Source of the DNA: Ohtaekwangia koreensis
Lineage (GTDB): Bacteria > Bacteroidota > Bacteroidia > Cytophagales > Cyclobacteriaceae
DNA: 64,000 nucleotides
Direction: 5' to 3'
Assembly: GCF_900167975.1 (NCBI RefSeq)
Contig: NZ_FUZU01000003.1
Coordinates: 744,001 to 808,000 of the forward strand
Shown here piece by piece: positions 1-64,000 of the stretch. A program made the position numbers and the translations under genes. The notes below the pieces were generated by a model, which worked only from the letters and a program-made list of their open reading frames with translations, ran no database searches and was not told the DNA's origin. Each line of letters starts with the position of its first letter. The stretch's first letter is position 1.

Positions 1-1816
1 CATAGTGTTGTACTCTCCATCTGCGCAGATCCCACTTTGTTTTATGTTCGAGTGCAAGTTCCTTGCGGCGCTCTTTCCGAACCATGTTACGTCCTGCTAC
101 ATCTGCTGATATACCTCCGACTAATGCTGTTGCTCCTGCCCTTTCACGAATTTCGTTTACTGCTGCTGTCGCTACTTGTAGCAGATCCGATCCATCGGGA
201 GAAGCTTCGCCCGCCAATCGTAATTCTACTGCTGCTTCTGCTGCGTTCAATAACACTTCGGCATAGCGCATCAAAATAAAAGGCTGCGCAGATTTACCTT
301 CACCTGCTTCAAAAGAAGGATCGGGGTTTAACCATTTGCGTCCATATAGTCCGGTGAGACAGCTTTCTCCATTATCGTAGAATGGACCGTTAGCACCGGC
401 AGCCGTCATGTTTGTGCCTTCATATGAAACGATCTCCTGACCATTTCCTTCTCTCGGACTAAGATATAGTGTCTTTGATCCTTGCGTATGCGCTGACAAA
501 TTCTGATACCGTGTTTCAGCAGATGCATACGTATAGTTGTTGAAGAACGGACTTACGGGTACAGGCCCGGTATATACTCCTGCGCGGATTTCGATTTCTT
601 TTCCTTTGAATACATCCCCAGGGAAAATTACATACGCGCGGAGACGCGGCTCTGCATTTTCGAAGAAGTCCATAGGTGAATCGTACATCAGGTAAGTTCC
701 GTCTGTATTCGTAGAACCCGTGGTAACTTTGATAGTACCATCGGAATAGCGATCGAATCCATCAAACAACTCGAGGAAATCAAGCGTTGGGCAGGTGCCG
801 GATGCGAGTGGTGCTTTAAAAATAAACGGTGCACTATACGCATCATAACCGTGTGTGAATGTTGGGTACCCGTATTCTTTTACATATATATTCTCCGGGC
901 TCGTCAGGTCACTAAACATGTCCACCATATTCTGATATTGTGCATTCGCATCGCCTGATGCCCATCTCTTTTTATAGAGCGAGTACCGGCCACTGCTGAT
1001 CACTTCGCGGGCCGCTATATATGCTTCCTTGAAATATTTTCTCGAAGCGCTTTGTGCCGACTCTGCAGAAAATCCCATAACACGCACACCGGTTTTCTGT
1101 CCTAGTCCGGTGAGTCTCCCGGTAACCGTCTCATTATACTTTGCTACACTGCCTGCATATAGCATCGCTTCGGATTTAAATGACAACGCTACATATTTAT
1201 TCGAGTATCCTCTCTCAGGACTGTTCGGTTGAAGTAACGCAATTGCCTGATCGTAATCTGCAAGCACCTGGTCCCATGTAGCTTCTTCAGTTGCGCGTGG
1301 TACTTCGAGCTCATCCTCATCAGCAGGATAACGTATAACTTTTGTTACCAATGGCACACCACCAAAGCGTTTTGCCATGGCATAGAATACGGTAGCCCGC
1401 ACAAAATAGGCTTCACCTAAATAATGGTTGTACGTAACCTCTGGAAAATTACTTTGGTAATCAGGCAAGGTTTCGATCAGGTAGTTTGCATCGCGCAGCA
1501 ACACAAACGCTTCTGTCCAATAAGGTGTTCTCTCACCTGTGAAGGCTGAGCATATTCCATCGCGGTTCAGTGCTTCCCCGGTACCTTCTATACCCATGGC
1601 GCCCAGCCATCCATTGTATTCGAAGCCCCATTGTGCCATATATTTGAAATCCTCAAATGGCATTCTGCTATACATCCGGGCCATGTAAACTTTCATACCG
1701 GATTCATTTGTAAAAAGCGTTTCATCGCCCACGACATTTGGAGGCGGTATATCCAGATCTGCGCAACCTGAGAAGGTTAATAGGCCGATCAGGAGTGTTA
1801 TATATATACTTTTCAT
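1..1816 (-). CDS. SusD/RagB-family nutrient-binding outer-membrane lipoprotein (PUL 1), C-terminus cut by window edge
   Basis: The reading frame opens at the ATG complementary to 1814-1816 and stays open to the left edge, giving about 605 residues. The N-terminus is a lipoprotein signal with lipobox FSGC (Cys18), followed by the tetratricopeptide-like helices of SusD proteins (TEEATWDQVLADYDQAI) and the late motif WDLRRWR, which normally lies within the last 60 residues, so little is missing. SusD proteins sit on the cell surface as lids of the SusC pore and capture oligosaccharides. The gene starts 47 bp after the SusC stop, as expected for a SusCD pair. The ligand cannot be read from the sequence; the GH76 neighbour suggests alpha-mannan. 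Whether the operon continues left is not visible. Confidence 0.93.
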   Translation of the reverse strand, partial: MKSIYITLLIGLLTFSGCADLDIPPPNVVGDETLFTNESGMKVYMARMYSRMPFEDFKYMAQWGFEYNGWLGAMGIEGTGEALNRDGICSAFTGERTPYWTEAFVLLRDANYLIETLPDYQSNFPEVTYNHYLGEAYFVRATVFYAMAKRFGGVPLVTKVIRYPADEDELEVPRATEEATWDQVLADYDQAIALLQPNSPERGYSNKYVALSFKSEAMLYAGSVAKYNETVTGRLTGLGQKTGVRVMGFSAESAQSASRKYFKEAYIAAREVISSGRYSLYKKRWASGDANAQYQNMVDMFSDLTSPENIYVKEYGYPTFTHGYDAYSAPFIFKAPLASGTCPTLDFLELFDGFDRYSDGTIKVTTGSTNTDGTYLMYDSPMDFFENAEPRLRAYVIFPGDVFKGKEIEIRAGVYTGPVPVSPFFNNYTYASAETRYQNLSAHTQGSKTLYLSPREGNGQEIVSYEGTNMTAAGANGPFYDNGESCLTGLYGRKWLNPDPSFEAGEGKSAQPFILMRYAEVLLNAAEAAVELRLAGEASPDGSDLLQVATAAVNEIRERAGATALVGGISADVAGRNMVRKERRKELALEHKTKWDLRRWRVQHY

Positions 1817-1863
1817 ATTTATATACTTCAATTTTATAACTCGTAGTTTCTCAGTATAGATTT

Positions 1864-4800
1864 TTAAAATCTGGCGGAAACGCCTATTGTATATGTTTTG
1901 TTGAGTGGATACAACCTTCCGAGATCATCGTCCGGATGTTCGGGGTCAACAAACTTCACTCCTGTTATCGTGAACATGTTATAGGCATTGGCAAACACAC
2001 GCAGATTCATAGCCGAGAGCACCTTGTTCTTTTTCGGCAATGTATAGCCGAGTTCGATGCTCTTCAGACGGAGGTATGCTGTACTGACACGGTTGAATTC
2101 AGAATTCTCGCGCGCATATCTTCCGGTATATCCATAGTAGCCTCCCGCCCATTCCGTTTCCGGATTGTAAGGATCCGCCTGCGGATCTACGGGGTGCCAG
2201 CGATCTGTATATTGTTCCAGTGTACCACCTCCGTTTGTTCCCCATATAGCATATAGTGGTTCTTTATATTGCATCGAGCCCATGGCCGTTCCCTGGAAGA
2301 GGAAGCTCAGGTCAAAACTTTTATAGGTACAGTTATAGGCCAAACTAAAATTCAACCAAGGTGTTTGATCGTAGGCATACGGATGCTCATCCTGAGCGTT
2401 GATTTCACCATCACCATTCCAGTCTTCATATTTATAGTCTCCGGGTAATATATCCCGATCTTTATATATAGGATACGACCAGATGTCCTCCCAGTTCGTA
2501 TAGCGTCCTGCAGATTCATACCCGAACTGTACGCCCTGATAGCGGTTGTTCAGGTTATCGTTGCGCCAGCGGTCATACGAATTTCCCCACGGTCCTTTTT
2601 CCACGGCAACCAAATGCTTTCTGCGTGTAATAGTACCAATTGCTTTTACAGTATAGGAAAGCTCTCCTATACTGTTACGATGTGAGAGTTCGAGATCTAT
2701 ACCGAATTGACGATCGCTGTTCAGGTTTTCTCTGGGAGCACCTGTACCCACTACAGTAGGTACATCTCCCGAACGGTTGGCAAAAAGTCCTTCCCTGCGG
2801 CGATCAAAATAGTCGAGTGACAAACCAAAGAGACCATTCCATCCCTCAAAGTCTACCCCTACATCGAGGGTGCGCGCTTCCCACCAGGTGATCTTTTCAT
2901 TCGGTACAATCAACGACACACCATTTACAAATTCACCTCCGAACATATAGCCGGGAGCGTATTGATTGTAATAACCATTTTCTGAATTACCACTTGTGGC
3001 CGGGTATTGATAGCCAGGGTACCAGTCGTACTTCAATGCGTCATCATCCGCCGTTACACCATAGCTTGCGCGCAGTTTGAACTGATCCACAAACGACAGA
3101 AATGAAGCCGACTTGAAGAACGATTCTTCCGATATACGCCAGCCTATTGATCCGGATGGGAAGAAGCCCCACTGGTTGTCTTTAACAAATTTAGAAGAGC
3201 CATCATAACGGAATTGAAACTCCGCTATATATTTATCAGCATAAGTATAGTTTGCTCTTCCGAACATCGCGGCATTGGCAATCTCATAGAGATCATTATC
3301 ACCTGAGTACATACCACTCACCTGCGCTTGATTCACACCACCCAAAAGATAGTCCATCGCGAATGCGAGGTTGCGCTGCGCATAGAAGTTATCTCCTTTT
3401 CTCTTCTGACTTTCCAGACCAAGGAATCCTACTACTTTATGATCACCGAATGTACGGTTATAGTTCAGTAAGAATTGCCCGAGCAATTGCTGCTTGGCAT
3501 ACATGGTGCGGGCCAGCTGATTGGGTGAACTTGCGTTGTATAATTTTGAATCATACGAATTAGTCAAGGTGTTATAGGTATATTGATAATACTCTCTACG
3601 GAAAGCCGTGTTGTCATCGTTACGATAGTCGTAGCTGATGAGCGCTTTTGCAGATAAACCTTCGAGGTCGTCTGACACCGTGGCAAAATCAAAATTGAGA
3701 GAGAACGAAGACTGGAAGTTTTTCTGATTATACTTCCTATAGCCTGATACATCCGAGGTCATCATGGCCACTGTATTCGTTTCGAGATTCAATCCCTCAT
3801 AGTTCAACATTGTATTTTCAGGATCGGCATATGCAGGAAACAATACACCTTGCGCCCAGTAATTCCGAATAATGTCTACTGAGCTTGCGAGGGGTGCATT
3901 TGTCTGATCCGAAAATCCGCTGAGGTTGACATTGAATGTTAATCCCTGAACAAGCTCCGTAGTAATGTTTGTACGCAAGTTATACTTACGATAGTTCAAA
4001 TCGCCTGACTTGAAAATCCCTTCCTGAAAAAGATAGCCACCGCCTATATAGTATTGTGTTTTGTCGTTACCACCGGTAATGCTTAAGTCATGCTGTGTTT
4101 GTGGAGCAAAGTCTGAGATCAGCAATGAATTCCAATCTGTAGACCTGCGTGCTCCGCTCCGGAAAGCTTCGAAATCTTCTTGGTCATATATAATGCTCCC
4201 GCCATTGATATTATTCATCGACTTCTCATTATATATAGTCATCGTCTGATATGGATCAGCAAGCTTCGGCATCCCTGATGGTTTCTGTAGTGTATAGGAA
4301 CCGTTGTAAGTGATGGATGTTTTTCCTTGTGTTCCTTTTTTGGTAGTAACCAGCACAACACCATTCGCAGCGCGCACACCATAGATCGCTGCCGAAGCAT
4401 CCTTCAACACCGATATATCTTCGATGTCACTCGGGTTGAGGCGTTGAAAATCAGACATCGAACGAGGTATACCATCGATCACCACCAATGGATTTCCGAG
4501 ATATCCGCGTATATCAAATACGTTGTTGAAGCTACCCGGCTCAGAGCTTTTTTGCCATACACGAACACCGGCTACTCTACCGGTGAGCATGTTCTGTGGA
4601 TTTTCACTTTTGGTGCGAAGCATCTCTTCACCTTTGATGCTCGTTACCGCTCCGGTCAAGGTAACTTTTTGTTGTGTACCATAACCCACCACCACAACTT
4701 CACCAAGTTGGTGTACATCTGCAGCCAAGACTACATCAACGACAGATTGAGAAGCGACCGATAGCTCCTGCGTTGTGTATCCTATAAATGAAAAAACCAG

Positions 4801-5061
4801 TATAGCATTTCCGTCCGGAACCGCTATCGAATACTTTCCATCAGCATCGGTTGTCGTTCCATTCGTTGTACCCTTAATGATTACGTTCACCCCTGGCAAG
4901 GAAGTTCCATCGTCAGCCGATGTTACCGTACCGGTTACTCTCATCTCCTGTTGCAATGCTCCGAACGAAATGACGGGAGCGAAAACAACACACTGAAAAA
5001 TGATTCCGTACACGGAATGCTTTATCAGTTTTTTAAATAGTTGCTTGTATATATTCTGCAT
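1864..5061 (-). CDS. SusC/RagA-family TonB-linked outer-membrane transporter (PUL 1)
   Basis: 1065 residues, the usual SusC length. Order: signal peptide (about 1-35), CarboxypepD_reg-like beta-sandwich (about 40-125, with LPGVNVIIKGTTNGT and DADGKYSI), TonB-box region, plug domain (about 130-260, with GVRAANGVVLVTTKKG), then a 22-strand-type barrel ending in an aromatic residue (VSARF). It imports glycan fragments across the outer membrane using TonB energy. It follows the GH76 gene by 17 bp and precedes SusD by 47 bp on the same strand. Unusually it is the third gene of the apparent operon rather than the first. Confidence 0.96.
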   Translation of the reverse strand: MQNIYKQLFKKLIKHSVYGIIFQCVVFAPVISFGALQQEMRVTGTVTSADDGTSLPGVNVIIKGTTNGTTTDADGKYSIAVPDGNAILVFSFIGYTTQELSVASQSVVDVVLAADVHQLGEVVVVGYGTQQKVTLTGAVTSIKGEEMLRTKSENPQNMLTGRVAGVRVWQKSSEPGSFNNVFDIRGYLGNPLVVIDGIPRSMSDFQRLNPSDIEDISVLKDASAAIYGVRAANGVVLVTTKKGTQGKTSITYNGSYTLQKPSGMPKLADPYQTMTIYNEKSMNNINGGSIIYDQEDFEAFRSGARRSTDWNSLLISDFAPQTQHDLSITGGNDKTQYYIGGGYLFQEGIFKSGDLNYRKYNLRTNITTELVQGLTFNVNLSGFSDQTNAPLASSVDIIRNYWAQGVLFPAYADPENTMLNYEGLNLETNTVAMMTSDVSGYRKYNQKNFQSSFSLNFDFATVSDDLEGLSAKALISYDYRNDDNTAFRREYYQYTYNTLTNSYDSKLYNASSPNQLARTMYAKQQLLGQFLLNYNRTFGDHKVVGFLGLESQKRKGDNFYAQRNLAFAMDYLLGGVNQAQVSGMYSGDNDLYEIANAAMFGRANYTYADKYIAEFQFRYDGSSKFVKDNQWGFFPSGSIGWRISEESFFKSASFLSFVDQFKLRASYGVTADDDALKYDWYPGYQYPATSGNSENGYYNQYAPGYMFGGEFVNGVSLIVPNEKITWWEARTLDVGVDFEGWNGLFGLSLDYFDRRREGLFANRSGDVPTVVGTGAPRENLNSDRQFGIDLELSHRNSIGELSYTVKAIGTITRRKHLVAVEKGPWGNSYDRWRNDNLNNRYQGVQFGYESAGRYTNWEDIWSYPIYKDRDILPGDYKYEDWNGDGEINAQDEHPYAYDQTPWLNFSLAYNCTYKSFDLSFLFQGTAMGSMQYKEPLYAIWGTNGGGTLEQYTDRWHPVDPQADPYNPETEWAGGYYGYTGRYARENSEFNRVSTAYLRLKSIELGYTLPKKNKVLSAMNLRVFANAYNMFTITGVKFVDPEHPDDDLGRLYPLNKTYTIGVSARF

Positions 5062-5078
5062 ATGCTAGATGACTTATT

Positions 5079-6536
5079 TCATTTTTCAAGTTCATATTGC
5101 GCCAACACAGCATACTCAGTAGCAAAGGCAAAGTTGAACATGCCTTCTGTGTTGTTCTTACCATTATCACGGTTCCAGCCTACCAATAAGTTTGTCGGGA
5201 GAAAACCTTTGTACAGGAAGTTGGTGTACGCGTAGTCAAGGTTCTTCTGAAAAGAATTTATATAGTTAGCCGTAGTTCCATATGCCGGATATACATCTAC
5301 ATATCCACGCATCAATACTCCATCAAACCAGTTTCTGAAACCGCTGATATCGTATGTATAGTAGCCTTCTTTAGTCTGTCCGAGTTTTGCGAAATATTGG
5401 AAACTGGCATCCGACAATTTGCTTACATCCTCCAGGTATATATTGTCGCCCGTTACCCGGAATAAATCAGCGCCACCGGAAAGCATGGAGCCGCTGTTGT
5501 AGGTAATCGCAGGGCCGACACGATCCTGACACGTAGTACCTCTGCGATACAGCGTTCCATTGATAGTTTCCGTTTGAGGGTTACCCGGAGAGCAGCCTCC
5601 TCTCATATCATCATATACGCCATCGTTACGCAGCAACTGGTTTTTCTGCCAGCTATATATCTTCTTTGCAAAATCCAGGTAGTAGTCGCTTTTCTTTACC
5701 TGCATGGTTTTGCGGGTCTGCTTATCATCAGCATCTATATAGCTATAGGTCACTTCATCGTTTTTGTCTTTGTATAGCTCATGCAGCCATACCAACGGAC
5801 TGACTACCGGCCCATTGCTGCAAGCATGCTTGGTTACATAACCGGGTCCCCAGGTAATGCCACCACGTTCTGCTCCGTTGGCGTCACGTGTACAATCCCA
5901 TCCATCGAGTACATATTCGGTTAGGTACTCAGCTTTTTGCAGATACGCTGCATTATCTGTGAGTTTATAGGCCTCGAGTAATTCGCGGATAAGCCACATC
6001 TGATCATCATATACATTTTCAATTCCTGCTACTTGTGCAGATCCTTTCGAACCTCCGCGGTTCACTCCATATACCGACCATTCTTTGTTTTGGGTATAGG
6101 AGGTCAGTTGAAAGGTCCCCATATAGTAATCTGCATTTTCATATAGCTTGTGCAGCAATTCAGAATACTTGTTGAAATGTTCAGTGTAAAGCGCAGCGTT
6201 GCCGTGATCTTTTTGTGCTTCGAGCGCACGAAGGATCGCATTCACGGCTTCAATCGCGCTGGTATACATCCATACACTGCCCTTCTCTTCAGAGCGGACG
6301 TTGGTATAGGGATTATAGTATCGGGCCATTGCCATCCCGTCTCCGGTGAAGTGAGCAGCAACAGCGTTGTCTGTAAGTTCCATGGCCCTGCGAAGGTTCT
6401 GTTCCGAAAGACTTACCTCGTTCGGAGGATCAACAGGACCATCATCTGACGCAGGGTCGCTACACGCTGCTATAACCATTAGCAGAACAAGACAAGACGT
6501 AGTAATTGTGCGAAATAGTGTCATGGTATATTTCAT
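5079..6536 (-). CDS. Glycoside hydrolase family 76 (alpha-1,6-mannanase-like) lipoprotein
   Basis: 485 residues. A lipoprotein signal ends at Cys25 (VIAAC). The rest fits a GH76 (alpha/alpha)6 barrel: the paired catalytic aspartates of the family are visible as YDDQMW (D177, D178), followed by GGITWGPGY near 225-233 and helix-turn repeats such as NAAYLQKAEYLTEYVLDGWD. GH76 enzymes are endo-acting on alpha-1,6-mannan, the backbone of fungal cell-wall mannan. The gene lies 3 bp after the preceding lipoprotein gene and 17 bp before SusC, so the four genes should be one transcript. Substrate is inferred from the family; bacterial GH76 members also include close relatives with other specificities. 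Confidence 0.85.
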   Translation of the reverse strand: MKYTMTLFRTITTSCLVLLMVIAACSDPASDDGPVDPPNEVSLSEQNLRRAMELTDNAVAAHFTGDGMAMARYYNPYTNVRSEEKGSVWMYTSAIEAVNAILRALEAQKDHGNAALYTEHFNKYSELLHKLYENADYYMGTFQLTSYTQNKEWSVYGVNRGGSKGSAQVAGIENVYDDQMWLIRELLEAYKLTDNAAYLQKAEYLTEYVLDGWDCTRDANGAERGGITWGPGYVTKHACSNGPVVSPLVWLHELYKDKNDEVTYSYIDADDKQTRKTMQVKKSDYYLDFAKKIYSWQKNQLLRNDGVYDDMRGGCSPGNPQTETINGTLYRRGTTCQDRVGPAITYNSGSMLSGGADLFRVTGDNIYLEDVSKLSDASFQYFAKLGQTKEGYYTYDISGFRNWFDGVLMRGYVDVYPAYGTTANYINSFQKNLDYAYTNFLYKGFLPTNLLVGWNRDNGKNNTEGMFNFAFATEYAVLAQYELEK

Positions 6537-6539
6537 TCT

Positions 6540-8345
6540 TTATTTCAGATTAATTGTATGGAACACCAGTTTGTTTTCACCCGTGTTAGCCTCTCCGTTG
6601 TATACACCAAAAGCGAGTGTTACATTTTTACCGTTGAACGGAGACAAGTCGTACACGAATGATGCATAGGCTTCCGGATTGCCGGCTCCGCCATTGCCAT
6701 GCTTAAACTTCCAGCAACCGTTATCAGCAGCGCTGGCTTCTTGTGCAGTATTTGATTGAGGTGCTATATGGCTCACGGTACCATCATCTTCAATCGCTGT
6801 GAGTTTGAAGTAAGTATAGTTGCTACCGAAATTGCGTGTGGTAAAGGTTAGCAGATTGCTACCGGGTGCTACAGCAAATTTTGCATATAGGTATGCTTCC
6901 GGAATGGTTGTATTCACGTCAGCAGTATTACGCGTTTTGAGAATATAGCCTTCTGAAGGAAACACTTCCGGATCTTTTATGAGGGGAACGAAAGACCATT
7001 CTGCTGCCACATGAGATACATTGCGCCATGCGCGATACGCATCTACATAGTTATCACGGTTGCCCGATACAGGGCTAAGACCTGTGAAGGATTTTTTATT
7101 ATGCGGCATGGTAGACCGTGCCGTCTCCTGTGTAAGCTTCCATCCTGGAATAACTTCAGTGCCCGGCAGCCAATCCCAGTTCACTACCTTCTTATCCGCA
7201 AAGCGAATCGCGCGAAGAACAAGTTGTTTCCAATAGTCGCCCGTTGCCTGACGATATATACCTATAGCAACGACAACCTCTTTGCCTATATAATTGCTTA
7301 AGTCAAATTCAAAGTCAGCATAATCTCCCGAACCGTACGTTTTGTTCTCCCCTATTTTTACAGCGAGCGGCTCTGCTGCAGAAAGATCAACTACCTGTAC
7401 ACCAAAGTGTGCAGGACTTGCAGGGTCAGCGTTGTGCGTACGCATTCTCAGCGATAATATTTTATTATCTTCTGTGATCAGTTTACGACCATATACATAC
7501 GAATCGAAAACATTCAGGTCTGCAGGGTTGCTGCGTTGATCTTCACCATTACGGATTTGCAAAGTGGTGCCTTCATTTTGCTCTTGCCATGCTCCCCAGA
7601 AATCAAGCGTAGACATATAGTTGCATGCCCAGTCCCAATGCGGATATGCATCGGCATTACGTCCGCCACGATATTCGTTATAATACCACTTATTGGCAGT
7701 AGAGAGTTGATCGGCTGTTAAGCCACGAAGAAGTTCCCGGCTGCCCACCGCTACATTTAACGTCACGATGCCGTCAATAAAGTCCGCGGGTGTCACCTGT
7801 TTGGTAACGGTGATATAGTTTGCTTTGGAAAACGTTACGGTATAATTATCAACGATCAGGTTCTCGATGGTATAGCTACCATCATTTCCACTGGTCACTG
7901 TTCCGGCAACACCTACACTTACCGTTACACCGGAGAGAGGTTCACCACCGGCAGCGGCATCTGTAATAATCCCTGTGATTTCCGCAGAGGCACTTACCAT
8001 CGTGACCGTGGTTGTGGCTACCTTCTCAGCATTAAAATCTTTGGGCGCTACGCTTTTGCTGACGGTCAACCATCCCGTTTTTGAAAACGTGACAGCGTGT
8101 ATTTTCAAAGACACATCTTCGAAAGTATACTTTCCGTCTGCTTCGGTTGTCACCGATCTATCTTCTTCACTAACACCAGACACGGTAACCGTAACATCAG
8201 CTATAGGCTGTCCTTCGCTGTTTGCAACAATCCCGGTTATTGTTCCGGAACCGCTACTGCTCGGGTCATCTTCTTTGTCGCAGGAACTCAGAATGAATGC
8301 CCCCAGCAAAACGATGTACGAAAAGAATTGTAGAGTTCTAATCAT
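6540..8345 (-). CDS. Surface lipoprotein with two CarboxypepD_reg-like domains, probable glycan-binding protein of PUL 1
   Basis: 601 residues. Lipobox LSSC at about residue 22, followed by an acidic DKEDD stretch that resembles Bacteroidota lipoprotein export signals. Two consecutive CarboxypepD_reg-like sandwiches (about 35-110 and 120-195) share the pattern ADGKYTFEDVSLKIHAVTF / NDGSYTIENLIVDNYTVTF. The remaining 400 residues appear to be two beta-sandwich modules rich in Trp and Tyr with no catalytic motif I recognise. It is the promoter-proximal gene of PUL 1. Position and aromatic content suggest a surface glycan-binding protein, but the large C-terminal part is unidentified. Confidence 0.75.
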   Translation of the reverse strand: MIRTLQFFSYIVLLGAFILSSCDKEDDPSSSGSGTITGIVANSEGQPIADVTVTVSGVSEEDRSVTTEADGKYTFEDVSLKIHAVTFSKTGWLTVSKSVAPKDFNAEKVATTTVTMVSASAEITGIITDAAAGGEPLSGVTVSVGVAGTVTSGNDGSYTIENLIVDNYTVTFSKANYITVTKQVTPADFIDGIVTLNVAVGSRELLRGLTADQLSTANKWYYNEYRGGRNADAYPHWDWACNYMSTLDFWGAWQEQNEGTTLQIRNGEDQRSNPADLNVFDSYVYGRKLITEDNKILSLRMRTHNADPASPAHFGVQVVDLSAAEPLAVKIGENKTYGSGDYADFEFDLSNYIGKEVVVAIGIYRQATGDYWKQLVLRAIRFADKKVVNWDWLPGTEVIPGWKLTQETARSTMPHNKKSFTGLSPVSGNRDNYVDAYRAWRNVSHVAAEWSFVPLIKDPEVFPSEGYILKTRNTADVNTTIPEAYLYAKFAVAPGSNLLTFTTRNFGSNYTYFKLTAIEDDGTVSHIAPQSNTAQEASAADNGCWKFKHGNGGAGNPEAYASFVYDLSPFNGKNVTLAFGVYNGEANTGENKLVFHTINLK

Positions 8346-8770
8346 GGGTTGAAATGGTTTTTAGGTTAAACATTGTAGTTGCTAAAAGCTGCTTGCTTTG
8401 CTGATGGGTTGCTTTCACCATCGTTTGCAATCAGAATGCAAACGTTAACGACCACTGGTTAAATTATGGGTTAAAACAGGGTTAATGGCCGAGAAAAAAT
8501 TGTTAATCCTTAAAATTTGGCGTGTTTTCAAATATTCTTCCGACACGAAAGTTGAAGGCTTAGATAAAAATTGTTGCTCAAGTTTCGGGCATTCATGAAG
8601 CCGAAAAATTTCGAGGCCATGGAGGGAGTTAATGAAGTGCTACAGGACTTTTTGTTTTCGACCTCCTAAAAAATCATAACAAAAATCATGATCGGGACTG
8701 TAGAAAAGTCAACGTAAGGGACGTGGTATATTCCAACCTTTGGTCTATGTTAATTTAAAACACACGAACC
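8346..8770. other. Divergent intergenic region between PUL 1 and the 8771 gene
   Basis: This 425-bp gap lies between divergent genes and must hold the PUL 1 promoter. Apart from the inverted repeat at 8420-8444, described separately, I see AT-rich DNA and no convincing small gene on either strand. Confidence 0.6.
8420..8444. promoter_or_regulatory. Inverted repeat CGTTTGCA-N7-TGCAAACG upstream of PUL 1
   Basis: CGTTTGCA at 8422-8429 is mirrored perfectly by TGCAAACG at 8437-8444 with a 7-bp spacer, 77-98 bp upstream of the first PUL 1 gene. The half-site resembles the half-operator of LacI/PurR-type regulators. The extended 10-mer ATCGTTTGCA (8420-8429) also occurs at 32464-32473 and, reversed, at 36933-36942, both upstream of other glycan genes. 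Regulator unknown; no LacI-type gene is in this window. Confidence 0.5.
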
Positions 8771-9232
8771 ATGAAAAACAAAACACTTCTGATGATCATG
8801 CTAATGGTATTCGCATTATCATTCGCCAACGCTCAAGAGTCACAACAAAAAAGAGAGATGGCACCAAAGCATAGAGGCATGCATCCGCGCCTTCAGGCAG
8901 ATGGAACTGTAGTTGATGATGAGGGTAAAACACTCGGCTCTATTAAGAATGGGAAAGTATGTGACGAGACCGGAAAAGTTATCGGTGTGATTGCCGGGCA
9001 TGGTGACGTGACTACGGCAAACGGAAAAGTAATTGCCAAAATGCAGAAAGATGGAACCTATAAATCTATGAAAGGCCATGTAGTGACAACGGACCCGGAT
9101 GGCGTTGTAAAAGTAGCCGGAAAAGAAGTCGCTAAAGTCGAAGCGGGATATAAAGAGAAGAATCACGGATGTGCATTGCATTGTTTCTTTAGCTCAAAAA
9201 ATGAAGAGGCCAAGGAAATCGATCATCACTAA
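8771..9232 (+). CDS. Small secreted protein of short beta-repeats (5-fold beta-flower-like)
   Basis: 153 residues with a signal peptide cleaved near ANAQ (residue 22). The body is a run of about 12-20-residue units with a G-K-V/I pattern: DDEGKTLGSIKNGKVCDETG, GKVIGVIAGHGDVTTANG, GKVIAKMQKDGTYKSMKG, DGVVKVAGKEVAKVEAG. This matches small Bacteroidota proteins that fold as short beta-hairpin blades (5-fold beta-flower type); that family name is recalled, not verified. The C-terminal segment adds two Cys (CALHC) and a His-rich end (DHH). It stands alone, followed by a terminator at 9385, upstream of metal-handling genes. Role unknown. Confidence 0.7.
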   Translation: MKNKTLLMIMLMVFALSFANAQESQQKREMAPKHRGMHPRLQADGTVVDDEGKTLGSIKNGKVCDETGKVIGVIAGHGDVTTANGKVIAKMQKDGTYKSMKGHVVTTDPDGVVKVAGKEVAKVEAGYKEKNHGCALHCFFSSKNEEAKEIDHH

Positions 9233-9384
9233 AATGAATAGCCACTCATAACCAGACGCTCCTGAACCATTCGCGAATGTTATATTAAAAACTAAAAATT
9301 CATACTCGTTTAAAAATTCTCGAAGAAAGTACCAGCAGTTCTTCAGCAGATAAAGAATGTTTTACCAGGTATATGGTTGGACAC

Positions 9385-9411
9385 AAAAGCTTATAGGCTA
9401 TAAGCTTTTTT
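9385..9411 (+). terminator. Intrinsic terminator after the 8771 gene
   Basis: AAAAGCTTATAG and CTATAAGCTTTT flank a single G, forming a stem of at least 9 bp once the loop is opened, and run into six T. It lies about 150 bp beyond the stop at 9232. Confidence 0.7.
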
Positions 9412-9473
9412 AAGGAATTTTGTAATTCATTAATCTTAAAGTATAAATACTATATCCTGGAATTACGTTAGAT

Positions 9474-9893
9474 TTGAAGTATCAGATGCAGACAATCCGT
9501 TCCATATCGGCCATATTGTTAGCCATCCTTGTGTTGGTTTCTTCCACCAGCTTTATAGTCGGTTTCCATATATGTATGGGCGAGGTTCAGAATGTAGCGT
9601 TGTTCACGAAAGCCGATAGCTGCGAAAAAGAAGAAAGCCTTCCTCCATGTCATCGCCATCAGAAAGCACCGTGCTGTGCCGATGAAACGTTCTTCCATAA
9701 AGGCGACAACTTCAAAGCTTCAATTGATCATATTTATATAGTGGGGCCCACTCCTGTTGACGTTGAGCAACCTATGGTTCTGGTTTCAGAAATTATTCCG
9801 GGCTCACCGATTGCTCAGTTTCGATATTACTACTACGATCCGCCTCTGCGATCTTGTGACCTGACGGTCGAGCATCAAGTTTTCTTAATCTGA
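9474..9893 (+). CDS. HYC_CC_PP-family protein, probable metal-responsive periplasmic/membrane protein
   Basis: 139 residues if the TTG at 9474 is used; the ATG at 9486 (MQTIRS) is an equally good start and gives 135. One N-terminal hydrophobic segment (about 12-30) is a signal peptide or anchor. The motifs that name this Bacteroidota family are all present in relaxed form: FHICMG (HYC variant), PCCADE (CC) and YDPPLRS (PP) just before the typical C-terminus ending HQVFLI. Several Cys and His (DSCEKEESLPPCHRHQKAPCC) suggest metal binding. Family members often accompany copper or heavy-metal export genes; here the CopB-type ATPase starts 200 bp downstream. No biochemical role is established to my knowledge. 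Confidence 0.75.
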   Translation: MKYQMQTIRSISAILLAILVLVSSTSFIVGFHICMGEVQNVALFTKADSCEKEESLPPCHRHQKAPCCADETFFHKGDNFKASIDHIYIVGPTPVDVEQPMVLVSEIIPGSPIAQFRYYYYDPPLRSCDLTVEHQVFLI

Positions 9894-9909
9894 TTTTTCC
9901 ATTCTGTTT

Positions 9910-9929
9910 GAAGGGAAGCCTTTCCCTTC
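9910..9929 (+). terminator. Hairpin after the HYC_CC_PP gene
   Basis: GAAGGGAA and TTCCCTTC form an 8-bp stem with a 4-nt loop 16 bp past the stop at 9893. There is no T-run after it, so termination is only possible. Confidence 0.4.
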
Positions 9930-10094
9930 CTGTATCGCTATGCCTTGGCGAATACATCGATTCACTTTTTACATTTCATTTCAAGTAATGATCGAAAGCC
10001 AAATTTCCTTCCTGCTTTGAAATGACAAGCAATTGGGATCGCCCAAAAGATATATACATCAAACTGCATTTCTCAAATCATATACCTATAGCAT

Positions 10095-12248
10095 ATGACA
10101 CACGAACATCATCATCAGCAATATACATGTCCAATGCATCCGGAAATTGTGAAGGATGCTCCCGGTCAATGTCCAAAGTGCGGCATGACTCTCGTTCCAT
10201 TGAAAACAGAGATCAAAGAGAAAAAGAAAGAACACAGTATACCGCATGATCATCATGGAATGTCTTCTGATAAATCAATGGAAGGAAAACACGACCATCA
10301 TGCAGGTGGTGGCCATGCCCATCATGCTGGAATGATTGATGATTTTAAAAAGCGTTTCTATGTTGTGTTAATTCTGACAATCCCCATCATGGCTTTATCG
10401 CCTATGATACAACATTGGCTGAATGTCGATTGGACATTCGCAGGATCAAACTATATCTTGCTTGCACTTTCATCTGTGGTTTTCTTTTACGGAGGCTGGC
10501 CCTTTCTTACCGGGTTTGTGAGCGAAGTAAAGTCCAAGACATTGGGTATGATGACGTTGGTGGCAGTAGCAATTACCGTTGCCTATATCTATAGTGTTGC
10601 CATTATTATGGGATTGGAAGGAATGGATTTCTTCTGGGAACTGGCAACGCTGATTCTGATTATGCTCCTCGGGCATTGGATCGAAATGAAGTCCATCATG
10701 AGCGCGTCAAAAGAACTGGAACTTCTTGTCCAGCTAATGCCAGCCGAAGCACACCTGGTTCATGGAGATCATGTGATGGATGTTAAAACTGATACTCTAA
10801 AGGCTAATGATATTATTCTCATCAAGCCCGGTGAAAAAATATCAGCGGATGGTGAGATCATCGACGGTCAAAGTTTTCTGAACGAGTCCATGCTTACGGG
10901 CGAGTCGAAGCCGGTTGAAAAAGATAAGGGCGATAAAGTGATCGCAGGTTCCATCAATGGTGAAGGATCATTGAAAGTTAAAGTAACACACGGCACAAAA
11001 GATTCATACCTCGCGCAGGTCATCAAACTTGTACAGGATGCTCAGGATGCAAAATCAAAAACGCAGCTTCTTGCAGATCAGGCTGCGAAGTGGCTTACCA
11101 TCATCGCGCTCGTTTCTGGTGCACTTACTTTCATTACCTGGTTGGTGATTGGTAAAGATCTCGCATTCGCGATGGAGCGGATGGTTACTGTTATCGTTAT
11201 CTGTTGTCCTCACGCATTGGGTCTTGCTGTTCCACTTGTTGTTGCCAGGTCCACGGCAATTTCTGCGAAGAGCGGATTGTTGATCAAAGACCGAACAGCG
11301 TTCGAAAACTCCAGAAAAATTTCGACACTGGTTTTCGACAAGACTGGCACACTCACCCGGGGAGAGTTTAACGTTGTACGCTTTGAGTCGCTAGACTATA
11401 TCTATAGCAAAGAACAAATACTAAATCTTGCAGCATCGCTTGAAGGAAACTCAGAGCATCCTATCGCCACCGGTATAATTCGAAAATCGAAAGAGCTCAA
11501 TCAAAAGCCGATGTTATTGGAAAATTTTAAGGCCATCACAGGCAAAGGCATTGAAGCAACGGTGGATGGAAAAGATATAAAAGTTGTTAGCCCGGGCTAT
11601 TTGCGCGAGAATACATTAGACGTTGATGTAAAGTCTTCACAAGCAGAAACCATTGTCTTCATAGTGATCAATAACAAAGTCGCAGGATTTGTTGCTCTTG
11701 CCGATGAAGTACGACCTGAGTCTGCTGAGGCCATCCGGATTCTTCGTTCTCAAAACATTAAGACACTTCTTCTCACTGGTGATAATAAAGAAGTCGCGAA
11801 AACTGTAAGCGATTCGTTGGCCATGGATGGATTCATTGCTGAAGTTCTTCCTCATCAGAAACTTGAAAAAATAAAAGAGCTTCAAAGCAAAGGTGAATTT
11901 GTAGCCATGACTGGTGATGGTGTAAATGATGCACCTGCCCTTGCCCAAGCCGATGTAGGAATTGCCGTTGGTTCCGGCTCCGATATTGCTGCGGAGACTT
12001 CAGATATAGTGCTCGTGAACAGCAACCCGCGAGACGTTGCTAATCTCATTCTGTTCGGGAAAGCAACCTATAGGAAAATGATTCAGAACCTGGCATGGGC
12101 TACAGGATATAATATAGTGGCTATGCCCCTTGCTGCAGGTATACTATATAATGCCGGAGTTATGCTAAGCCCTGCTATGGGCGCAGTGCTGATGAGTGTA
12201 AGCACGGTAGTGGTAGCGATCAATGCAAGGATGTTGAGAATAAAATAG
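10095..12248 (+). CDS. Copper/heavy-metal-translocating P1B-type ATPase, CopB-like (CPH motif)
   Basis: 717 residues. The His-rich N-terminus carries a heavy-metal-binding domain (YTCPMHPEI...CPKCGM, residues 10-31) and further His clusters to about residue 78. Then come transmembrane helices, the actuator motif TGES, the metal-site motif CCPHALG (C370-H373), the phosphorylated Asp in DKTGT (D415), the P1B signature SEHPIA, and GDGVNDAPAL. The CPH form (instead of CPC) is typical of the CopB/P1B-3 group, which exports Cu(II), Cu(I) or Ag(I) out of the cytoplasm. It has no classical CxxC metal-binding domain. It stands alone downstream of the HYC_CC_PP gene and is probably part of the same metal response. 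Confidence 0.93.
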   Translation: MTHEHHHQQYTCPMHPEIVKDAPGQCPKCGMTLVPLKTEIKEKKKEHSIPHDHHGMSSDKSMEGKHDHHAGGGHAHHAGMIDDFKKRFYVVLILTIPIMALSPMIQHWLNVDWTFAGSNYILLALSSVVFFYGGWPFLTGFVSEVKSKTLGMMTLVAVAITVAYIYSVAIIMGLEGMDFFWELATLILIMLLGHWIEMKSIMSASKELELLVQLMPAEAHLVHGDHVMDVKTDTLKANDIILIKPGEKISADGEIIDGQSFLNESMLTGESKPVEKDKGDKVIAGSINGEGSLKVKVTHGTKDSYLAQVIKLVQDAQDAKSKTQLLADQAAKWLTIIALVSGALTFITWLVIGKDLAFAMERMVTVIVICCPHALGLAVPLVVARSTAISAKSGLLIKDRTAFENSRKISTLVFDKTGTLTRGEFNVVRFESLDYIYSKEQILNLAASLEGNSEHPIATGIIRKSKELNQKPMLLENFKAITGKGIEATVDGKDIKVVSPGYLRENTLDVDVKSSQAETIVFIVINNKVAGFVALADEVRPESAEAIRILRSQNIKTLLLTGDNKEVAKTVSDSLAMDGFIAEVLPHQKLEKIKELQSKGEFVAMTGDGVNDAPALAQADVGIAVGSGSDIAAETSDIVLVNSNPRDVANLILFGKATYRKMIQNLAWATGYNIVAMPLAAGILYNAGVMLSPAMGAVLMSVSTVVVAINARMLRIK

Positions 12249-12430
12249 CGGTGAAAAAGAATTTCAACTATGTTAAACTATACAACGAGCTGTTCATCCT
12301 ATACGGACAGAACCTGACGCTTAAGTCACATGCAAATCATGGGATAAATTAATATTGTGTGCTGAGGAAATAACCGTTGTACACGATCGAACACTATATA
12401 GCTCAACGGGACTGGTTTTAAAATCAGACC

Positions 12431-12649
12431 TTACACCACCGGATTAAACCCAACAATCTTGACCATCATATGATTATCAGGTGGCGCAACATATATATGA
12501 CCTGTTTTTATTTTTTCCCTGTGGTGAGGAATCTTGCATGTAAAGATTGTGTGCTTCAAATCCGGAGTAAGCGAGTCGAAGAATTCGGTCAATGCAACAG
12601 AGCCTCCCGCTGACGCACCGACAACCACTATAAATCTACGTTTGGCCAT
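12431..12649 (-). pseudogene. Internally deleted CheB-type methylesterase remnant
   Basis: 72 residues. The first 30 are a clear CheB catalytic-domain start (VVVGASAGGSVALTEFFDSL, containing the nucleophile serine of GASAGG), and residues 50-63 match a later CheB segment (TGHIYVAPPDNHMM). The roughly 45 residues that normally lie between, including the catalytic His region, are absent, and the C-terminal half with the catalytic Asp is missing as well. No chemotaxis genes are nearby. I read it as a decayed gene with an internal deletion, not a functional enzyme. Confidence 0.7.
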
Positions 12650-12896
12650 AAGCCTTGAGTGCGTAAAAATAATACCTGAAAAGGATCGACTTATGGACGG
12701 CAGACTATATTAAACTGAGCGCGCAGTTGAAGCCACATGAACGCACCAAATCCAAGCCAAAATAATGGTTCTATTTTGCGAATTAGGTTTATCGTTTATT
12801 TTTACGACTATATATTAATTTAATATAGTATACGCATATATTGCTTACAATAAAGTTATCTATTTCACCTTTTACCTAACCCTAAACCTTATCGCT

Positions 12897-13472
12897 ATGG
12901 CATCCCCTCTAAAAAATGATACCCCAATAGAAAAGACCGCAGAAATGCTGGACGAAGACCGTTATTGGGCCATGATCCAACAGGCACAAGACTCTACCGA
13001 AGACCTGGACGAAATGGAAGAACAACTGATCGAGGAAGTAGAAAAACTAACGCCTAAAGAAATAGTAGGCTTCTACCTGCGAACTCATTATTTTACGTAC
13101 AAAGCCTATACCTCTGAATTGTGGTGTGCAGGGTATATCATTAATGACGGCTGCTCTGACGATGGCTTCGAATACTTCAGACTCTGGTTAATATCAGCAG
13201 GAAAAGAAATTTACTATAACGCTCTAGCCAATCCGGATTCACTGGTAGATGTTGTGGAGACCAACAATGATACCTACGACTTCGAAGCGCTGACGTATGT
13301 GCCTCCGACTGCTTTTACAAATAAAACAGGCCTGGACCTCTACGACTATATTGATGAAGAAAACTTCAAGTACCGGAGCGAACCTGAGATGGAATTCACC
13401 TGGGAAGAAGAAGACGCGGAGAGTCAGCAGAAAATCTGTCCGAAGTTGTATGCAATGTTTTCGGACGATTAG
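12897..13472 (+). CDS. DUF4240 domain-containing protein
   Basis: 191 residues, cytoplasmic, very acidic. DUF4240 features are clear: an initial DEDRYWAMIQQA, then ELWCAGYIINDGCSDDGFEYFRLWLISAG, then YYNALANPDSLVD. Related proteins are scattered through bacteria and some resemble WGR/DUF4240 proteins found near toxin-immunity genes, but no function is established. It is a single gene with no close partner. The start ATG follows an AT-rich leader; no strong ribosome-binding site is visible, as is usual in Bacteroidota. Confidence 0.85.
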   Translation: MASPLKNDTPIEKTAEMLDEDRYWAMIQQAQDSTEDLDEMEEQLIEEVEKLTPKEIVGFYLRTHYFTYKAYTSELWCAGYIINDGCSDDGFEYFRLWLISAGKEIYYNALANPDSLVDVVETNNDTYDFEALTYVPPTAFTNKTGLDLYDYIDEENFKYRSEPEMEFTWEEEDAESQQKICPKLYAMFSDD

Positions 13473-13499
13473 CTATATATAGTACTCTGACCCATACTA

Positions 13500-13760
13500 T
13501 TATACTATAGGAGATATAAACCGATATTCAAATGGGGAATCTTTTATATACCCTATAACGCATTCTAGTGATATGCCTTCGGGCACATCACCTTCTGAAA
13601 ATATACTCTGTACCAACACGTATAGTCGCGGCTGATAGAGATTAGAATACCTGGCACTTTCAATAATATAACGCAGTGATCATAAGCATTGGTACCCAAA
13701 AAGGTAATGGATAGTTTTATCCAGGCACAATATCTTCGCTAGATAAATAAAATCCCCCAT
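13500..13760 (-). pseudogene. Possible decayed gene with one in-frame stop
   Basis: Reading leftward from the ATG at 13760 there are 26 codons, a TGA at 13680-13682, then 59 more codons in the same frame to a TAA at 13500. The second part reads like protein (YQPRLYVLVQSIFSEGDVPE, ECVIGYIKDSPFEYRF), but I recognise no family. Only three bases overlap the lipoprotein gene that starts at 13759 on the other strand. It could be a pseudogene or a chance open frame in AT-rich DNA. Confidence 0.3.
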
Positions 13761-14847
13761 GAAAGCCGAAGGTATTGAATGTAAAGTTTATTTTAATCGC
13801 TATATCCGCAAGAACACGTTGTGTGTGCTGATAGCCCTGTCGTTGTTAACCATCAATTCCTGTAAGGACGATGATGACGATGCTGACTCCTCACAGGCAG
13901 AAGGTTGCGTCATAATACACTATACGAATACTTATAGCGGAACTGAAAGCCCAACGGTGACCTATACCAATACCTCCGACATCGTCTACGCCTATGATGA
14001 TCAGGGCAACGAAACCGGTTTCACCGTAAAGCACGACTACGTGTACAGTGATGGCACGACTGCTTCATACTCGGGGTCTAACAATTATCAATACGACAGC
14101 GAGGGATTTCGTATCCGTACGGTTAGCCAGTCAAACCGCACGGAGCGCGATAAGTCAACGAGCTTCGGTTCCTACAACACCGAATATACCTACGAAAACA
14201 ACCGTCTGATCAAATCGACTTCAGAAGATACATGGAATGGCGGTCCGAAGACCACCTCCAGTTACCTGTATGAATACAACAGTGACGGCAACCTCATAAA
14301 ATTTACCAATGTCAACTACAACGAGGTTATGACGATCGACTATAATGGCAAGTCTATTCAAAAGATAACGAAGGTCGATGCAAAAGGAAGTTCCACTTCT
14401 CCGTTTTTTGAATACAACAGCAAGGGATTGATTGTGAAATGGATTGAGACGCGTGGAGCGTATACGGAAGAATACAGGTTCGAGTATGATGCGAATGGAC
14501 AGGTAACTCGCCAGGAACGTTTTATCAATGGAAAAAACAGTTCAGCTTCTGTATCTGAATATGATACGAAACAATCCATCTATGCAAAAAAAGATACACG
14601 TCCGAAAGGTCATCCCTTGATTCCTGGCTATTATCCGGATGTTGTTTATAAAAACAATGTGGTACGGGCCATGTATTATGAAGGGAATGCAGAAGGTAAC
14701 GCATGGGAGCTCACTGGTTCCTCAGTACATGTATATAATTACAATGCGAGTGGCTTTCCGGTGTCATCTACAGCCAAAGGGTTTGACAAGAACGGTGCAC
14801 CGACCAATACCGCCAGCACTACCTACGAGTATAAAGATTGCCAGTAG
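13759..14847 (+). CDS. Lipoprotein with YD/RHS-like repeats
   Basis: 362 residues. The ATG at 13759 gives a basic N-terminus followed by a hydrophobic segment and lipobox (LTINSC, about residue 35), then an acidic run KDDDDDADS consistent with surface export. The body is a string of beta-strand repeats of about 20-40 residues with the pattern YxYDxxGxxxxxT/S (YAYDDQGNETGF, YQYDSEGFRIRT, YEYNSDGNLIKF, FEYDANGQVTRQ), resembling the YD repeats of RHS proteins or the DUF4595 lipoproteins of Bacteroidota. No toxin or protease domain follows. It stands alone. Probable cell-surface protein of unknown function. Confidence 0.75.
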   Translation: MKAEGIECKVYFNRYIRKNTLCVLIALSLLTINSCKDDDDDADSSQAEGCVIIHYTNTYSGTESPTVTYTNTSDIVYAYDDQGNETGFTVKHDYVYSDGTTASYSGSNNYQYDSEGFRIRTVSQSNRTERDKSTSFGSYNTEYTYENNRLIKSTSEDTWNGGPKTTSSYLYEYNSDGNLIKFTNVNYNEVMTIDYNGKSIQKITKVDAKGSSTSPFFEYNSKGLIVKWIETRGAYTEEYRFEYDANGQVTRQERFINGKNSSASVSEYDTKQSIYAKKDTRPKGHPLIPGYYPDVVYKNNVVRAMYYEGNAEGNAWELTGSSVHVYNYNASGFPVSSTAKGFDKNGAPTNTASTTYEYKDCQ

Positions 14848-15201
14848 CCAGACACTGAATGTTATTGCTGAATCAACTTCAGGCATGACACTATAAATGC
14901 CCTGCGTGTAATCATGTATATAGGGTAACCTGTGTGAATAACCCGCAGGTTACCATTTACTATACGCCGTTTATTTACCGCTTTTATTCTATCTCGCGTA
15001 TACCTCATAGACACCTACATCATTTTGATCAACAGCGTTATATATACTGTACTATAGTATGTTATCCTTGTTTTACATTTCTGAGCGAGATGATCCGCGG
15101 TTTTAATCATGAGCCATCCAGACAAGTAAATTGAGCCATCAGAGAAAGCTGTTATAGGCACAAGCGCTGACCTTTGTGTCATCATTAAAAAAATAACAGC
15201 A
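14848..15201. other. Intergenic region before the aldo/keto reductase
   Basis: The only structure I see in these 354 bp is the hairpin at 14924-14954; the rest is AT-rich with no plausible gene. Confidence 0.5.
14924..14954 (+). terminator. Hairpin downstream of the YD-repeat lipoprotein
   Basis: GGTAACCTG (14924-14932) pairs with CAGGTTACC (14946-14954) across a 13-nt loop. No T-run follows, so it may be a Rho-independent terminator without tail or an mRNA-end stabiliser. Confidence 0.4.
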
Positions 15202-16173
15202 ATGACAACAATTAAAAAGATAGCGCTTGGTAAAAACGGACCACTCGTATCCAAACTCGGCTTAGGTTGCATGCGCATGTCGTCCGTTTGGGGTGGCGCA
15301 ACGAATGACGAAAATGAAAGTATAGCCACCATCCAAATGGCATTGGACAGCGGTATAAACTTTTTGAATACCGGGGACTTTTACGGCAGCGGCCACAACG
15401 AGTTGCTCGTAGGCAAAGCCATTAAAGGCAGACGTGACGATGCCTTTATCAGTGTCAAGTTTGGTGCAATCTTCTATGGTGGTCAGTGGCTCGGATTGGA
15501 CCTGCGCCCTATAGCGATTAAGAACTTTATCAACTATTCTTTGGTACGTTTGGGTATTGACACCATTGATCTATACCAGCCCTGCAGATTGGATAACAGT
15601 GTTCCTGTTGAAGATGTGATCGGCACTGTAGCCGACCTGATTAAAGAAGGAAAAGTACGGTACCTTGGTGTTTCTGAAATAAATGCCGATCAACTGCGTA
15701 AGGCTCACAGTATACATCCCGTAACAGCATTGGAAATTGGTTATTCATTGGCCGATCGCCAGATTGAAAGCGATCTCCTTCCTGCTGCGAAAGAGCTGGG
15801 TATAGGGGTCGTTGCTTTTGCCAACACGGCCGAGGGTTTACTCACCGGAGAGATGAAAGCACCTCTTCCTGCCAATGGTTACCACAATCATTTTTCACGT
15901 TTCCAAGGAGAGAACTTGATTAAGAACCTGGAAAAAGTAGAAGTGTTAAAACATATAGCAAAGGAAAAAGGATATACCCCTACACAACTCGCAATAGCAT
16001 GGGTAAATGCGCAGGGCGATCACATCATGCCCCTGGTAAGCATGAGCCGGAGATCACGGCTTCCAGAGAATATTAAAGCGATGGAAATCATAATTACTCC
16101 AGAAGAGATGAATGTTCTGAACACGCATTTCGCTCAGGGATCTATACTAGGCGGTACATATCTGCAAAGGTAA
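15202..16173 (+). CDS. Aldo/keto reductase
   Basis: 323 residues. The AKR TIM barrel is clear: LGLGCMRMS near the N-terminus, catalytic D59 and Y61 in GDFYGSG, catalytic K86 in SVKFGA, and GKVRYLGVSE. The fourth residue of the classical tetrad, the His of LYYQHRVD, is Cys128 here (LYQPCRLD); some AKR subfamilies carry LYQPARLD at this place, so this is subgroup-typical rather than damage. The enzyme should reduce carbonyl substrates with NADPH. An intrinsic terminator separates it from the AraC regulator 46 bp downstream, which may nevertheless control it. Confidence 0.92.
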   Translation: MTTIKKIALGKNGPLVSKLGLGCMRMSSVWGGATNDENESIATIQMALDSGINFLNTGDFYGSGHNELLVGKAIKGRRDDAFISVKFGAIFYGGQWLGLDLRPIAIKNFINYSLVRLGIDTIDLYQPCRLDNSVPVEDVIGTVADLIKEGKVRYLGVSEINADQLRKAHSIHPVTALEIGYSLADRQIESDLLPAAKELGIGVVAFANTAEGLLTGEMKAPLPANGYHNHFSRFQGENLIKNLEKVEVLKHIAKEKGYTPTQLAIAWVNAQGDHIMPLVSMSRRSRLPENIKAMEIIITPEEMNVLNTHFAQGSILGGTYLQR

Positions 16174-16175
16174 AC

Positions 16176-16206
16176 GGAGGGGGTATACAAAACCCCTCCT
16201 TGTTTT
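16176..16206 (+). terminator. Intrinsic terminator after the aldo/keto reductase
   Basis: GGAGGGG (16176-16182) pairs with CCCCTCC (16193-16199) over a 10-nt loop and is followed by TTGTTTT, just beyond the stop. Confidence 0.8.
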
Positions 16207-16219
16207 ATAACTTTACATC

Positions 16220-17056
16220 ATGACGAATCCAACAGAAATAATTCCGGGAGTTATTTTCTATTCATATCTCTCGACCATGCGAAAAGAGAAAGTCGGCTTT
16301 CTCAAACATAACACATTGGTGTTGCAGGTTTCAGGACACTTTACGTTGGAAACTTCCGCGCAGAAAATTTCAATGAGCAAAGGTGAGATGTTACTCATTG
16401 GCAAAAATCAATTGGGAACCCTTACCAAAACTCCCATGGCCAATGAGGAGCATTATGAAACTATTGTCATTTTCCTTCAGGAAGATCTGCTCAGAAAGAT
16501 TGCAATGGAAGAACAAATAGAGATCAAGCAAAAATATACCGGCCCACAGAACATTCTTGTTCCGTCAAACGATTTTCTCAAAGGCTATTTTCAATCCGTA
16601 ATACCCTATATCCGGAACCCGACAAAATCCATCACCGCTGACATTGGTATTTTGAAAGTAAAGGAAGGTGTAAAATTATTGCTGCATGTTATACCCGAAG
16701 TCCGTAATTTATTGTTTGACTTTTCGGAACCCCACAAAATCGATTTACAAGAATTCATGCTCAGTCATTTTCACTACAACCTTCCGGTTGAAAAATTTGC
16801 AGGACTTACCGGAAGAAGTCTTGCGGGTTTCAAGCGCGACTTCCAAAAAATATTCGGGATGGCACCTCGTCAATGGCTGTTAGAAAAAAGACTAACGGAA
16901 GCACGAAGTCTCATCGAAAACAAAAACAAAAAACCCTCTGCAATTTATCTTGACTTAGGATTCGAGAGCCTCTCCCATTTTTCACATTCATTCAAGAAAA
17001 AGTTTGGCAAAGCGCCTACTGAATGCATGGTTTTACAAACGGCAAGAGAAAAGTGA
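16220..17056 (+). CDS. AraC-family transcriptional regulator
   Basis: 278 residues. The N-terminal half (about 1-150) is a cupin-like sensor domain (LVLQVSGHFTLET, GEMLLIGKNQLGTL); the C-terminal 100 residues carry the double helix-turn-helix of AraC proteins, with GRSLAGFKRDFQKIFG as first recognition region and LGFESLSHFSHSFKKKFG as second. It is a close paralogue in its DNA-binding domain of the regulator at 21814-22698. It follows the aldo/keto reductase on the same strand but after a terminator, so it probably has its own promoter. Effector unknown. Confidence 0.92.
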   Translation: MTNPTEIIPGVIFYSYLSTMRKEKVGFLKHNTLVLQVSGHFTLETSAQKISMSKGEMLLIGKNQLGTLTKTPMANEEHYETIVIFLQEDLLRKIAMEEQIEIKQKYTGPQNILVPSNDFLKGYFQSVIPYIRNPTKSITADIGILKVKEGVKLLLHVIPEVRNLLFDFSEPHKIDLQEFMLSHFHYNLPVEKFAGLTGRSLAGFKRDFQKIFGMAPRQWLLEKRLTEARSLIENKNKKPSAIYLDLGFESLSHFSHSFKKKFGKAPTECMVLQTAREK

Positions 17057-17192
17057 TTGTCTTTCGCCTTCTCTCCTATTGACACTTATGCAAGTGATGG
17101 AATAGAATTTTAAGTATACATTGAAGAAACACATGATATTGATCCACGCTACTAGTATATAATTCATCACGTTAGAATAGACAACCCTATAT

Positions 17193-17738
17193 ATGCGCAA
17201 ACATGTTATATTTTTCCAGGGAGGAGGAGGCGAAGAAGACTACGCTGCTGATGGTAAACTTGTCGATTCACTACAGAACATTATAGGAGACGACTATACT
17301 ATCCATTATTCACGCTTGCCCGATGAGCCCGTTCCGGATTTCGGAAGGATTAATCAGATCGACAATGCAATTTCGAATAGCGCTGATGACATTATTTTAA
17401 TAGGACACTCTTTAGGGGCTTCGATGCTCTTGAAATACCTTTCTGAAAATGAGGTGAAGAAGAAAATATCAGGAGTCTTTCTGATCTCTACGCCTTTCTG
17501 GAGTGGTGATGAAGGTTGGAAAGAAGCACTTAAGCTGAAAAAGGATTTTGCCGATACGTTATCCAAAGACATTCCAATTTTTATGTACCACTGCAGTGAT
17601 GACGAAGTGGTACCTTTTGCACTCTTTGCCCTATATAAGCAACATCTTCCCTGGGCAACTTTCCGCGAAATTCCCAGTGGAGGCCATCAACTCAACAACG
17701 ACCTGACAATTGTGGCTCAGGATATTAAATCGTTATGA
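17193..17738 (+). CDS. Small alpha/beta hydrolase (RBBP9/YdeN-like)
   Basis: 181 residues, cytoplasmic. Nucleophile elbow GHSLGAS (Ser73), acid in HCSDDEVVPF (Asp136/137) and His165 in SGGHQL complete a catalytic triad in the order expected. The length and the compact fold match the RBBP9/YdeN serine-hydrolase family. Substrate unknown. It is an isolated gene with a strong terminator 58 bp downstream. Confidence 0.88.
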   Translation: MRKHVIFFQGGGGEEDYAADGKLVDSLQNIIGDDYTIHYSRLPDEPVPDFGRINQIDNAISNSADDIILIGHSLGASMLLKYLSENEVKKKISGVFLISTPFWSGDEGWKEALKLKKDFADTLSKDIPIFMYHCSDDEVVPFALFALYKQHLPWATFREIPSGGHQLNNDLTIVAQDIKSL

Positions 17739-17795
17739 AATACAGCCTTATGCGGTTTATCTGTATCGCGTAGTCCGTTTATAATAATAATTTGT

Positions 17796-17832
17796 AATAC
17801 CATCACATATACAGTTATGTGGTGGTATTTTC
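17796..17832 (+). terminator. Intrinsic terminator after the 17193 hydrolase
   Basis: AATACCATCACATA and TATGTGGTGGTATT form a 14-bp stem with one U-G pair in the plus-strand RNA and a 6-nt loop, followed by TTTT. Confidence 0.75.
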
Positions 17833-17963
17833 GTTGAAAGACCTATATATTTAACGTTACTATAAATCTGATCTACGATGTATGATACCAGACAACGTCA
17901 CGCTTCGACTTATCAGAAACTCTTGATGCTCTAAAAAAGAAACACCTCCAAACAGAACGCCTT

Positions 17964-18857
17964 ATGAAAAATAGTTTTCAGTTCCTCCTTCTCTTGTTTG
18001 TCATAGTAACACAGGGTTCCTGTCAAACCAACCCGGTTATCGATGCTTTTCCGCAAGGCACCATTTTACATGGCAACATCAATTACAACGGGGATAATCT
18101 TTCCAAGCACACGCTGGATATTTATATACCCGCCAACGCAAAGGGAAAGTTACCATTGGTTATTTTTATACATGGCGGAGGTTGGCTGAGTAATGATAAA
18201 TACGCAGATATAGGGTATATGAAGAAAACCGTTGCTGAAATAGTCAACAGTGGTTTTGCATTGGCTTCCATTGACTATCGCTTTAGCACACAAGCAGTAT
18301 TCCCAGCTCAGATTCAGGATTGTAATCGTGCTGTTTCTTTTTTGTACGACAATGCCGATAAATATAGTCTTGATAAAAGCCGTTTCGCTGTGATGGGCTT
18401 TTCGGCTGGTGGCCATCTGGCTACATTGTTAGGGTTATCAAAAAATGATGATATCAAATCTTTTTTCATTCCAGGAACAAGTAAGGCGTTTAACTTCAAA
18501 GGTGTGGTTGATTTTTACGGACCTACCGACTTACTATTGTTCCCGGGCAGCGACAACGAAAAATCACCGGAAGGTATATTAATTGGTGCAGCCCCACTGA
18601 CTCGTCCTGATTTAGCGAAGGTGGCCAGTCCCATTACCTATGTAGATAAAAACGATCCGCCATTCCTGATCATTCATGGTGAAAAAGATGATCTCGTCTC
18701 TACAAAACAATCTTACTTATTAAATGCATGGTTGAATGTTGTCGGTGTTCAGAATGAACTCATCATCGTAAAAGATGCACCTCATTTTGGAGTCATGTTC
18801 GATGCTGACGAGGTTAGAAGTAAAGTCATAAGTTTTCTTAAAAAGCAATTGAATTGA
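17964..18857 (+). CDS. Secreted alpha/beta hydrolase/esterase (lipoprotein)
   Basis: 297 residues. Lipoprotein-type signal ending at Cys20 (VTQGSC). The oxyanion-hole motif HGGGW (70-74), nucleophile GFSAGGH (Ser147), acid in HGEKDDLV and the final His in APHFGV define the BD-FAE/acetyl-esterase-like family. Such enzymes deacylate small esters or acetylated and feruloylated sugars, which would fit a plant-biomass degrader, but no specificity can be read here. Single gene. Confidence 0.88.
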   Translation: MKNSFQFLLLLFVIVTQGSCQTNPVIDAFPQGTILHGNINYNGDNLSKHTLDIYIPANAKGKLPLVIFIHGGGWLSNDKYADIGYMKKTVAEIVNSGFALASIDYRFSTQAVFPAQIQDCNRAVSFLYDNADKYSLDKSRFAVMGFSAGGHLATLLGLSKNDDIKSFFIPGTSKAFNFKGVVDFYGPTDLLLFPGSDNEKSPEGILIGAAPLTRPDLAKVASPITYVDKNDPPFLIIHGEKDDLVSTKQSYLLNAWLNVVGVQNELIIVKDAPHFGVMFDADEVRSKVISFLKKQLN

Positions 18858-19018
18858 GAAGTTTCAAAATATATCTTTTCACACCACATCATTAATAGTA
18901 TATTGGGCTTACGCGAAACAGATTTACAAGAAGGACGTTTTTTACATACTATATTTTGAACAATGATGATGCTAATTTTTAATCTCATGGAAAGTATTAC
19001 CCGAAAACTCTGTTTCGA

Positions 19019-20158
19019 ATGACCGACGTAATACGATTTCATATACTCGCGCATATACTAATTTCATTTACGGGCGCACTTTTATTACTGGCCATTTGGT
19101 ATAATATAAGCGATCGTTTCAAACAAATTCTGCAGGAAGACAATTCTCCCAAACGTGTCGATAAAGGTTTGCTGTATTTGAGTCTAGCGATCTTTGTATG
19201 GGTGGTTGCCGGCTGCTGGGCTTACCTGGGCAATGAATTCAATTTCTCACAAACACTATATTTCAAGACCGGGAATAATTTATTTTCCATTGTAAATGAC
19301 CTCTTCCTGTTTCTTGCCTTATGCTATGCCGATCATGCCCCGCAGTTTATACATAAGCATAAGAGCAACAGTAATCGAATCGTTGTACTTATTTTTATCA
19401 TGGCTCTTCTTACCTGTATTATACCGTTACTCCTGGGCGAATACAATGATATATATGGTGTGCGAATAAGCGCACTTCCGGACCTGATTCTGTCCGGCTT
19501 TTTAACGTTTCTTCTGATTGTTACTTTCTATAGAACATTTGCAAACCGGGGATTACAAATCGTTGCCGTAATTTCAGTTATTGCTATTGTCTTCATATTC
19601 GTTTCTATACTCCCCGATGTCTTTCCTGATTTGTATGACGATTTCACAAAAGACCTGATTAAAATCACAGCCAAAACTTCTTTCATCGCGATAACACTTG
19701 TGTTGACAACCAGCTGGGTTATTCAACTGGCTAGTACTCCCAAACCAAATGAGATGATGATCAGTTTTATGGACTGGTCACTAATAAAAATCACGATCCC
19801 ATCGAAGGAAATATTTGGTGCGACAATTGAATTCGGCTCGAAGACTACGCAATATATCAACCTGCTGAAATTTGCCATCAGAAGAAAACATGGAAATGAA
19901 ACTGCTCAAAGTATTCTAATCGGCCTGGGTGGTGAGATAAACAATCAGACTTACCTCAGCAGGATTATCGATAACATGAATGAAATATTAAAGCTGGAAG
20001 ACGACCAGAAGTTAGACCGGAAGGATCTTTTTACATTCATCGGGCAGGGAAAATATAGGCTGCGGATAATTCCCGAGAATATTAAAATTGATGAAACGTT
20101 GTTACGGGAGTTTATCAATTCGCCTGAAAATCAAGTATATAAATCCATTGTAACTTAA
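19019..20158 (+). CDS. Membrane protein of unknown function, about seven transmembrane helices plus soluble C-terminus
   Basis: 379 residues. Hydrophobic segments at roughly 10-27, 52-70, 88-105, 123-142, 158-177, 181-201 and 216-235 suggest seven transmembrane helices, followed by a soluble domain of about 140 residues (FMDWSLIKITIPSKEIFG onward) ending without a tail signal. The layout resembles 7TM receptor-like proteins with a cytoplasmic output domain, but I find no kinase, GGDEF, HD or phosphatase motif. It precedes the amino-acid permease on the same strand with a 117-bp gap that holds repeated TGTAAC boxes. Function unknown. Confidence 0.75.
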   Translation: MTDVIRFHILAHILISFTGALLLLAIWYNISDRFKQILQEDNSPKRVDKGLLYLSLAIFVWVVAGCWAYLGNEFNFSQTLYFKTGNNLFSIVNDLFLFLALCYADHAPQFIHKHKSNSNRIVVLIFIMALLTCIIPLLLGEYNDIYGVRISALPDLILSGFLTFLLIVTFYRTFANRGLQIVAVISVIAIVFIFVSILPDVFPDLYDDFTKDLIKITAKTSFIAITLVLTTSWVIQLASTPKPNEMMISFMDWSLIKITIPSKEIFGATIEFGSKTTQYINLLKFAIRRKHGNETAQSILIGLGGEINNQTYLSRIIDNMNEILKLEDDQKLDRKDLFTFIGQGKYRLRIIPENIKIDETLLREFINSPENQVYKSIVT

Positions 20159-20213
20159 TGTAACTGCAGTTACACATCCTTTCTCTGAGTTACATTTTGC
20201 TATTCTTTGTAAC
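20149..20213. promoter_or_regulatory. Cluster of five TGTAAC/GTTACA boxes upstream of the permease
   Basis: TGTAAC occurs at 20149, 20159 and 20208, and its complement GTTACA at 20169 and 20189. Starts are spaced 10, 10, 20 and 19 bp, so all lie on nearly the same face of the helix. The boxes at 20159 and 20169 make a perfect 16-bp palindrome. The first overlaps the end of the upstream gene. A repressor or activator array for the permease gene is the likely meaning. Confidence 0.5.
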
Positions 20214-20275
20214 ACCCGTGGACCGTGGGATACCGGGCTATATACATTTGGACATCACACAAATGTTCAAGGTCC

Positions 20276-21745
20276 ATGGCAAACATCTGGCTCAAGAAAA
20301 ACATCAATCAACTTGTAAGCGAGGCTTCCGACAATGAGAAAGGTCTGAAGCGAACCATCGGCACCCTGGGCCTCATCGCCCTTGGTATAGGAGCCATTAT
20401 AGGAGCCGGACTATTTACCAGCACAGCCGAAGCGATCGCCAATCATACGGGGCCTGCTGTATCGATAAGCTTCCTCATAGCAGGCACAGGCTGCGCGCTG
20501 GCAGGCTTGTGTTACGCAGAGTTTGCTTCCATGATTCCGATTGCCGGCAGCGCCTATACCTATGCGTACGCCACCATGGGCGAATTGATTGCCTGGATCA
20601 TCGGATGGGATCTGGTATTGGAGTATGGTGTTGCTTCCGCTAAAGTCGCTACATCGTGGTCAGAATACTTGAACAAGTTATTGGGCAATGTCTTTCATGT
20701 TCAAATCCCCTATGAGTTTTCGCATTCTCCATTTCAATATTCGATGGAAGGGACGCGGGGTATAATAAATCTTCCGGCTATGTTCATCATCCTGCTGCTA
20801 TCCCTTGTATTGATCAGAGGTGTTAAGGGATCTTCACTGGTAAACAGCATCATCGTTATTATTAAAGTAGGAATCGTATTGCTGTTTATCGGCTTTGGCT
20901 GGTCGTATATAAATCCGGATAATTATACTCCCTATATACCTGTCAACACCACCAACGTGTCGGGTGAATTTGGATGGACCGGTATCTTTGCCGGAGCCGG
21001 TGTTGTGTTCTTTGCTTTCATTGGTTTTGATGCTGTATCCACCGCTGCACAGGAATCTAAAAATCCACAACGCGATATGCCCAAGGGTATATTGTTATCG
21101 CTGCTGATTTGTGTAGTACTCTATATTCTCTTTGCACATGTACTTGCCGGTGTCGCTAACTATAAAGAGTTCAGAACCGTTGGTCAGGAAGCTTCTATTA
21201 CCTATGTCATCGATACCTATATGAAAGGTTATGGATGGCTCTCGACATTAATTACCATTGCTATTCTTGCCGGATTCTCTTCCGTTATACTCGTCATGCT
21301 TATGGGACAATCACGCGTATTCTTCTCTATGTCAAAAGATGGACTTGTACCGAACGTATTCTCTCAACTGCATTCCAGGTTTAAAACACCATGGAAATCA
21401 AACCTGTTATTTTTTATTTTCGTAGGACTTATTGCCGGGTTTGTTCCCGCTTCCATTATATCTGACATGACCGTGATTGGGACGTTGTTCGCTTTTATAC
21501 TGGTCTGTTTGGGTATTATAGTTTTACGCAAAACAGATCCTGCTATACCCCGCCCCTTCCGCACGCCTTGGGTGCCGGTAGTTCCTATCCTTGGGATTCT
21601 TGTTTGTGCCGGACTCATCTATACACTTGGTCCTGCCAATTGGTTACGGTTAATCATCTGGTTAGTCATTGGTGTTTTTATATACATCGGTTACGGAATC
21701 AAAAACAGCAAACTACAGCAGGATGCGCCCAGTAAAAGACTATAG
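20276..21745 (+). CDS. APC-superfamily amino-acid permease (cationic amino-acid transporter type)
   Basis: 489 residues from the ATG at 20276 (MANIWLKK); an upstream GTG at 20225 is in frame but adds an unlikely 17-residue extension. The signature GIGAIIGAGLF lies at about 37-47, and about 12-13 hydrophobic helices follow, including FFAFIGFDAVSTAAQESKNPQRDMP, a hallmark of the CAT/YfnA-like permeases. It imports amino acids with protons across the inner membrane. Soluble substrate-binding partners are not needed. The gene converges with the AraC regulator at 21814. Confidence 0.92.
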   Translation: MANIWLKKNINQLVSEASDNEKGLKRTIGTLGLIALGIGAIIGAGLFTSTAEAIANHTGPAVSISFLIAGTGCALAGLCYAEFASMIPIAGSAYTYAYATMGELIAWIIGWDLVLEYGVASAKVATSWSEYLNKLLGNVFHVQIPYEFSHSPFQYSMEGTRGIINLPAMFIILLLSLVLIRGVKGSSLVNSIIVIIKVGIVLLFIGFGWSYINPDNYTPYIPVNTTNVSGEFGWTGIFAGAGVVFFAFIGFDAVSTAAQESKNPQRDMPKGILLSLLICVVLYILFAHVLAGVANYKEFRTVGQEASITYVIDTYMKGYGWLSTLITIAILAGFSSVILVMLMGQSRVFFSMSKDGLVPNVFSQLHSRFKTPWKSNLLFFIFVGLIAGFVPASIISDMTVIGTLFAFILVCLGIIVLRKTDPAIPRPFRTPWVPVVPILGILVCAGLIYTLGPANWLRLIIWLVIGVFIYIGYGIKNSKLQQDAPSKRL

Positions 21746-21813
21746 TGTATAGATATAGCTAAATGATGAAATTCAGGCTAACCTATATTTACCATAATTC
21801 CAAATGAAATACG

Positions 21814-22698
21814 CTACAGATTCAATGCGTTTTCCTGTCTGATGGCGGAAGGCGCAACACCAAAACGTTTTTTAAAAGAACGACTGAAATGAGACACGTT
21901 TTCGAAGCCACTCTCGAAAGACGTTTCACTTATCGTTTTATGGCGATCATTCAAAAGGCGAAGCGCATGATTTAGTCTCTGCTCCAATAGCCATTTTCCA
22001 GGTGCGGTTTTATATACCTTCTGAAAATCTCTTTTGAAGGTGGACAGACTTCTATTGGTTAACTGCGCATACTCCTCCATCTTGAGATTGAAACAATAGT
22101 TTTCATCCATTACTCGTTGCAACGATATATATTGTGGTTCATGTAACAACGAGCAAAAATAGGACAACAATTCACCGTTCTTCGGATTGTCTGCAACGGT
22201 AAGAATAAGTTCTTTAAATTTTAATTCCAGTAGTGATGGATCCGGCTCATGCGTTTCACTGAAATACGAAGAGACTGAAAGAAAAAATGCAGACAACGGA
22301 TCGCTTTGATCCACTATAATAACGGGTTCAATTTGTGTAGGCGTAGTATCAAGCGGTTTTAATTTTGCTTTTAATGTATTGCAAATGAAATCGTCAGGAA
22401 TAAAAAACAGGACAACACAAAATCCTTCTTCCAGAAAGTTCTCAAATATCCAGGCGCCCTTTCGAACAAACACACAAGTTTCTTTACCGATAGCATAATG
22501 CTTATGCGCGGTATGCCAGATTTTCCTTCCCTCCACAACGTAAAACAGATAATTATACTGGCTCCATAGATCAGCAAACCGTGACTTCATGAGTCGCGCC
22601 TCCAATGGACAATTAAAAACCGTGATCAATGAATCACTGCAATTAAATTGGCGATAGTAGTTAGGCTGCTGTAAAACCCGTTCGTAAAAGTTTACCAT
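21814..22698 (-). CDS. AraC-family transcriptional regulator
   Basis: 294 residues. Cupin-like N-terminal sensor (about 20-150) and a C-terminal double HTH: NRSLSTFKRDFQKVYK and SGFENVSHFSRSFKKRFG. The HTH block is strikingly similar to that of the regulator at 16220-17056, so the two are paralogues of one subfamily. It diverges from the gene remnant and methyltransferase at 22868-23796, which it may control. Effector unknown. Confidence 0.92.
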   Translation of the reverse strand: MVNFYERVLQQPNYYRQFNCSDSLITVFNCPLEARLMKSRFADLWSQYNYLFYVVEGRKIWHTAHKHYAIGKETCVFVRKGAWIFENFLEEGFCVVLFFIPDDFICNTLKAKLKPLDTTPTQIEPVIIVDQSDPLSAFFLSVSSYFSETHEPDPSLLELKFKELILTVADNPKNGELLSYFCSLLHEPQYISLQRVMDENYCFNLKMEEYAQLTNRSLSTFKRDFQKVYKTAPGKWLLEQRLNHALRLLNDRHKTISETSFESGFENVSHFSRSFKKRFGVAPSAIRQENALNL

Positions 22699-22838
22699 AT
22701 ACTTCTGCTGACTAAGTTACAAAATATCATGAAAAGAGGTTAATTCGTTGACGTAATCGCAAGCTGCGTCCAGCGCCGAATGAACCGTTCAGTCATATCT
22801 CTGAACCGTTAAGCAACATCATAACAGCAAGAAGTAAG

Positions 22839-22846
22839 TAATTTTG
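22839..22846 (+). promoter_or_regulatory. Candidate Bacteroidota -7 box upstream of the methyltransferase
   Basis: TAATTTTG fits the TAnnTTTG -7 consensus and lies 21 bp before the remnant reading frame at 22868 and 138 bp before the methyltransferase. The -33 region is not convincing. Confidence 0.4.
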
Positions 22847-22867
22847 ACACTGGCTAAGAAATAATGT

Positions 22868-22954
22868 ATGTCGCCCGATAGGACAACACCTGTAGAAATC
22901 AGCAAGGAGGAATTCAAGAAAGCAGAACATTATCTCAATAAGACTGAAGTCTAA
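22868..22954 (+). pseudogene. N-terminal remnant resembling a PLP-dependent decarboxylase
   Basis: 28 codons starting MSPDRTTPVEISKEEFKKAEHYL, then a stop. The stretch EISKEEFKKAxHxL is the typical N-terminus of Bacteroidota group II pyridoxal-phosphate decarboxylases. Nothing further of that enzyme follows. A -7 box lies just upstream, so the promoter and first codons may have been left behind after a deletion that joined them to the methyltransferase gene 29 bp downstream. Alternatively it is a short leader peptide. Confidence 0.4.
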
Positions 22955-22983
22955 TTATATATATATCTATAAATTAAAAAAAG

Positions 22984-23796
22984 ATGAATCCAAACAAACA
23001 ATTATGGGAAAAAGGCGACTTCACACGCTTGGCAGAAACGATGCGCGACAGTGGTGCAGCCCTGGTAGCCAAACTCGGAATCACCAAAGATCTTCACGTT
23101 CTTGACCTCGGCTGTGGTGATGGCACTACGGCAATACCGGCAGCACAACTGGGTGCAAAAGTTTTAGGTGTAGATATAGCAAGCAATCTTGTTCAGGCAG
23201 GAAACCTTCGGGCCAAGGCTGCCGGTCTGACAAACTGCACCTTTCAGGAAGGAGATGCCACGAATCTGCACGAGTTGAGCGATCATACTTTCGACCTTAC
23301 TGTAAGTATATTCGGTGCCATGTTCGCTCCCAAACCTTTTGATGTAGCAAAGGAAATGGTTCGTGTTACCAAACCCGGTGGACGAATTATTATGGGCAAT
23401 TGGATTCCGGGAGATCCTACTCTGGTCGCACAAATATTAAAGATCAGTTCTGCGTATACGCCTCCTCCTCCGGAAGGATTTATCAGCCCGATGTTATGGG
23501 GAGTAGAGAGCCATGTTGTCGAGCGTTTTGGTAAGGCTGGTATACCGAAAGAAAACATCTCGTGTGTTCCGGATGCCTTTACATTTAGCGCGCCTTTCTC
23601 TACAGCAGAGTTTGTGCAAAGGTTTAAAAATTACTACGGCCCCACTATGAATGCATTCGAGGCCGCAGAAAACAACGGCAAGGCTAGTGATCTACAACGC
23701 GAATTGGAAGCATTATTTCAAAGTCAAAACAAAAGCGGCAATGAAAACAGCTTGTCAATTCCTGCAACATTCTTTCGCGTAACGGTTACACTTTGA
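22984..23796 (+). CDS. Class I SAM-dependent methyltransferase
   Basis: 270 residues. Motif I is complete (VLDLGCGDGTTAIPAAQLGA), followed by GVDIA (motif II acid) and the post-I segment EGDATNLHELSDHTFD and KPGGRIIMGNW. The layout matches the UbiE/Methyltransf_11-25 group that methylates small molecules. The acceptor is unknown. It sits downstream of a decarboxylase-like remnant and divergent from an AraC regulator. Confidence 0.9.
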   Translation: MNPNKQLWEKGDFTRLAETMRDSGAALVAKLGITKDLHVLDLGCGDGTTAIPAAQLGAKVLGVDIASNLVQAGNLRAKAAGLTNCTFQEGDATNLHELSDHTFDLTVSIFGAMFAPKPFDVAKEMVRVTKPGGRIIMGNWIPGDPTLVAQILKISSAYTPPPPEGFISPMLWGVESHVVERFGKAGIPKENISCVPDAFTFSAPFSTAEFVQRFKNYYGPTMNAFEAAENNGKASDLQRELEALFQSQNKSGNENSLSIPATFFRVTVTL

Positions 23797-24140
23797 TATA
23801 TACAGGGTCGCAACTTTCATGGCGGCTCTGGATAACACGTCTCCAAGTCAGTTCAATGACCGGGGGATGTGTCTATTATTTTCAAACTATATAATTACCA
23901 AGTGTTGCCTACTCAGCATTTTCCATTGGAGGAAATGCAGCACGTGCTCCACCATTAATAATACCTGTCGTAGAGTATTGCAATATTCCAATGACCTCCC
24001 ATTCTGCAGTGCTGAACGCTTGCGCCCTTGTTCATTTCTTTGTTATAAAGTTGATTTACCAACGTATTTTTACAGACAACGGCCTTCAATCTAAATATAG
24101 CCTGTTAGGCTATAAGTAAAATCATCACCACTAAATAAAA
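23797..24140. other. Intergenic region with no assignable gene
   Basis: No start-bearing reading frame here looks real. On the minus strand 23909-24031 there is a start-less 40-codon frame reading STAEWEVIGILQYSTTG and GGARAAFPPMENAE, which looks protein-like and may be a gene remnant, but I cannot name it. Confidence 0.35.
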
Positions 24141-24168
24141 AAGCCGTCTCAAAATTTTGAGACGGCTT
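24131..24168 (-). terminator. Strong intrinsic terminator of PUL 2
   Basis: Positions 24141-24168 form a 28-bp perfect palindrome (AAGCCGTCTCAAAA and its complement). Read on the minus strand it is followed by TTTTATTTAG, so it ends the PUL 2 transcript; it could also stop plus-strand transcripts. Confidence 0.85.
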
Positions 24169-24223
24169 CCCGGAAGTTCATCCAGTCGGTTTTACCAATA
24201 CAACTGGTATTTTACTACAGTCC

Positions 24224-25510
24224 TTATTCGGGGAGCATTCCAAATACCCTTACTTCAGCAACGCTGAAAAAAGCATTTGAATTGCCCGTAAAAAGTGCTT
24301 CATAATTTCGAAGGCACCGTATTCGTATATACCTGACTTTAGGAGCGTCCGGGTCAACCGCTAAAGCAAACCCGGCTATAGCAGCAGCTTTATCCGCTGC
24401 ATCTTCGTTGTCCTTTGGAAGACCGGAAGGCTTCGTGATGGTTCCGGAGTTCAGCAATGTCCAGGTTTCATCCAATGCTCCGCTGCTGCTAGGGTTGGAC
24501 GCACCGTATATCTCATAGTCCAGGATCGTGGAGAAAACATAATACGATCCCCACCACTCCTGAAATGGATACAAGGTAATCGTAGTCAGGTCAACCTTTA
24601 TACCTAAATCAAATGTTACCATCTGAGGTGAAGAACTTCCTGCACCTGTATCCGTAAAGTTAGCACCATCGTATGCATTTTGTGCTTTTCCGTCCCACAT
24701 TCCAGCGACTCCACCGGCACCACCGTTTCCCGGAGCATCTCCTGCAAGCGATACGGCAGCAAATAATGATCGATCCAGTTCTTTCTCTACGAAGTTTGGT
24801 GTACCGCGTATACTATATTTAGTACAGAACGTATCAATGCATACAACGTTTGGAGTAAGCGGTAGCGGCCTGAAGACAGTACGCCATGTAAAGCTATCAT
24901 TCTCAAAGTCCAATCCTTTTAAGATAGTGGTCGTTTCAGTGGCAGGCGTTATCACAACGGTATCGCCTGTGAGCGCTTTATAGCTCACTTCCATTTGAAC
25001 GGGGCCAAGCGTTTTATCAATCAAGTCCCAATATATAGTGGTTGCTGCCTCATCATAGCCGATTGATTTTATTCTCCGGTTAGACAGCGTATTGCGATAG
25101 CGGCTGCCGTATGAATTACCGGTTATCGTGACCCCAACGGATGAATTTCCCGCAGCATCATAGGTATATACCGTGAAACTTTTGGTTCCCTCCTCCACAC
25201 CAAAAATTCCATCAAACATAAAATCATTGTTCAATCCATCGATATCAAATAACACTGAATCGCGGAAGTTGTTCCAATAGATTTTACATTTCTCTACTTT
25301 CGGATCACGCGTAATGGTACCCCAAAGTCGCACGCGTTCCTTTCCGGGAAAAACAACAACCGAATCGAATTTACCGGTATAGATTATCTCACCGTCCTGG
25401 GTATACTTCTTATACTCATCCCAATCACTGCACGCGACCAGTAGTATTACCAGACAAAGTGTAGTGATGACGCTAACCAATTTGCATCTCGTATTATATA
25501 TATATTTCAT
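24224..25510 (-). CDS. DUF4998 plus discoidin (F5/8 type C)-like lipoprotein (PUL 2)
   Basis: 428 residues. Lipobox VACS near residue 27. The N-terminal 220 residues match DUF4998 proteins (SDWDEYKKYTQDGEIIYTGK, then KVEKCKIYWNN). The C-terminal 170 residues form a discoidin-like sandwich that ends VRYIRIRCLRN...VAEVRVFG. That last domain is clearly homologous to the C-terminus of the neighbouring gene (shared SGALDExWTLL, KPSG, RIRCL). Last gene of the PUL 2 operon, directly before the terminator. Probable surface glycan binder; no catalytic residues seen. Confidence 0.85.
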   Translation of the reverse strand: MKYIYNTRCKLVSVITTLCLVILLVACSDWDEYKKYTQDGEIIYTGKFDSVVVFPGKERVRLWGTITRDPKVEKCKIYWNNFRDSVLFDIDGLNNDFMFDGIFGVEEGTKSFTVYTYDAAGNSSVGVTITGNSYGSRYRNTLSNRRIKSIGYDEAATTIYWDLIDKTLGPVQMEVSYKALTGDTVVITPATETTTILKGLDFENDSFTWRTVFRPLPLTPNVVCIDTFCTKYSIRGTPNFVEKELDRSLFAAVSLAGDAPGNGGAGGVAGMWDGKAQNAYDGANFTDTGAGSSSPQMVTFDLGIKVDLTTITLYPFQEWWGSYYVFSTILDYEIYGASNPSSSGALDETWTLLNSGTITKPSGLPKDNEDAADKAAAIAGFALAVDPDAPKVRYIRIRCLRNYEALFTGNSNAFFSVAEVRVFGMLPE

Positions 25511-25558
25511 ATTTTTCTCTTTATGGTTTTAACTATCAAACCTGCTATACACATTCTT

Positions 25559-26764
25559 TTAGCGAGGGTCACCGAAAACCTTAAGTTCATCAACACTTTG
25601 CGGACATGAGCCAGCCCAGTTTACTAGGCACCGGATGCGCAGATACCGGATCTTGGGAGCATTCAAATCGATGTCGTAGAAGAATCCGTTGGCAGCCGCT
25701 TCCTGATCGGACGCTGTCTCCGTGTTACCTGAACTTCCGGAAGGTTTCTTCAATTCATATTTACCCAGCAACGTCCAACTCTCATCCAGCGCACCACTCT
25801 GATTGGGATTGGCTGAGCCCCATAACTCGAAATGCTTTAAGGTTGTAAAGCCATAGTATAGATTGCTGAGCTCCATGAAAGGTCTGATCCAAACTTTACT
25901 CAGCTTGGCAGAGACTCCCATATCAACCGTGACGATTGAAGGAACATTCAACGTGGCGGCTGCCAGGCTGCTGAAACTAACGGGCCAGCCATAACGTTTG
26001 TCCCACATATTGCTTACCGCAGCACCCGGTTGTTGACTCGGATCACCCGGCAATGGAAAGTGCCGGAAATTCGCGGTGTTGAGTTCCACTTCATATATAG
26101 GATTGATGTCCTTGTATAAAGTGTCGGTGATGTTACTCCAGCGATCGCGAACAGCAATAGCAAAGTGCCGTGTTACCGTATCCATTCCGCTACGCTGGGA
26201 AAGAACTGAGTCGATTGAAGTATAAATACTGAGGTTGTTATCTACTTCCCATTCGTCAAACACATTCGTCTCCATGATTAATATACCGATGGCTTCCTGC
26301 GTTTTATTCACAGCCGTAAGCTTGTAACCTCCGAAGGCATCCCGTATATCTATACTCTCCAGCACCGACCAGATGGGAGCCGTGAGCGGCTTTACGGTAA
26401 CAGAAATCGGATCTGAATGAACCTCCTGACGATTCACGGTATATAACTTGATTTCGTGCTCTTGTGTGTCAGCAAAACCTTCCACTACAAGGGAATCAAC
26501 AAAGTAAGAGGACTTCACATCCATCTCTTTTCCGTTTGCCAGCACATACTTTGCTTGGACATAAAGCAAGTTGGGATCTGCCGGAAGCTTGTAGGATATA
26601 GTTGCTTTTCCCGGGAAGTTCTTCACTTGTATTTCCGTTACATGCTGAGGAATACCCGAGGATGTACCAGTAGGCTCCCGGTAACTGAGATCTTCGTTAC
26701 AAGAATTGACCAGCAGAAGCGTTGCTATACTGATTAGCCAATATTTCATTGTATATATTTTCAT
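25559..26764 (-). CDS. DUF4959/DUF5126/DUF5000-type lipoprotein (PUL 2)
   Basis: 401 residues. The ATG at 26764 gives MKIYTMKYWL; a second ATG 15 bp later is also possible. Lipobox LVNSC, then a fibronectin-like domain (GIPQHVTEIQVKNFPGKATI, DUF4959 type), a middle sandwich (DUF5126 type), and a C-terminal discoidin-like DUF5000 domain (KIRYLRIRCLVNW...VDELKVFG). This architecture is common beside SusCD pairs and is taken to bind glycans at the cell surface. It lies 24 bp after SusD and 48 bp before the DUF4998 gene. Family names are from memory of the sequence patterns. Confidence 0.85.
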   Translation of the reverse strand: MKIYTMKYWLISIATLLLVNSCNEDLSYREPTGTSSGIPQHVTEIQVKNFPGKATISYKLPADPNLLYVQAKYVLANGKEMDVKSSYFVDSLVVEGFADTQEHEIKLYTVNRQEVHSDPISVTVKPLTAPIWSVLESIDIRDAFGGYKLTAVNKTQEAIGILIMETNVFDEWEVDNNLSIYTSIDSVLSQRSGMDTVTRHFAIAVRDRWSNITDTLYKDINPIYEVELNTANFRHFPLPGDPSQQPGAAVSNMWDKRYGWPVSFSSLAAATLNVPSIVTVDMGVSAKLSKVWIRPFMELSNLYYGFTTLKHFELWGSANPNQSGALDESWTLLGKYELKKPSGSSGNTETASDQEAAANGFFYDIDLNAPKIRYLRIRCLVNWAGSCPQSVDELKVFGDPR

Positions 26765-26788
26765 CGTTGTAAATTTTAAGTGACCTGA

Positions 26789-28768
26789 TTACCAGCCTGG
26801 ATTTTCTACCAGCTTTGGATTTTTGCGTGTGTCTTCAGCGCCAATTGGCCAGAGATAATCGCGAGGCGTTACAAAGGTTTGACTATAAATGTGTGTCTCC
26901 CTATAATAAGTTGCGGCTGTTGTTCCGGTATAGTTCCAGCCAGTTATATCCTTATTAAGTTCTTCAGCAGATTTTTTCCAGCGGCGAAGGTCCCAGAACC
27001 TGTGTCCTTCGAAAGCTAGTTCGATCAAACGCTCCCGGTGTATAATTTCACGCAGTCCATCCTGGGTTGCAAACTTGGTTGCGTTAGACGAATAGTTCGT
27101 CCATGATTCAACAACACCGGCAAGTCCAGCTCTTGCTCTGATCTTATCCAGGTAAACAATTGCCTCCGTAGAAGCAGGCTCTACTTCGTTTAAAGCTTCA
27201 GCATATAGAAGGTATAGATCAGCAAGACGAATCTCGGGCCACGGATATTGTCCATAAGTCGTTCCATCATTATCACTGAAGACCATTTCCCAATTCACCA
27301 GCTTCTTAATATAATATCCGGTTTCATTCCAGCTCAAGGTTGAAGGCGCGCCTCCTAAGTCAGCCCATTTTGTCTGCGCATAAAATGCAGTATCAACACT
27401 ACGTGCATCCTTCTTATACCAGATGCCACCATCAAAACCAAGATCGGCATAAAATCGATTTTCGCGATCAAAATTCAGTCGCGCAGTTATATACCCGGTT
27501 TTTATATTATAGCTCTCGTTTTTTGTAGCCTTGCGTAATTGTTCGTACTCTGTAAAATTAAAGGTGACGTCTTCTTCAATAGGCACACCGTTGCTAGTGT
27601 AAAACATCTTTGCAATTTTAAGAGGCGCTTCCCATACCCCGGGCGTTGGAAGACGGTTTTGTGCTTTTGTACCCGTTAAAAGTATTTGGCACATGTTAGA
27701 ATTCCAGAAGTAACTGTTTGAATTTCCCCATACCACTTCGGTGTTCCAGGGCTCCGTTACCGCCTGCCGTACACTCAGTTGTATTTTTGTAGTATCAGCA
27801 AGTCCAAAAGGATCATTGGTATACTCATGTAATTTGTGCCCCACTCCTTCCGCTGCATCGATCGCAGCTTTACAAGCCTCTTTTGCTTTTTGCCATTTGG
27901 TGGGGTCGTACACGGGATTAAACAACAACTCTCCCTCCGTACCGGTAAAGCCTGCAAAGTCGCTGTTGCCATTAAACAACGGGCTTGCTGCCATCACCCA
28001 AAGTTTGGCCTTCAACGCCAGGGCTATGGGCTTGGTCACTCTTCCCATTTCCTGCAGATCGTTTTCAACCACATCGGGAAGTTTTGCAATGGAAGAGTCA
28101 AGCAACGCAGATATATAGTTGACACATTCATCTACAGGCCTGCGGTATACATAGCTTGCCTGTACATCGGCATCGAGCGAAACGTTTGCATCGATAATGG
28201 GAATCGGACCATACATGCGCAGCATATAGTAGTGGTAGTATGCTTTTAAAAATTCCACTTCACCAATCCATCGTGTTCGCATGTCCAGCGTCAGATCCGG
28301 TACCTTGCCTGGGTTACGAACATTTTCCAGAAAGATGTTGCAGCTGCGGAGTCCTGCGAAGAGTCTCTTATCACTGCCGCCCGATGCACCAAATTGGTAT
28401 CCACGCCAGGCATCCAATAGTGGTGAATTACTATTCTGATTTCCCTGTGCAATTCTGAAAGCCGGGTTCCAATAAGTTCTGTCGGTCTGTGGTAGCCAAA
28501 TCTCATCACCTGCCATAATCCCTATATTAAACCAGCCATCACCATTCTTGGGAATATAGGAATAGCATGTAAACAGATATTTTTCTGCTTCATTCTTTAA
28601 TGAGAACGCATTGTCCAATGTGGTTACGTTATCCGGTACTACGTCCAGATAGTCATTGCAAGACACCGTGCTAAACATCAAACCAGCAACCAGCAGGAAC
28701 AAGCCTGAGGAAACGCTCCAGGTATATCCCTTCTGTTCTTTTCGATTACTCCATGTATATATCTTCAT
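26789..28768 (-). CDS. SusD/RagB-family nutrient-binding lipoprotein (PUL 2)
   Basis: 659 residues from the ATG at 28768 (MKIYTWSNRK); an in-frame GTG at 28789 would add seven residues. Lipobox FSTVSCND. SusD landmarks: EAEKYLFTCYSYIP, KAYYHYYMLRMYGPIPI, the helical repeat EVEFLKAYYHY, LADLYLLYAEALNEV and the late RRWKKSAEELN, ending in a DYLWPIGAEDTRKNPKLVENPGW-type tail that is conserved in the family. It pairs with the SusC that ends 33 bp upstream. Ligand unknown; no enzyme in the operon gives a hint. Confidence 0.95.
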   Translation of the reverse strand: MKIYTWSNRKEQKGYTWSVSSGLFLLVAGLMFSTVSCNDYLDVVPDNVTTLDNAFSLKNEAEKYLFTCYSYIPKNGDGWFNIGIMAGDEIWLPQTDRTYWNPAFRIAQGNQNSNSPLLDAWRGYQFGASGGSDKRLFAGLRSCNIFLENVRNPGKVPDLTLDMRTRWIGEVEFLKAYYHYYMLRMYGPIPIIDANVSLDADVQASYVYRRPVDECVNYISALLDSSIAKLPDVVENDLQEMGRVTKPIALALKAKLWVMAASPLFNGNSDFAGFTGTEGELLFNPVYDPTKWQKAKEACKAAIDAAEGVGHKLHEYTNDPFGLADTTKIQLSVRQAVTEPWNTEVVWGNSNSYFWNSNMCQILLTGTKAQNRLPTPGVWEAPLKIAKMFYTSNGVPIEEDVTFNFTEYEQLRKATKNESYNIKTGYITARLNFDRENRFYADLGFDGGIWYKKDARSVDTAFYAQTKWADLGGAPSTLSWNETGYYIKKLVNWEMVFSDNDGTTYGQYPWPEIRLADLYLLYAEALNEVEPASTEAIVYLDKIRARAGLAGVVESWTNYSSNATKFATQDGLREIIHRERLIELAFEGHRFWDLRRWKKSAEELNKDITGWNYTGTTAATYYRETHIYSQTFVTPRDYLWPIGAEDTRKNPKLVENPGW

Positions 28769-28801
28769 ATGTATATTCTTTATACTCACAATTTCATTCG
28801 G

Positions 28802-31800
28802 TTAAAAGTCGAGCTGAAGTCCGACCATATATATTCGCTGCACCGGATAGCCTAAGCCATTGCCTCCCATCTCAACATCCCAAAGCTTAAAGTTGCTGAC
28901 AGCGAAAAGATTATTGGCAGAGAAGTAAAGACGCGGCTGTAAATCAAACAGCTTGGCTATTGGAGGAAATGTATATCCTATCGTTACGGTTTTTAGACGA
29001 ATGAAACTTCCGTTGCGCATCCACCAGGTAGAACGTTGTATATTATTCCATTCGATCTGATTACTTAAGCGTGGCCAGAATGCATATGGGTTGGGATTCT
29101 CTTCTGACCAGTGGTCTTTCTGAATAGCGTCCAGTTCTCCGTTTTGAAAGCCAGTACCCAATACTATATCTCCCCGCTGATTATATCCACCGAACTGAAT
29201 GAATGGAGAAGTTTTTAGCGGATCGATGAAGAATGTTGAGCGTGCAGCACCCTGGAACATAAAACCAAAGTCCAATCGCTTGTAGGTCATGGAAGGGCCT
29301 ATACCATATACAATCTCCGGTTGAGTTGGATAACCAATGGCAACTACGTCATCACCGTTGATTACTTTATCACCATTAATGTCGCGATATTTTATATCGC
29401 CTGCTCGTACATCACTACCAAAGAATGACTGATCTGGAGAGTTGGCAACTTCTTCATCATCGATAAATAAGCGCTCGGCTATATATCCCCATCCTTGGGA
29501 GAATGAATAACCTTTCCGTGATAGGTGTGCCAGCTCGGAGCTATATTGAATCTGTTCATTCTTTGTAACCTTGCTTGTGGCATAGGTAAATGTACCAGAT
29601 ATAGTCAGTGATAGATCAGAGCCGATGGATGTAGAATAATCCATAGAAAGATCTATACCACGTGTTTCGCCTGATCCGTAGTTTGCAGAAGGAACACTGG
29701 TGAGCCCTTGTGCAGATTCTATATTCGGGTTAGGAAAGTATATATTTGAACGCTTCGTTTTAAATGCGTTGGCAACAACAGAGAGTGAATTGAACAAAGT
29801 AAAATCAACGCCAAGATTTGACTGCCTCGATACTTCCCAGGCGATGTTATCATTTCCGTAGCGGTTGATTCTATACCCTGGTCTAAAGTAGGCCGGTGTA
29901 CCAATCGCAGTACCGAAGGTGGCTCCAAAAGTATTGTCGTTGGCATTTACATCCGAAAGATAGAAGAACCTGTCGTTGACATCTCCGATCTGATCATTTC
30001 CTACAAGTCCATAGCTAAATCTAAACTTAAGCTCGGATACAGTATTCTTGAGTGGTTCGAAGAATGATTCATTCGATACATTGTAGGCAACGCCAATCGA
30101 TGGGAAAAATCCAAAGCGATTCTTCTCTGAAAAACGTTCTGATCCATTGTATCCAAAGTTAAATTCAGCCAGGTATTTACTATCATAACCGTAGGTAACC
30201 CTACCTGCCAAAACTGTATTACGTTGTGGCAACGATGAAACGACACTGCCTGCATTGCCAGCTTCAAAACTTGAAACGAATCCCGTTAGCAAGCCGCTAA
30301 CTTCATGCTTATCGAAAGTTCTCGCATAGTTAATCGAAGCCTGAAGATATATTTTGGACGTTACTTCCTTGGGTAACTCCGCGTATCCCAGATACTCTGT
30401 TCCGGTCGGTTGAAACGCAGAGCCCTGTGCGCCATTGTTCAATACCGATACTGTATATTGAGAAGGATCAATCGGGTCTATATTTGCAGTATAGAAGAAA
30501 GGGTTATAGGCACGGGCAACCGAGTAAAATGAATATCGCTGAATATACCCCATCGCGCTGGCGCTTAGCCCTGGGGTTATAAATTCAAGATCCTGCCGGA
30601 GTTCTATCTGCGGATTGATATTGGATGATTTATATACCTGGTAACCTCTGACCATCTCAGCATATGGATTCAAAAACAATCCCCCTGTTAATGAACCCGA
30701 ACCTTGTGTGGGTACAGAACCAAACAACGGGTGATTTATATAGGGTAATTTTGATTTGGGATATACTGCCGGAAACATAACCGGATTAGCGGACAGAGCA
30801 TTCCGGAATGCAATGGCTCCTCCACCTACAGGTCCACGGTAGTCATCAAACTGTCCGTAGAGTCGCAGAATAAATTCTGTTGTTTTCGTAAAATTGATAT
30901 TGATATTGCTGCGGATGGAATAATTTCGAAGCTTGATGTTACTATTGAAATCATTGATCGGATCAATTTTCAATACACCATTATCAACATTGTACGTTCC
31001 CGCGATATAGTAGGAAGCGTTCTCACTTCCACCGGATATATTCAGGTTGTAGCGTTGGTTCACGGTATAATCCTTAATCATTTGTTTGAGCCAGTTGTTG
31101 CTGGGGTATAGATTAGGATCGTCTCCTGCGAGCGTATGGTTTATTTTGTTTTCACCATAAGGCACCGCAGTAGCAGGATTTCTTGTGAGGGTTGCCTCAT
31201 TAGCATCCCGCATATAGGAGATGTTATCGGTTAACTGATAATTTCTGGTATTGGAGGAGACCGTATTCTCCATGCGGAATTTATAGCGGGCTTTGCCGGG
31301 TATACCTAATTTTGTTGTTACCAGGATGACACCGTTCGCACCACGCGATCCATATACCGCGGCCGCAGAGGCATCTTTCAATACCGAAAAACTCGCGATG
31401 TCGTCAGTTTGCAAACGCGCCAGATCAGTGGCACTTGACTCTATATTATCAATGAGGATAAGTGGATTTACTTTACCGCTTCCAAAACTGGAAAGACCTC
31501 TGATGAAAAACGCAGAATTATCGGTACCTAACCCTGGCTCGCCGCTGGTTTGATAGGCTATAACACCCGCTACGCGTCCGGCAATTGCATTGGTAAGGTT
31601 ACCCGTTGGAGATTTAAGACTTTCAGGTGATACGCTTGTGACAGCGCTCACCATGCTTTCTTTTTTCTGAACACCATACCCGACAACGACTACCTCTTGC
31701 AACGATTGGATATCCGGCATCATCGTGATGTTAATTATAGTCTGCGATCCAACCGTTATATCTTGTGTTGTATAGCCAATAAAGGTGATGTGCAATACAT

Positions 31801-32065
31801 CCCGATCAGAGGGAACTATCAATTTGAATGCTCCATCGGCATCACTCCGGGTACCGGTACTGGTTCCGGATATCAGAATGCTTACGCCTGGCATCCCTGC
31901 CCCGCTCTCATCGAGAATCGTTCCGGAAATCGTACGTTCCGTGGCGTTCTGCTGAGCGTAACTCGCGCCTGCCACAAGCAGGCATAACAGTAAGATGATC
32001 AGGGTGCGTCCTTCAAAAAGGAGAAAGCCCAATCTTCTTTCTGACATCAGTAAATTTGATTTCAT
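28802..32065 (-). CDS. SusC/RagA-family TonB-linked outer-membrane transporter (PUL 2)
   Basis: 1087 residues. Signal sequence to about residue 38 (ending SYAQQ), CarboxypepD_reg-like domain (about 45-125: GAGMPGVSILISGTSTGTRS), plug (about 130-260, with YGSRGANGVILVTTK), barrel to the final VGLQLDF. First gene of PUL 2; followed at 13 bp by SusD (33 bp from its preferred start). It differs enough from the 1864-5061 SusC to serve another substrate. An 830-bp non-coding region lies upstream. Confidence 0.96.
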   Translation of the reverse strand: MKSNLLMSERRLGFLLFEGRTLIILLLCLLVAGASYAQQNATERTISGTILDESGAGMPGVSILISGTSTGTRSDADGAFKLIVPSDRDVLHITFIGYTTQDITVGSQTIINITMMPDIQSLQEVVVVGYGVQKKESMVSAVTSVSPESLKSPTGNLTNAIAGRVAGVIAYQTSGEPGLGTDNSAFFIRGLSSFGSGKVNPLILIDNIESSATDLARLQTDDIASFSVLKDASAAAVYGSRGANGVILVTTKLGIPGKARYKFRMENTVSSNTRNYQLTDNISYMRDANEATLTRNPATAVPYGENKINHTLAGDDPNLYPSNNWLKQMIKDYTVNQRYNLNISGGSENASYYIAGTYNVDNGVLKIDPINDFNSNIKLRNYSIRSNININFTKTTEFILRLYGQFDDYRGPVGGGAIAFRNALSANPVMFPAVYPKSKLPYINHPLFGSVPTQGSGSLTGGLFLNPYAEMVRGYQVYKSSNINPQIELRQDLEFITPGLSASAMGYIQRYSFYSVARAYNPFFYTANIDPIDPSQYTVSVLNNGAQGSAFQPTGTEYLGYAELPKEVTSKIYLQASINYARTFDKHEVSGLLTGFVSSFEAGNAGSVVSSLPQRNTVLAGRVTYGYDSKYLAEFNFGYNGSERFSEKNRFGFFPSIGVAYNVSNESFFEPLKNTVSELKFRFSYGLVGNDQIGDVNDRFFYLSDVNANDNTFGATFGTAIGTPAYFRPGYRINRYGNDNIAWEVSRQSNLGVDFTLFNSLSVVANAFKTKRSNIYFPNPNIESAQGLTSVPSANYGSGETRGIDLSMDYSTSIGSDLSLTISGTFTYATSKVTKNEQIQYSSELAHLSRKGYSFSQGWGYIAERLFIDDEEVANSPDQSFFGSDVRAGDIKYRDINGDKVINGDDVVAIGYPTQPEIVYGIGPSMTYKRLDFGFMFQGAARSTFFIDPLKTSPFIQFGGYNQRGDIVLGTGFQNGELDAIQKDHWSEENPNPYAFWPRLSNQIEWNNIQRSTWWMRNGSFIRLKTVTIGYTFPPIAKLFDLQPRLYFSANNLFAVSNFKLWDVEMGGNGLGYPVQRIYMVGLQLDF

Positions 32066-32895
32066 GTTTAGGATTTAGGGGTTGGGTAATTAAGAATCAA
32101 CACCTTGACAGTGTTGGAGTAAGCCAAGCATGGCTTGGCCAGTATCTTGTAATCGCTTAATAGGTGTATTAAAGACACTTTTTTGATTATGCGTAAGAAG
32201 GCGATCTATTTCTAGTCATAGTTTTTGGGGTTTGTTATTTAAAAATGAAGTGATTGACTATGTGCAGGAATCGCTCGGCATAAGAAATGAGCCCCCCATA
32301 TCGGAGGACTAAAGAGACGGCCGGTGACAGGTTGGCGTATCATTTCTTTACTGAGGATCAGGAATTTGTAAACAAACTTCGCTCATTCTTCAAAATTCAA
32401 GGGGTGTAAGTTGCTATTTTTAAGGGGGCATTTGTCTATTCAATCGTTTGAAATCAATATAAAATCGTTTGCAGAGTCCCATTTTAATAAAATGACAAGA
32501 GTTCGGACATTTTCGCCAAAAGAATCTCTTTTTAGAACGTGACTTTAAGATGTCAGCTACTGGAAGGGAAATCTTGCCATTTGGCCGGGTGATTAAGGTG
32601 TTCTAACAGAAAAACAGGGCATAACCGTACAGGAATCAAGGTGTTTCCATTTCCCTAAACATCAGATAAAGGTCGGTGACCTATCGCTTAAGCTTATGAC
32701 CGATGTGAACGCTATATAAAACAGATTTGCTTCGCTCCGCAGCACCTGACTTGTTAAGTCTGTATTTAATCTGTTGCCATAAATCAGGCATACGATATAC
32801 GGCTTAAAAAATACGCTGTGCAGTTTAGAAACGGGCAATAACTTAAACCTTAAATGTTACTTAATGATTAGGCGCAGTAAAACTTCCGCTGATTT
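32066..32895. other. Long divergent non-coding region between PUL 2 and a LytTR regulator
   Basis: 830 bp without a credible gene. It holds a hairpin GCCAAGC-ATG-GCTTGGC at 32123-32139, which would fall in the PUL 2 leader, and the direct repeat at 32443-32471. The length suggests long leaders or a small RNA, but I cannot identify one. Confidence 0.45.
32443..32473. promoter_or_regulatory. Direct repeat ATCGTTTG spaced 21 bp upstream of PUL 2
   Basis: ATCGTTTG is found at 32443-32450 and 32464-32471, with starts exactly 21 bp apart (two helical turns). The second copy extends to ATCGTTTGCA, the motif also present upstream of PUL 1 and of the GH9 gene. The geometry is like that of LytTR-type sites; the core is also LacI-like. 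Confidence 0.45.
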
Positions 32896-33687
32896 ATGAA
32901 TTTCATCATCATCGAGGACGAACTGAAAACTGCCAAGTCACTACAGAATATGATCGTTGATATAAAACCCGAAGCTAAATTAATAGGTCAATATCAAAGT
33001 ATAGAACGTTCCGTGGAAGCACTCACGCAAGGCGTTGAACCGGATTTAATCTTCATGGATGTTCAGCTCGCAGATGGCCTCTGCTTCGAAATATTTAAGG
33101 CAGTTAAAATAAAATGTCCGGTGATATTTTGCACCGCATACGATGAGTACTCGCTTGACGCATTCAACAGCAACGGTATAGACTATATTGTTAAACCGGC
33201 TTCAAAAGAAGACATCCGCGAGGCGCTCACGAAGGTAGATGAACTCCGGAACTTCTTTCAACAAAAATCAACACCAGACCTGGAAGTTTTACTTTCAAAA
33301 CTTAGCCCACCCACTGGTAAAACCAGTTTCCTCGTCTTTAAGAATCAAAAATATACCACTGTCCAGATAGACAATATTGCATTCTTCTTTATTCGTAATG
33401 ATACAACATCCATTATGTGTTTCGACCGGCAGGAGTTTACGCTCAACCAGTCTCTCGATCAGATTACCAGCACCATTTCACCCAAGCAATTCTTCCGCGT
33501 AAACCGTCAATACCTGGTAAACTTCAAGGCGATTAAAGAAGTGGAGCATTATTTCCTGCGCAAACTATATGTTAAGCTGGTCATTGAAACGCCAGACAAA
33601 TTATTGATCAACAAAGAGAAATCTCACAACTTTCTAAGCTGGATGGAAAATCGTCACCGGCAGATATATGTTCATCTAAACTCTTAA
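32896..33687 (+). CDS. LytTR-family response regulator, orphan
   Basis: 263 residues. Receiver domain 1-120 with acidic pair ED (7-8), phosphoacceptor D55 in LIFMDVQLADG, Thr/Ala in FCTAYDEY and the Lys of IVKPAS; LytTR DNA-binding domain about 155-258 with FFRVNRQYLVNFKAIKEVEHY. The receiver is highly similar to that of the regulator at 50948, so they are paralogues. No histidine kinase is adjacent. It diverges from PUL 2, which makes it a candidate regulator of that locus. Its stop overlaps the 3-prime end of the convergent DUF4256 gene by 12 bp. Confidence 0.93.
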   Translation: MNFIIIEDELKTAKSLQNMIVDIKPEAKLIGQYQSIERSVEALTQGVEPDLIFMDVQLADGLCFEIFKAVKIKCPVIFCTAYDEYSLDAFNSNGIDYIVKPASKEDIREALTKVDELRNFFQQKSTPDLEVLLSKLSPPTGKTSFLVFKNQKYTTVQIDNIAFFFIRNDTTSIMCFDRQEFTLNQSLDQITSTISPKQFFRVNRQYLVNFKAIKEVEHYFLRKLYVKLVIETPDKLLINKEKSHNFLSWMENRHRQIYVHLNS

Positions 33688-34245
33688 CGAGCCTCGAAAT
33701 CCTCTGGCAGCGTAGTACGATTCTGCGCCATTGTGATACAGGAAGACATGATCATAACGGCAGTCGCAAAAAAGCGCACCGCCAAGTTTTCGAATGGCTG
33801 CAGGTGTCTTCACCCAACTTGATGTTTTCGTATCAAACTTTCCAAGTTTTTGCAATGCCCGGTATTCCTCCTCTGTCAAAAGTTCAATGCCGAAGGCATC
33901 TGCCAGATCTATAGCACTGTCCTTGGGTTTATTTTCTTTCCTTGAATCGAGCGCTTCACGATCGTAGCAAACACTCCTGCGGTCTTTGGGGCTCTCCGCT
34001 GAACAATCGTAAAAAATATATTCATCGGCCTTTTTATCGTAACCAACAACATCCGGTTCGCCACCCGTTCTTTCCATTTCACTGAGCGACCATAGCTTTT
34101 CAGTATTGGCCTCCAGCCTCGCATCCACATCCGCCCAATCAATACCTTTATGACGACTCATGTTTTTCTCAAAGCGTTTTTTCAATACACTGAGTAACTC
34201 TTCACGTTGCTCCAATGACAACTTCTTTTTATTGCCTTTGCTCAT
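33676..34245 (-). CDS. DUF4256 domain-containing protein
   Basis: 189 residues, cytoplasmic. Matches DUF4256 throughout: KGIDWADVDARLEANTEKLW, EMERTGGEPDVVGYD, YIFYDCSAESPKDRRSVCYD, FGIELLTEEEYRALQKLG and the C-terminal YHNGAESYYAARGFRG. The family is widespread but uncharacterised. It is the last gene of the ArsR-led operon, 10 bp after the SRPBCC gene, and its end overlaps the convergent LytTR gene by 12 bp. Confidence 0.9.
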   Translation of the reverse strand: MSKGNKKKLSLEQREELLSVLKKRFEKNMSRHKGIDWADVDARLEANTEKLWSLSEMERTGGEPDVVGYDKKADEYIFYDCSAESPKDRRSVCYDREALDSRKENKPKDSAIDLADAFGIELLTEEEYRALQKLGKFDTKTSSWVKTPAAIRKLGGALFCDCRYDHVFLYHNGAESYYAARGFRGSLRV

Positions 34246-34255
34246 ATATACTATA

Positions 34256-34714
34256 TTAGGTCAATGATTTTATTTTTTCCAACTCTTTTTCAAGACGATC
34301 GAAGTTTTCTTCGTTCTTCTCCGGTGCAAACTTCCGGATGGTCTCGTATTCTTTAGGCGAATCAAAAATCATCTTGAACGTCACGTTGGTTTTATCGTCA
34401 GTCTGCTTATCAAATAAAGCTACAACCTGAAAGATTGGTTTTGAGAGACGATTCCAGGCGATGAGATTAGGCTTGTCTATTTTTATAAATACACATTCAT
34501 TAACGTAGTTTCCCTTATCAGGACCATGCATAATGAAACTCCATTTTCCACCCGGCCGCAGATCGAATTCATTAAAAGTATTCGTAAACCCTTTTGGTCC
34601 CCACCAATTTTTCAAGTATACAGGGTCAGTCCAGGCACGAAATACTTCATCTATATTCGCATGAAATGTGCGCGTTGAAACAATTGTAAATTCAGAATCT
34701 TGTATAATATCCAT
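34256..34714 (-). CDS. SRPBCC/AHSA1-family protein
   Basis: 152 residues with the START-like pattern of AHSA1 proteins: ISTRTFHANIDEVFRAWTDP near the start, LKNWWGPKGF, FDLRPGGKWSFIMHGPDG-like segment, and the closing amphipathic helix. These proteins bind hydrophobic ligands or act as small stress factors; the true role is unknown. Part of the ArsR-led operon, with a second SRPBCC gene at 35751. Confidence 0.9.
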   Translation of the reverse strand: MDIIQDSEFTIVSTRTFHANIDEVFRAWTDPVYLKNWWGPKGFTNTFNEFDLRPGGKWSFIMHGPDKGNYVNECVFIKIDKPNLIAWNRLSKPIFQVVALFDKQTDDKTNVTFKMIFDSPKEYETIRKFAPEKNEENFDRLEKELEKIKSLT

Positions 34715-34773
34715 GTCAGTATATTTTGCAGTCTGTACGCTCTAAAATTAGTTTTTTATTGTCAGACTAATGG

Positions 34774-35352
34774 CTAATCATTTAATCCTTCACCTTTTAG
34801 AATTTGCGGTATATACTTTTCAATTCTGGACTCTCGTGTCTTGGATTGTTTAGCTTGTGAAAAATAAAGAAGATATCCTCTTTGCCTTCCTGGTGTTAAT
34901 GCATAAAAGGCTTTTTTCAACGCAGGAGTTTTATCTAACTTCTTTTGAAATTCCTCAGGCATTGAAAATTCTTTAGTCTCTTTAAAACTTACTTTTAAAC
35001 CAGCCTCCTCTACTTCTATGGCTTCATATATATAGGCCTTCAGAGCTTTTTCTTTCTTCACTATTTCAGCAACATTGGTAAACCGGATCTGGCGCGCTGC
35101 CTGCACGTTCTCCGTTTGTTGGATTAGTATATGTTTACTGTCCTTTAACAAGGCACCCTTAAAAAATAAAAGCGCACAATACTCTTTGAATGCATGTATC
35201 AACACGATATTATTTTTTTCAAACGTGTAACACGGAACACCCCACTTCAACTCTTCGGTCAGATCACAATCAAGAACAATCATTCTCAATTTTTCCAATT
35301 CTTTCTGCCACTTTTCGGCTTTACTAAAAAAGAAATCAACCTTCGGATTCAT
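34774..35352 (-). CDS. YdeI/DUF1801-OmdA-family protein
   Basis: 192 residues. N-terminal DUF1801-like half (WQKELEKLRMIVLDCDLTEE, LKWGVPCYTFEKNNIVLIHAFKEYCALLFFKG) and C-terminal OmdA-like half (FQKKLDKTPALKKAFYALTPGRQRGYLLYFSQAKQSKTRESRIEKY), i.e. the full-length YdeI form. E. coli YdeI is linked to polymyxin and bacteriocin resistance; function here is unproven. It lies in the ArsR-led operon, 1 bp from the DoxX gene. Confidence 0.9.
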   Translation of the reverse strand: MNPKVDFFFSKAEKWQKELEKLRMIVLDCDLTEELKWGVPCYTFEKNNIVLIHAFKEYCALLFFKGALLKDSKHILIQQTENVQAARQIRFTNVAEIVKKEKALKAYIYEAIEVEEAGLKVSFKETKEFSMPEEFQKKLDKTPALKKAFYALTPGRQRGYLLYFSQAKQSKTRESRIEKYIPQILKGEGLND

Positions 35353-35353
35353 T

Positions 35354-35743
35354 TTATTTATTGTTAAGATTAACTGAAACAGTTTTTCTGTCGGCAGGTC
35401 TGAAATACCATGATACCACGGTCAGAACCAGTAGTAACAACGCTGGGGCTATCTTGGTGGGAGCACCCGAAGCTATATGTGAAAATATAGCGCCCGACAT
35501 AGCAAAGAAAAAGCCTGCGTAAGCCCATTCTTTTAGCAACGGAGATCTGGGTATAAGCACTGCAACAACTCCCAAAATTTTCCAAACACCAAGTATAGTA
35601 AGGAAATATACCGGATAGCCCAACGCTTTAATAAGTTCTACCTCCTCCTTCATATTGAGTAACTGTACGATTGCAGTGGACAGCATTCCCAACGAAAGCC
35701 AGAGCGTAGCAATCCAATAGATGATTTTATTTCTCTTTGTCAT
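35354..35743 (-). CDS. DoxX-family membrane protein
   Basis: 129 residues with four transmembrane helices (about 8-28, 45-65, 70-92, 97-115) and the DoxX-like LGYPVYFLTILGVWKILGVVAVLIP. DoxX-family proteins are small inner-membrane proteins associated with oxidative or thiol stress in some bacteria. Operon position: between two cytoplasmic proteins of the ArsR-led operon, 7 bp after the SRPBCC gene. Confidence 0.9.
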   Translation of the reverse strand: MTKRNKIIYWIATLWLSLGMLSTAIVQLLNMKEEVELIKALGYPVYFLTILGVWKILGVVAVLIPRSPLLKEWAYAGFFFAMSGAIFSHIASGAPTKIAPALLLLVLTVVSWYFRPADRKTVSVNLNNK

Positions 35744-35750
35744 AATATAG

Positions 35751-36218
35751 TTATTTTAATTTACTGACGATGTCTTGTAATCGGTTATGCGCCATATTGA
35801 TTCCCTGGGCAAAGGGCAACTTCAACATTTGATTTCTGTATTCAACAGATTTATATACTATCTGCATGGTGAGTTTACTGGTATCGTCTGTTAGTTTTTC
35901 AAATTCCAGGAACTCAAGCTGAACGGGAAAGGGCGTATTCTCCATTTCAAAAGTGCGCGTGATTTTCTGGTTTGGTACAAACTCATGGATTACACCATTC
36001 GACCGGAACACTACATTCCCATTAGCATCCGATGTTTCAAATTGCCAGCTACCGTGCTTTTTACTCTCAAGCTTCAACACCTTTGTTCCCATCCATTGCT
36101 CAACAATTTCCGGTTCTACATACGCTTTAAAAAGTAGTTCGAGTGGCAAGTCAAATTCCCGTGTTATCACGATTTCCTGCTTGTCGTCTTCGGCATTGAT
36201 TTTTGTTTTTCGCTCCAT
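35751..36218 (-). CDS. SRPBCC/AHSA1-family protein
   Basis: 155 residues: ITREFDLPLELLFKAYVEPEIVEQWMGTKVLKLE is the AHSA1 opening, followed by the sandwich strands and the C-terminal helix (NRLQDIVSKL). It directly follows the ArsR gene (7-bp gap), the pairing typical of ArsR-SRPBCC operons in Bacteroidota and Actinobacteria. Ligand unknown. Confidence 0.9.
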   Translation of the reverse strand: MERKTKINAEDDKQEIVITREFDLPLELLFKAYVEPEIVEQWMGTKVLKLESKKHGSWQFETSDANGNVVFRSNGVIHEFVPNQKITRTFEMENTPFPVQLEFLEFEKLTDDTSKLTMQIVYKSVEYRNQMLKLPFAQGINMAHNRLQDIVSKLK

Positions 36219-36225
36219 GGTTGTC

Positions 36226-36549
36226 TTATTTTTTTGATTTATACTTTTTCATGATCGCTTCCAGTTTATTGAACCTGTCATCCCACATCTTGCGAAAGGG
36301 TTCAATGAAGTCTGCTATTTCCTTCATCTTTTTAGGATTTAAATGATAGTATATTTCTCTTCCGTTTTGCTCCTGCTTAAGTAGTTCGCACTCTGTAAGG
36401 ATTTGCAAGTGTTTTGAAACTGTTGGTCTCGCTGTATCAAAGTTTGACGCAATTGCACCTGCCGTCATAGATTGCGAAGCAACCAATACAAGTATAGCTC
36501 TTCTGGTAGGGTCTGCTATGGCCTGAAATACATCTCGTCTCAAATTCAT
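36226..36549 (-). CDS. ArsR-family winged-helix transcriptional repressor
   Basis: 107 residues. [17 protein letters not shown] opens the fold; the recognition helix region [19 protein letters not shown] lies at about 38-56, followed by the wing [10 protein letters not shown]. There is no Cys metal-binding motif (no ELCVCDL-type), so it belongs to the non-metal branch often called ArsR/SmtB-like regulators of SRPBCC operons. First gene of a six-gene operon (36549 down to 33676). A 17-bp inverted repeat around its promoter begins 4 bp from its start codon, so autorepression is likely. Confidence 0.93.
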
Positions 36550-36552
36550 CGT

Positions 36553-36598
36553 GTAGCTATTTGACTACAAATATAATGTAGTCAAATAGCTACGCAAA
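36553..36598 (-). promoter_or_regulatory. Promoter of the ArsR operon with embedded 17-bp inverted-repeat operator
   Basis: GTAGCTATTTGACTACA (36553-36569) is mirrored perfectly by 36577-36593 with a 7-bp spacer. On the minus strand TATATTTG (36568-36575) fits the TAnnTTTG -7 box and TTTG (36595-36598) fits the -33 box at a 19-bp spacing, the Bacteroidota optimum. The operator therefore covers the whole -7 region and the predicted transcript start, only a few bases from the ATG at 36549. Confidence 0.85.
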
Positions 36599-36981
36599 TT
36601 TTTATGCAATTTTTATTGACAAATATTCGCATGTTGTTACTTATATATCTGATTGCCAGGTGGATTTCCCTCTTGTGTAAGACGAGAACTGTTGCACATG
36701 CAACCAAAAGGGGGTGCACCAACCGTTTAAAATTCACGTTTTTGAATTATATGAAATCATTGCCATCCACGGAGTTATTCATATTGCCTACATTCTTGAA
36801 TACGGTTTAAATCATTCTCAAGATTGCGAAGACGTTTAGCGTTTAGAATGCTCTTCTTACCAGCCGAAGCGCGGGTATATAAATATTCATAAATCATGCA
36901 TGGAATGTTAACAACCCTATAATAAAGGTGTTTGCAAACGATTTGGCTGTTAGTTTTGAATGTCTCTTAACGACACATCTT
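36599..36981. other. Divergent intergenic region before the GH9 gene
   Basis: 383 bp. No credible gene; a short plus-strand frame at 36604-36810 looks random. Holds the palindrome GTTTGCAAAC (36930-36939), whose extension TGCAAACGAT (36933-36942) repeats the ATCGTTTGCA motif seen before both PULs, 40 bp upstream of the GH9 start. Confidence 0.5.
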
Positions 36982-39228
36982 ATGAATTTACTTTTGCGGT
37001 ATAGCCTTTTATTTTTCTGCTTTTGCATTTCGCTGACAGCGTTATGTCAAAGCACCAGCAAGTATATTGTGGTTGACCAGTTTGGTTATCTTCCCTCCTC
37101 CAAAAAGATAGCCGTTGTGCGTAATCCCGAGACCGGATTTGACGCTTCAGAGTCTTTTACTCCGGGATCTTCCTATGCAGTGATAGATGCCAAGACCGGG
37201 CAAGCGGTGCTGACCGGCACTGCCGTATCCTGGAATGCAGGTGCGCTCGATAATTCTTCGGGAGACAGAGCCTGGTGGTTTGATTTTTCTGCCGTGACTT
37301 CACCTGGCAGTTACTATATTCTGGATATAGACAAGAATGTGCGTTCATATGGATTCGACATCTCTCCTACTATTTACAATAGTGTTTTACGTCATGCGAT
37401 GCGATCCTTCTTTTATCAACGGGCTGGCTATGCGAAAGAGGCGCGCTATGCAGGCACTGGTTGGGCAGATGGCGCCAGTCACTTAGGACCTCTACAAGAT
37501 AAAAATGCGCGGCCTTATAATGAGAAAACCAACGCTTCGAAAGAGATGGATCTTTCAGGTGCATGGTATGATGCGGGAGACTTTAATCGATATACAAACT
37601 GGACAGCAGGCTATGTAGTTGATTTTCTCAGGTCCTATTTAGAAGCACCGGGAATCTGGACTGACGACTATAATATACCGGAGTCTGGCAATGGTATACC
37701 GGATCTTCTGGATGAAGTTAAATGGGGCATTGATCATCTGTTGAGATTGCAACAGCAAGACGGAGGTGTCGTGAGTATAATAGGCTGTGCGCATGCAAGT
37801 CCACCCTCCTCTGCTACCGGACAAAGTGTATATGGTACCGCGAGTACATCGGCTACGCTGAACACGGCAGCCGCCTATGCGTTTTCTTCTAAAGTTTTTG
37901 GCGAACGTGGTTTAACAGACTATGCATTACAATTAAAAACAAGTGCTATCAAGGCTTGGGATTGGGGCGTAGCGAATCCAAATGTTTTATTCAAGAACAA
38001 CGATGCTGCTTCCGGTACATCCGGAGTTGGCGCTGGTCAACAAGAGACTGATGATTACGGAAGATTTATAGCGAAGCTGAAGGCTGCTTGTTTTCTGTAT
38101 GAGATCACACTCGATCAAAAATATAAAGACTTCATCGAAGCAAATTATACAAAAGTACATCTCATCGAGTGGGGTTGGAATTCGCTCTATGAAGCTTCAA
38201 ACAACGAAGTATTGCTATACTATACAACGTTGCCCAATGTAGATCCTACAGTCGCTGACAAAATCATTACTACGTATAAAAATACGCTCAATACCAGCGA
38301 TCATTTCCTGGCACATCAAAATCACACAGATCCTTACCTGGCTTATATAAATGCGTATGGCTGGGGTAGCAATTCGATGAAATCATTGCAAGGATTAATT
38401 TTCACTGACCTGATCAATTACAACGTTGATCTCTCCCGAAACCAGGAAGCACGTGAGGCTTCAGAGACATACATTCACTATATACATGGCGTGAACCCGC
38501 TAAACATAGTATACCTCTCCAACATGTATGACTATGGCGCAGAAAATTGCGTGAATGAATTCTATCATACCTGGTTTGCTAACGGAAGTGCGAAATGGGA
38601 TCGCGTTGGAACATCTCTCTATGGACCGGCTCCCGGATTTGTTACGGGTGGTGCCAACCCAAGCTATAACTGGGATGGCGTATGCCCAGGAAACGCAGGT
38701 TGCAATACGGAAAGTATAACTCCTCCTAAAGGACAGCCTGCTCAAAAATCATATAAGGATTTTAACACTTCGTGGCCGCTGAATTCATGGGAAGTAACGG
38801 AAAATAGTAATGGTTACCAGATCAACTATATAAGACTGCTTTCGAAATTTATTCAAGCCGGTGTTGATTGTCATGGTACGGCCAACGGAACTGCTTCGTT
38901 TGATGTTTGTGGACATTGCTCCGGAGGCGAAACAGGAATTACTCCATCCACCAGTATAGAAGATTGTAAAAATAATGTATTGAGTTCGGAAGAGCCTGTG
39001 TCGCAAAACTTCAAGTTATACCCTAATCCCGCTACATCTCAGGTGGTTGTCGAGCCTAAACTTAAGAGTACATATACACTTGAAATTTTCAATGCCCAAG
39101 GTAAAATGATTTTTACTACAGTAACTTCCGGAAAGAGTACAATTTCCCTTGCTGACCAGCATACAGGAGTATATCTCTTCAAGATCAACCAGGGTGGCGT
39201 GCAACACGTTCAAAAAATTGTGAAGTAA
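36982..39228 (+). CDS. GH9 endoglucanase with T9SS type A sorting domain
   Basis: 748 residues from the ATG at 36982 (MNLLLRYSLL), which gives a normal signal peptide; an upstream GTG at 36928 does not. Order: signal (1-23), Ig-like CelD_N domain (about 25-115), GH9 (alpha/alpha)6 catalytic domain (about 125-640) with the catalytic-base motif WYDAGDFNRYTNW, the HGVNP motif and the proton-donor Glu in EVTENSNGYQINYIRLL; a short Cys-rich linker DCHGTANGTASFDVCGHC like those of other cytophagal cellulases; and the C-terminal sorting domain (LYPNPATSQVVV...GVYLFKINQGG). It should cut beta-1,4-glucans outside the cell or on its surface. Single gene. Confidence 0.93.
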   Translation: MNLLLRYSLLFFCFCISLTALCQSTSKYIVVDQFGYLPSSKKIAVVRNPETGFDASESFTPGSSYAVIDAKTGQAVLTGTAVSWNAGALDNSSGDRAWWFDFSAVTSPGSYYILDIDKNVRSYGFDISPTIYNSVLRHAMRSFFYQRAGYAKEARYAGTGWADGASHLGPLQDKNARPYNEKTNASKEMDLSGAWYDAGDFNRYTNWTAGYVVDFLRSYLEAPGIWTDDYNIPESGNGIPDLLDEVKWGIDHLLRLQQQDGGVVSIIGCAHASPPSSATGQSVYGTASTSATLNTAAAYAFSSKVFGERGLTDYALQLKTSAIKAWDWGVANPNVLFKNNDAASGTSGVGAGQQETDDYGRFIAKLKAACFLYEITLDQKYKDFIEANYTKVHLIEWGWNSLYEASNNEVLLYYTTLPNVDPTVADKIITTYKNTLNTSDHFLAHQNHTDPYLAYINAYGWGSNSMKSLQGLIFTDLINYNVDLSRNQEAREASETYIHYIHGVNPLNIVYLSNMYDYGAENCVNEFYHTWFANGSAKWDRVGTSLYGPAPGFVTGGANPSYNWDGVCPGNAGCNTESITPPKGQPAQKSYKDFNTSWPLNSWEVTENSNGYQINYIRLLSKFIQAGVDCHGTANGTASFDVCGHCSGGETGITPSTSIEDCKNNVLSSEEPVSQNFKLYPNPATSQVVVEPKLKSTYTLEIFNAQGKMIFTTVTSGKSTISLADQHTGVYLFKINQGGVQHVQKIVK

Positions 39229-39266
39229 TAATTCGTCATTCAGAACCTACCAGCCTTTGTCAACTT

Positions 39267-39303
39267 TATAAGCTATATACAGCGTGCCTGTATATAGCTT
39301 ATA
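39267..39303 (+). terminator. Hairpin terminator after the GH9 gene
   Basis: TATAAGCTATATACAG pairs over 16 bp with CTGTATATAGCTTATA around a 5-nt loop, about 40 bp past the stop; a CTTT follows rather than a long T-run. Confidence 0.65.
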
Positions 39304-39628
39304 CTTTATCTGTTATCCACTTGAAAGTAATAGCACTTTCGCTTCATGAAGCATGCCGTGGACTAAACTCCTCTCCTATTTTACAAGTATTGTTTGCACA
39401 CTCCTCTCATCCGCAGAAATGCCAGATAGTAAGTTAAGTCCCGGCCTCCTGCAACGAAAAGCGCTAAAAATTGTCCCCGTTCCAGTGTAAAAAAGAGCTT
39501 TTTAAATATTTCTTCAACTTAACTTTGAAACTCAAAGTACTTTTAAATATCTTTACATCGAAACAGATAGTTGACATGAATCAACTATTTGAATTTATAA
39601 ATCAGACAATATCTAATCATCAATAATT
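39304..39628. other. Non-coding leader region of the 39629 gene
   Basis: About 325 bp with no gene. Contents are the dyads at 39522-39588 described separately. Confidence 0.45.
39522..39588 (+). promoter_or_regulatory. Two dyads upstream of the 39629 membrane protein
   Basis: ACTTTGA-AAC-TCAAAGT (39522-39538) and ATAGTTGA-N6-TCAACTAT (39567-39588) are perfect inverted repeats within 110 bp of the start at 39629. They look like operator sites; no regulator is adjacent. Confidence 0.4.
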
Positions 39629-39940
39629 ATGAATAACAAATCTGAAGCAACGATGAACAACAATTCAATTGTTTTGAACTTGATCAGCTGGCTGTTTGGC
39701 ATCGCTGTTATCGCGATCGGCTTGGTTAATGTTTTCTGGGGAAACGATCTTGGTTTCGGTATTTTTCTTCTTCTTCTTTCTTTGGTATACTTCCCTCCTT
39801 TGAGTGCCATGCTTAAAGAAAAGACAAACCTCTCAATCCCTGGAATTGTAAAATTCTTACTTGGTGTTTTTATACTCTGGGCAGCGTTAGGCGTTGGCGA
39901 ATTGTTTGGCAAGATTGACCTTATGATGAGTAGTTTTTAA
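39629..39940 (+). CDS. Small inner-membrane protein
   Basis: 103 residues with three likely transmembrane helices (about 13-33, 39-56 and 72-92) and short loops (GNDLGFGIF, AMLKEKTNLSIPG). An alternative start lies at Met9. The opposite strand also shows a 99-codon frame (39613-39912), but that one has a basic, proline-rich composition with no structure, so this strand is the coding one. Unknown function. Confidence 0.7.
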   Translation: MNNKSEATMNNNSIVLNLISWLFGIAVIAIGLVNVFWGNDLGFGIFLLLLSLVYFPPLSAMLKEKTNLSIPGIVKFLLGVFILWAALGVGELFGKIDLMMSSF

Positions 39941-40269
39941 TACACTATACGGACTCTCCCTGAAGGAAGTGTCCGCGTTTGATGTATAGAAACAATATTG
40001 AAAGGAATAACAACGGAATGGCTACTGCTGCAGTATTACGTCATTCATGGTTGAACTCATTCTTCCCGCTCGGTATATTATCAGGTAAACGTCTCTTACT
40101 TTTCCGTACCATGCGGTTCTTTTAGTGTTTTAGGTTATCCGTTATCCAAAATTTGCATCTAAAAATTGAAGATGCACGTTTTAGCAGATATCACAGTCTG
40201 CTGAGGTATACTGGTCAACACCAGGCTATATACATTAGGCATCAAAACGGAAAACTAAAATAGAATAAA
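39941..40269. other. Intergenic region with weak hairpin
   Basis: A hairpin CGGAC...GTCCG at 39950-39975 just after the stop could end the upstream transcript. I see nothing else in the 329 bp. Confidence 0.4.
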
Positions 40270-40698
40270 ATGGAAAAATCAAACTTCTTACGGGGACTGG
40301 CCACCACAAGTTTCTATGCAGCGGATCTGGAAGGTGCCAAAAAATGGTATACTGACCTGCTGGGGATCGAACCTTACTTTAACGTTCCGGGGTATATAGA
40401 ATTCAGAATTGGTGATTATCAACACGAACTCGGCATCATCGACAGTAAGTATGCACCACAGGGTGCAGCAACTTCTCCTGCTGGCGCTATAGTATATTGG
40501 CACGTTGATAACCTCGAAACCACACTTGATACGTTACTTTCATCTGGAGCTACTTTATACCAACCGATCACCGACCATAGTGGCGGAAAAGGAAGCTTCG
40601 TCACAACATCCGTTGTTGATCCTTTCGGAAATATATTGGGCATCATGACCAACAAGCATTATCTTGAAATATTAAATCAACGTAACGCAGCATCGTAA
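40270..40698 (+). CDS. VOC-family (glyoxalase/bleomycin-resistance-like) protein
   Basis: 142 residues. Two beta-alpha-beta-beta-beta modules are visible: FYAADLEGAKKWYTDLLGIEPYFNVPGYIEFRIG and IVYWHVDNLETTLDTLLSSGATLYQPITDHSGGKGSFVTTSVVDPFGNILGIM. The DPFGNILGIM ending is diagnostic of the VOC fold. Metal-binding residues of true glyoxalase I are not clearly placed, so the reaction is unknown. Its stop codon overlaps the start of the next gene by one base. Confidence 0.9.
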   Translation: MEKSNFLRGLATTSFYAADLEGAKKWYTDLLGIEPYFNVPGYIEFRIGDYQHELGIIDSKYAPQGAATSPAGAIVYWHVDNLETTLDTLLSSGATLYQPITDHSGGKGSFVTTSVVDPFGNILGIMTNKHYLEILNQRNAAS

Positions 40699-41075
40699 TG
40701 ATGGAAATGAAAGACGGAAAGCAAGCTGTCTATGCCAAAACACGAAAGGAATGGAGACAATGGTTAAGGGCAAATAGCCAAACTGAAAAATCGGTCTGGC
40801 TTATCCTGTACCATAAGAAGAGCAATGTAGAATGTGTTACCAACGATGATGCCACTGAAGAAGCGGTCTGCTTCGGATGGATTGATAGCCTGTGCAAGAA
40901 AAGAGATTCCCAAAGCTATTATCTTACGTTCACGCCCCGGAAGCCAAAAAGTAAATGGAGTAAACCCAACCGCGATCGAGCTGAAAAGATGATTCAAAAG
41001 AGACTGATGACAAAACAAGGACAAAAAGCAATCGATCTGGCAAAGGAAATTGGCACGTGGGAAACTGCTCAATAA
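40698..41075 (+). CDS. YdeI/OmdA-family protein, shortened at the C-terminus
   Basis: 125 residues. Matches the YdeI-family N-terminal part: RKEWRQWLRANSQTEKSVWLILYHK, EEAVCFGWIDSLCKKRD, YYLTFTPRKPKSKWSKPNR. Family members are usually about 190 residues with an additional C-terminal OmdA helix domain; here the frame stops at GTWETAQ, right at the domain boundary. Either a natural short form or a truncation. It shares one base with the VOC gene, so the two are cotranscribed. Confidence 0.8.
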   Translation: MMEMKDGKQAVYAKTRKEWRQWLRANSQTEKSVWLILYHKKSNVECVTNDDATEEAVCFGWIDSLCKKRDSQSYYLTFTPRKPKSKWSKPNRDRAEKMIQKRLMTKQGQKAIDLAKEIGTWETAQ

Positions 41076-41213
41076 ATAACCTGCTAACGTGTAGGGCTGA
41101 CGTTGAATTCAGAGCATTCCCCCATCAGAATATAATTTATTTGAAATCTGTACTTTCACTAATCCAGAAATCGAAATCACATTAACCATATAATTACTTT
41201 CTAAAAGCAGATC

Positions 41214-41810
41214 ATGAACGTATTGATTGTATATAGTCATCCCAGTAAGAAATCATATACCTATCAAATACTGGAACTCCTGAAGAATGAATTACTTCAA
41301 CAACAACTGACCGTCCAAATTTCAGATTTATATGCTATAAATTTTCGGTGTGATATGTCTGAAGAAGAGTATATCAGAGAAGGCTTGGGTAAACGTGAAT
41401 TACCAATTCCCGATGACGTATTATCAGAACATAGAAAAATTAAAAACGCAGATTGCATTATTTTTTTGTATCCGGTCTTTTGGAGTGATTGTCCTGCAAA
41501 ATTAAAAGGTTGGTTCGACAGAGTATATACAGTAGGTTATGCCTACAAGAATAACAATAGCATATCAAAAATGAAGACCATGAAATATGGTCTCGCCATG
41601 TGCACGGCCGGATATTCAAATGATTTTCTAATTGAAACAGGTATAGCACAAAGCATGAAAACCATTATGATTGACGATAGACTGAGAAACCGATTCGATC
41701 AGAAAGAGATGGTCATTCTCGGAGGTACATTAGACTTAGAGAATGTTAGGCAAAAGCACTTAGAGAAAATCAAAGAAATCGCAATCAGAATCAAAGCTTA
41801 TCTTCCGTAG
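41214..41810 (+). CDS. NAD(P)H-dependent oxidoreductase, flavodoxin-like fold (MdaB/KefF type)
   Basis: 198 residues. IVYSHPSKKSYTYQILELL is the phosphate-binding start of Flavodoxin_2 proteins; ADCIIFLYPVFWSDCPAKLKGWFDRVYTVGYAY contains the conserved active-site loop of quinone reductases of the MdaB/KefF group. It should bind FMN or FAD and reduce quinones or nitro compounds with NAD(P)H. Isolated gene. Confidence 0.9.
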   Translation: MNVLIVYSHPSKKSYTYQILELLKNELLQQQLTVQISDLYAINFRCDMSEEEYIREGLGKRELPIPDDVLSEHRKIKNADCIIFLYPVFWSDCPAKLKGWFDRVYTVGYAYKNNNSISKMKTMKYGLAMCTAGYSNDFLIETGIAQSMKTIMIDDRLRNRFDQKEMVILGGTLDLENVRQKHLEKIKEIAIRIKAYLP

Positions 41811-42538
41811 TGCTCAATTCACATCGTGAATTCAAGTGATGTCAGTTCCGCTATGCCATGACTATTTTAGCTGGTATATTTTGACATTGTAAATCTCATG
41901 ATGAGAGCTTGTAGTGCAAGACCTAAAACATATACATATACTATATATACAAGATTTTACACATTATAAAAGCGCATTTAAATCACCTTGAAGTAAAATA
42001 AGCTGCATTTATAGGTTGCTTGCTTAAAATCACATTTACACCAAGGATTATTCCCTCTAACTATCCTCAATTTTACGCAATCGTTAGCAGTCATTTATCC
42101 CTCATATACTCTCGATTTATAGAGCCTCAAACAACCTGAACACAGGTAACGAGTTATCTACAACAATGTAAAAATTATTAAAAATTAACATTGAAGTGAA
42201 TTACGATGCAATTAACCTTTAAAGAGCTATTATTTAAACATTTTATATACCCACATATTAGGTATAATAATGAGTATTGACAATACGATGGGCTAATCAG
42301 ATCATCTTTACGACCTCTAGTATAAAATCCAAAGGGGTTACTTCGCTATGTTATACAGGTATGGATTTCCTTTATCATAATGACCGTAGATTATGAAGAT
42401 GATGTTTACAGATTGTATTATAATTTCTTTCTGTTATCCAAGACTTTGATAACAAGCGCTATAGATAATCCGCTATACAATTAACTTCATTTTTGGCGAT
42501 TTATGTGATCCCATTTTTTAATACAACGAAATTCATCT
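41811..42538. other. Long AT-rich non-coding region before the pectate lyase gene
   Basis: 728 bp without a credible gene. A small hairpin at 41817-41833 follows the upstream gene, and ATCGTTAGCA at 42080-42089 is one base off the ATCGTTTGCA motif seen before other glycan genes. The rest is unassigned. Confidence 0.4.
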
Positions 42539-45229
42539 ATGCTAAAATTACGAATCCTATCATGTCTGGTTGGCACTGTCTTGATATGTATTACTAATTT
42601 TTCATTTGCACAAAATGATTGCCCCGTGGTTGGCTGGGCAAGTCAGAACGGTGGAGTAACAGGAGGTGGAACCGTAGCAGCTGCTACGATTGTTACGAAT
42701 TACAACGACCTTAAAACAGCCATCACATCTACTGCCGTTAAAGTCATCAATATATCAGGAACGATTACAATACCTTCCGGTGGGCGACTAAGTCTCAAAG
42801 ACCAATCCGGAAAAACAATCTTTGGTTTACCGGGTTCGAAGTTGGTTTCAAGCGATCAGTCTGCAGACAATTCAGGTATACTATATATTCGGAACTGCTC
42901 GAATATAATATTCAAAAATGTGACGTTTGAAGGACCTGGCGCGTATGACGCTGATGGCTGGGACAACATGACACTGGATAATTGCACGAATGTATGGATA
43001 GATCATTGTGAATTTCAGGACGGCATGGATGGAAACTTCGATATTAAAAATTCATCAGACTATATTACTGTAACGTGGTGCAAATTCATATATAACAAAG
43101 CCCCACGAGCCGGTGGCCCGGGCGGAGCAGATGATCACAGGTTCTCTGACTTGTTCGGATCAAGTGATGGTACTACCACTGACCGGGGCAAACTTCGCGT
43201 AACCATGCAATATTGCTGGTGGGCTCAAGGCTGCAAAGCGCGTATGCCACGTGTACGTTTCGGTAAAGTACATATAGCCAACAATCTTTTCAACAGTACA
43301 GTTGCTGCCCAGTGCATACAGGCAGGGTTTGAAGCCGATCTATTGGTGGAAAGCAATGTGTTTGAAAATGTAAACAGACCCATCGACCTGATGGACAACA
43401 ACTTTACAGCGGTCACCGAAAAAAATAATAAGTTCTTAAGCACTACCGGAAACAAAGCAGGAAGCGGTACGGCCTTTACACCGCCCTATACATTAGATGT
43501 AACGCTTGTAGATAATGTGAAAGATACGGTTATAACGAATGCTGGAGCAACACTGACGTCTGCATCTTGTGATGTTACCACTCCGGTAACCTATACATTG
43601 AGTACTACAGCTACACCAACCGTAGGCGGAACCATTACCGGTGCAGGTACATATACTTCAGGAACTGTTGTGACAGTAAAAGCAACACCGGCTACCGGAT
43701 ATACCTTTACCGGATGGAGTGGTGATGCATCCGGGACAGATGCTACCATTACAGTAACCATGAGCGGTAACAAATCGGTGACTGCTAACTTTCAGGCGGA
43801 TGCGGCTACTCCTACAAACTATATACTTAGCACCACCGTCACACCAAACGCGGGTGGAACGATTAGTGGAGCGGGCACATATACTTCAGGAACTGTAGTG
43901 ACGGTAAAAGCAACACCGGCTACCGGATATACCTTTACGGGATGGAGTGGTGATGCATCAGGGACAAATGCTTCCATTACCGTAACCATGAGCGGTAACA
44001 AATCCGTAACTGCAAATTTTCAAGCGGATGCGGCTACTCCTACAAACTATACACTTAGCACCACAGCCACACCAGCTGCGGGTGGAACGATCACCGGTGC
44101 TGGTGCATATACCTCCGGAACAGTAGTGACGGTAAAAGCGACACCTGCCACTGGATATACTTTTACAGGATGGAGTGGTGATGCATCAGGGACAAATGCT
44201 TCCATTACCGTAACCATGAGCGGTAACAAATCTGTAACTGCAAATTTTCAAGCGGATGCGGCTACTCCTACAAACTATACACTTAGCACCACAGCCACAC
44301 CAGCTGCGGGTGGAACGATCACCGGTGCTGGTACATATACCTCCGGAACAGTAGTGACGGTAAAAGCAACACCTGCTACCGGATATACCTTCACAGGATG
44401 GAGTGGTGATGCGTCTGGTACAGCTACTTCTGTGACTGTAACCATGAGCGGCAACAAATCAGTGACTGCTAATTTTCAAGCGGATGCCGTTACGCCTACA
44501 AACTATACACTTAGCACCACGGCCACACCAACTGCGGGTGGCACAATCACTGGTGCGGGGACATATACTTCAGGCACTGCAGTGACGGTAAAAGCGACAC
44601 CTGCCACTGGATATACTTTTACAGGATGGAGTGGTGATGCATCAGGGACAGATGCTTCTGTAACGGTAACTATGAGCGGGAATAAATCAGTGACCGCGAA
44701 TTTTCAGGAGCAAGTTATTGCACCAGTAACGTATACGCTTAGCACAACATCTATACCTACTGGTGGTGGCACTATACTCGGTGCAGGGACATACGATGAA
44801 GGTACTGTCGTAACCGTAACCGTTACACCTTCCATCGGATATACATTTACCGGGTGGAGTGGCGATATATCAGACACCTCCCCTTCTGTTACAATAACGA
44901 TGAACAGCAATAAATCGATTATAGCAAACTTCGATGCGCAAAGTAGCGTGAGCACGATCGTAACACCACAAAAATTATTTTCCCCTGACAACCGAGGTGA
45001 CGCCACAACAGAAACATGGTTGATTGAGAATGCATACTTGCTGGACGGATGCGAAATTATAGTATACAACCGGCAAGGACAGAAAGTATATTCTTCTGTC
45101 GGATACCCATCGCCCTGGAACGGAACACTGGATGGAAGACCACTTCCGGATGGTGCATATTTTTACATCATCCGATATCCAAATCAGAAGAAACAAACAG
45201 GAAGTGTAACCATTGCAAGATTGAAATGA
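42539..45229 (+). CDS. Pectate lyase (PL1) with six internal beta-repeats and T9SS type B sorting domain
   Basis: 896 residues. Signal peptide 1-24; PL1 parallel beta-helix about 28-340 with the family motif VWIDHCEFQDGMDGNFDIKN and the Ca/substrate region (WWAQGCKARMPRVRFGKVHI). Then six tandem 76-residue bacterial-repeat domains (about 352-800; YTLSTTATP...GYTFTGWSGDASG...NKSVTANF), each encoded by a 228-bp repeat. The C-terminus (about 806-896, ending VYSS...WNGTLDGRPLPDGAYFYIIRY...TGSVTIARLK) is a CHU_C/T9SS type B domain. It should cleave polygalacturonan at or outside the cell surface. Its stop overlaps the start of the PorP/SprF gene by 4 bp (ATGA). Confidence 0.92.
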   Translation: MLKLRILSCLVGTVLICITNFSFAQNDCPVVGWASQNGGVTGGGTVAAATIVTNYNDLKTAITSTAVKVINISGTITIPSGGRLSLKDQSGKTIFGLPGSKLVSSDQSADNSGILYIRNCSNIIFKNVTFEGPGAYDADGWDNMTLDNCTNVWIDHCEFQDGMDGNFDIKNSSDYITVTWCKFIYNKAPRAGGPGGADDHRFSDLFGSSDGTTTDRGKLRVTMQYCWWAQGCKARMPRVRFGKVHIANNLFNSTVAAQCIQAGFEADLLVESNVFENVNRPIDLMDNNFTAVTEKNNKFLSTTGNKAGSGTAFTPPYTLDVTLVDNVKDTVITNAGATLTSASCDVTTPVTYTLSTTATPTVGGTITGAGTYTSGTVVTVKATPATGYTFTGWSGDASGTDATITVTMSGNKSVTANFQADAATPTNYILSTTVTPNAGGTISGAGTYTSGTVVTVKATPATGYTFTGWSGDASGTNASITVTMSGNKSVTANFQADAATPTNYTLSTTATPAAGGTITGAGAYTSGTVVTVKATPATGYTFTGWSGDASGTNASITVTMSGNKSVTANFQADAATPTNYTLSTTATPAAGGTITGAGTYTSGTVVTVKATPATGYTFTGWSGDASGTATSVTVTMSGNKSVTANFQADAVTPTNYTLSTTATPTAGGTITGAGTYTSGTAVTVKATPATGYTFTGWSGDASGTDASVTVTMSGNKSVTANFQEQVIAPVTYTLSTTSIPTGGGTILGAGTYDEGTVVTVTVTPSIGYTFTGWSGDISDTSPSVTITMNSNKSIIANFDAQSSVSTIVTPQKLFSPDNRGDATTETWLIENAYLLDGCEIIVYNRQGQKVYSSVGYPSPWNGTLDGRPLPDGAYFYIIRYPNQKKQTGSVTIARLK
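43592..44940 (+). repeat. Six tandem 228-bp repeats inside the pectate lyase gene
   Basis: Repeat starts at 43592, 43820, 44048, 44276, 44504 and 44732. Copies 1-5 are nearly identical at the DNA level in their second half (GGATGGAGTGGTGATGC and neighbours); the sixth is divergent. They encode 76-residue modules of the bacterial-repeat/InlB-B type. Confidence 0.9.
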
Positions 45230-46674
45230 AACCAGCGATAAAAATCCTATTAATCCTTATTGGCTTGCTTCCATTGTCGTTCCTGAATGTACAGGCACAA
45301 CAGAGCTTAATGTATAGCCATTATTTTCTGAATCCCTTTTTATATAATCCATCTTTTGTAGCTCCTAATGGATATACCGAGGTATATCTCAACTATAGAA
45401 ATCAATGGGCAGGAATTGAAGGAGCCCCCACAACCGGCACGGTAAGTATACATGTACCATTAAACTATAAAGCCGGTGTAGCATTTACAGCATACCAGGA
45501 TAAAGCAGGTGTGTTAAAGACCACTACCGGCCTGATAACATTTGCTTACCAGGTTTACCTGGGCAATAGTATAAAGGAAGAGCATAAAATTGGCTTTGGT
45601 ATATCTGCAGGAATGACGAGCAACTCAATTAATGCAGGAGACGCGTATGCAAATGATCCCGTGACTGGAACGACATCTTCCTTCGAAGGGCAATTCGGTA
45701 TACATTACCAGTTAAAGAACTTCAAGTTAGCCTTTGCCATTCCACGACTCTTCAGAACCTACGTGGCCTCCGAACAGGATTTCAACAAGGTTGGCATTGA
45801 ACAAATCAAGACAACAATCACTTCGGCCAGCTATATGATAAGATTCAGCAGCAGGGTTGCGTTTGAACCTATGGTAACCTATCGTACCTATGAAAATACA
45901 GTAAGTCAATATGAAGGACTTGGTGTAATCCACATCGATAATATAGCATGGTTCGGAGGATCCTACAGACAAGATTATGGAGCCACTGCTTTTATTGGTT
46001 TCAACATCAAGGACAAAGTAAAACTCGGATATGCGTATGAGTTTGCAACATCGCAGATAAATTCCTTCGGGGATGGAACGCATGAGATGCAACTTGTACT
46101 ACGACTTGGGAAAAAGAAGAATGAAAGACCACAGTCAAAAAGCAAAGCACAAGTAAAACAACAGCCGGTTGAATCCAGCCCGAAAGAAGAAGAGGAAGAG
46201 GAATATGTTATCGGAGGAAAAGAACAGGAACGTGCAGCGGAAGACCAGGAGCATGCAGCAGAAGAGCCGGAACGCATAGCAAAAGAATCTGAACATGTGG
46301 CAAAAGAATCTGAACAACAAGAGGAAGTCGCACAACAACCACGGGTGAAGCAAAGCGAACCATTGCCAACCGCTGCCGATGGTGAAAACCAAAAAGACCA
46401 AACGGTAAAATCACTATCAGGAAACAAATTGGTTCCAGGTCATTATGTAGTAGTGGGTGCATTTCGCTCAATTGAAAATGCTAAAACCTATACGCGTACA
46501 CTGAAGCGAGCCGGCTATCCTGCAGACATTGCATATCAACCTGAAAAGGGTTATTACATTGTACACATGACGAATGCTCCTACACTGCAAGAGGCACAAC
46601 TACTGCGGAATAAATACAGGCAGATGTCGCGCTACTCTTTCCGTGATACGTGGATCCTTAGTGTAGAGGAATAA
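45226..46674 (+). CDS. PorP/SprF-family T9SS membrane protein fused to a SPOR domain
   Basis: 482 residues from the ATG at 45226, which overlaps the pectate lyase stop; longer upstream reading in this frame is not coding. Signal peptide ends near VQAQQ. Residues about 25-305 are a PorP/SprF-like outer-membrane beta-barrel (LMYSHYFLNPFLYNPSFVAP, YRNQWAGIEGAPTT, KIGFGISAGM, LGYAYEFATSQI). Then a Glu-rich linker with five heptad-like units (EQERAAE, DQEHAAE, EPERIAK, ESEHVAK, ESEQQEE) and a SPOR domain (about 402-482: HYVVVGAFRSIENAKTYTRTLKRAGY). SprF-type proteins are needed to export type B cargo; SPOR domains bind denuded peptidoglycan. Fusion of the two is unusual and links this secretion partner to the cell wall. 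Confidence 0.88.
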   Translation: MKPAIKILLILIGLLPLSFLNVQAQQSLMYSHYFLNPFLYNPSFVAPNGYTEVYLNYRNQWAGIEGAPTTGTVSIHVPLNYKAGVAFTAYQDKAGVLKTTTGLITFAYQVYLGNSIKEEHKIGFGISAGMTSNSINAGDAYANDPVTGTTSSFEGQFGIHYQLKNFKLAFAIPRLFRTYVASEQDFNKVGIEQIKTTITSASYMIRFSSRVAFEPMVTYRTYENTVSQYEGLGVIHIDNIAWFGGSYRQDYGATAFIGFNIKDKVKLGYAYEFATSQINSFGDGTHEMQLVLRLGKKKNERPQSKSKAQVKQQPVESSPKEEEEEEYVIGGKEQERAAEDQEHAAEEPERIAKESEHVAKESEQQEEVAQQPRVKQSEPLPTAADGENQKDQTVKSLSGNKLVPGHYVVVGAFRSIENAKTYTRTLKRAGYPADIAYQPEKGYYIVHMTNAPTLQEAQLLRNKYRQMSRYSFRDTWILSVEE

Positions 46675-46786
46675 CGATATAGTCTGAGAGACAGCAAACT
46701 CAGGGAGATCGACCAACTATATATTGATGATCGCAGCTGTAATAAAAAGGCCTGTGGATATTTATCCATTCCGCTTATATTGGAGC

Positions 46787-47245
46787 ATGTTTAGTCGCAA
46801 ACAAGCATCCAGTATCCGACAGGAGTTTTGGACCGTCTTTGGAAAGTATATGAGCCCTGTGCTCTCGGCTGAGGGCATGAAGATCAATTGGGTGAATTAT
46901 CACACCCGGATCAAGGACGTATACTTTCGTATGGATGCAGGGCAAAAATCAGCTGCGATCTATATATCTCTTGAACACAACGACTCGCATATACGCGCAC
47001 TGTACTTTGAACAATTTCTGGAATTGAAAACAATCCTGCATTCCACTTTGGAAGAGACGTGGGATTGGCAGCAAGACGTATCGATAGACGGAAAGATGAT
47101 CAGCAGAATCTATAAAGAATTACCTGGAGCGTCCATTATGAACAAAGAGCATTGGCCAGACCTTATCTCCTTCTTCAAACCCAGGATTATTGCACTTGAT
47201 AGTTTCTGGGAAAATGCAAAGTATACATTTGATACGCTGAAGTGA
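46787..47245 (+). CDS. DUF4268 domain-containing protein
   Basis: 152 residues from the ATG at 46787 (MFSRKQASSIRQEFW), which has a GGAG sequence just upstream and is where family members begin; a longer reading from 46724 is unlikely. The conserved DUF4268 pattern is clear: FWTVFGKYMSPVLSAEGMKINWVNYHTRIKDVYFRMDAG and ETWDWQQDVSIDGKMISRIY. Unknown function; the fold resembles a nuclease-like domain in some members, but no catalytic set is assigned. Isolated gene. Confidence 0.88.
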   Translation: MFSRKQASSIRQEFWTVFGKYMSPVLSAEGMKINWVNYHTRIKDVYFRMDAGQKSAAIYISLEHNDSHIRALYFEQFLELKTILHSTLEETWDWQQDVSIDGKMISRIYKELPGASIMNKEHWPDLISFFKPRIIALDSFWENAKYTFDTLK

Positions 47246-47264
47246 ATCACACTAATGGCAATTT

Positions 47265-47312
47265 TCCTGACGTGCGTACCGGGCTATATTTCTCCAGGAA
47301 CTAACGTCAGGA
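47265..47312. terminator. Possible bidirectional hairpin between convergent genes
   Basis: TCCTGACGT (47265-47273) pairs with ACGTCAGGA (47304-47312), with T-run on both outer sides (TTTT before, AAAA after). Long loop, so confidence is modest. Confidence 0.45.
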
Positions 47313-47334
47313 TAAAATGCTTATCTATACAAGG

Positions 47335-49479
47335 CTATAATTTAAAAGTCAGCGTACCATTTATCGCTCTACCGGCTCTACCAGGTAAAGAATTTACAGT
47401 ACGGGCACGATATTCCGGATAATATATTTTTTCATCCAGTATATTATTCGCGTATACACCTATGATAAAGTTCTTGCCAAGTTTATACTGAACGTTCGCG
47501 CTTAAGTAATTATAAGCTTTTACAGGAGGGTTCACGGCTTGTGTATAACTACGGTCAGTATCACCACCTTTGCCATAATACGAATTGAACACACCCAGTT
47601 GTAAGCCAAACGGGAACGAATAGGTAGCGCCAGCCTTTAACATCAGTTTCGGCATACCGTAATCATCTTTATTTCCCTGATCGTCAAGTGTCGTCTGATA
47701 ACTGAAACCCGTTGTCAATGAAAATGAATTGGTAACAAAAGTCTTCGTTTCTAATTCAACACCTTGTGAGCGAAGTCTCCCTCCATTTAAATATGTAGGA
47801 ACCATAAATGTAAGCCCCGGTCCAAATGAAACTTCGATTCTCTCGGAGTCATCAATAGATTGACGAATGATATCTGTTTGCAAACTATTATAGTATGTCA
47901 GATAAACCTCAAAAGTAGACTTCGTATAAAAGAGCTGTGTTTCAAACGTGCCGATGGTCTCTGGCTTTAAGTCAGCATTCGGATAAATGTCCGGGACGTT
48001 ATTTCCGTAGCGTTCACTTTGCGTAGGAGAACGGAACGCTTTACCATACAGAACCTTGATGCCCGAAGACGCATTTACATAAAATATACTTCCGATGCGT
48101 GGCGCAATATATAAATCGTTGCCTGTTACTTTGTTGGTTTGTGCGCCCGCAATAAGTTTAACATGCTTACCAATTGTATAGTCACCTTGTGCATATATAC
48201 TCCACCATGTTTGGTTATAGTCCTTCACAATCTGGTAGGGCGATTCGTTACGGGGAGCAGTCTTATCAAATGGATTGGTCGGCTCATAGCCCAATGGATT
48301 CTCTGAGCTTGCAGTCTTTGAATACGTTCTTGCACTTCCGGTTTGGGTATTCGTCAATCCGCCAATAACTAAGTTCATATTCTGAAAAGGCTTCACATAG
48401 TTAGTCAACTCTACAAGGTAGTCGTTGGATTTACCATCATCCTCAAAATTAGAAAGAGAAGGATAAAGCTTTTTCTTGAACATGTTGTTATAGGTAACAT
48501 TCAAAGTCGCGCGCCAGTTATTCGTAATCTCCTTGTCGTAGCCTAAATCAATGAGCAACCGGTCAATAGTAGTATTGAAATGCAAAGCGGCATCATCACC
48601 CCCGGCAGTCTTGTTAAGCCATGATGGCAACGTACCCATGTTGGCTTGCTTGGTATGCATATAGTTGGTCAGTAACTTAAAATCACCAAACACAAGATTA
48701 GCATTGGAGCCAAATGATTTCTCATACATTTTGATGGTGTTCTTGCTTGGTGGAACAACCGTGATGCTATTATCCGGTTGAATTATAATTTCAGGTTCAC
48801 CGTAAGCAGAAAAATCCCATCCATCCGTATCAAAATAATTAACACCACCTGTAAACTTAAGTTTGCCTAAATCTGCAGCACCACTTACCTGTGCCTGCTT
48901 TGAAGCAAATGTACCATATGAAACACTGGCAGAAACCGGAGCTGACTCCGAAACATTTTTAGTTATAATATTGATGATACCAGTGAGGGCACAAGTACCA
49001 TATAGAACTGAGCCAGGTCCGCGAATAATTTCGATTCGCTCCACACGGTTCAACGGGAATGAGCTATATATAGCGGCGTTCATACCATTGTCAAGGCTTT
49101 CGCGAAAAGGGCGGCCATCCACCAGGATCAGAACATTTGTATTCGCTATAGCAGTAACGTTACCACGGATAGAAACCATATTGTTTCGATAGGTATAACC
49201 GCTGTTAAAGTAAACATTCGTTGCTCTGTCCAGTACTTCACTCAACGACCTTGCGCCAAACCGTTCAATATCTCTTGCACTGATTACACTAACAATGGCA
49301 GGAGCGTCCTTAATGCTCTCTGCAGATTTAGAAGCCGTTGTGATTCTGATGTTCATAATTTCTTCCAAACTCAAATCGAAATAATCATCAGCTTTCAATG
49401 TATCCGCTTGCTGTCCGTACAAGAGCAGCACTGGCCCTGAATACATTATAAAGACAAACGCGGTAAAAAGATTTTTCAT
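47335..49479 (-). CDS. TonB-dependent outer-membrane receptor (no CarboxypepD_reg domain)
   Basis: 714 residues. Signal peptide to about residue 23. Plug domain opens with LSLEEIMNIRITTASKSAESIKDAPAIVSVISARDIERFG, then NMVSIRGN and LILVDGRPFRESL, followed by a 22-strand-type barrel ending TLTFKL. This is the small-substrate (siderophore/cobalamin-type) class rather than SusC. It diverges from the LytS/LytTR pair at 49930, and such receptors are commonly controlled by neighbouring regulators. Ligand unknown. Confidence 0.93.
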   Translation of the reverse strand: MKNLFTAFVFIMYSGPVLLLYGQQADTLKADDYFDLSLEEIMNIRITTASKSAESIKDAPAIVSVISARDIERFGARSLSEVLDRATNVYFNSGYTYRNNMVSIRGNVTAIANTNVLILVDGRPFRESLDNGMNAAIYSSFPLNRVERIEIIRGPGSVLYGTCALTGIINIITKNVSESAPVSASVSYGTFASKQAQVSGAADLGKLKFTGGVNYFDTDGWDFSAYGEPEIIIQPDNSITVVPPSKNTIKMYEKSFGSNANLVFGDFKLLTNYMHTKQANMGTLPSWLNKTAGGDDAALHFNTTIDRLLIDLGYDKEITNNWRATLNVTYNNMFKKKLYPSLSNFEDDGKSNDYLVELTNYVKPFQNMNLVIGGLTNTQTGSARTYSKTASSENPLGYEPTNPFDKTAPRNESPYQIVKDYNQTWWSIYAQGDYTIGKHVKLIAGAQTNKVTGNDLYIAPRIGSIFYVNASSGIKVLYGKAFRSPTQSERYGNNVPDIYPNADLKPETIGTFETQLFYTKSTFEVYLTYYNSLQTDIIRQSIDDSERIEVSFGPGLTFMVPTYLNGGRLRSQGVELETKTFVTNSFSLTTGFSYQTTLDDQGNKDDYGMPKLMLKAGATYSFPFGLQLGVFNSYYGKGGDTDRSYTQAVNPPVKAYNYLSANVQYKLGKNFIIGVYANNILDEKIYYPEYRARTVNSLPGRAGRAINGTLTFKL

Positions 49480-49929
49480 GATTGTGATTAAATAAGGTTA
49501 AGTAGTAATTGACGTTTACATTTATACAGGTATTTCAACGCCTATATATTTAGTATTCTTAGCCGCAAAGTTGATATGTGCCAGATACGGTTACAATGGT
49601 GAATACCGGATTTATAAAAATCAGGTCTTAGAAATTATCGTAAGGTCAACATCTGGAGAGGTGCGTGATTGGAGGATTCTTTTTACGGGATATACTTAAA
49701 AAATCTAAGGGTTTACCTTAGCTCTAAAAAACAAGCATTTTTCAAACGTTTAAAATATCTTTCAAGCGGATCGCTTGCAGTTCAGGGAACAGTCGGTATA
49801 TAACAACAATGACCTATAGCAATATCTTTAGGTAACTGTCAGGTACGATTACATTAATCTCAGTGTCGATTTTGTCCGCTTCACTTAAATAAGTATGTTC
49901 TATGAGGTTAGAGGTGTATTTTTGCATCT
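49480..49929. other. Divergent regulatory region between the TonB receptor and the LytS gene
   Basis: 450 bp with no gene. Contains TTCAAACGTTTAAAA (49741-49755, LacI-like dyad), the shared box at 49866-49887 and the LytS promoter at 49917-49924. Confidence 0.6.
49866..49924 (+). promoter_or_regulatory. LytS promoter with upstream box TTTTGTCCGCTTCACTTA
   Basis: The 18-bp box TTTTGTCCGCTTCACTTA (49870-49887) lies 29 bp upstream of a good -7 box TATTTTTG (49917-49924), which is only 5 bp before the start codon at 49930; a transcript from here would be almost leaderless. The same 18 bp recur at 51863-51880 upstream of the beta-barrel gene. Confidence 0.65.
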
Positions 49930-50973
49930 ATGGAGCTAAAGCTACCCATTAAAAATCTGATCCGGCTCAATTGGCTACTATCACTGATCCCCAGCGTTAT
50001 TGTCTGTATTTTCCTCCTGCACGACAAGGCACAGACACATGTCATTCACATCACCATAATGACAGCAATCGCCATTGCAACCATCGGACTCAGTAATATC
50101 TATATTATCGTTGTCCTGGCGCAAAGATTTGAAATCAGCTCCCGGAAATTCAAACTGTATCGCTACCTGCTAACGTATACAGCCAGTGCTATAGCATACT
50201 TAATCATCTGGCCAACGTTTGTCTTTTTCACAAATTACATTACCTCTTCCTACGTTCTATACGACTTTATTCTCTTGGGTATAGGAAGTGCAATGGTCAA
50301 TTCATTGATTGTGGTGTTCCACAACTTTGTTCTCTTACAAAGCGAAAAGGCACATGCCGATCTTGAATTCTCCAAGCTTAAAACCGCTCATGCAGAAGCT
50401 GCCAACCTGCTCTTAAAACAACAAATACATCCGCACTTCCTATTCAATGCACTCAATACGGTAAAGGCGCTATACCGGACCGATTCACGCGCGGGCGATT
50501 CATACATTGTTCATCTGGCAAATTTTTTACGAGCTTCTGTCTTTAGTCACTCCAGCAAAATATCTTTACTGGAAGAAGAGTTATCGCTTTTAAAAGATTA
50601 TCTGGAAATGCAGAAGATCCGTTTTGGTGACGCACTCGACTGTTCAATTTCAATTCCTGAAAATATACTGAAAAGCTTTTCTCTTCCCTCCTTTTCACTC
50701 CAGCCGTTGTTGGAGAATGCTATAAAACATAATGAACTGACAGAAGAAGCACCGTTAAAAGTATATATATGCAAAAAAGACGACCGTATTATCGTTTCTA
50801 ACAATCTACAAAAAAAGATGGTGAATGTCTCATCGACCAATCACGGGCTGGCTAACCTGGCAGAACGATACAGGATTTGGTCAGGCGATGAAGTGATCAT
50901 AAAAGAAGATGACCGTACATTTTCTGTAAGTATAAAATTGCTAGCAAATGAAAATAGTAATCATCGAGGATGA
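49930..50973 (+). CDS. LytS-type (His_kinase/HATPase) sensor histidine kinase
   Basis: 347 residues. Four transmembrane helices (about 13-30, 42-64, 82-102, 113-134) form the sensor; then a coiled coil, the phosphoacceptor motif QQIHPHFLFN (His169), and the ATPase domain with N-box LLENAIKHNELTEE and G-box HGLANLAERY. It is the PF06580 type that pairs with LytTR regulators; the regulator gene overlaps by 26 bp. Its promoter carries a box shared with two neighbours. Confidence 0.95.
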   Translation: MELKLPIKNLIRLNWLLSLIPSVIVCIFLLHDKAQTHVIHITIMTAIAIATIGLSNIYIIVVLAQRFEISSRKFKLYRYLLTYTASAIAYLIIWPTFVFFTNYITSSYVLYDFILLGIGSAMVNSLIVVFHNFVLLQSEKAHADLEFSKLKTAHAEAANLLLKQQIHPHFLFNALNTVKALYRTDSRAGDSYIVHLANFLRASVFSHSSKISLLEEELSLLKDYLEMQKIRFGDALDCSISIPENILKSFSLPSFSLQPLLENAIKHNELTEEAPLKVYICKKDDRIIVSNNLQKKMVNVSSTNHGLANLAERYRIWSGDEVIIKEDDRTFSVSIKLLANENSNHRG

Positions 50974-51709
50974 AAGGGTTGTCGCGAATGACCTTGAGGC
51001 AAGTATACGGCAATTGGTGGAATCCACCATTGTACAGCTTCACTCGGTTAAAGAAGCGATCGCGTATTTTAAGAAAGGAAATATACCAGACCTGATCTTT
51101 AGCGACATTCAATTAGGTGACGGGCTTAGCTTCGAAATATTCATAGCCGTGCCTCAAACCGCACCGGTGATATTTTGCACAGCCTATAATGAATACGCAC
51201 TGGATGCTTTCCGTGTCAATGGCATTGACTATATTTTAAAACCCTTCACGGTAGACACTCTGGAACGTTCCTTACACAAATACACCCAGCTAAAAAAAAT
51301 CTTCGCACCAGACCAGAGTCTCAGTTATAGCTCAATGATCAAGATGCTGACCGAGCGCAACCCCGACCGCGCTGCATCGGTGCTGGTATATCACCAGGAT
51401 AAAATTATACCAGTTAAACTGGAAGACACCGCTTTATTTTATCTCGAGAATGAAGTCACGCACCTGCTAACGTTTTCCGGCAAGATGTACTATCCCAACA
51501 AGAAACTTGATGAACTTGAGCAATTAACCGGAAATTTATTTTTCAGAGCCAATCGTCAATTTCTGGTCTCTCGTAAGGCTATATCTGATGTATCCAGTTT
51601 TTTCTCCCGGAAACTTTCTGTTAACCTGACTATACCCTTCAAAGAAAAAATTATGGTTAGTAAAGTAAAATCTCCTGTATTCCTGGAATGGTTGTCCAAA
51701 ACCGTCTGA
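50948..51709 (+). CDS. LytTR-family response regulator (partner of the 49930 kinase)
   Basis: 253 residues. Receiver with D53 in LIFSDIQLGDG, FCTAYNEY and ILKPF; LytTR domain about 150-250 (FFRANRQFLVSRKAISDVSSF). The 26-bp overlap with the kinase gene means translational coupling. It is a paralogue of the orphan regulator at 32896. Likely targets are the TonB receptor, the beta-barrel gene at 51973 and itself, given the shared box. Confidence 0.95.
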   Translation: MKIVIIEDERVVANDLEASIRQLVESTIVQLHSVKEAIAYFKKGNIPDLIFSDIQLGDGLSFEIFIAVPQTAPVIFCTAYNEYALDAFRVNGIDYILKPFTVDTLERSLHKYTQLKKIFAPDQSLSYSSMIKMLTERNPDRAASVLVYHQDKIIPVKLEDTALFYLENEVTHLLTFSGKMYYPNKKLDELEQLTGNLFFRANRQFLVSRKAISDVSSFFSRKLSVNLTIPFKEKIMVSKVKSPVFLEWLSKTV

Positions 51710-51858
51710 CATAGTCCACAGTCGATTTTCGTTAAGTAACTTCGGGCAGATAATATCATTACAGCGGTTCGCAGTGCCATTATCTATATAGCTAATTATT
51801 TCATTACGGGCACACGTTGCTTTCTCCACCCCTAAGTACATATCCGACAGCTTCGCTA

Positions 51859-51919
51859 TCGCTTTTGTCCGCTTCACTTATTTCCTTCTTTCTGCAGCCG
51901 TATAAACCCTACATCTTTG
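51859..51919 (+). promoter_or_regulatory. Second copy of the 18-bp box before the beta-barrel gene
   Basis: TTTTGTCCGCTTCACTTA (51863-51880) is identical over 18 bp to the box before the LytS gene (and 21 of 22 counting flanks). CATCTTTG (51912-51919), a near -7 box, lies 31 bp downstream, the same geometry as before LytS. The gene starts at 51973. Confidence 0.65.
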
Positions 51920-51972
51920 ATCCATACATACACAAGCTTTCGCTTGATGTAAAAAACATTAAATGTACTGAT

Positions 51973-52548
51973 ATGAAAAAGTTAATTATTGTATGTCTCA
52001 TGCTGGCGTCTGCCAACACTTTTGCACAATCCATTTTAAAGCGGTTAAGCTTCGGACTCAAGGCGGGTGCCAACTATAGCAATTTCACCAACGCTGATTT
52101 TTCAACGGATCCATTGGTTGGATTTCATGCAGGGGCGTTGGTTAATCTCAAATTGACGGACAAGTTTTCGATACAAGAGGAATTTCTGTTCTCGTCTCAA
52201 GGAGCAAAATTCAAAGAAGATTTTTTAGGCAACAAAGAGATCAAGATATATTATCTGAACGTTCCTATACTCCTTAAGTACCGGACAAATATGGGACTAT
52301 ATTTTGAAGCCGGCCCCCAAGTAAGCATGCGCCTCAGTGAAGATATGGAGAATATGCCGGAAAAAGATTTTTCACAGCAAATTGATGTGGGTGTTGCAGG
52401 AGGACTGGGATATCAATCGAAAACTGGCTTTGGCATTGGCGTACGATACTGTGCTGGGCTATCAAAAGTTGCCAACTTCGAAATCGGGAACACCAAGCCT
52501 GAATTTAGAAACGATGTAGCACAGGCAAGCATCTTTTATATCTTCTAA
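51973..52548 (+). CDS. PorT/outer-membrane beta-barrel family protein
   Basis: 191 residues from the ATG at 51973 (MKKLIIVCLM); a longer in-frame reading upstream has no signal peptide. Signal cleavage near FAQS. Then eight-strand barrel pattern: LSFGLKAGANYSNFTN, VGFHAGALVNLKLTDKFSIQEEFLFSSQGAKF, YLNVPILLKYRTNMGLYFEAGPQVSMRLS, ending with an aromatic residue (FYIF). This is the PorT-type barrel (PF13568) of Bacteroidota. Shares its promoter box with the adjacent LytS gene, so it is a likely target. Function unknown. Confidence 0.88.
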   Translation: MKKLIIVCLMLASANTFAQSILKRLSFGLKAGANYSNFTNADFSTDPLVGFHAGALVNLKLTDKFSIQEEFLFSSQGAKFKEDFLGNKEIKIYYLNVPILLKYRTNMGLYFEAGPQVSMRLSEDMENMPEKDFSQQIDVGVAGGLGYQSKTGFGIGVRYCAGLSKVANFEIGNTKPEFRNDVAQASIFYIF

Positions 52549-52615
52549 TTATATATTAAAGACCGTTCTGAATTAAAGGTTTGGGATAGGGGTATTCAGC
52601 CAGGTTCAGAAAGTC

Positions 52616-52647
52616 ATCCCGGTTTCGAAAGAAAACGGGATTTTTTT
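52616..52647 (+). terminator. Intrinsic terminator after the beta-barrel gene
   Basis: ATCCCGGTTTC (52616-52626) pairs with GAAAACGGGAT (52631-52641) with one mismatch and a GAAA loop, followed by seven T. A classical terminator. Confidence 0.88.
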
Positions 52648-52770
52648 GTCAGGACTCTAATCTCGAATGAAATGATAACCTTATATCAGTATACACATCG
52701 CTCCAAATCCGTTCATCACCAGTAGTTCAAGCTAAAATATTCAAAGGTATATATTCCGCCTCCATTTGCA

Positions 52771-52827
52771 TTCTGTCCGCCTAGATGACTTTCCCGCTAT
52801 AGATGATCCGTTATCGATTTAACTTTA
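52771..52827 (+). promoter_or_regulatory. Third, weaker copy of the box before the orphan ATPase gene
   Basis: TTCTGTCCGC (52771-52780) keeps the core of the 18-bp box, and TAACTTTA (52820-52827), one base from TAnnTTTG, lies 31 bp downstream of the box end, as in the other two promoters. The gene starts at 52855. Confidence 0.45.
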
Positions 52828-52854
52828 CCTCCAGATTATAAACATTCATTCACA

Positions 52855-53388
52855 ATGCATAAAAACCACGAGGAATTACAGTTGCTTCAGAAACAAGGCG
52901 AAGCGTGTCTGACAAATGTAACCGACTTCTTAAAAACATTCATTGCCAATCCGATTTCCAAAATTGTTAGATTGGAAGAGGAGTTGATGTTTTGCAAGGC
53001 CTATATTGAAATACAACAACTGCTGTTCAGAAATGCGTTGACCTACGAAATAGATCTGTCGTTGGATATCACGCTGGAGAAATTTGTTCCGCATTTCTCC
53101 ATTTATACGTTGTTGGAAAACGCTATCCGACATAATCACTTTACTGAAGAATCTCCATTGAAAATAATTATTGTCACTGAAGGCGACTACTTAAAAGTTA
53201 TCAACAACCTCCATCCTCAAAAAAGCATGGAGTCTCCCACAGGTCAAGGTCTATTAAATCTTGCGGAACTGTATCGTCTTCTTTCCGGAGACGAAATACA
53301 TATCCTTCAAAGTAAAAATTATTTTACAGTACACATAAAGCTATTTAACAATGAAGCATATCCATTCGAGGAAGCCTATATCTATTGA
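52855..53388 (+). CDS. Orphan LytS-type HATPase domain protein lacking the phosphoacceptor histidine
   Basis: 177 residues, cytoplasmic, no transmembrane helix. From residue 20 on it aligns with the 49930 kinase: LTNVTDFLKTFIANPISKI to IVHLANFLRASVFSHSSKIS, then LEEEL, then N-box LLENAIRHNHFTEESPLK (87-103) against LLENAIKHNELTEEAPLK, and G-box GQGLLNLAELY (130-140). The segment that would carry QxHPHFLFN is absent, so it cannot autophosphorylate. It may bind ATP and modulate its parental kinase, or be a decayed kinase kept by chance. Its promoter region carries a version of the shared box. Confidence 0.8.
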   Translation: MHKNHEELQLLQKQGEACLTNVTDFLKTFIANPISKIVRLEEELMFCKAYIEIQQLLFRNALTYEIDLSLDITLEKFVPHFSIYTLLENAIRHNHFTEESPLKIIIVTEGDYLKVINNLHPQKSMESPTGQGLLNLAELYRLLSGDEIHILQSKNYFTVHIKLFNNEAYPFEEAYIY

Positions 53389-53431
53389 AGGCCATCTGAC
53401 ATATATAGTACAAATCCTTAAAACCAATATC

Positions 53432-53465
53432 AAAAAAAAGGGACGTAAGTAAACTTACGCCCCTT
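53432..53465 (-). terminator. Intrinsic terminator of the LamG lipoprotein gene
   Basis: AAGGGACGTAAG (53438-53449) and CTTACGCCCCTT (53454-53465) form a 12-bp stem with a 4-nt loop. In the minus-strand RNA the single non-Watson-Crick pair is a G-U, and eight U follow, so it belongs to the minus-strand gene ending at 53488. Confidence 0.88.
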
Positions 53466-53487
53466 CACTGCAAACACAAATAGGTTA

Positions 53488-55017
53488 TTAGTGATTAGGT
53501 GCTGTTGAGGTTACGCGTAATGCGCTACCCATGATTGTACCATTGAAATGATTTGACGACTGATCAACAACAGTTGTACCGGAAGCTTCATCAAAATTCC
53601 AGTATCCTGTTAAACCTGTTTCATTCCCTACCAACAGTTGATTTTTATATTGATTGATTTCAGTAACCGTGAGCGCTTTGGTCCACACCGATACATCATC
53701 TATCGTTCCTTTAAAGAAGTAGTTTATTCCATTGGTAAGTTTCTTGCCGATCTTCGCTGTAGAAGGATCGCTTGTGCTCATTGTATAAGAAGATGAACCT
53801 TGTAAAGTTCCCCCTACATTTACTCCGTCAACATATAAATCAACGTCTGATATACCTTTTAGAACCGCAGTAACATATTTCCAGTTATTGGTAAGTCCTG
53901 TAACGCTGGCAGATCTTCCTCTTCTGTATGCAGAATTGTTTCCACCACGGCCATCACCGTACTCTGCAAATACATTTGTACTGGTAACCGCAAACCAGAA
54001 ACCTTTATATACAGTAGTATTTTCCTGACTTACAAATATAGGGCCTGTAGCCGGGATGGTTGGATCTATATTTACCCATGCCGAGACGGTTATCGGGAAT
54101 GTAGTCGTATTGAGAATATCACCAAGATCAACGTAATCATTTACACCATCAAATTGAATTGCTCCGTTGATACAACGATTGGGTGCACTTGATGCTATGC
54201 GTTCTGCGTTTCCGAATATTGTACCATTATAATGATTAGGCGATGAATCCAATACGGTTGTACCAGACGCTTCATCAAAATTCCAATAGGCAAGAAGTCC
54301 GGTTTCACTTCCGCTCAGCGTTTGGTTCATATACTGATTTATTTCAGTAGTTGTTAAAGCTTTGCCCCAGATCGAAACATCATCCATCAAGCCTTTAAAA
54401 TGGTATATAAATCCATTGATCGAACGTTTACCGATCTTTGCTGTAGCAGGATCATTGGAGCTCATGGTTGAATTTGAACTCCCTTCAATTGTACCTCCAA
54501 CATTTACGCCATTAACGTATATCTCAATGTCATTTATACCTTTGAGAACAGCCGTTACAAATTTCCAGCTATTGGTAATGTTGCCAACGTTAGCCGATCT
54601 TCCTCTTCTGTATGAAGGATCATTGCCTCCTGCTCCGTCACCATATTCAGCATATACATTTGTATTGGTTGTAGCAAACCAGAAGCCTTTGTAAGTAGTC
54701 GTATTATCCTGGCTGGATACTATAGGCTGACTGCCGGTTACGGTTGAATCTACATTTACCCATGCAGCCACCGTAACGGGGAAAGTTGTTGTATTTAGAA
54801 TGTCTCCGAGATCAATGTAATCATCTACGCCATCAAATTTTATAGCCCGGTTGGTACATCCTGGTGGCACTAAACGTGCAGATGCAAGTGCGTTGTCTGT
54901 AGATGGCGCTGGCTCGCGCTTGCTTACTTCGTAATCATCGTAATTATCACACGACACTACAGCAAACAATACTATACATAACAGAGAATGAAAATACTTA
55001 AAAGAATAATTTGTCAT
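53488..55017 (-). CDS. Lipoprotein with two tandem LamG (concanavalin A-like) domains
   Basis: 509 residues. Lipobox VVSCDN (Cys23). Two LamG/laminin-G-3 modules of about 227 residues repeat almost in full: AIKFDGVDDYIDLGDILNTTTFPVTVAAWVNVD versus AIQFDGVNDYVDLGDILNTTTFPITVSAWVNID, through LLAYWNFDEASGTTVLDSSPNHYNGTIFG. LamG domains bind carbohydrates or mediate adhesion; no enzyme domain is attached. The gene lies downstream of a LytTR regulator on the same strand with a long intergenic region that holds a promoter and three repeats. Probably a regulated surface protein. Confidence 0.88.
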   Translation of the reverse strand: MTNYSFKYFHSLLCIVLFAVVSCDNYDDYEVSKREPAPSTDNALASARLVPPGCTNRAIKFDGVDDYIDLGDILNTTTFPVTVAAWVNVDSTVTGSQPIVSSQDNTTTYKGFWFATTNTNVYAEYGDGAGGNDPSYRRGRSANVGNITNSWKFVTAVLKGINDIEIYVNGVNVGGTIEGSSNSTMSSNDPATAKIGKRSINGFIYHFKGLMDDVSIWGKALTTTEINQYMNQTLSGSETGLLAYWNFDEASGTTVLDSSPNHYNGTIFGNAERIASSAPNRCINGAIQFDGVNDYVDLGDILNTTTFPITVSAWVNIDPTIPATGPIFVSQENTTVYKGFWFAVTSTNVFAEYGDGRGGNNSAYRRGRSASVTGLTNNWKYVTAVLKGISDVDLYVDGVNVGGTLQGSSSYTMSTSDPSTAKIGKKLTNGINYFFKGTIDDVSVWTKALTVTEINQYKNQLLVGNETGLTGYWNFDEASGTTVVDQSSNHFNGTIMGSALRVTSTAPNH

Positions 55018-55427
55018 AACGCTTCATTAAAGGTAGGGTTCGATTTTTAAAATAACTGTATGAGCATGGCCCATAAACTTCCATTGCACCGGAAGTAATT
55101 TTGCGGACGCATTCCTGGAATGCATCCGAAGTCTGATCGTGAATTCGGATTTATTTCATTTATATCATCTGGTTTTTAAAACATAGTATACACGTGCGCA
55201 CAGGCGGTAGGCCATGCGTCGTAACGCTTAAAAATCTTTTATCAAGTAATTCGGTAAAACAAAAAATACATACGGTCGGCACCGTGCTGGCAAAACCCTG
55301 TTTACGATGGGGGCATATTGTAATAAGTTATAAGTCAAAAGTATAGACTTAACCATTACAGTAAAACAATGGATTATCAGGTGCGTCAGTTTTGGGAATA
55401 ACTGCGTCAGGTGAGTGAACAAATACG
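55018..55427. other. Long leader/regulatory region upstream of the LamG lipoprotein
   Basis: 410 bp without a credible gene. Contains the dyad at 55104-55128 and the promoter plus triple repeat at 55336-55431. The predicted 5-prime leader is about 310 nt. Confidence 0.55.
55104..55128. promoter_or_regulatory. 25-bp near-perfect dyad in the LamG leader
   Basis: CGGACGCATTCC and GGAATGCATCCG flank one T; 11 of 12 positions match. It lies 87-111 bp upstream of the ATG, downstream of the predicted promoter, as for a repressor operator or an RNA structure. Confidence 0.4.
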
Positions 55428-55431
55428 TCAG
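55336..55431 (-). promoter_or_regulatory. LamG gene promoter with three direct repeats spaced 21 bp
   Basis: On the minus strand TACTTTTG (55336-55343) fits the -7 consensus; the -33 element is weak (TTTT at 55363-55366). Upstream lie three direct repeats, plus-strand GCGTCAG at 55383-55389 and 55404-55410 and ACGTCAG at 55425-55431, spaced exactly 21 bp. They cover about -52 to -101, as expected for an activator of LytTR type; the third overlaps the end of the adjacent LytTR gene. Confidence 0.65.
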
Positions 55432-56195
55432 GCAGGGCTACTATAATTCAGTGCCTCCAGAACTTCGGCTTTTTTACTGTGGGCAACATCTATATTCTTC
55501 GCGTTCGACATCACCAGAACCCCTCCCCTTCCTTTCAGATATCTTTTAACATACTTTATATTCACAAGGTATTTTTGATGTACCCGAATGAAAGTATCCT
55601 GCGGCAGCATTCGTTCATAGTCTTTCAATGTTTTGCTGGATATAATTTTACTGTCATCATTCAAATAGAAGGTGGTATAATTTCTATCGCCTTCACAATA
55701 CAAAATGGAATGTATAGTAATGATCTCAAGGCCGTTCAGTGATGGTATAGCAAGTTGTTCCGGGTATTGTTTCCGGCTGGCAAGCTGTTCCCGTAACAAG
55801 TCAAGAATTTTGTGGGTAACACGTATATCCTTATCCTTCACACGCGATACTGCAGTCGTCAGTTCTTGCACATCGATCGGTTTTAGTAAATAATCAAGCG
55901 CATAATTTTTAATGGCGTTGATTGCATAGTGATTATGCGCGGTTATAAAGATAATTTCGGCTGCAGTAGCTCCTATTTCCTTTAACAGATCAAACCCAGA
56001 CCCCGAAGGCATTTCTATATCCAGGAAAATAACCTGTGGATTCATGCTCACGATTAATGATTTTCCTGCAGATACAGAATCCGCTTCTCCAATAACTTTT
56101 ATATCAGGACAATGCTTTTCAAGCATGCTCTGTAAAATTTCTCTGGAGCTTTGCTCGTCATCTATAATAACGGCTGATATTTTCTGACTGCTCAT
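55428..56195 (-). CDS. LytTR-family response regulator
   Basis: 255 residues. Receiver with acidic pair DD (12-13), D59 in VIFLDIEMPSGSGFD, TAHNHY and LLKPID; LytTR domain about 150-250 (TFIRVHQKYLVNIKYVKRYLKG). The gene follows its kinase with a 6-bp gap. It is of the AlgR/LytR group that differs from the two paralogous regulators at 32896 and 50948. The triple repeat near its end is a candidate binding site. Confidence 0.95.
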   Translation of the reverse strand: MSSQKISAVIIDDEQSSREILQSMLEKHCPDIKVIGEADSVSAGKSLIVSMNPQVIFLDIEMPSGSGFDLLKEIGATAAEIIFITAHNHYAINAIKNYALDYLLKPIDVQELTTAVSRVKDKDIRVTHKILDLLREQLASRKQYPEQLAIPSLNGLEIITIHSILYCEGDRNYTTFYLNDDSKIISSKTLKDYERMLPQDTFIRVHQKYLVNIKYVKRYLKGRGGVLVMSNAKNIDVAHSKKAEVLEALNYSSPA

Positions 56196-56201
56196 AAATA
56201 A

Positions 56202-59150
56202 TTATATAGATGGAATCTTAAATGTTACCAATGTGCCGGGATGATTACCGTACTCGTCTTCCAAATCCTCAATGGACAATTCTATTTTCTGTTTACGTTC
56301 GAAGTTAATGATCTCGATTCTGTCTCGGATGAGATTTATACCTTTGGAACGATGATTCTTTTTTAATGAAAATGATTTCTTTCTGCCGATACCATTATCC
56401 CGCAACGTTATGATAATAAACTCGTGACCCATCGCCAATTGAATAGTGAGTTTTTGATCGCTGGCCGTATGCTGAAATCCGTGCCAAATGGAATTCTCAA
56501 TAAAAGGCTGAAGAATCATAGAAGGCATTTCCTGCGTATAGATATCTAACGCAGGATCTACATCTATACTATATGTAAAGCCATAATTCATCCGGAGCTT
56601 TTCTATTTCGAGGTAATTTGTAATGGACGCAAGTTCTTCGTGTATAGGAATTGTGATCTCTTCGGATTGATCTAAAATGGATCGCATGAGTTTGCCGAAT
56701 CGTCCCAGGTATTCCTGCGCCATTACGATATCATTTCTCAGGAACAATGCATGAATGGAATTCAAGGCGTTAAAAATAAAATGAGGATTCATCTGCGCAC
56801 GCAATGTTCTGAGCTCCGACACAAGTGCCCGCTGTTGCCACATTGCCTTTGTTCTTTGCTGACGAAGATAAAAAGCAATTCCACCCCAAGCCACTGCAAT
56901 CAAGAGACCGATTACGGAGAGTATAAAAAAATTACTTCGCCAGAATGGCTTCTTTATAGTAAAAGAAAGTGAAACTTCCTTACTCCAGATTCCCGACCTG
57001 CCTTTGGCCGCCACTATAAATTCATATTCACCCCAGGACAATTCGGGTAAATAAACAAAAGGATCGCGCGTATACTTCCATGGGGAGTCACGATGCAATT
57101 TATACCGATATAGTACTTCTCCTATACTATTATACAACGGGCTTACATACTTAATCTCGACATCATTTTCAGAATGGTTGAAAATCAAACTTTCCATCTG
57201 AGGCAAATAACGTTTGCCGTGAACGGTGATGTGATCTATATAGATCAAGGGTTGTATTGTATCTTGTATGGACAGATGCCGATCAAAAAAATTTAGTCCC
57301 TTATTCGTAGCCACCCATACAGTATCCTTAAGCACTAACAAATCCGTTATTTCATTGGTAAGCATTCCGTCCAGTACAGTATAGTGCTCTATTTTAAGCT
57401 TATCAGGATAGCCCGTTATTTTATTAACGCCATTGCTCGTGGCTACCCATATAGCACCACTGGCATCGGCTGAGATTGCATTGCAGACACCACTGGTCAA
57501 GCCTTGCTCCTCGCCAACGGTAACATATTTTTCATGCTTGTCGAAGAATATAACTCCATCACCATTGGTAGCCAGCACCAGGGTTGTATCCGATAATTCC
57601 TCAAAATCGTTTACTTGTACCTTGTCGTTAAATCTTTCCGGGTTAACGGCTATCAAAGAATCATCTATAGCTTTATAGAGATGTTTGTCTGTGGAGATCC
57701 ACATGGTATTCTGTTTATCCAGGAAGAACGCATTAGACCGTTCTCTCTTTAAGACACCATAATTTCCATAACCAAGTTTGCAGTCGGAAGGAAGAACGGT
57801 TACATCATTTTTATAGGCTTCATAAATGCTTCTGCTTAGTACAAACACCCGGTCACTCGCTCCAAGCCACAGTTCACCTTGTGGATGTTCAATCATTTCT
57901 CGCACATTGCCACAGAGTAACGTGGTTGAATTCCTCTCTAACAGATATAGCCCTACCTGGGAGGCAATCCAACATCTACCTCCATTAAAATGGATTTTGC
58001 GTATTCTGCAATCTTCTTTAACGGCATTATTTGCAATGGGTATAGAACGCATGCGTCCATGACGATATATACCGACAACACCATCTTCATATCCGAACCA
58101 TAGTGCGTTGGCAGGGTCCTTGGACAAGCACGATATCTTACTTGAAACCAATCCATCAGCAACGGTATAACTAAATATATCTTTCCCTGAGCAAAAGAAA
58201 ATGCCGCCATCCAGAGTAGTAATCCAGCAATTTCCTTCCCGGTCGCGTATTACAGAAGAGATCTTATACGCCTGCAAGAAGGGAGTCAGGAATTTTCGGG
58301 TAATTTTGGAATAAGGTATAACACCCTTATTTGTACAAATCCAAATATTGTCGTGATCCTGACCTATATTATAAACAGACAGTGTACTTGATGCCGGGCG
58401 CATAAATACACTGAACGTATCATCTTGCAGATTCCCTGCATAAACATGACCATGGCTACTATACAATATATCATGTTGACTTAGTTGAGCGCTTCGGGGG
58501 AGTTGCAAATTAGCCGTTGTTAACAAATGACACGTGTCCGTTTCCAAGATCGCATCCTGCTTTTCGTTCATTTGTACTTTATATATACCGGTTCTTGACA
58601 CGATCGCAATTCTGCTGTTTCCTATTGAAAAAATGTCGTTGATGGATTCAAAGTCATTGTTGTGAAAAAAACGATGGATTTGTTTGTTCCGTGAATAATT
58701 GACGATGCCATCTCTTAACGTTGATATCCACACAGTGCCTTGCGCATCCTCGAACATCCCGGAGATGTAGGATTGTGAATCCAGTAGCCTTAGCGTTGTA
58801 TCTGTTGATGAATTGGTGATGAAGCCGTCTTTGAAGTAAGATACCTTTCCATTCAAGGTTCGAAACCATATTCTATCGCTGCTGTCCTCAAAGAAATTAA
58901 AGACTTCGTTATCCGATAATCCATCGCGAATGGTAAGATGCGAAAAGGTATATCCATCGTATCGGCTTACTCCAAGGGGTGTACCAAACCACATAAAGCC
59001 TTTGCTATCCTGAAACGATGCATATATAGTATTGGAAGGCAAACCATTGTCGGTCGTGTAGTTCTTGTAACTGCGACTTTGTGAATGGCTTTCAAATGTG
59101 GTAAAGGTATAAAGGACAGAAAGCAGCAAAAAATAAATACTACGAGGCAT
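56202..59150 (-). CDS. Two-component sensor with beta-propeller repeats and LytS-type kinase domain
   Basis: 982 residues. Signal peptide (about 1-24), then around 14 Reg_prop beta-propeller repeats (YASFQDSKGFMWFGTPLGVSRYDGY, FEDSSDRIWFRT, ISADASGAIWVATSNGVNK) to about residue 650, a Y_Y_Y domain (about 690-765), one transmembrane helix (about 752-775), and the kinase: phosphoacceptor QMNPHFIFN (His790), N-box ENSIWHG (885-891), G-box DNGIG (918-922). Periplasmic propeller sensors of this kind recognise glycan fragments in the HTCS relatives; here the output is a separate LytTR regulator. Confidence 0.93.
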   Translation of the reverse strand: MPRSIYFLLLSVLYTFTTFESHSQSRSYKNYTTDNGLPSNTIYASFQDSKGFMWFGTPLGVSRYDGYTFSHLTIRDGLSDNEVFNFFEDSSDRIWFRTLNGKVSYFKDGFITNSSTDTTLRLLDSQSYISGMFEDAQGTVWISTLRDGIVNYSRNKQIHRFFHNNDFESINDIFSIGNSRIAIVSRTGIYKVQMNEKQDAILETDTCHLLTTANLQLPRSAQLSQHDILYSSHGHVYAGNLQDDTFSVFMRPASSTLSVYNIGQDHDNIWICTNKGVIPYSKITRKFLTPFLQAYKISSVIRDREGNCWITTLDGGIFFCSGKDIFSYTVADGLVSSKISCLSKDPANALWFGYEDGVVGIYRHGRMRSIPIANNAVKEDCRIRKIHFNGGRCWIASQVGLYLLERNSTTLLCGNVREMIEHPQGELWLGASDRVFVLSRSIYEAYKNDVTVLPSDCKLGYGNYGVLKRERSNAFFLDKQNTMWISTDKHLYKAIDDSLIAVNPERFNDKVQVNDFEELSDTTLVLATNGDGVIFFDKHEKYVTVGEEQGLTSGVCNAISADASGAIWVATSNGVNKITGYPDKLKIEHYTVLDGMLTNEITDLLVLKDTVWVATNKGLNFFDRHLSIQDTIQPLIYIDHITVHGKRYLPQMESLIFNHSENDVEIKYVSPLYNSIGEVLYRYKLHRDSPWKYTRDPFVYLPELSWGEYEFIVAAKGRSGIWSKEVSLSFTIKKPFWRSNFFILSVIGLLIAVAWGGIAFYLRQQRTKAMWQQRALVSELRTLRAQMNPHFIFNALNSIHALFLRNDIVMAQEYLGRFGKLMRSILDQSEEITIPIHEELASITNYLEIEKLRMNYGFTYSIDVDPALDIYTQEMPSMILQPFIENSIWHGFQHTASDQKLTIQLAMGHEFIIITLRDNGIGRKKSFSLKKNHRSKGINLIRDRIEIINFERKQKIELSIEDLEDEYGNHPGTLVTFKIPSI

Positions 59151-59538
59151 GTAACAGGCCTTATGAATTCAAACGACTCAACACAGAAAAAATTCCAAAG
59201 AGGATTTTCGCATGTTCATTACTAAACCGATACTCAATCATGAAAAAAGCTTTGTAACAATGTTTATGTCTTAGGACTTTTACGGTATTGTGGGTACATC
59301 CTGACCTCGCTCAAACATATACATTAGCGTATTCAATCCGTCACTTTTTCAATTTCTTTTTTGACGGAAAACAAAATAAAACCTTATATACCGGATTTTT
59401 CCGGTATAGTATAATTCGATAATTTTCTATATGGATTCTCCGCCAAGCGGCTTAGAAGGCTCAGTGGTTACAAAGGCTACTTACTTGTGCACATTCAATT
59501 CTTCGCGTACAGAATTCACCGGAAGTTATGCGCTCATA
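59151..59538. other. Intergenic region with hairpin TATACCGGA-TTTT-TCCGGTATA
   Basis: 388 bp, no gene. The hairpin at 59387-59408 (9-bp stem) precedes a moderate T-rich stretch on the minus strand and probably ends the 62508-59539 transcript. The promoter of the propeller kinase must lie near 59160-59250. Confidence 0.5.
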
Positions 59539-62508
59539 CTATTTCTTTACAACCTTCATAGAAATGATACCTTCTCTTCCTTTCAATTGAACAATATAGG
59601 ATCCGGCGGGGAAATCTTTCATAGGTATAGTGCCGGTATAAGTGTTGTCAGATTCGAGTTGTAAGTCGGTTGTAGCAATTTCATTTCCAAATACATTTAA
59701 CACGGACACAGAAGTCAGCTTACGCGAAGCATCAACCTTTATACTGAGCTTATCCGTTACAGGAACCGGATACACTTTTATAGCCTTGCTGCCTTTTTCA
59801 ATACCAGTAATAAAGAACTCTTTCATACCGGTTAGCGTACAGCCATCCACTTTAACATTCACAGTATATATACCAGGTTCTTCTGGTGTAAGTGAAGGTG
59901 CAGTAGCGCCTTCAATCATCGCTCCGTCTTTATACCACTGAATACCTTGAGTGTAGTCAACGGTGAGACTACCAGCCGATTCTGTAATCACAACATCAGG
60001 AGCAGGCTTGTCTATCACAACGGTAAAACGCTGATCGCCCTTTGATTCAGGTGCATCGGTTATTGAAAAGCTATAAATATACTCTCCTGAAACAGGAATG
60101 GTCTGGTTCAGATAATGATCAATAAGCCTCAGGGAGGCGTCCGTCTGAAACGATCCTAGGTTACTGAACTTTAATTTATAGGAACCGGGTTTTGTATCCG
60201 CTACATCAAGATTGATCTGTGTACCACACGACAGCGTGGGCATTGAATTGATAGCAAGTCGCTCATTCTTTTCGGTTACCGTTGAAAGGTTGAAGCCTCC
60301 ATTTTTTAGTTTCCATGCATCTGCATGACTATCAAATTCTGTTGTAGCATCCTCCCGGAAGTGAATTACGGTTTCATCCTCAAACGAGCCATTTGAAAGT
60401 CTTATTCTTAATAAATTCTCCAATGAAGCTGTTCTAAAAAATACAGCAGTCTGGCCAGCAGCTTTTATAGCTTCTGTCGCACTAAATACCGGACTAGCCG
60501 TTGCCTTAACCCAAAAGCCCTGTGCCGTTGCTATATATCTTGATCCTCCATTCACTCCTAATGTACCATTCCAGGAAGCATACTGCAATTCGATTCCACC
60601 GTTATCAGGTATATAAATAGTGCCATCGATATTGGTCTTCGTCCATCCTGCCGCATTCCAATCGATTACCGATGGGTACGGATTACCTACCAGGTTCCAT
60701 CCGTCATTCGCTATATTTCCGGAAGATGTGAAAGTAACCGGGAAAGATATATTGCCTTGATTGGCGACACCCCGGATATCCCAAACCGGTGACGTGAGGT
60801 AATTACCACGCACAAAAATCGTATAGCCAATACCAGGCCTTAATACTTCTGTATTTACGATTGAAGGAAAATCTATATACCCATCGTTTACATCGACAAA
60901 GCCACTTCCGTTAGTGTCGGTAGTAACAGCTTCATCGTATTCAAACATCGACTGGTTTGTAAGGCAAGCTTTACAATTAGAAGAACCGACAAAGGAACCT
61001 GTCACCGGTATTTCCTGCTGTATATCCGCTACGGTTCCCTGTTGCACTGGTGATGCTATATACCGGTATATCCTTGTGTTGTTAGCACCTTCCAACGCCA
61101 TATAGCGCTGCACCGTAACATTTCCGCTTACCTGCGCACCGGCCGGCAATGTTGCAATACCTGCGTCTGCCACCGGATTGTCATTTAACGACATAAGCGT
61201 GAATATGGCAGTGTTACTGCTGCCATCTGCATCCAATACTGCACTGGGAGCCAACGTTAATATACCCTGAAGATTTTGATCGCTCTCGACTCGTACACCG
61301 GCATTCGAAGCGGAGTTCGCAACATATATATTATTAAAATCAGTCACCGCTGTCCCACTGATTAACTGTGGAACACCCACTGTGGAGCCCGAGAATTTTA
61401 CAGTGCCGTTATTATGATTGAACGTGCCCGTATTAAAAGTAAAATTAGATTTTACATCCAGCGTATCTGTGCTTGAATTAAGGGTTGCTCCATCAATGGC
61501 TATATCTCCGTTCACCTGAATCAGCGCGGATCCGCCCTGAAAAGTTCCGCCCGAAAATGTAGCGTCATCTCCGACAATAACACGATGCGATCCCTGGTTT
61601 ACAGATCCTGAGTAATCCGATGCCACCAACAGTGATGCTATATTTATATCCGTATCAAGTATACATATACCATCATTTGCGCCATCGAATATAACGGCAT
61701 CTGTAGTGAGCGGAACGGTAGCTCCGCCGGGGCCGCCCGCAGATACGGACCAATTCGACCGGTTGTTCCAGTTGGACAGAGACGAAGCGACCCAATACCG
61801 ATTGAGCTGCGATGTTGAGAGTGTCCACCATGCATATAGATCTGCTGCATTAAGCGTTGTGATGGTTGCTGTGTTATTCGTGGTGTTTAATGTTGGAGTG
61901 GAAGAAAAATCAGTCCATGTATTGATCGTACTATTCCAGCGCTCTGGCCGCAGTGAATTTTCATCTATTGTATTTCCAGTGGCGCTATGTTCGTCATCTC
62001 TATAGGTAAATGTTAATGATGAAAGTAGCGGCTTTGCAGTATAATCCACGGCATTTACCTGCCAGAACCTGTCGATTGCAAAAGCAGACTGATCGGAGCC
62101 GGATGAACCATTAAAGTCAGTAACACCAGTAGGTAAATTTGCTGCATTGTTCCAGTTCGTTGTATGGTATGTCGAGAAAATGAAATAACCACTTCCAGAG
62201 GCGCTCGATGGTGTGAAGGTTACTGGAATATAGTCTCCGTTATATCCCCATGGGATTGTATAATTCCCGGTGAATGTACCGATATACCATTTGATCGCAT
62301 TATTTTCTCCCTCGCTGATAATATACCCGCTGTTTCGGGTAATAGCATCTGCACTTGGGTTTCCTACAACGAGCACCGCTCCTTGAGTTATATTGATCGT
62401 AGCGCCATTGAGAATAAGTCTGGCTTGAGCCTGTACGTCACGAACACACGTTGTGATCAAACTAACTGCTAAAAAAATTGAGGCTGCCTTAAAATAGATA
62501 TATCGCAT
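59539..62508 (-). CDS. Large secreted T9SS type A cargo protein
   Basis: 989 residues. Signal peptide to about residue 28 (VQAQA). The first 400 residues are beta-rich with a repeated pattern of secreted cytophagal proteins (GATINITQGAVLVVGNPSADAITRNSGY, VIVGDDATFSGGTFQGGSALIQVNGDIAID). The middle contains IYRYIASPVQQGTVADIQQEIPVTGSFVGSS and WNLVGNPYPSVIDWNAAGW, typical of T9SS-exported proteins of unknown role. The last 80 residues are a T9SS type A domain (VYPVPVTDKLSIKVD...AGSYIVQLKGREG). An Ig-like module precedes it. Function unknown; probably a surface or secreted adhesin-like protein. Confidence 0.88.
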   Translation of the reverse strand: MRYIYFKAASIFLAVSLITTCVRDVQAQARLILNGATINITQGAVLVVGNPSADAITRNSGYIISEGENNAIKWYIGTFTGNYTIPWGYNGDYIPVTFTPSSASGSGYFIFSTYHTTNWNNAANLPTGVTDFNGSSGSDQSAFAIDRFWQVNAVDYTAKPLLSSLTFTYRDDEHSATGNTIDENSLRPERWNSTINTWTDFSSTPTLNTTNNTATITTLNAADLYAWWTLSTSQLNRYWVASSLSNWNNRSNWSVSAGGPGGATVPLTTDAVIFDGANDGICILDTDINIASLLVASDYSGSVNQGSHRVIVGDDATFSGGTFQGGSALIQVNGDIAIDGATLNSSTDTLDVKSNFTFNTGTFNHNNGTVKFSGSTVGVPQLISGTAVTDFNNIYVANSASNAGVRVESDQNLQGILTLAPSAVLDADGSSNTAIFTLMSLNDNPVADAGIATLPAGAQVSGNVTVQRYMALEGANNTRIYRYIASPVQQGTVADIQQEIPVTGSFVGSSNCKACLTNQSMFEYDEAVTTDTNGSGFVDVNDGYIDFPSIVNTEVLRPGIGYTIFVRGNYLTSPVWDIRGVANQGNISFPVTFTSSGNIANDGWNLVGNPYPSVIDWNAAGWTKTNIDGTIYIPDNGGIELQYASWNGTLGVNGGSRYIATAQGFWVKATASPVFSATEAIKAAGQTAVFFRTASLENLLRIRLSNGSFEDETVIHFREDATTEFDSHADAWKLKNGGFNLSTVTEKNERLAINSMPTLSCGTQINLDVADTKPGSYKLKFSNLGSFQTDASLRLIDHYLNQTIPVSGEYIYSFSITDAPESKGDQRFTVVIDKPAPDVVITESAGSLTVDYTQGIQWYKDGAMIEGATAPSLTPEEPGIYTVNVKVDGCTLTGMKEFFITGIEKGSKAIKVYPVPVTDKLSIKVDASRKLTSVSVLNVFGNEIATTDLQLESDNTYTGTIPMKDFPAGSYIVQLKGREGIISMKVVKK

Positions 62509-62553
62509 ATAGCATCTGATTTCTTAAATGAAAAACTCAAACCGTATTGCTAT

Positions 62554-62594
62554 AAGACTATATATAAAGTAAATAGGTATCTATATATAGTCTT
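62554..62594. promoter_or_regulatory. 13-bp inverted repeat between divergent genes
   Basis: AAGACTATATATA (62554-62566) mirrors TATATATAGTCTT (62582-62594) with a 15-bp spacer, 46 bp upstream of the minus-strand gene and 260 bp upstream of the plus-strand gene. Could be an operator for both; AT-rich, so it may also be chance. Confidence 0.4.
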
Positions 62595-62853
62595 CATGAT
62601 CCATCACAAATACGGGACGGATCACAATCATTGGCAACTATGTGAGTGAACAAAATGATGTTCAACCAATAATATTGCTTTCATAAAAATATAGATCCAT
62701 CATCTTACTTTGAAATAATGTTTGAACACTTCATCGTTTTCTTTTTATGACATTTAAAAAATCAGATTTTTCCTGATGCATACAACGCTATAGCTATGCA
62801 TTTTTGATGATCGTAGGAAGTTTTCTGATAAATGAACTATAAATCCCAGGGCA

Positions 62854-64000
62854 ATGAAAAAGATCTATCTGAGTATTGTATTCTGCATAGGAGTACTCCA
62901 CGGAATACTGGCGCAAAATATTGGAATCAATGCTTCGGGAAGCGCTCCTGCACCGTCCGCTATGCTTGATGTTTCTTCTACTAACTCTGGCCTCTTAATA
63001 CCGCGCGTAGCACTAACAGCAATCAATTCAAGCTCACCAGTCACATCACCTGCTACAAGTCTTTTGGTATATAACACTGCAACCGCAGGAACATCTCCTA
63101 ACAATGTTATTCCAGGATATTATTTTTGGAATGGCAGTACATGGTCGCTGCTGATCGCGGCATCATCTTCGGGCAGAGTAGGTATAGGCAATACCGCTCC
63201 TACAGAAGCGCTCGATGTAACAGGAAATTTTCGTTTCAGTGGTGCATTCATGCCTAATAATAGTGCCGGCACAGCGGGATATATATTGCAATCCAACGGT
63301 ACGGGTACTGCTCCCACATGGGTTTTACCTTCCACCGTTGCCGCAACCACAAGCTGGCTCCAGAATGGAAATAGTATAGCAACTTCTGCAAGATCGATTG
63401 GTACAACCACCAACTTTGCACTTCCTTTCATTACAAATAACGTAGAGAGAATGCGCCTAACAGAAACCGGGAATCTCGGTATCGGTAATGCCGCTCCAAC
63501 AGAAGTGCTTGATGTCACTGGAAATCTTCGTTTCAGTGGTGCACTCATGCCTAACAACAGCGCAGGTACAACAGGGTATCTATTGCAATCCAACGGTACG
63601 GGTACTGCTCCCACATGGGTTTTGCCTTCCACGGTTGCCGCAACCACAAGCTGGCTCCAGAATGGAAATAGTATAGCAACTTCTGCAAGATCGATTGGTA
63701 CAACCACCAACTTTGCACTTCCTTTCATTACAAATAACCTAGAGAGAATGCGCCTGACAGAAACCGGGAATCTCGGTATCGGATCCAGTACATTTGATGG
63801 TACAAATCCAGAAAAATTATTAGTGGATGCAGGAACAACAACCTCCTATAATTTAATGATGGGCAGAGGTAGTATTAACAGCTATCTGCAGATCAATATA
63901 AAGAATAACTCTGCGGCCGGTAGCGCCAGTTCCGACCTCGTGGCTACTGCGAACAATGGCACTGAGTCGGTAAACTATATAGATATGGGTATAAATTCCA
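62854..64000 (+). CDS. Tail-fibre/adhesin-like repeat protein, C-terminus cut by window edge
   Basis: 382 residues to the edge. Signal peptide 1-21 (ending ILAQN). The pattern NIGINASGSAPAPSAMLDVSSTNSGLLIPRVAL is a common N-terminal block of Bacteroidota secreted proteins that resemble phage tail fibres; two tandem 99-residue units follow, each with GIGNTAPTEALDVTGNFRFSG. Such proteins often end in an intramolecular chaperone (peptidase S74) domain, which would lie outside this window. No other phage genes are near, so it is probably a host surface fibre. Confidence 0.8.
   Translation, partial: MKKIYLSIVFCIGVLHGILAQNIGINASGSAPAPSAMLDVSSTNSGLLIPRVALTAINSSSPVTSPATSLLVYNTATAGTSPNNVIPGYYFWNGSTWSLLIAASSSGRVGIGNTAPTEALDVTGNFRFSGAFMPNNSAGTAGYILQSNGTGTAPTWVLPSTVAATTSWLQNGNSIATSARSIGTTTNFALPFITNNVERMRLTETGNLGIGNAAPTEVLDVTGNLRFSGALMPNNSAGTTGYLLQSNGTGTAPTWVLPSTVAATTSWLQNGNSIATSARSIGTTTNFALPFITNNLERMRLTETGNLGIGSSTFDGTNPEKLLVDAGTTTSYNLMMGRGSINSYLQINIKNNSAAGSASSDLVATANNGTESVNYIDMGINS
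63181..63774 (+). repeat. Tandem 297-bp duplication in the tail-fibre-like gene
   Basis: 63181-63477 and 63478-63774 encode two 99-residue units. The later two thirds of the copies are almost identical at the DNA level (for example ACGGGTACTGCTCCCACATG in both), so the duplication is recent. Confidence 0.9.

What the first reader, a model, noticed from the sequence alone, without database searches (positions are those of the whole stretch)
49866..52827. A shared promoter box links a LytS/LytTR pair, a beta-barrel gene and an orphan ATPase gene
TTTTGTCCGCTTCACTTA is present twice without a mismatch (49870 and 51863) and once in degenerate form with the core TCTGTCCGC (52771). In all three cases a -7-like box (TATTTTTG, CATCTTTG, TAACTTTA) lies 29-31 bp downstream and a gene start follows. 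An 18-bp exact repeat is not expected by chance in 64 kb. The simplest reading is the binding site of the LytTR regulator encoded at 50948, used for autoregulation and for the two neighbours. I do not know a published consensus matching it.
Basis: partly seen in the sequence, partly recalled or inferred. Interest (0 to 1): 0.7.

Follow-up and report, generated by a model that had tools for sequence, protein, structure and literature searches.

The report
Conserved switch box of LytTR regulator
Three short DNA boxes sit in front of a bacterial sensor–regulator gene pair and its two neighbouring genes, and matching boxes recur beside related regulators in other Bacteroidota, so they are very probably the regulator's own docking sites: a clear case of a known kind of switch, in a version I found no description of.

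Summary
TTTTGTCCGCTTCACTTA occurs exactly at 49870 and 51863, with a degenerate form at 52771, each 29-31 bp before a -7-like box and then a gene start. Each is the downstream half of a LytTR-type direct repeat with a 21-bp period; the upstream half is clear at sites 2 and 3, weak at site 1.

A matrix trained on 74 sites of other genomes ranks the three sites first, second and third in the window (40.8, 33.1, 22.0 bits; next 7.8). A profile of those sites puts sites 2 and 1 on top in the 7.24-Mb genome but misses site 3. The box precedes orthologous kinase operons and PF13568 barrel genes in Mucilaginibacter, Pedobacter and others. In five untrained genomes of one genus, 13 of 13 hits at E<=1e-4 lie within 4 kb of a LytS/LytTR pair.

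Best reading: binding site of the LytTR protein at 50948, for autoregulation and two neighbours. The 'orphan ATPase' is a kinase fragment without the H-box histidine. The architecture is known; the consensus was not found in print. Binding and direction of regulation are untested.

The parts
49855..49884 (+). Site 1: LytTR-type direct repeat before the kinase-regulator operon; downstream half CCGCTTCAC 49876-49884 (inside the 18-mer 49870-49887), weak upstream half 49855-49863
   Evidence: rank 2, 33.1 bits; E 1.1e-3 genome-wide; block 49853-49883 is 31 of 31 identical in the sister genome, but its surroundings are 93%; upstream half only 5 of 13 matches at lag 21
49917..49924 (+). -7 box TATTTTTG of the operon; start expected 4-5 nt later, i.e. 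at or next to the ATG 49930 (leaderless mRNA predicted)
   Evidence: sequence; -7 rule and start distance from PMC6847099 (passages)
49930..50973 (+). LytS-type sensor kinase, 347 aa, His_kinase PF06580, H-box HPHFLFN at residues 167-173
50948..51709 (+). Response regulator with receiver and LytTR domains, 253 aa; overlaps the kinase gene by 26 nt; D8, D53, T78, K98 present
51848..51877 (+). Site 2: direct repeat CAGCTTCGC - 12 bp - CCGCTTCAC before the beta-barrel gene
   Evidence: rank 1, 40.8 bits; E 3.9e-5 genome-wide; 9 of 13 matches at lag 21
51912..51919 (+). -7-like box CATCTTTG of the beta-barrel gene
51973..52548 (+). Outer-membrane beta-barrel protein, 191 aa, PF13568
   Evidence: homologues with the same box in other genomes
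52756..52785 (+). Site 3: degenerate direct repeat CCGCCTCCA - 12 bp - CCGCCTAGA before the kinase-fragment gene
   Evidence: rank 3, 22.0 bits; 9 of 13 matches at lag 21; counterpart in the sister genome reported by the profile (E 4.5e-4); not reported in the own genome
52820..52827 (+). -7-like box TAACTTTA of the fragment gene
52855..53388 (+). Truncated LytS-type kinase, 177 aa: keeps part of the second dimerisation helix and the ATP-binding domain, lacks membrane segments and the H-box
   Evidence: dN/dS 0.21 against the sister genome

Best explanation
The three boxes are operators of the LytTR response regulator encoded at 50948-51709. Each is a pair of about 9-bp direct repeats, consensus (T/C)CCG(C/T)TTC(A/G) for the better, downstream one, 21 bp apart (9-12-9), whose downstream repeat ends 32-34 bp before the -7 box, about 10 bp upstream of the -33 region. 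The kinase at 49930 probably phosphorylates the regulator (established for the families, not shown here). A regulator dimer then binds the two repeats on one DNA face and most likely activates the promoter (inferred from position and from characterised LytTR systems). Targets: the kinase-regulator operon itself (autoregulation, probably positive, mRNA predicted leaderless), the beta-barrel gene, and a truncated-kinase gene that may tune the signal. Shown here: the repeats, the near-constant promoter distance, the conservation, and the association with this regulator clade. Inferred: binding, phosphorylation, activation, the fragment's role.
For: A matrix from 74 outside sites (own genome and sister left out) ranks the window sites 1, 2, 3; next 7.8 bits. 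Lag -21 is the best direct-repeat offset (z 5.5); the inverted orientation gives no comparable peak. A matrix from 21 barrel-gene promoters alone finds the box before the kinase in 47 of 78 loci above the highest of 78 reversed-sequence controls. Own genome: sites 2 and 1 are the two best profile hits; the next two lie inside ORFs. Phylum sample of 296 genomes, E<=1e-4: 16 hits in 7 genomes; one is the own site 2, two belong to a training genome, and the other 13, in five untrained genomes of one genus, all lie within 4 kb of a LytS/LytTR pair. A new hit in the Chitinophaga genome of L081 (8.9e-7) adjoins a second such pair (regulator 52%). Six of 7 further loci with a 40-46% regulator hold a matrix hit above their reversed control. 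Site blocks 2 and 3 are 88% and 84% identical to the sister genome against 63% in the intergenic DNA before them.
Against: No binding or expression data. Site 3 is degenerate and not reported by the profile in the own genome. Site 1 has a poor upstream half (5 of 13 matches, a level reached at 27% of window positions), its conservation is uninformative, and its profile E-value (1.1e-3) is no better than false-looking hits in relatives: G009 has one at 3.5e-4 inside an ORF, and of 18 such weaker hits examined only one (G033) adjoins a LytS/LytTR pair. In Chitinophaga one new hit at 3.1e-5 has no such pair within 6 kb. The box was not found before the kinase in 31 of 78 loci; no matrix hit of 10 bits or more was found near the regulator in L246; box presence changes 14 times on the regulator tree. 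Training sites were chosen by a fixed core, so the core's invariance is built in. Profile searches scored only part of the candidates (16 per genome, 81, 150).
Confidence: 0.85

Rival explanations
1. The boxes are bound by another regulator, encoded elsewhere, that controls the whole locus including the kinase-regulator operon.
For: No binding data exist; 31 other LytTR matches are in the genome, and LytTR repeats of different systems resemble each other (PMC6193735, passages).
Against: The box accompanies this regulator clade in several genera and no like site was found in the 30 fetched loci of other LytTR genes of this genome. Among 58 relatives searched, the close regulator orthologue and a set of three boxes occur together only in the sister G005.
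Confidence: 0.1
2. The box is a general promoter element (extended -33 or UP-like) of strong Bacteroidota promoters.
For: It sits at a near-constant distance upstream of a -7 box: 28 of 34 exact TAnnTTTG found within 90 nt of the cores start 45-48 nt after the core start.
Against: Few profile hits: four up to E 10 in 7.24 Mb and 16 up to 1e-4 in 296 genomes; these are lower bounds because candidates were capped. The published -33 signal is TTTG or AT-rich (PMC6847099, passages).
Confidence: 0.02
3. The two exact 18-mers are a recent local duplication of a promoter fragment without a regulatory role.
For: They are identical over 18 bp, and both 18-mers are unchanged in the sister genome.
Against: Bases on either side differ; counterparts at both genes exist in other genera in diverged form; the block at site 2 is conserved above its upstream flank.
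Confidence: 0.03

Closest known systems
LytTR regulatory systems (LRS) with direct-repeat autoregulation, e.g. HdrR/BrsR of Streptococcus mutans (PMC6193735; passages seen)
   Same: 9-bp direct repeats mostly 12 bp apart, most often 10 bp upstream of the -35 element, before the regulator's own operon; repeats such as ACCGCTTAT resemble CCGCTTCA here.
   Different: LRS pair a LytTR regulator with a membrane inhibitor; here a LytS kinase and a receiver-LytTR regulator, and a Bacteroidota-type promoter.
LRS-like operons of Bacteroides thetaiotaomicron and B. ovatus (PMC6193735, Table 3; passages seen)
   Same: Direct repeats (11 bp, 11 bp apart) 11 bp before TGTA or TGTG - 19 bp - TATCTTTG: nearly the same geometry in the same phylum.
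   Different: Repeats TCCGGTATTCA/ACCGGAAATCA and a close variant; membrane-bound regulator with an NfeD-like partner, no kinase.
BtsS/BtsR and YpdA/YpdB of gamma-proteobacteria (PMC5552118; passages seen)
   Same: LytS/LytTR two-component pairs with conserved binding motifs, target gene in some species close to the pair.
   Different: Pyruvate-responsive; the regulator here is far below NCBIfam's BtsR cut-off (72 against 246 bits); the target here is an outer-membrane barrel.
Kinase domain of GanS (PDB 6swj, 6swk)
   Same: Best Foldseek match of the modelled kinase fragment (E 3.1e-9, query TM-score 0.62).
   Different: The fragment lacks the H-box and the membrane part.

Membership tests
LytS/LytTR two-component system | Kinase with PF06580 domain and H-box | tested here: met
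   PF06580 E 3.7e-22; HPHFLFN at 167
LytS/LytTR two-component system | Response regulator with receiver and LytTR domains and the phospho-acceptor residues | tested here: met
   PF00072 and PF04397 above cut-off; D8, D53, T78, K98 (roles of these residues recalled)
LytS/LytTR two-component system | Phosphotransfer from kinase to regulator | not testable with these tools
   needs biochemistry
LytTR direct-repeat operator | Two direct repeats of about 9 bp with a period of 21-22 bp | tested here: met
   lag -21 best, z 5.5 over 74 outside sites; in the window clear at sites 2 and 3 (9 of 13), weak at site 1 (5 of 13)
LytTR direct-repeat operator | Repeats just upstream of the promoter at a near-constant distance | tested here: met
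   28 of 34 exact TAnnTTTG within 90 nt start 45-48 nt after the core start; in the selected 76 sites, searched at 44-49 nt, 69 are at 46-47
LytTR direct-repeat operator | Bound by the regulator | not testable with these tools
   needs EMSA or footprinting
LRS (regulator plus membrane inhibitor) | Membrane inhibitor protein instead of a kinase | tested here: not met
   partner is a PF06580 kinase
BtsR / LytR equivalogs | NCBIfam cut-off reached | tested here: not met
   BtsR 72.1 of 246, LytR 80.0 of 375 bits
Functional LytS kinase (for the 52855 gene) | H-box histidine | tested here: not met
   absent in the window copy and in L017
Functional LytS kinase (for the 52855 gene) | ATP-binding domain motifs | tested here: met
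   LLENAIRHN and the GLxNLAExYR region align with the 30 kinases of A2; model pLDDT 80 matches kinase domains; ATP binding itself untested

The most novel reading that the evidence does not exclude
The 52855 gene is a kinase fragment without the H-box histidine that the regulator switches on through site 3, and its product feeds back on the LytS kinase (as a decoy ATP-binding domain, a mixed-dimer blocker, or a phosphatase helper): a built-in limiter inside a small cassette of sensor, regulator, barrel and limiter that was acquired horizontally together with its operators.
Probability: 0.25. Interest if true: 0.6.

Novelty: new member of a known kind. Interest (0 to 1): 0.4.

Why it matters
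LytTR regulators are numerous here (32 matches in this genome), but my paper searches showed no described operator for a kinase-coupled one in Bacteroidota. The box gives a testable operator, a promoter geometry for that phylum's unusual primary sigma factor, and a way to read regulons by sequence: in relatives it stands before genes for barrels, TolC-like, HlyD-like and TonB-dependent proteins and DUF2141 and DUF4397 proteins, which points to envelope or export functions, though in one other genus it precedes hydrolase, cupin and DoxX genes.

Tried and rejected
18-mer with up to 3 mismatches over the genome: 16 hits against 16 for the reversed pattern; only the two exact copies stand out. Loose gapped pattern: 27+28 hits against 19+21 for the control, no useful signal. 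The fourth-best matrix hit in the window, 34070, lies inside an ORF on the other strand (33676-34245) with a poor -7 box: taken as chance. The two next profile hits in the genome lie inside ORFs, antisense (I read them as prfB-like and Rrf2-like from recall, no database call). Weaker profile hits in relatives (E 3.5e-4 to about 0.05): of the 18 fetched outside G000 and G005, 11 lie inside ORFs of 120 aa or more and one (G033) adjoins a LytS/LytTR pair, so most are background (for L174 that script used a wrong position, L252 gives the right one). A first script that guessed kinase starts missed many and was replaced. Idea that the fragment is a recent copy of the neighbouring kinase: rejected; 39% identity and a long branch of its own, while the neighbour groups with Mucilaginibacter and Pedobacter kinases. 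Regulator tree: I had ignored the strand of the ten own-order rows, so eight dropped out and one was mistranslated; one search repeats it with all ten rows read correctly and the placing of the window regulator stands. The count of 14 box changes comes and was not repeated. Box strings in papers: 34 papers hold one of five strings; the 30 listed look unrelated by title, and I opened none.
Full report
Observation. The exact 18-mer is at 49870-49887 and 51863-51880, and a degenerate copy at 52771. The -7-like boxes follow after 29, 31 and 31 bp, and ATGs at 49930, 51973 and 52855. An exact 18-bp repeat alone is moderate evidence (4 of 60 Markov-1 sequences held one). The genome-wide 3-mismatch search adds nothing beyond the two exact copies.

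Genes. 49930-50973 is a LytS-type kinase (PF06580), 50948-51709 a receiver-LytTR regulator overlapping it by 26 nt, 51973-52548 a PF13568 barrel, and 52855-53388 a short PF06580 match without the H-box.

Relatives. A search with the regulator gave 268 relatives, of which the best 80 were kept as L017-L096. Core TTG[TC]CCG[CT]TT occurs 115 times in them against 23 for the reversed core; of 34 exact TAnnTTTG within 90 nt of the cores, 28 start 45-48 nt after the core start. Of 111 occurrences with enough flank, 76 have at least 5 of 6 -7 positions at 44-49 nt, 69 of these at 46-47. The core is invariant in these by selection; the columns outside it are not selected, and they show a second copy (CCGnTTCA-like, TTC strongest) 21 bp upstream. 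The lag -21 score stands 5.5 sd above other offsets; the inverted orientation shows no comparable peak.

What the box precedes. Leaving out the sister genome L017, 74 sites: 31 before kinases like the local one, 21 before barrels like the local one, 22 other or no gene. Twenty of those 22 have a gene and were scanned with Pfam: DUF2141 4, TonB plug 3, OEP (TolC-like) 2, OMP_b-brl_3 2, HlyD-type 2, DUF4270, DUF6268, DUF4397 and SnoaL 1 each, no hit 3. In 21 of 31 kinase genes the chosen ATG lies 4-6 nt after the -7 box. In F. johnsoniae probable promoters have the start 4-5 nt after that box (PMC6847099, passages), so these mRNAs are predicted leaderless; in F. psychrophilum 5.5% of mRNAs are (PMC9723704, passages).

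Tests. (1) A matrix from the 74 outside sites puts the window sites first, second and third (40.8, 33.1, 22.0 bits; fourth 7.8). The best score in 30 fetched loci of other LytTR genes of the own genome, which has 32 LytTR matches, is 8.1; those loci reach about 1.5 kb to each side, so promoters further off were not seen. (2) A matrix from the 21 barrel promoters alone finds the kinase-promoter box above the highest reversed-sequence control in 47 of 78 loci (two of 80 lacked upstream DNA): 24 of 26 in L017-L043, 23 of 52 beyond. (3) Profile R1 of the 74 sites over the own genome: sites 2 and 1 lead (E 3.9e-5, 1.1e-3), then 0.043 and 0.12, both inside ORFs; site 3 is not reported; 150 of 2205 candidates were scored. 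Other relatives have weaker or similar single hits, the best 3.5e-4 in G009 inside an ORF; of 18 such hits looked at, one (G033) adjoins a LytS/LytTR pair. E-values near 1e-3 are therefore background level, and site 1 rests on the matrix, its position and its conservation in other genera rather than on its E-value. (5) Over 296 genomes of the phylum, 16 hits at E<=1e-4 in 7 genomes. One is the own site 2, two lie in a training genome (G323), and 13 in five untrained genomes of a single genus; these 13 all lie within 4 kb of a LytS/LytTR pair (regulator 39-42% identical), but they are not independent of each other. Sixteen candidates per genome were scored, so the count is a lower bound. (6) In seven genomes of training loci the strong hits are almost all the known ones; two new hits below 1e-4 appear, both in Chitinophaga: one (8.9e-7) between a second LytS/LytTR pair and a TolC-like gene, one (3.1e-5) with no such pair within 6 kb. 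(7) Ten of the other 295 genomes have a regulator match at E<=1e-52 (9 or fewer candidates scored per genome). Three of them have boxes at E<=1e-4. In the other seven I fetched the locus: six hold a matrix hit above the reversed control of the same stretch, L246 none of 10 bits or more. Some of the six are weak: in L243 the -7 box fails, in L244 the repeat scores low, in L249 the hit lies 4.7 kb from the pair.

Conservation. Between the own genome and L017 the blocks at sites 2 and 3 are 28 of 32 and 27 of 32 identical, the intergenic DNA before them 63%; site 1 is 31 of 31 in a region of 93%, which says little. dN/dS: kinase 0.059, regulator 0.031, barrel 0.052, fragment 0.207. The fragment is thus kept as a protein, under weaker constraint.

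Origin. Among 58 relatives (6 of the same genus, 30 more of the family, 22 of the order), a regulator of 98% and a fragment of 90% occur only in G005; the next regulator is 48%, whereas Mucilaginibacter and Pedobacter loci reach 72% and 68%. In the tree with ten own-order regulators the window regulator falls in a fully supported set of 27 rows that holds none of these ten; in the earlier tree that set consisted of Mucilaginibacter, Pedobacter, an unnamed Sphingobacteriales record and one Dyadobacter. Horizontal acquisition of the cassette with its operators is likely but was not tested against a species tree.

Fragment. It aligns to the second helix of the dimerisation domain and the ATP-binding domain and lacks the H-box. 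Its model (pLDDT 80) matches kinase domains, best GanS. It is not a recent copy of the neighbouring kinase. A decoy or limiter role is my inference.

Mechanism. LytTR proteins of S. mutans LRS bind 9-bp direct repeats 12 bp apart just upstream of the promoter and activate their own operon (PMC6193735, passages). Here the downstream repeat ends 32-34 bp before the -7 box; with the 4 + 19 bp of the Bacteroides promoters in that paper's Table 3 this is 9-11 bp before the -33 region, the same geometry. I therefore expect direct, positive control of all three promoters.

Novelty. The kind is known. Searches for LytTR with Bacteroidetes (23 papers), Bacteroidota (7), direct repeat and binding site (0), Flavobacterium and promoter (2), Mucilaginibacter or Pedobacter (141 papers with two of three terms; the 15 listed do not contain LytTR), consensus and regulon terms (82, 20 listed), YpdB/BtsR/AgrA terms (12), and for box strings (34, 30 listed) showed no title describing this operator. 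I opened PMC6193735, PMC9723704, PMC6847099, PMC5552118 and PMC10269533, by passages only. The library lacks most subscription papers.

Noticed in passing
G005:C77:137424 (L231:4925-4998) and G000:C6:2989092-2989381: In the sister genome a fourth box hit (E 0.0025) precedes a DUF4397 gene, 42% identical to a box-bearing gene of Flavobacterium sp. CF136 (L095). In the own genome only C-terminal pieces of this gene were found, with no box nearby.
   Followed up: partly
window 32896-33687: A receiver-LytTR regulator, 40% identical to the local one, with no kinase ORF next to it and no convincing box.
   Followed up: partly
window 55428-59150: A second LytTR regulator beside a 982-aa protein that looks like a propeller-type sensor kinase (my reading of the sequence, no family search of it); no box hit there.
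   Followed up: no
window 53488-55017: Protein with two Laminin_G_3 stretches; its weak match to a neurotoxin receptor-binding Pfam model is probably only the shared lectin-like fold.
   Followed up: no
window 43649-44650 and 63284-63782: Dense exact repeats (18-mers and longer), seen while counting chance repeats.
   Followed up: no
L224, L226, L227, L228, L229: In five genomes of one other genus the box stands before alpha/beta hydrolase, epoxide-hydrolase, cupin and DoxX genes rather than barrels, so the regulon's content differs there.
   Followed up: partly
L066, L085: Records titled Methanosarcina and Thalassovita hold regulators that group with Bacteroidota ones: probably mis-binned contigs.
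   Followed up: no
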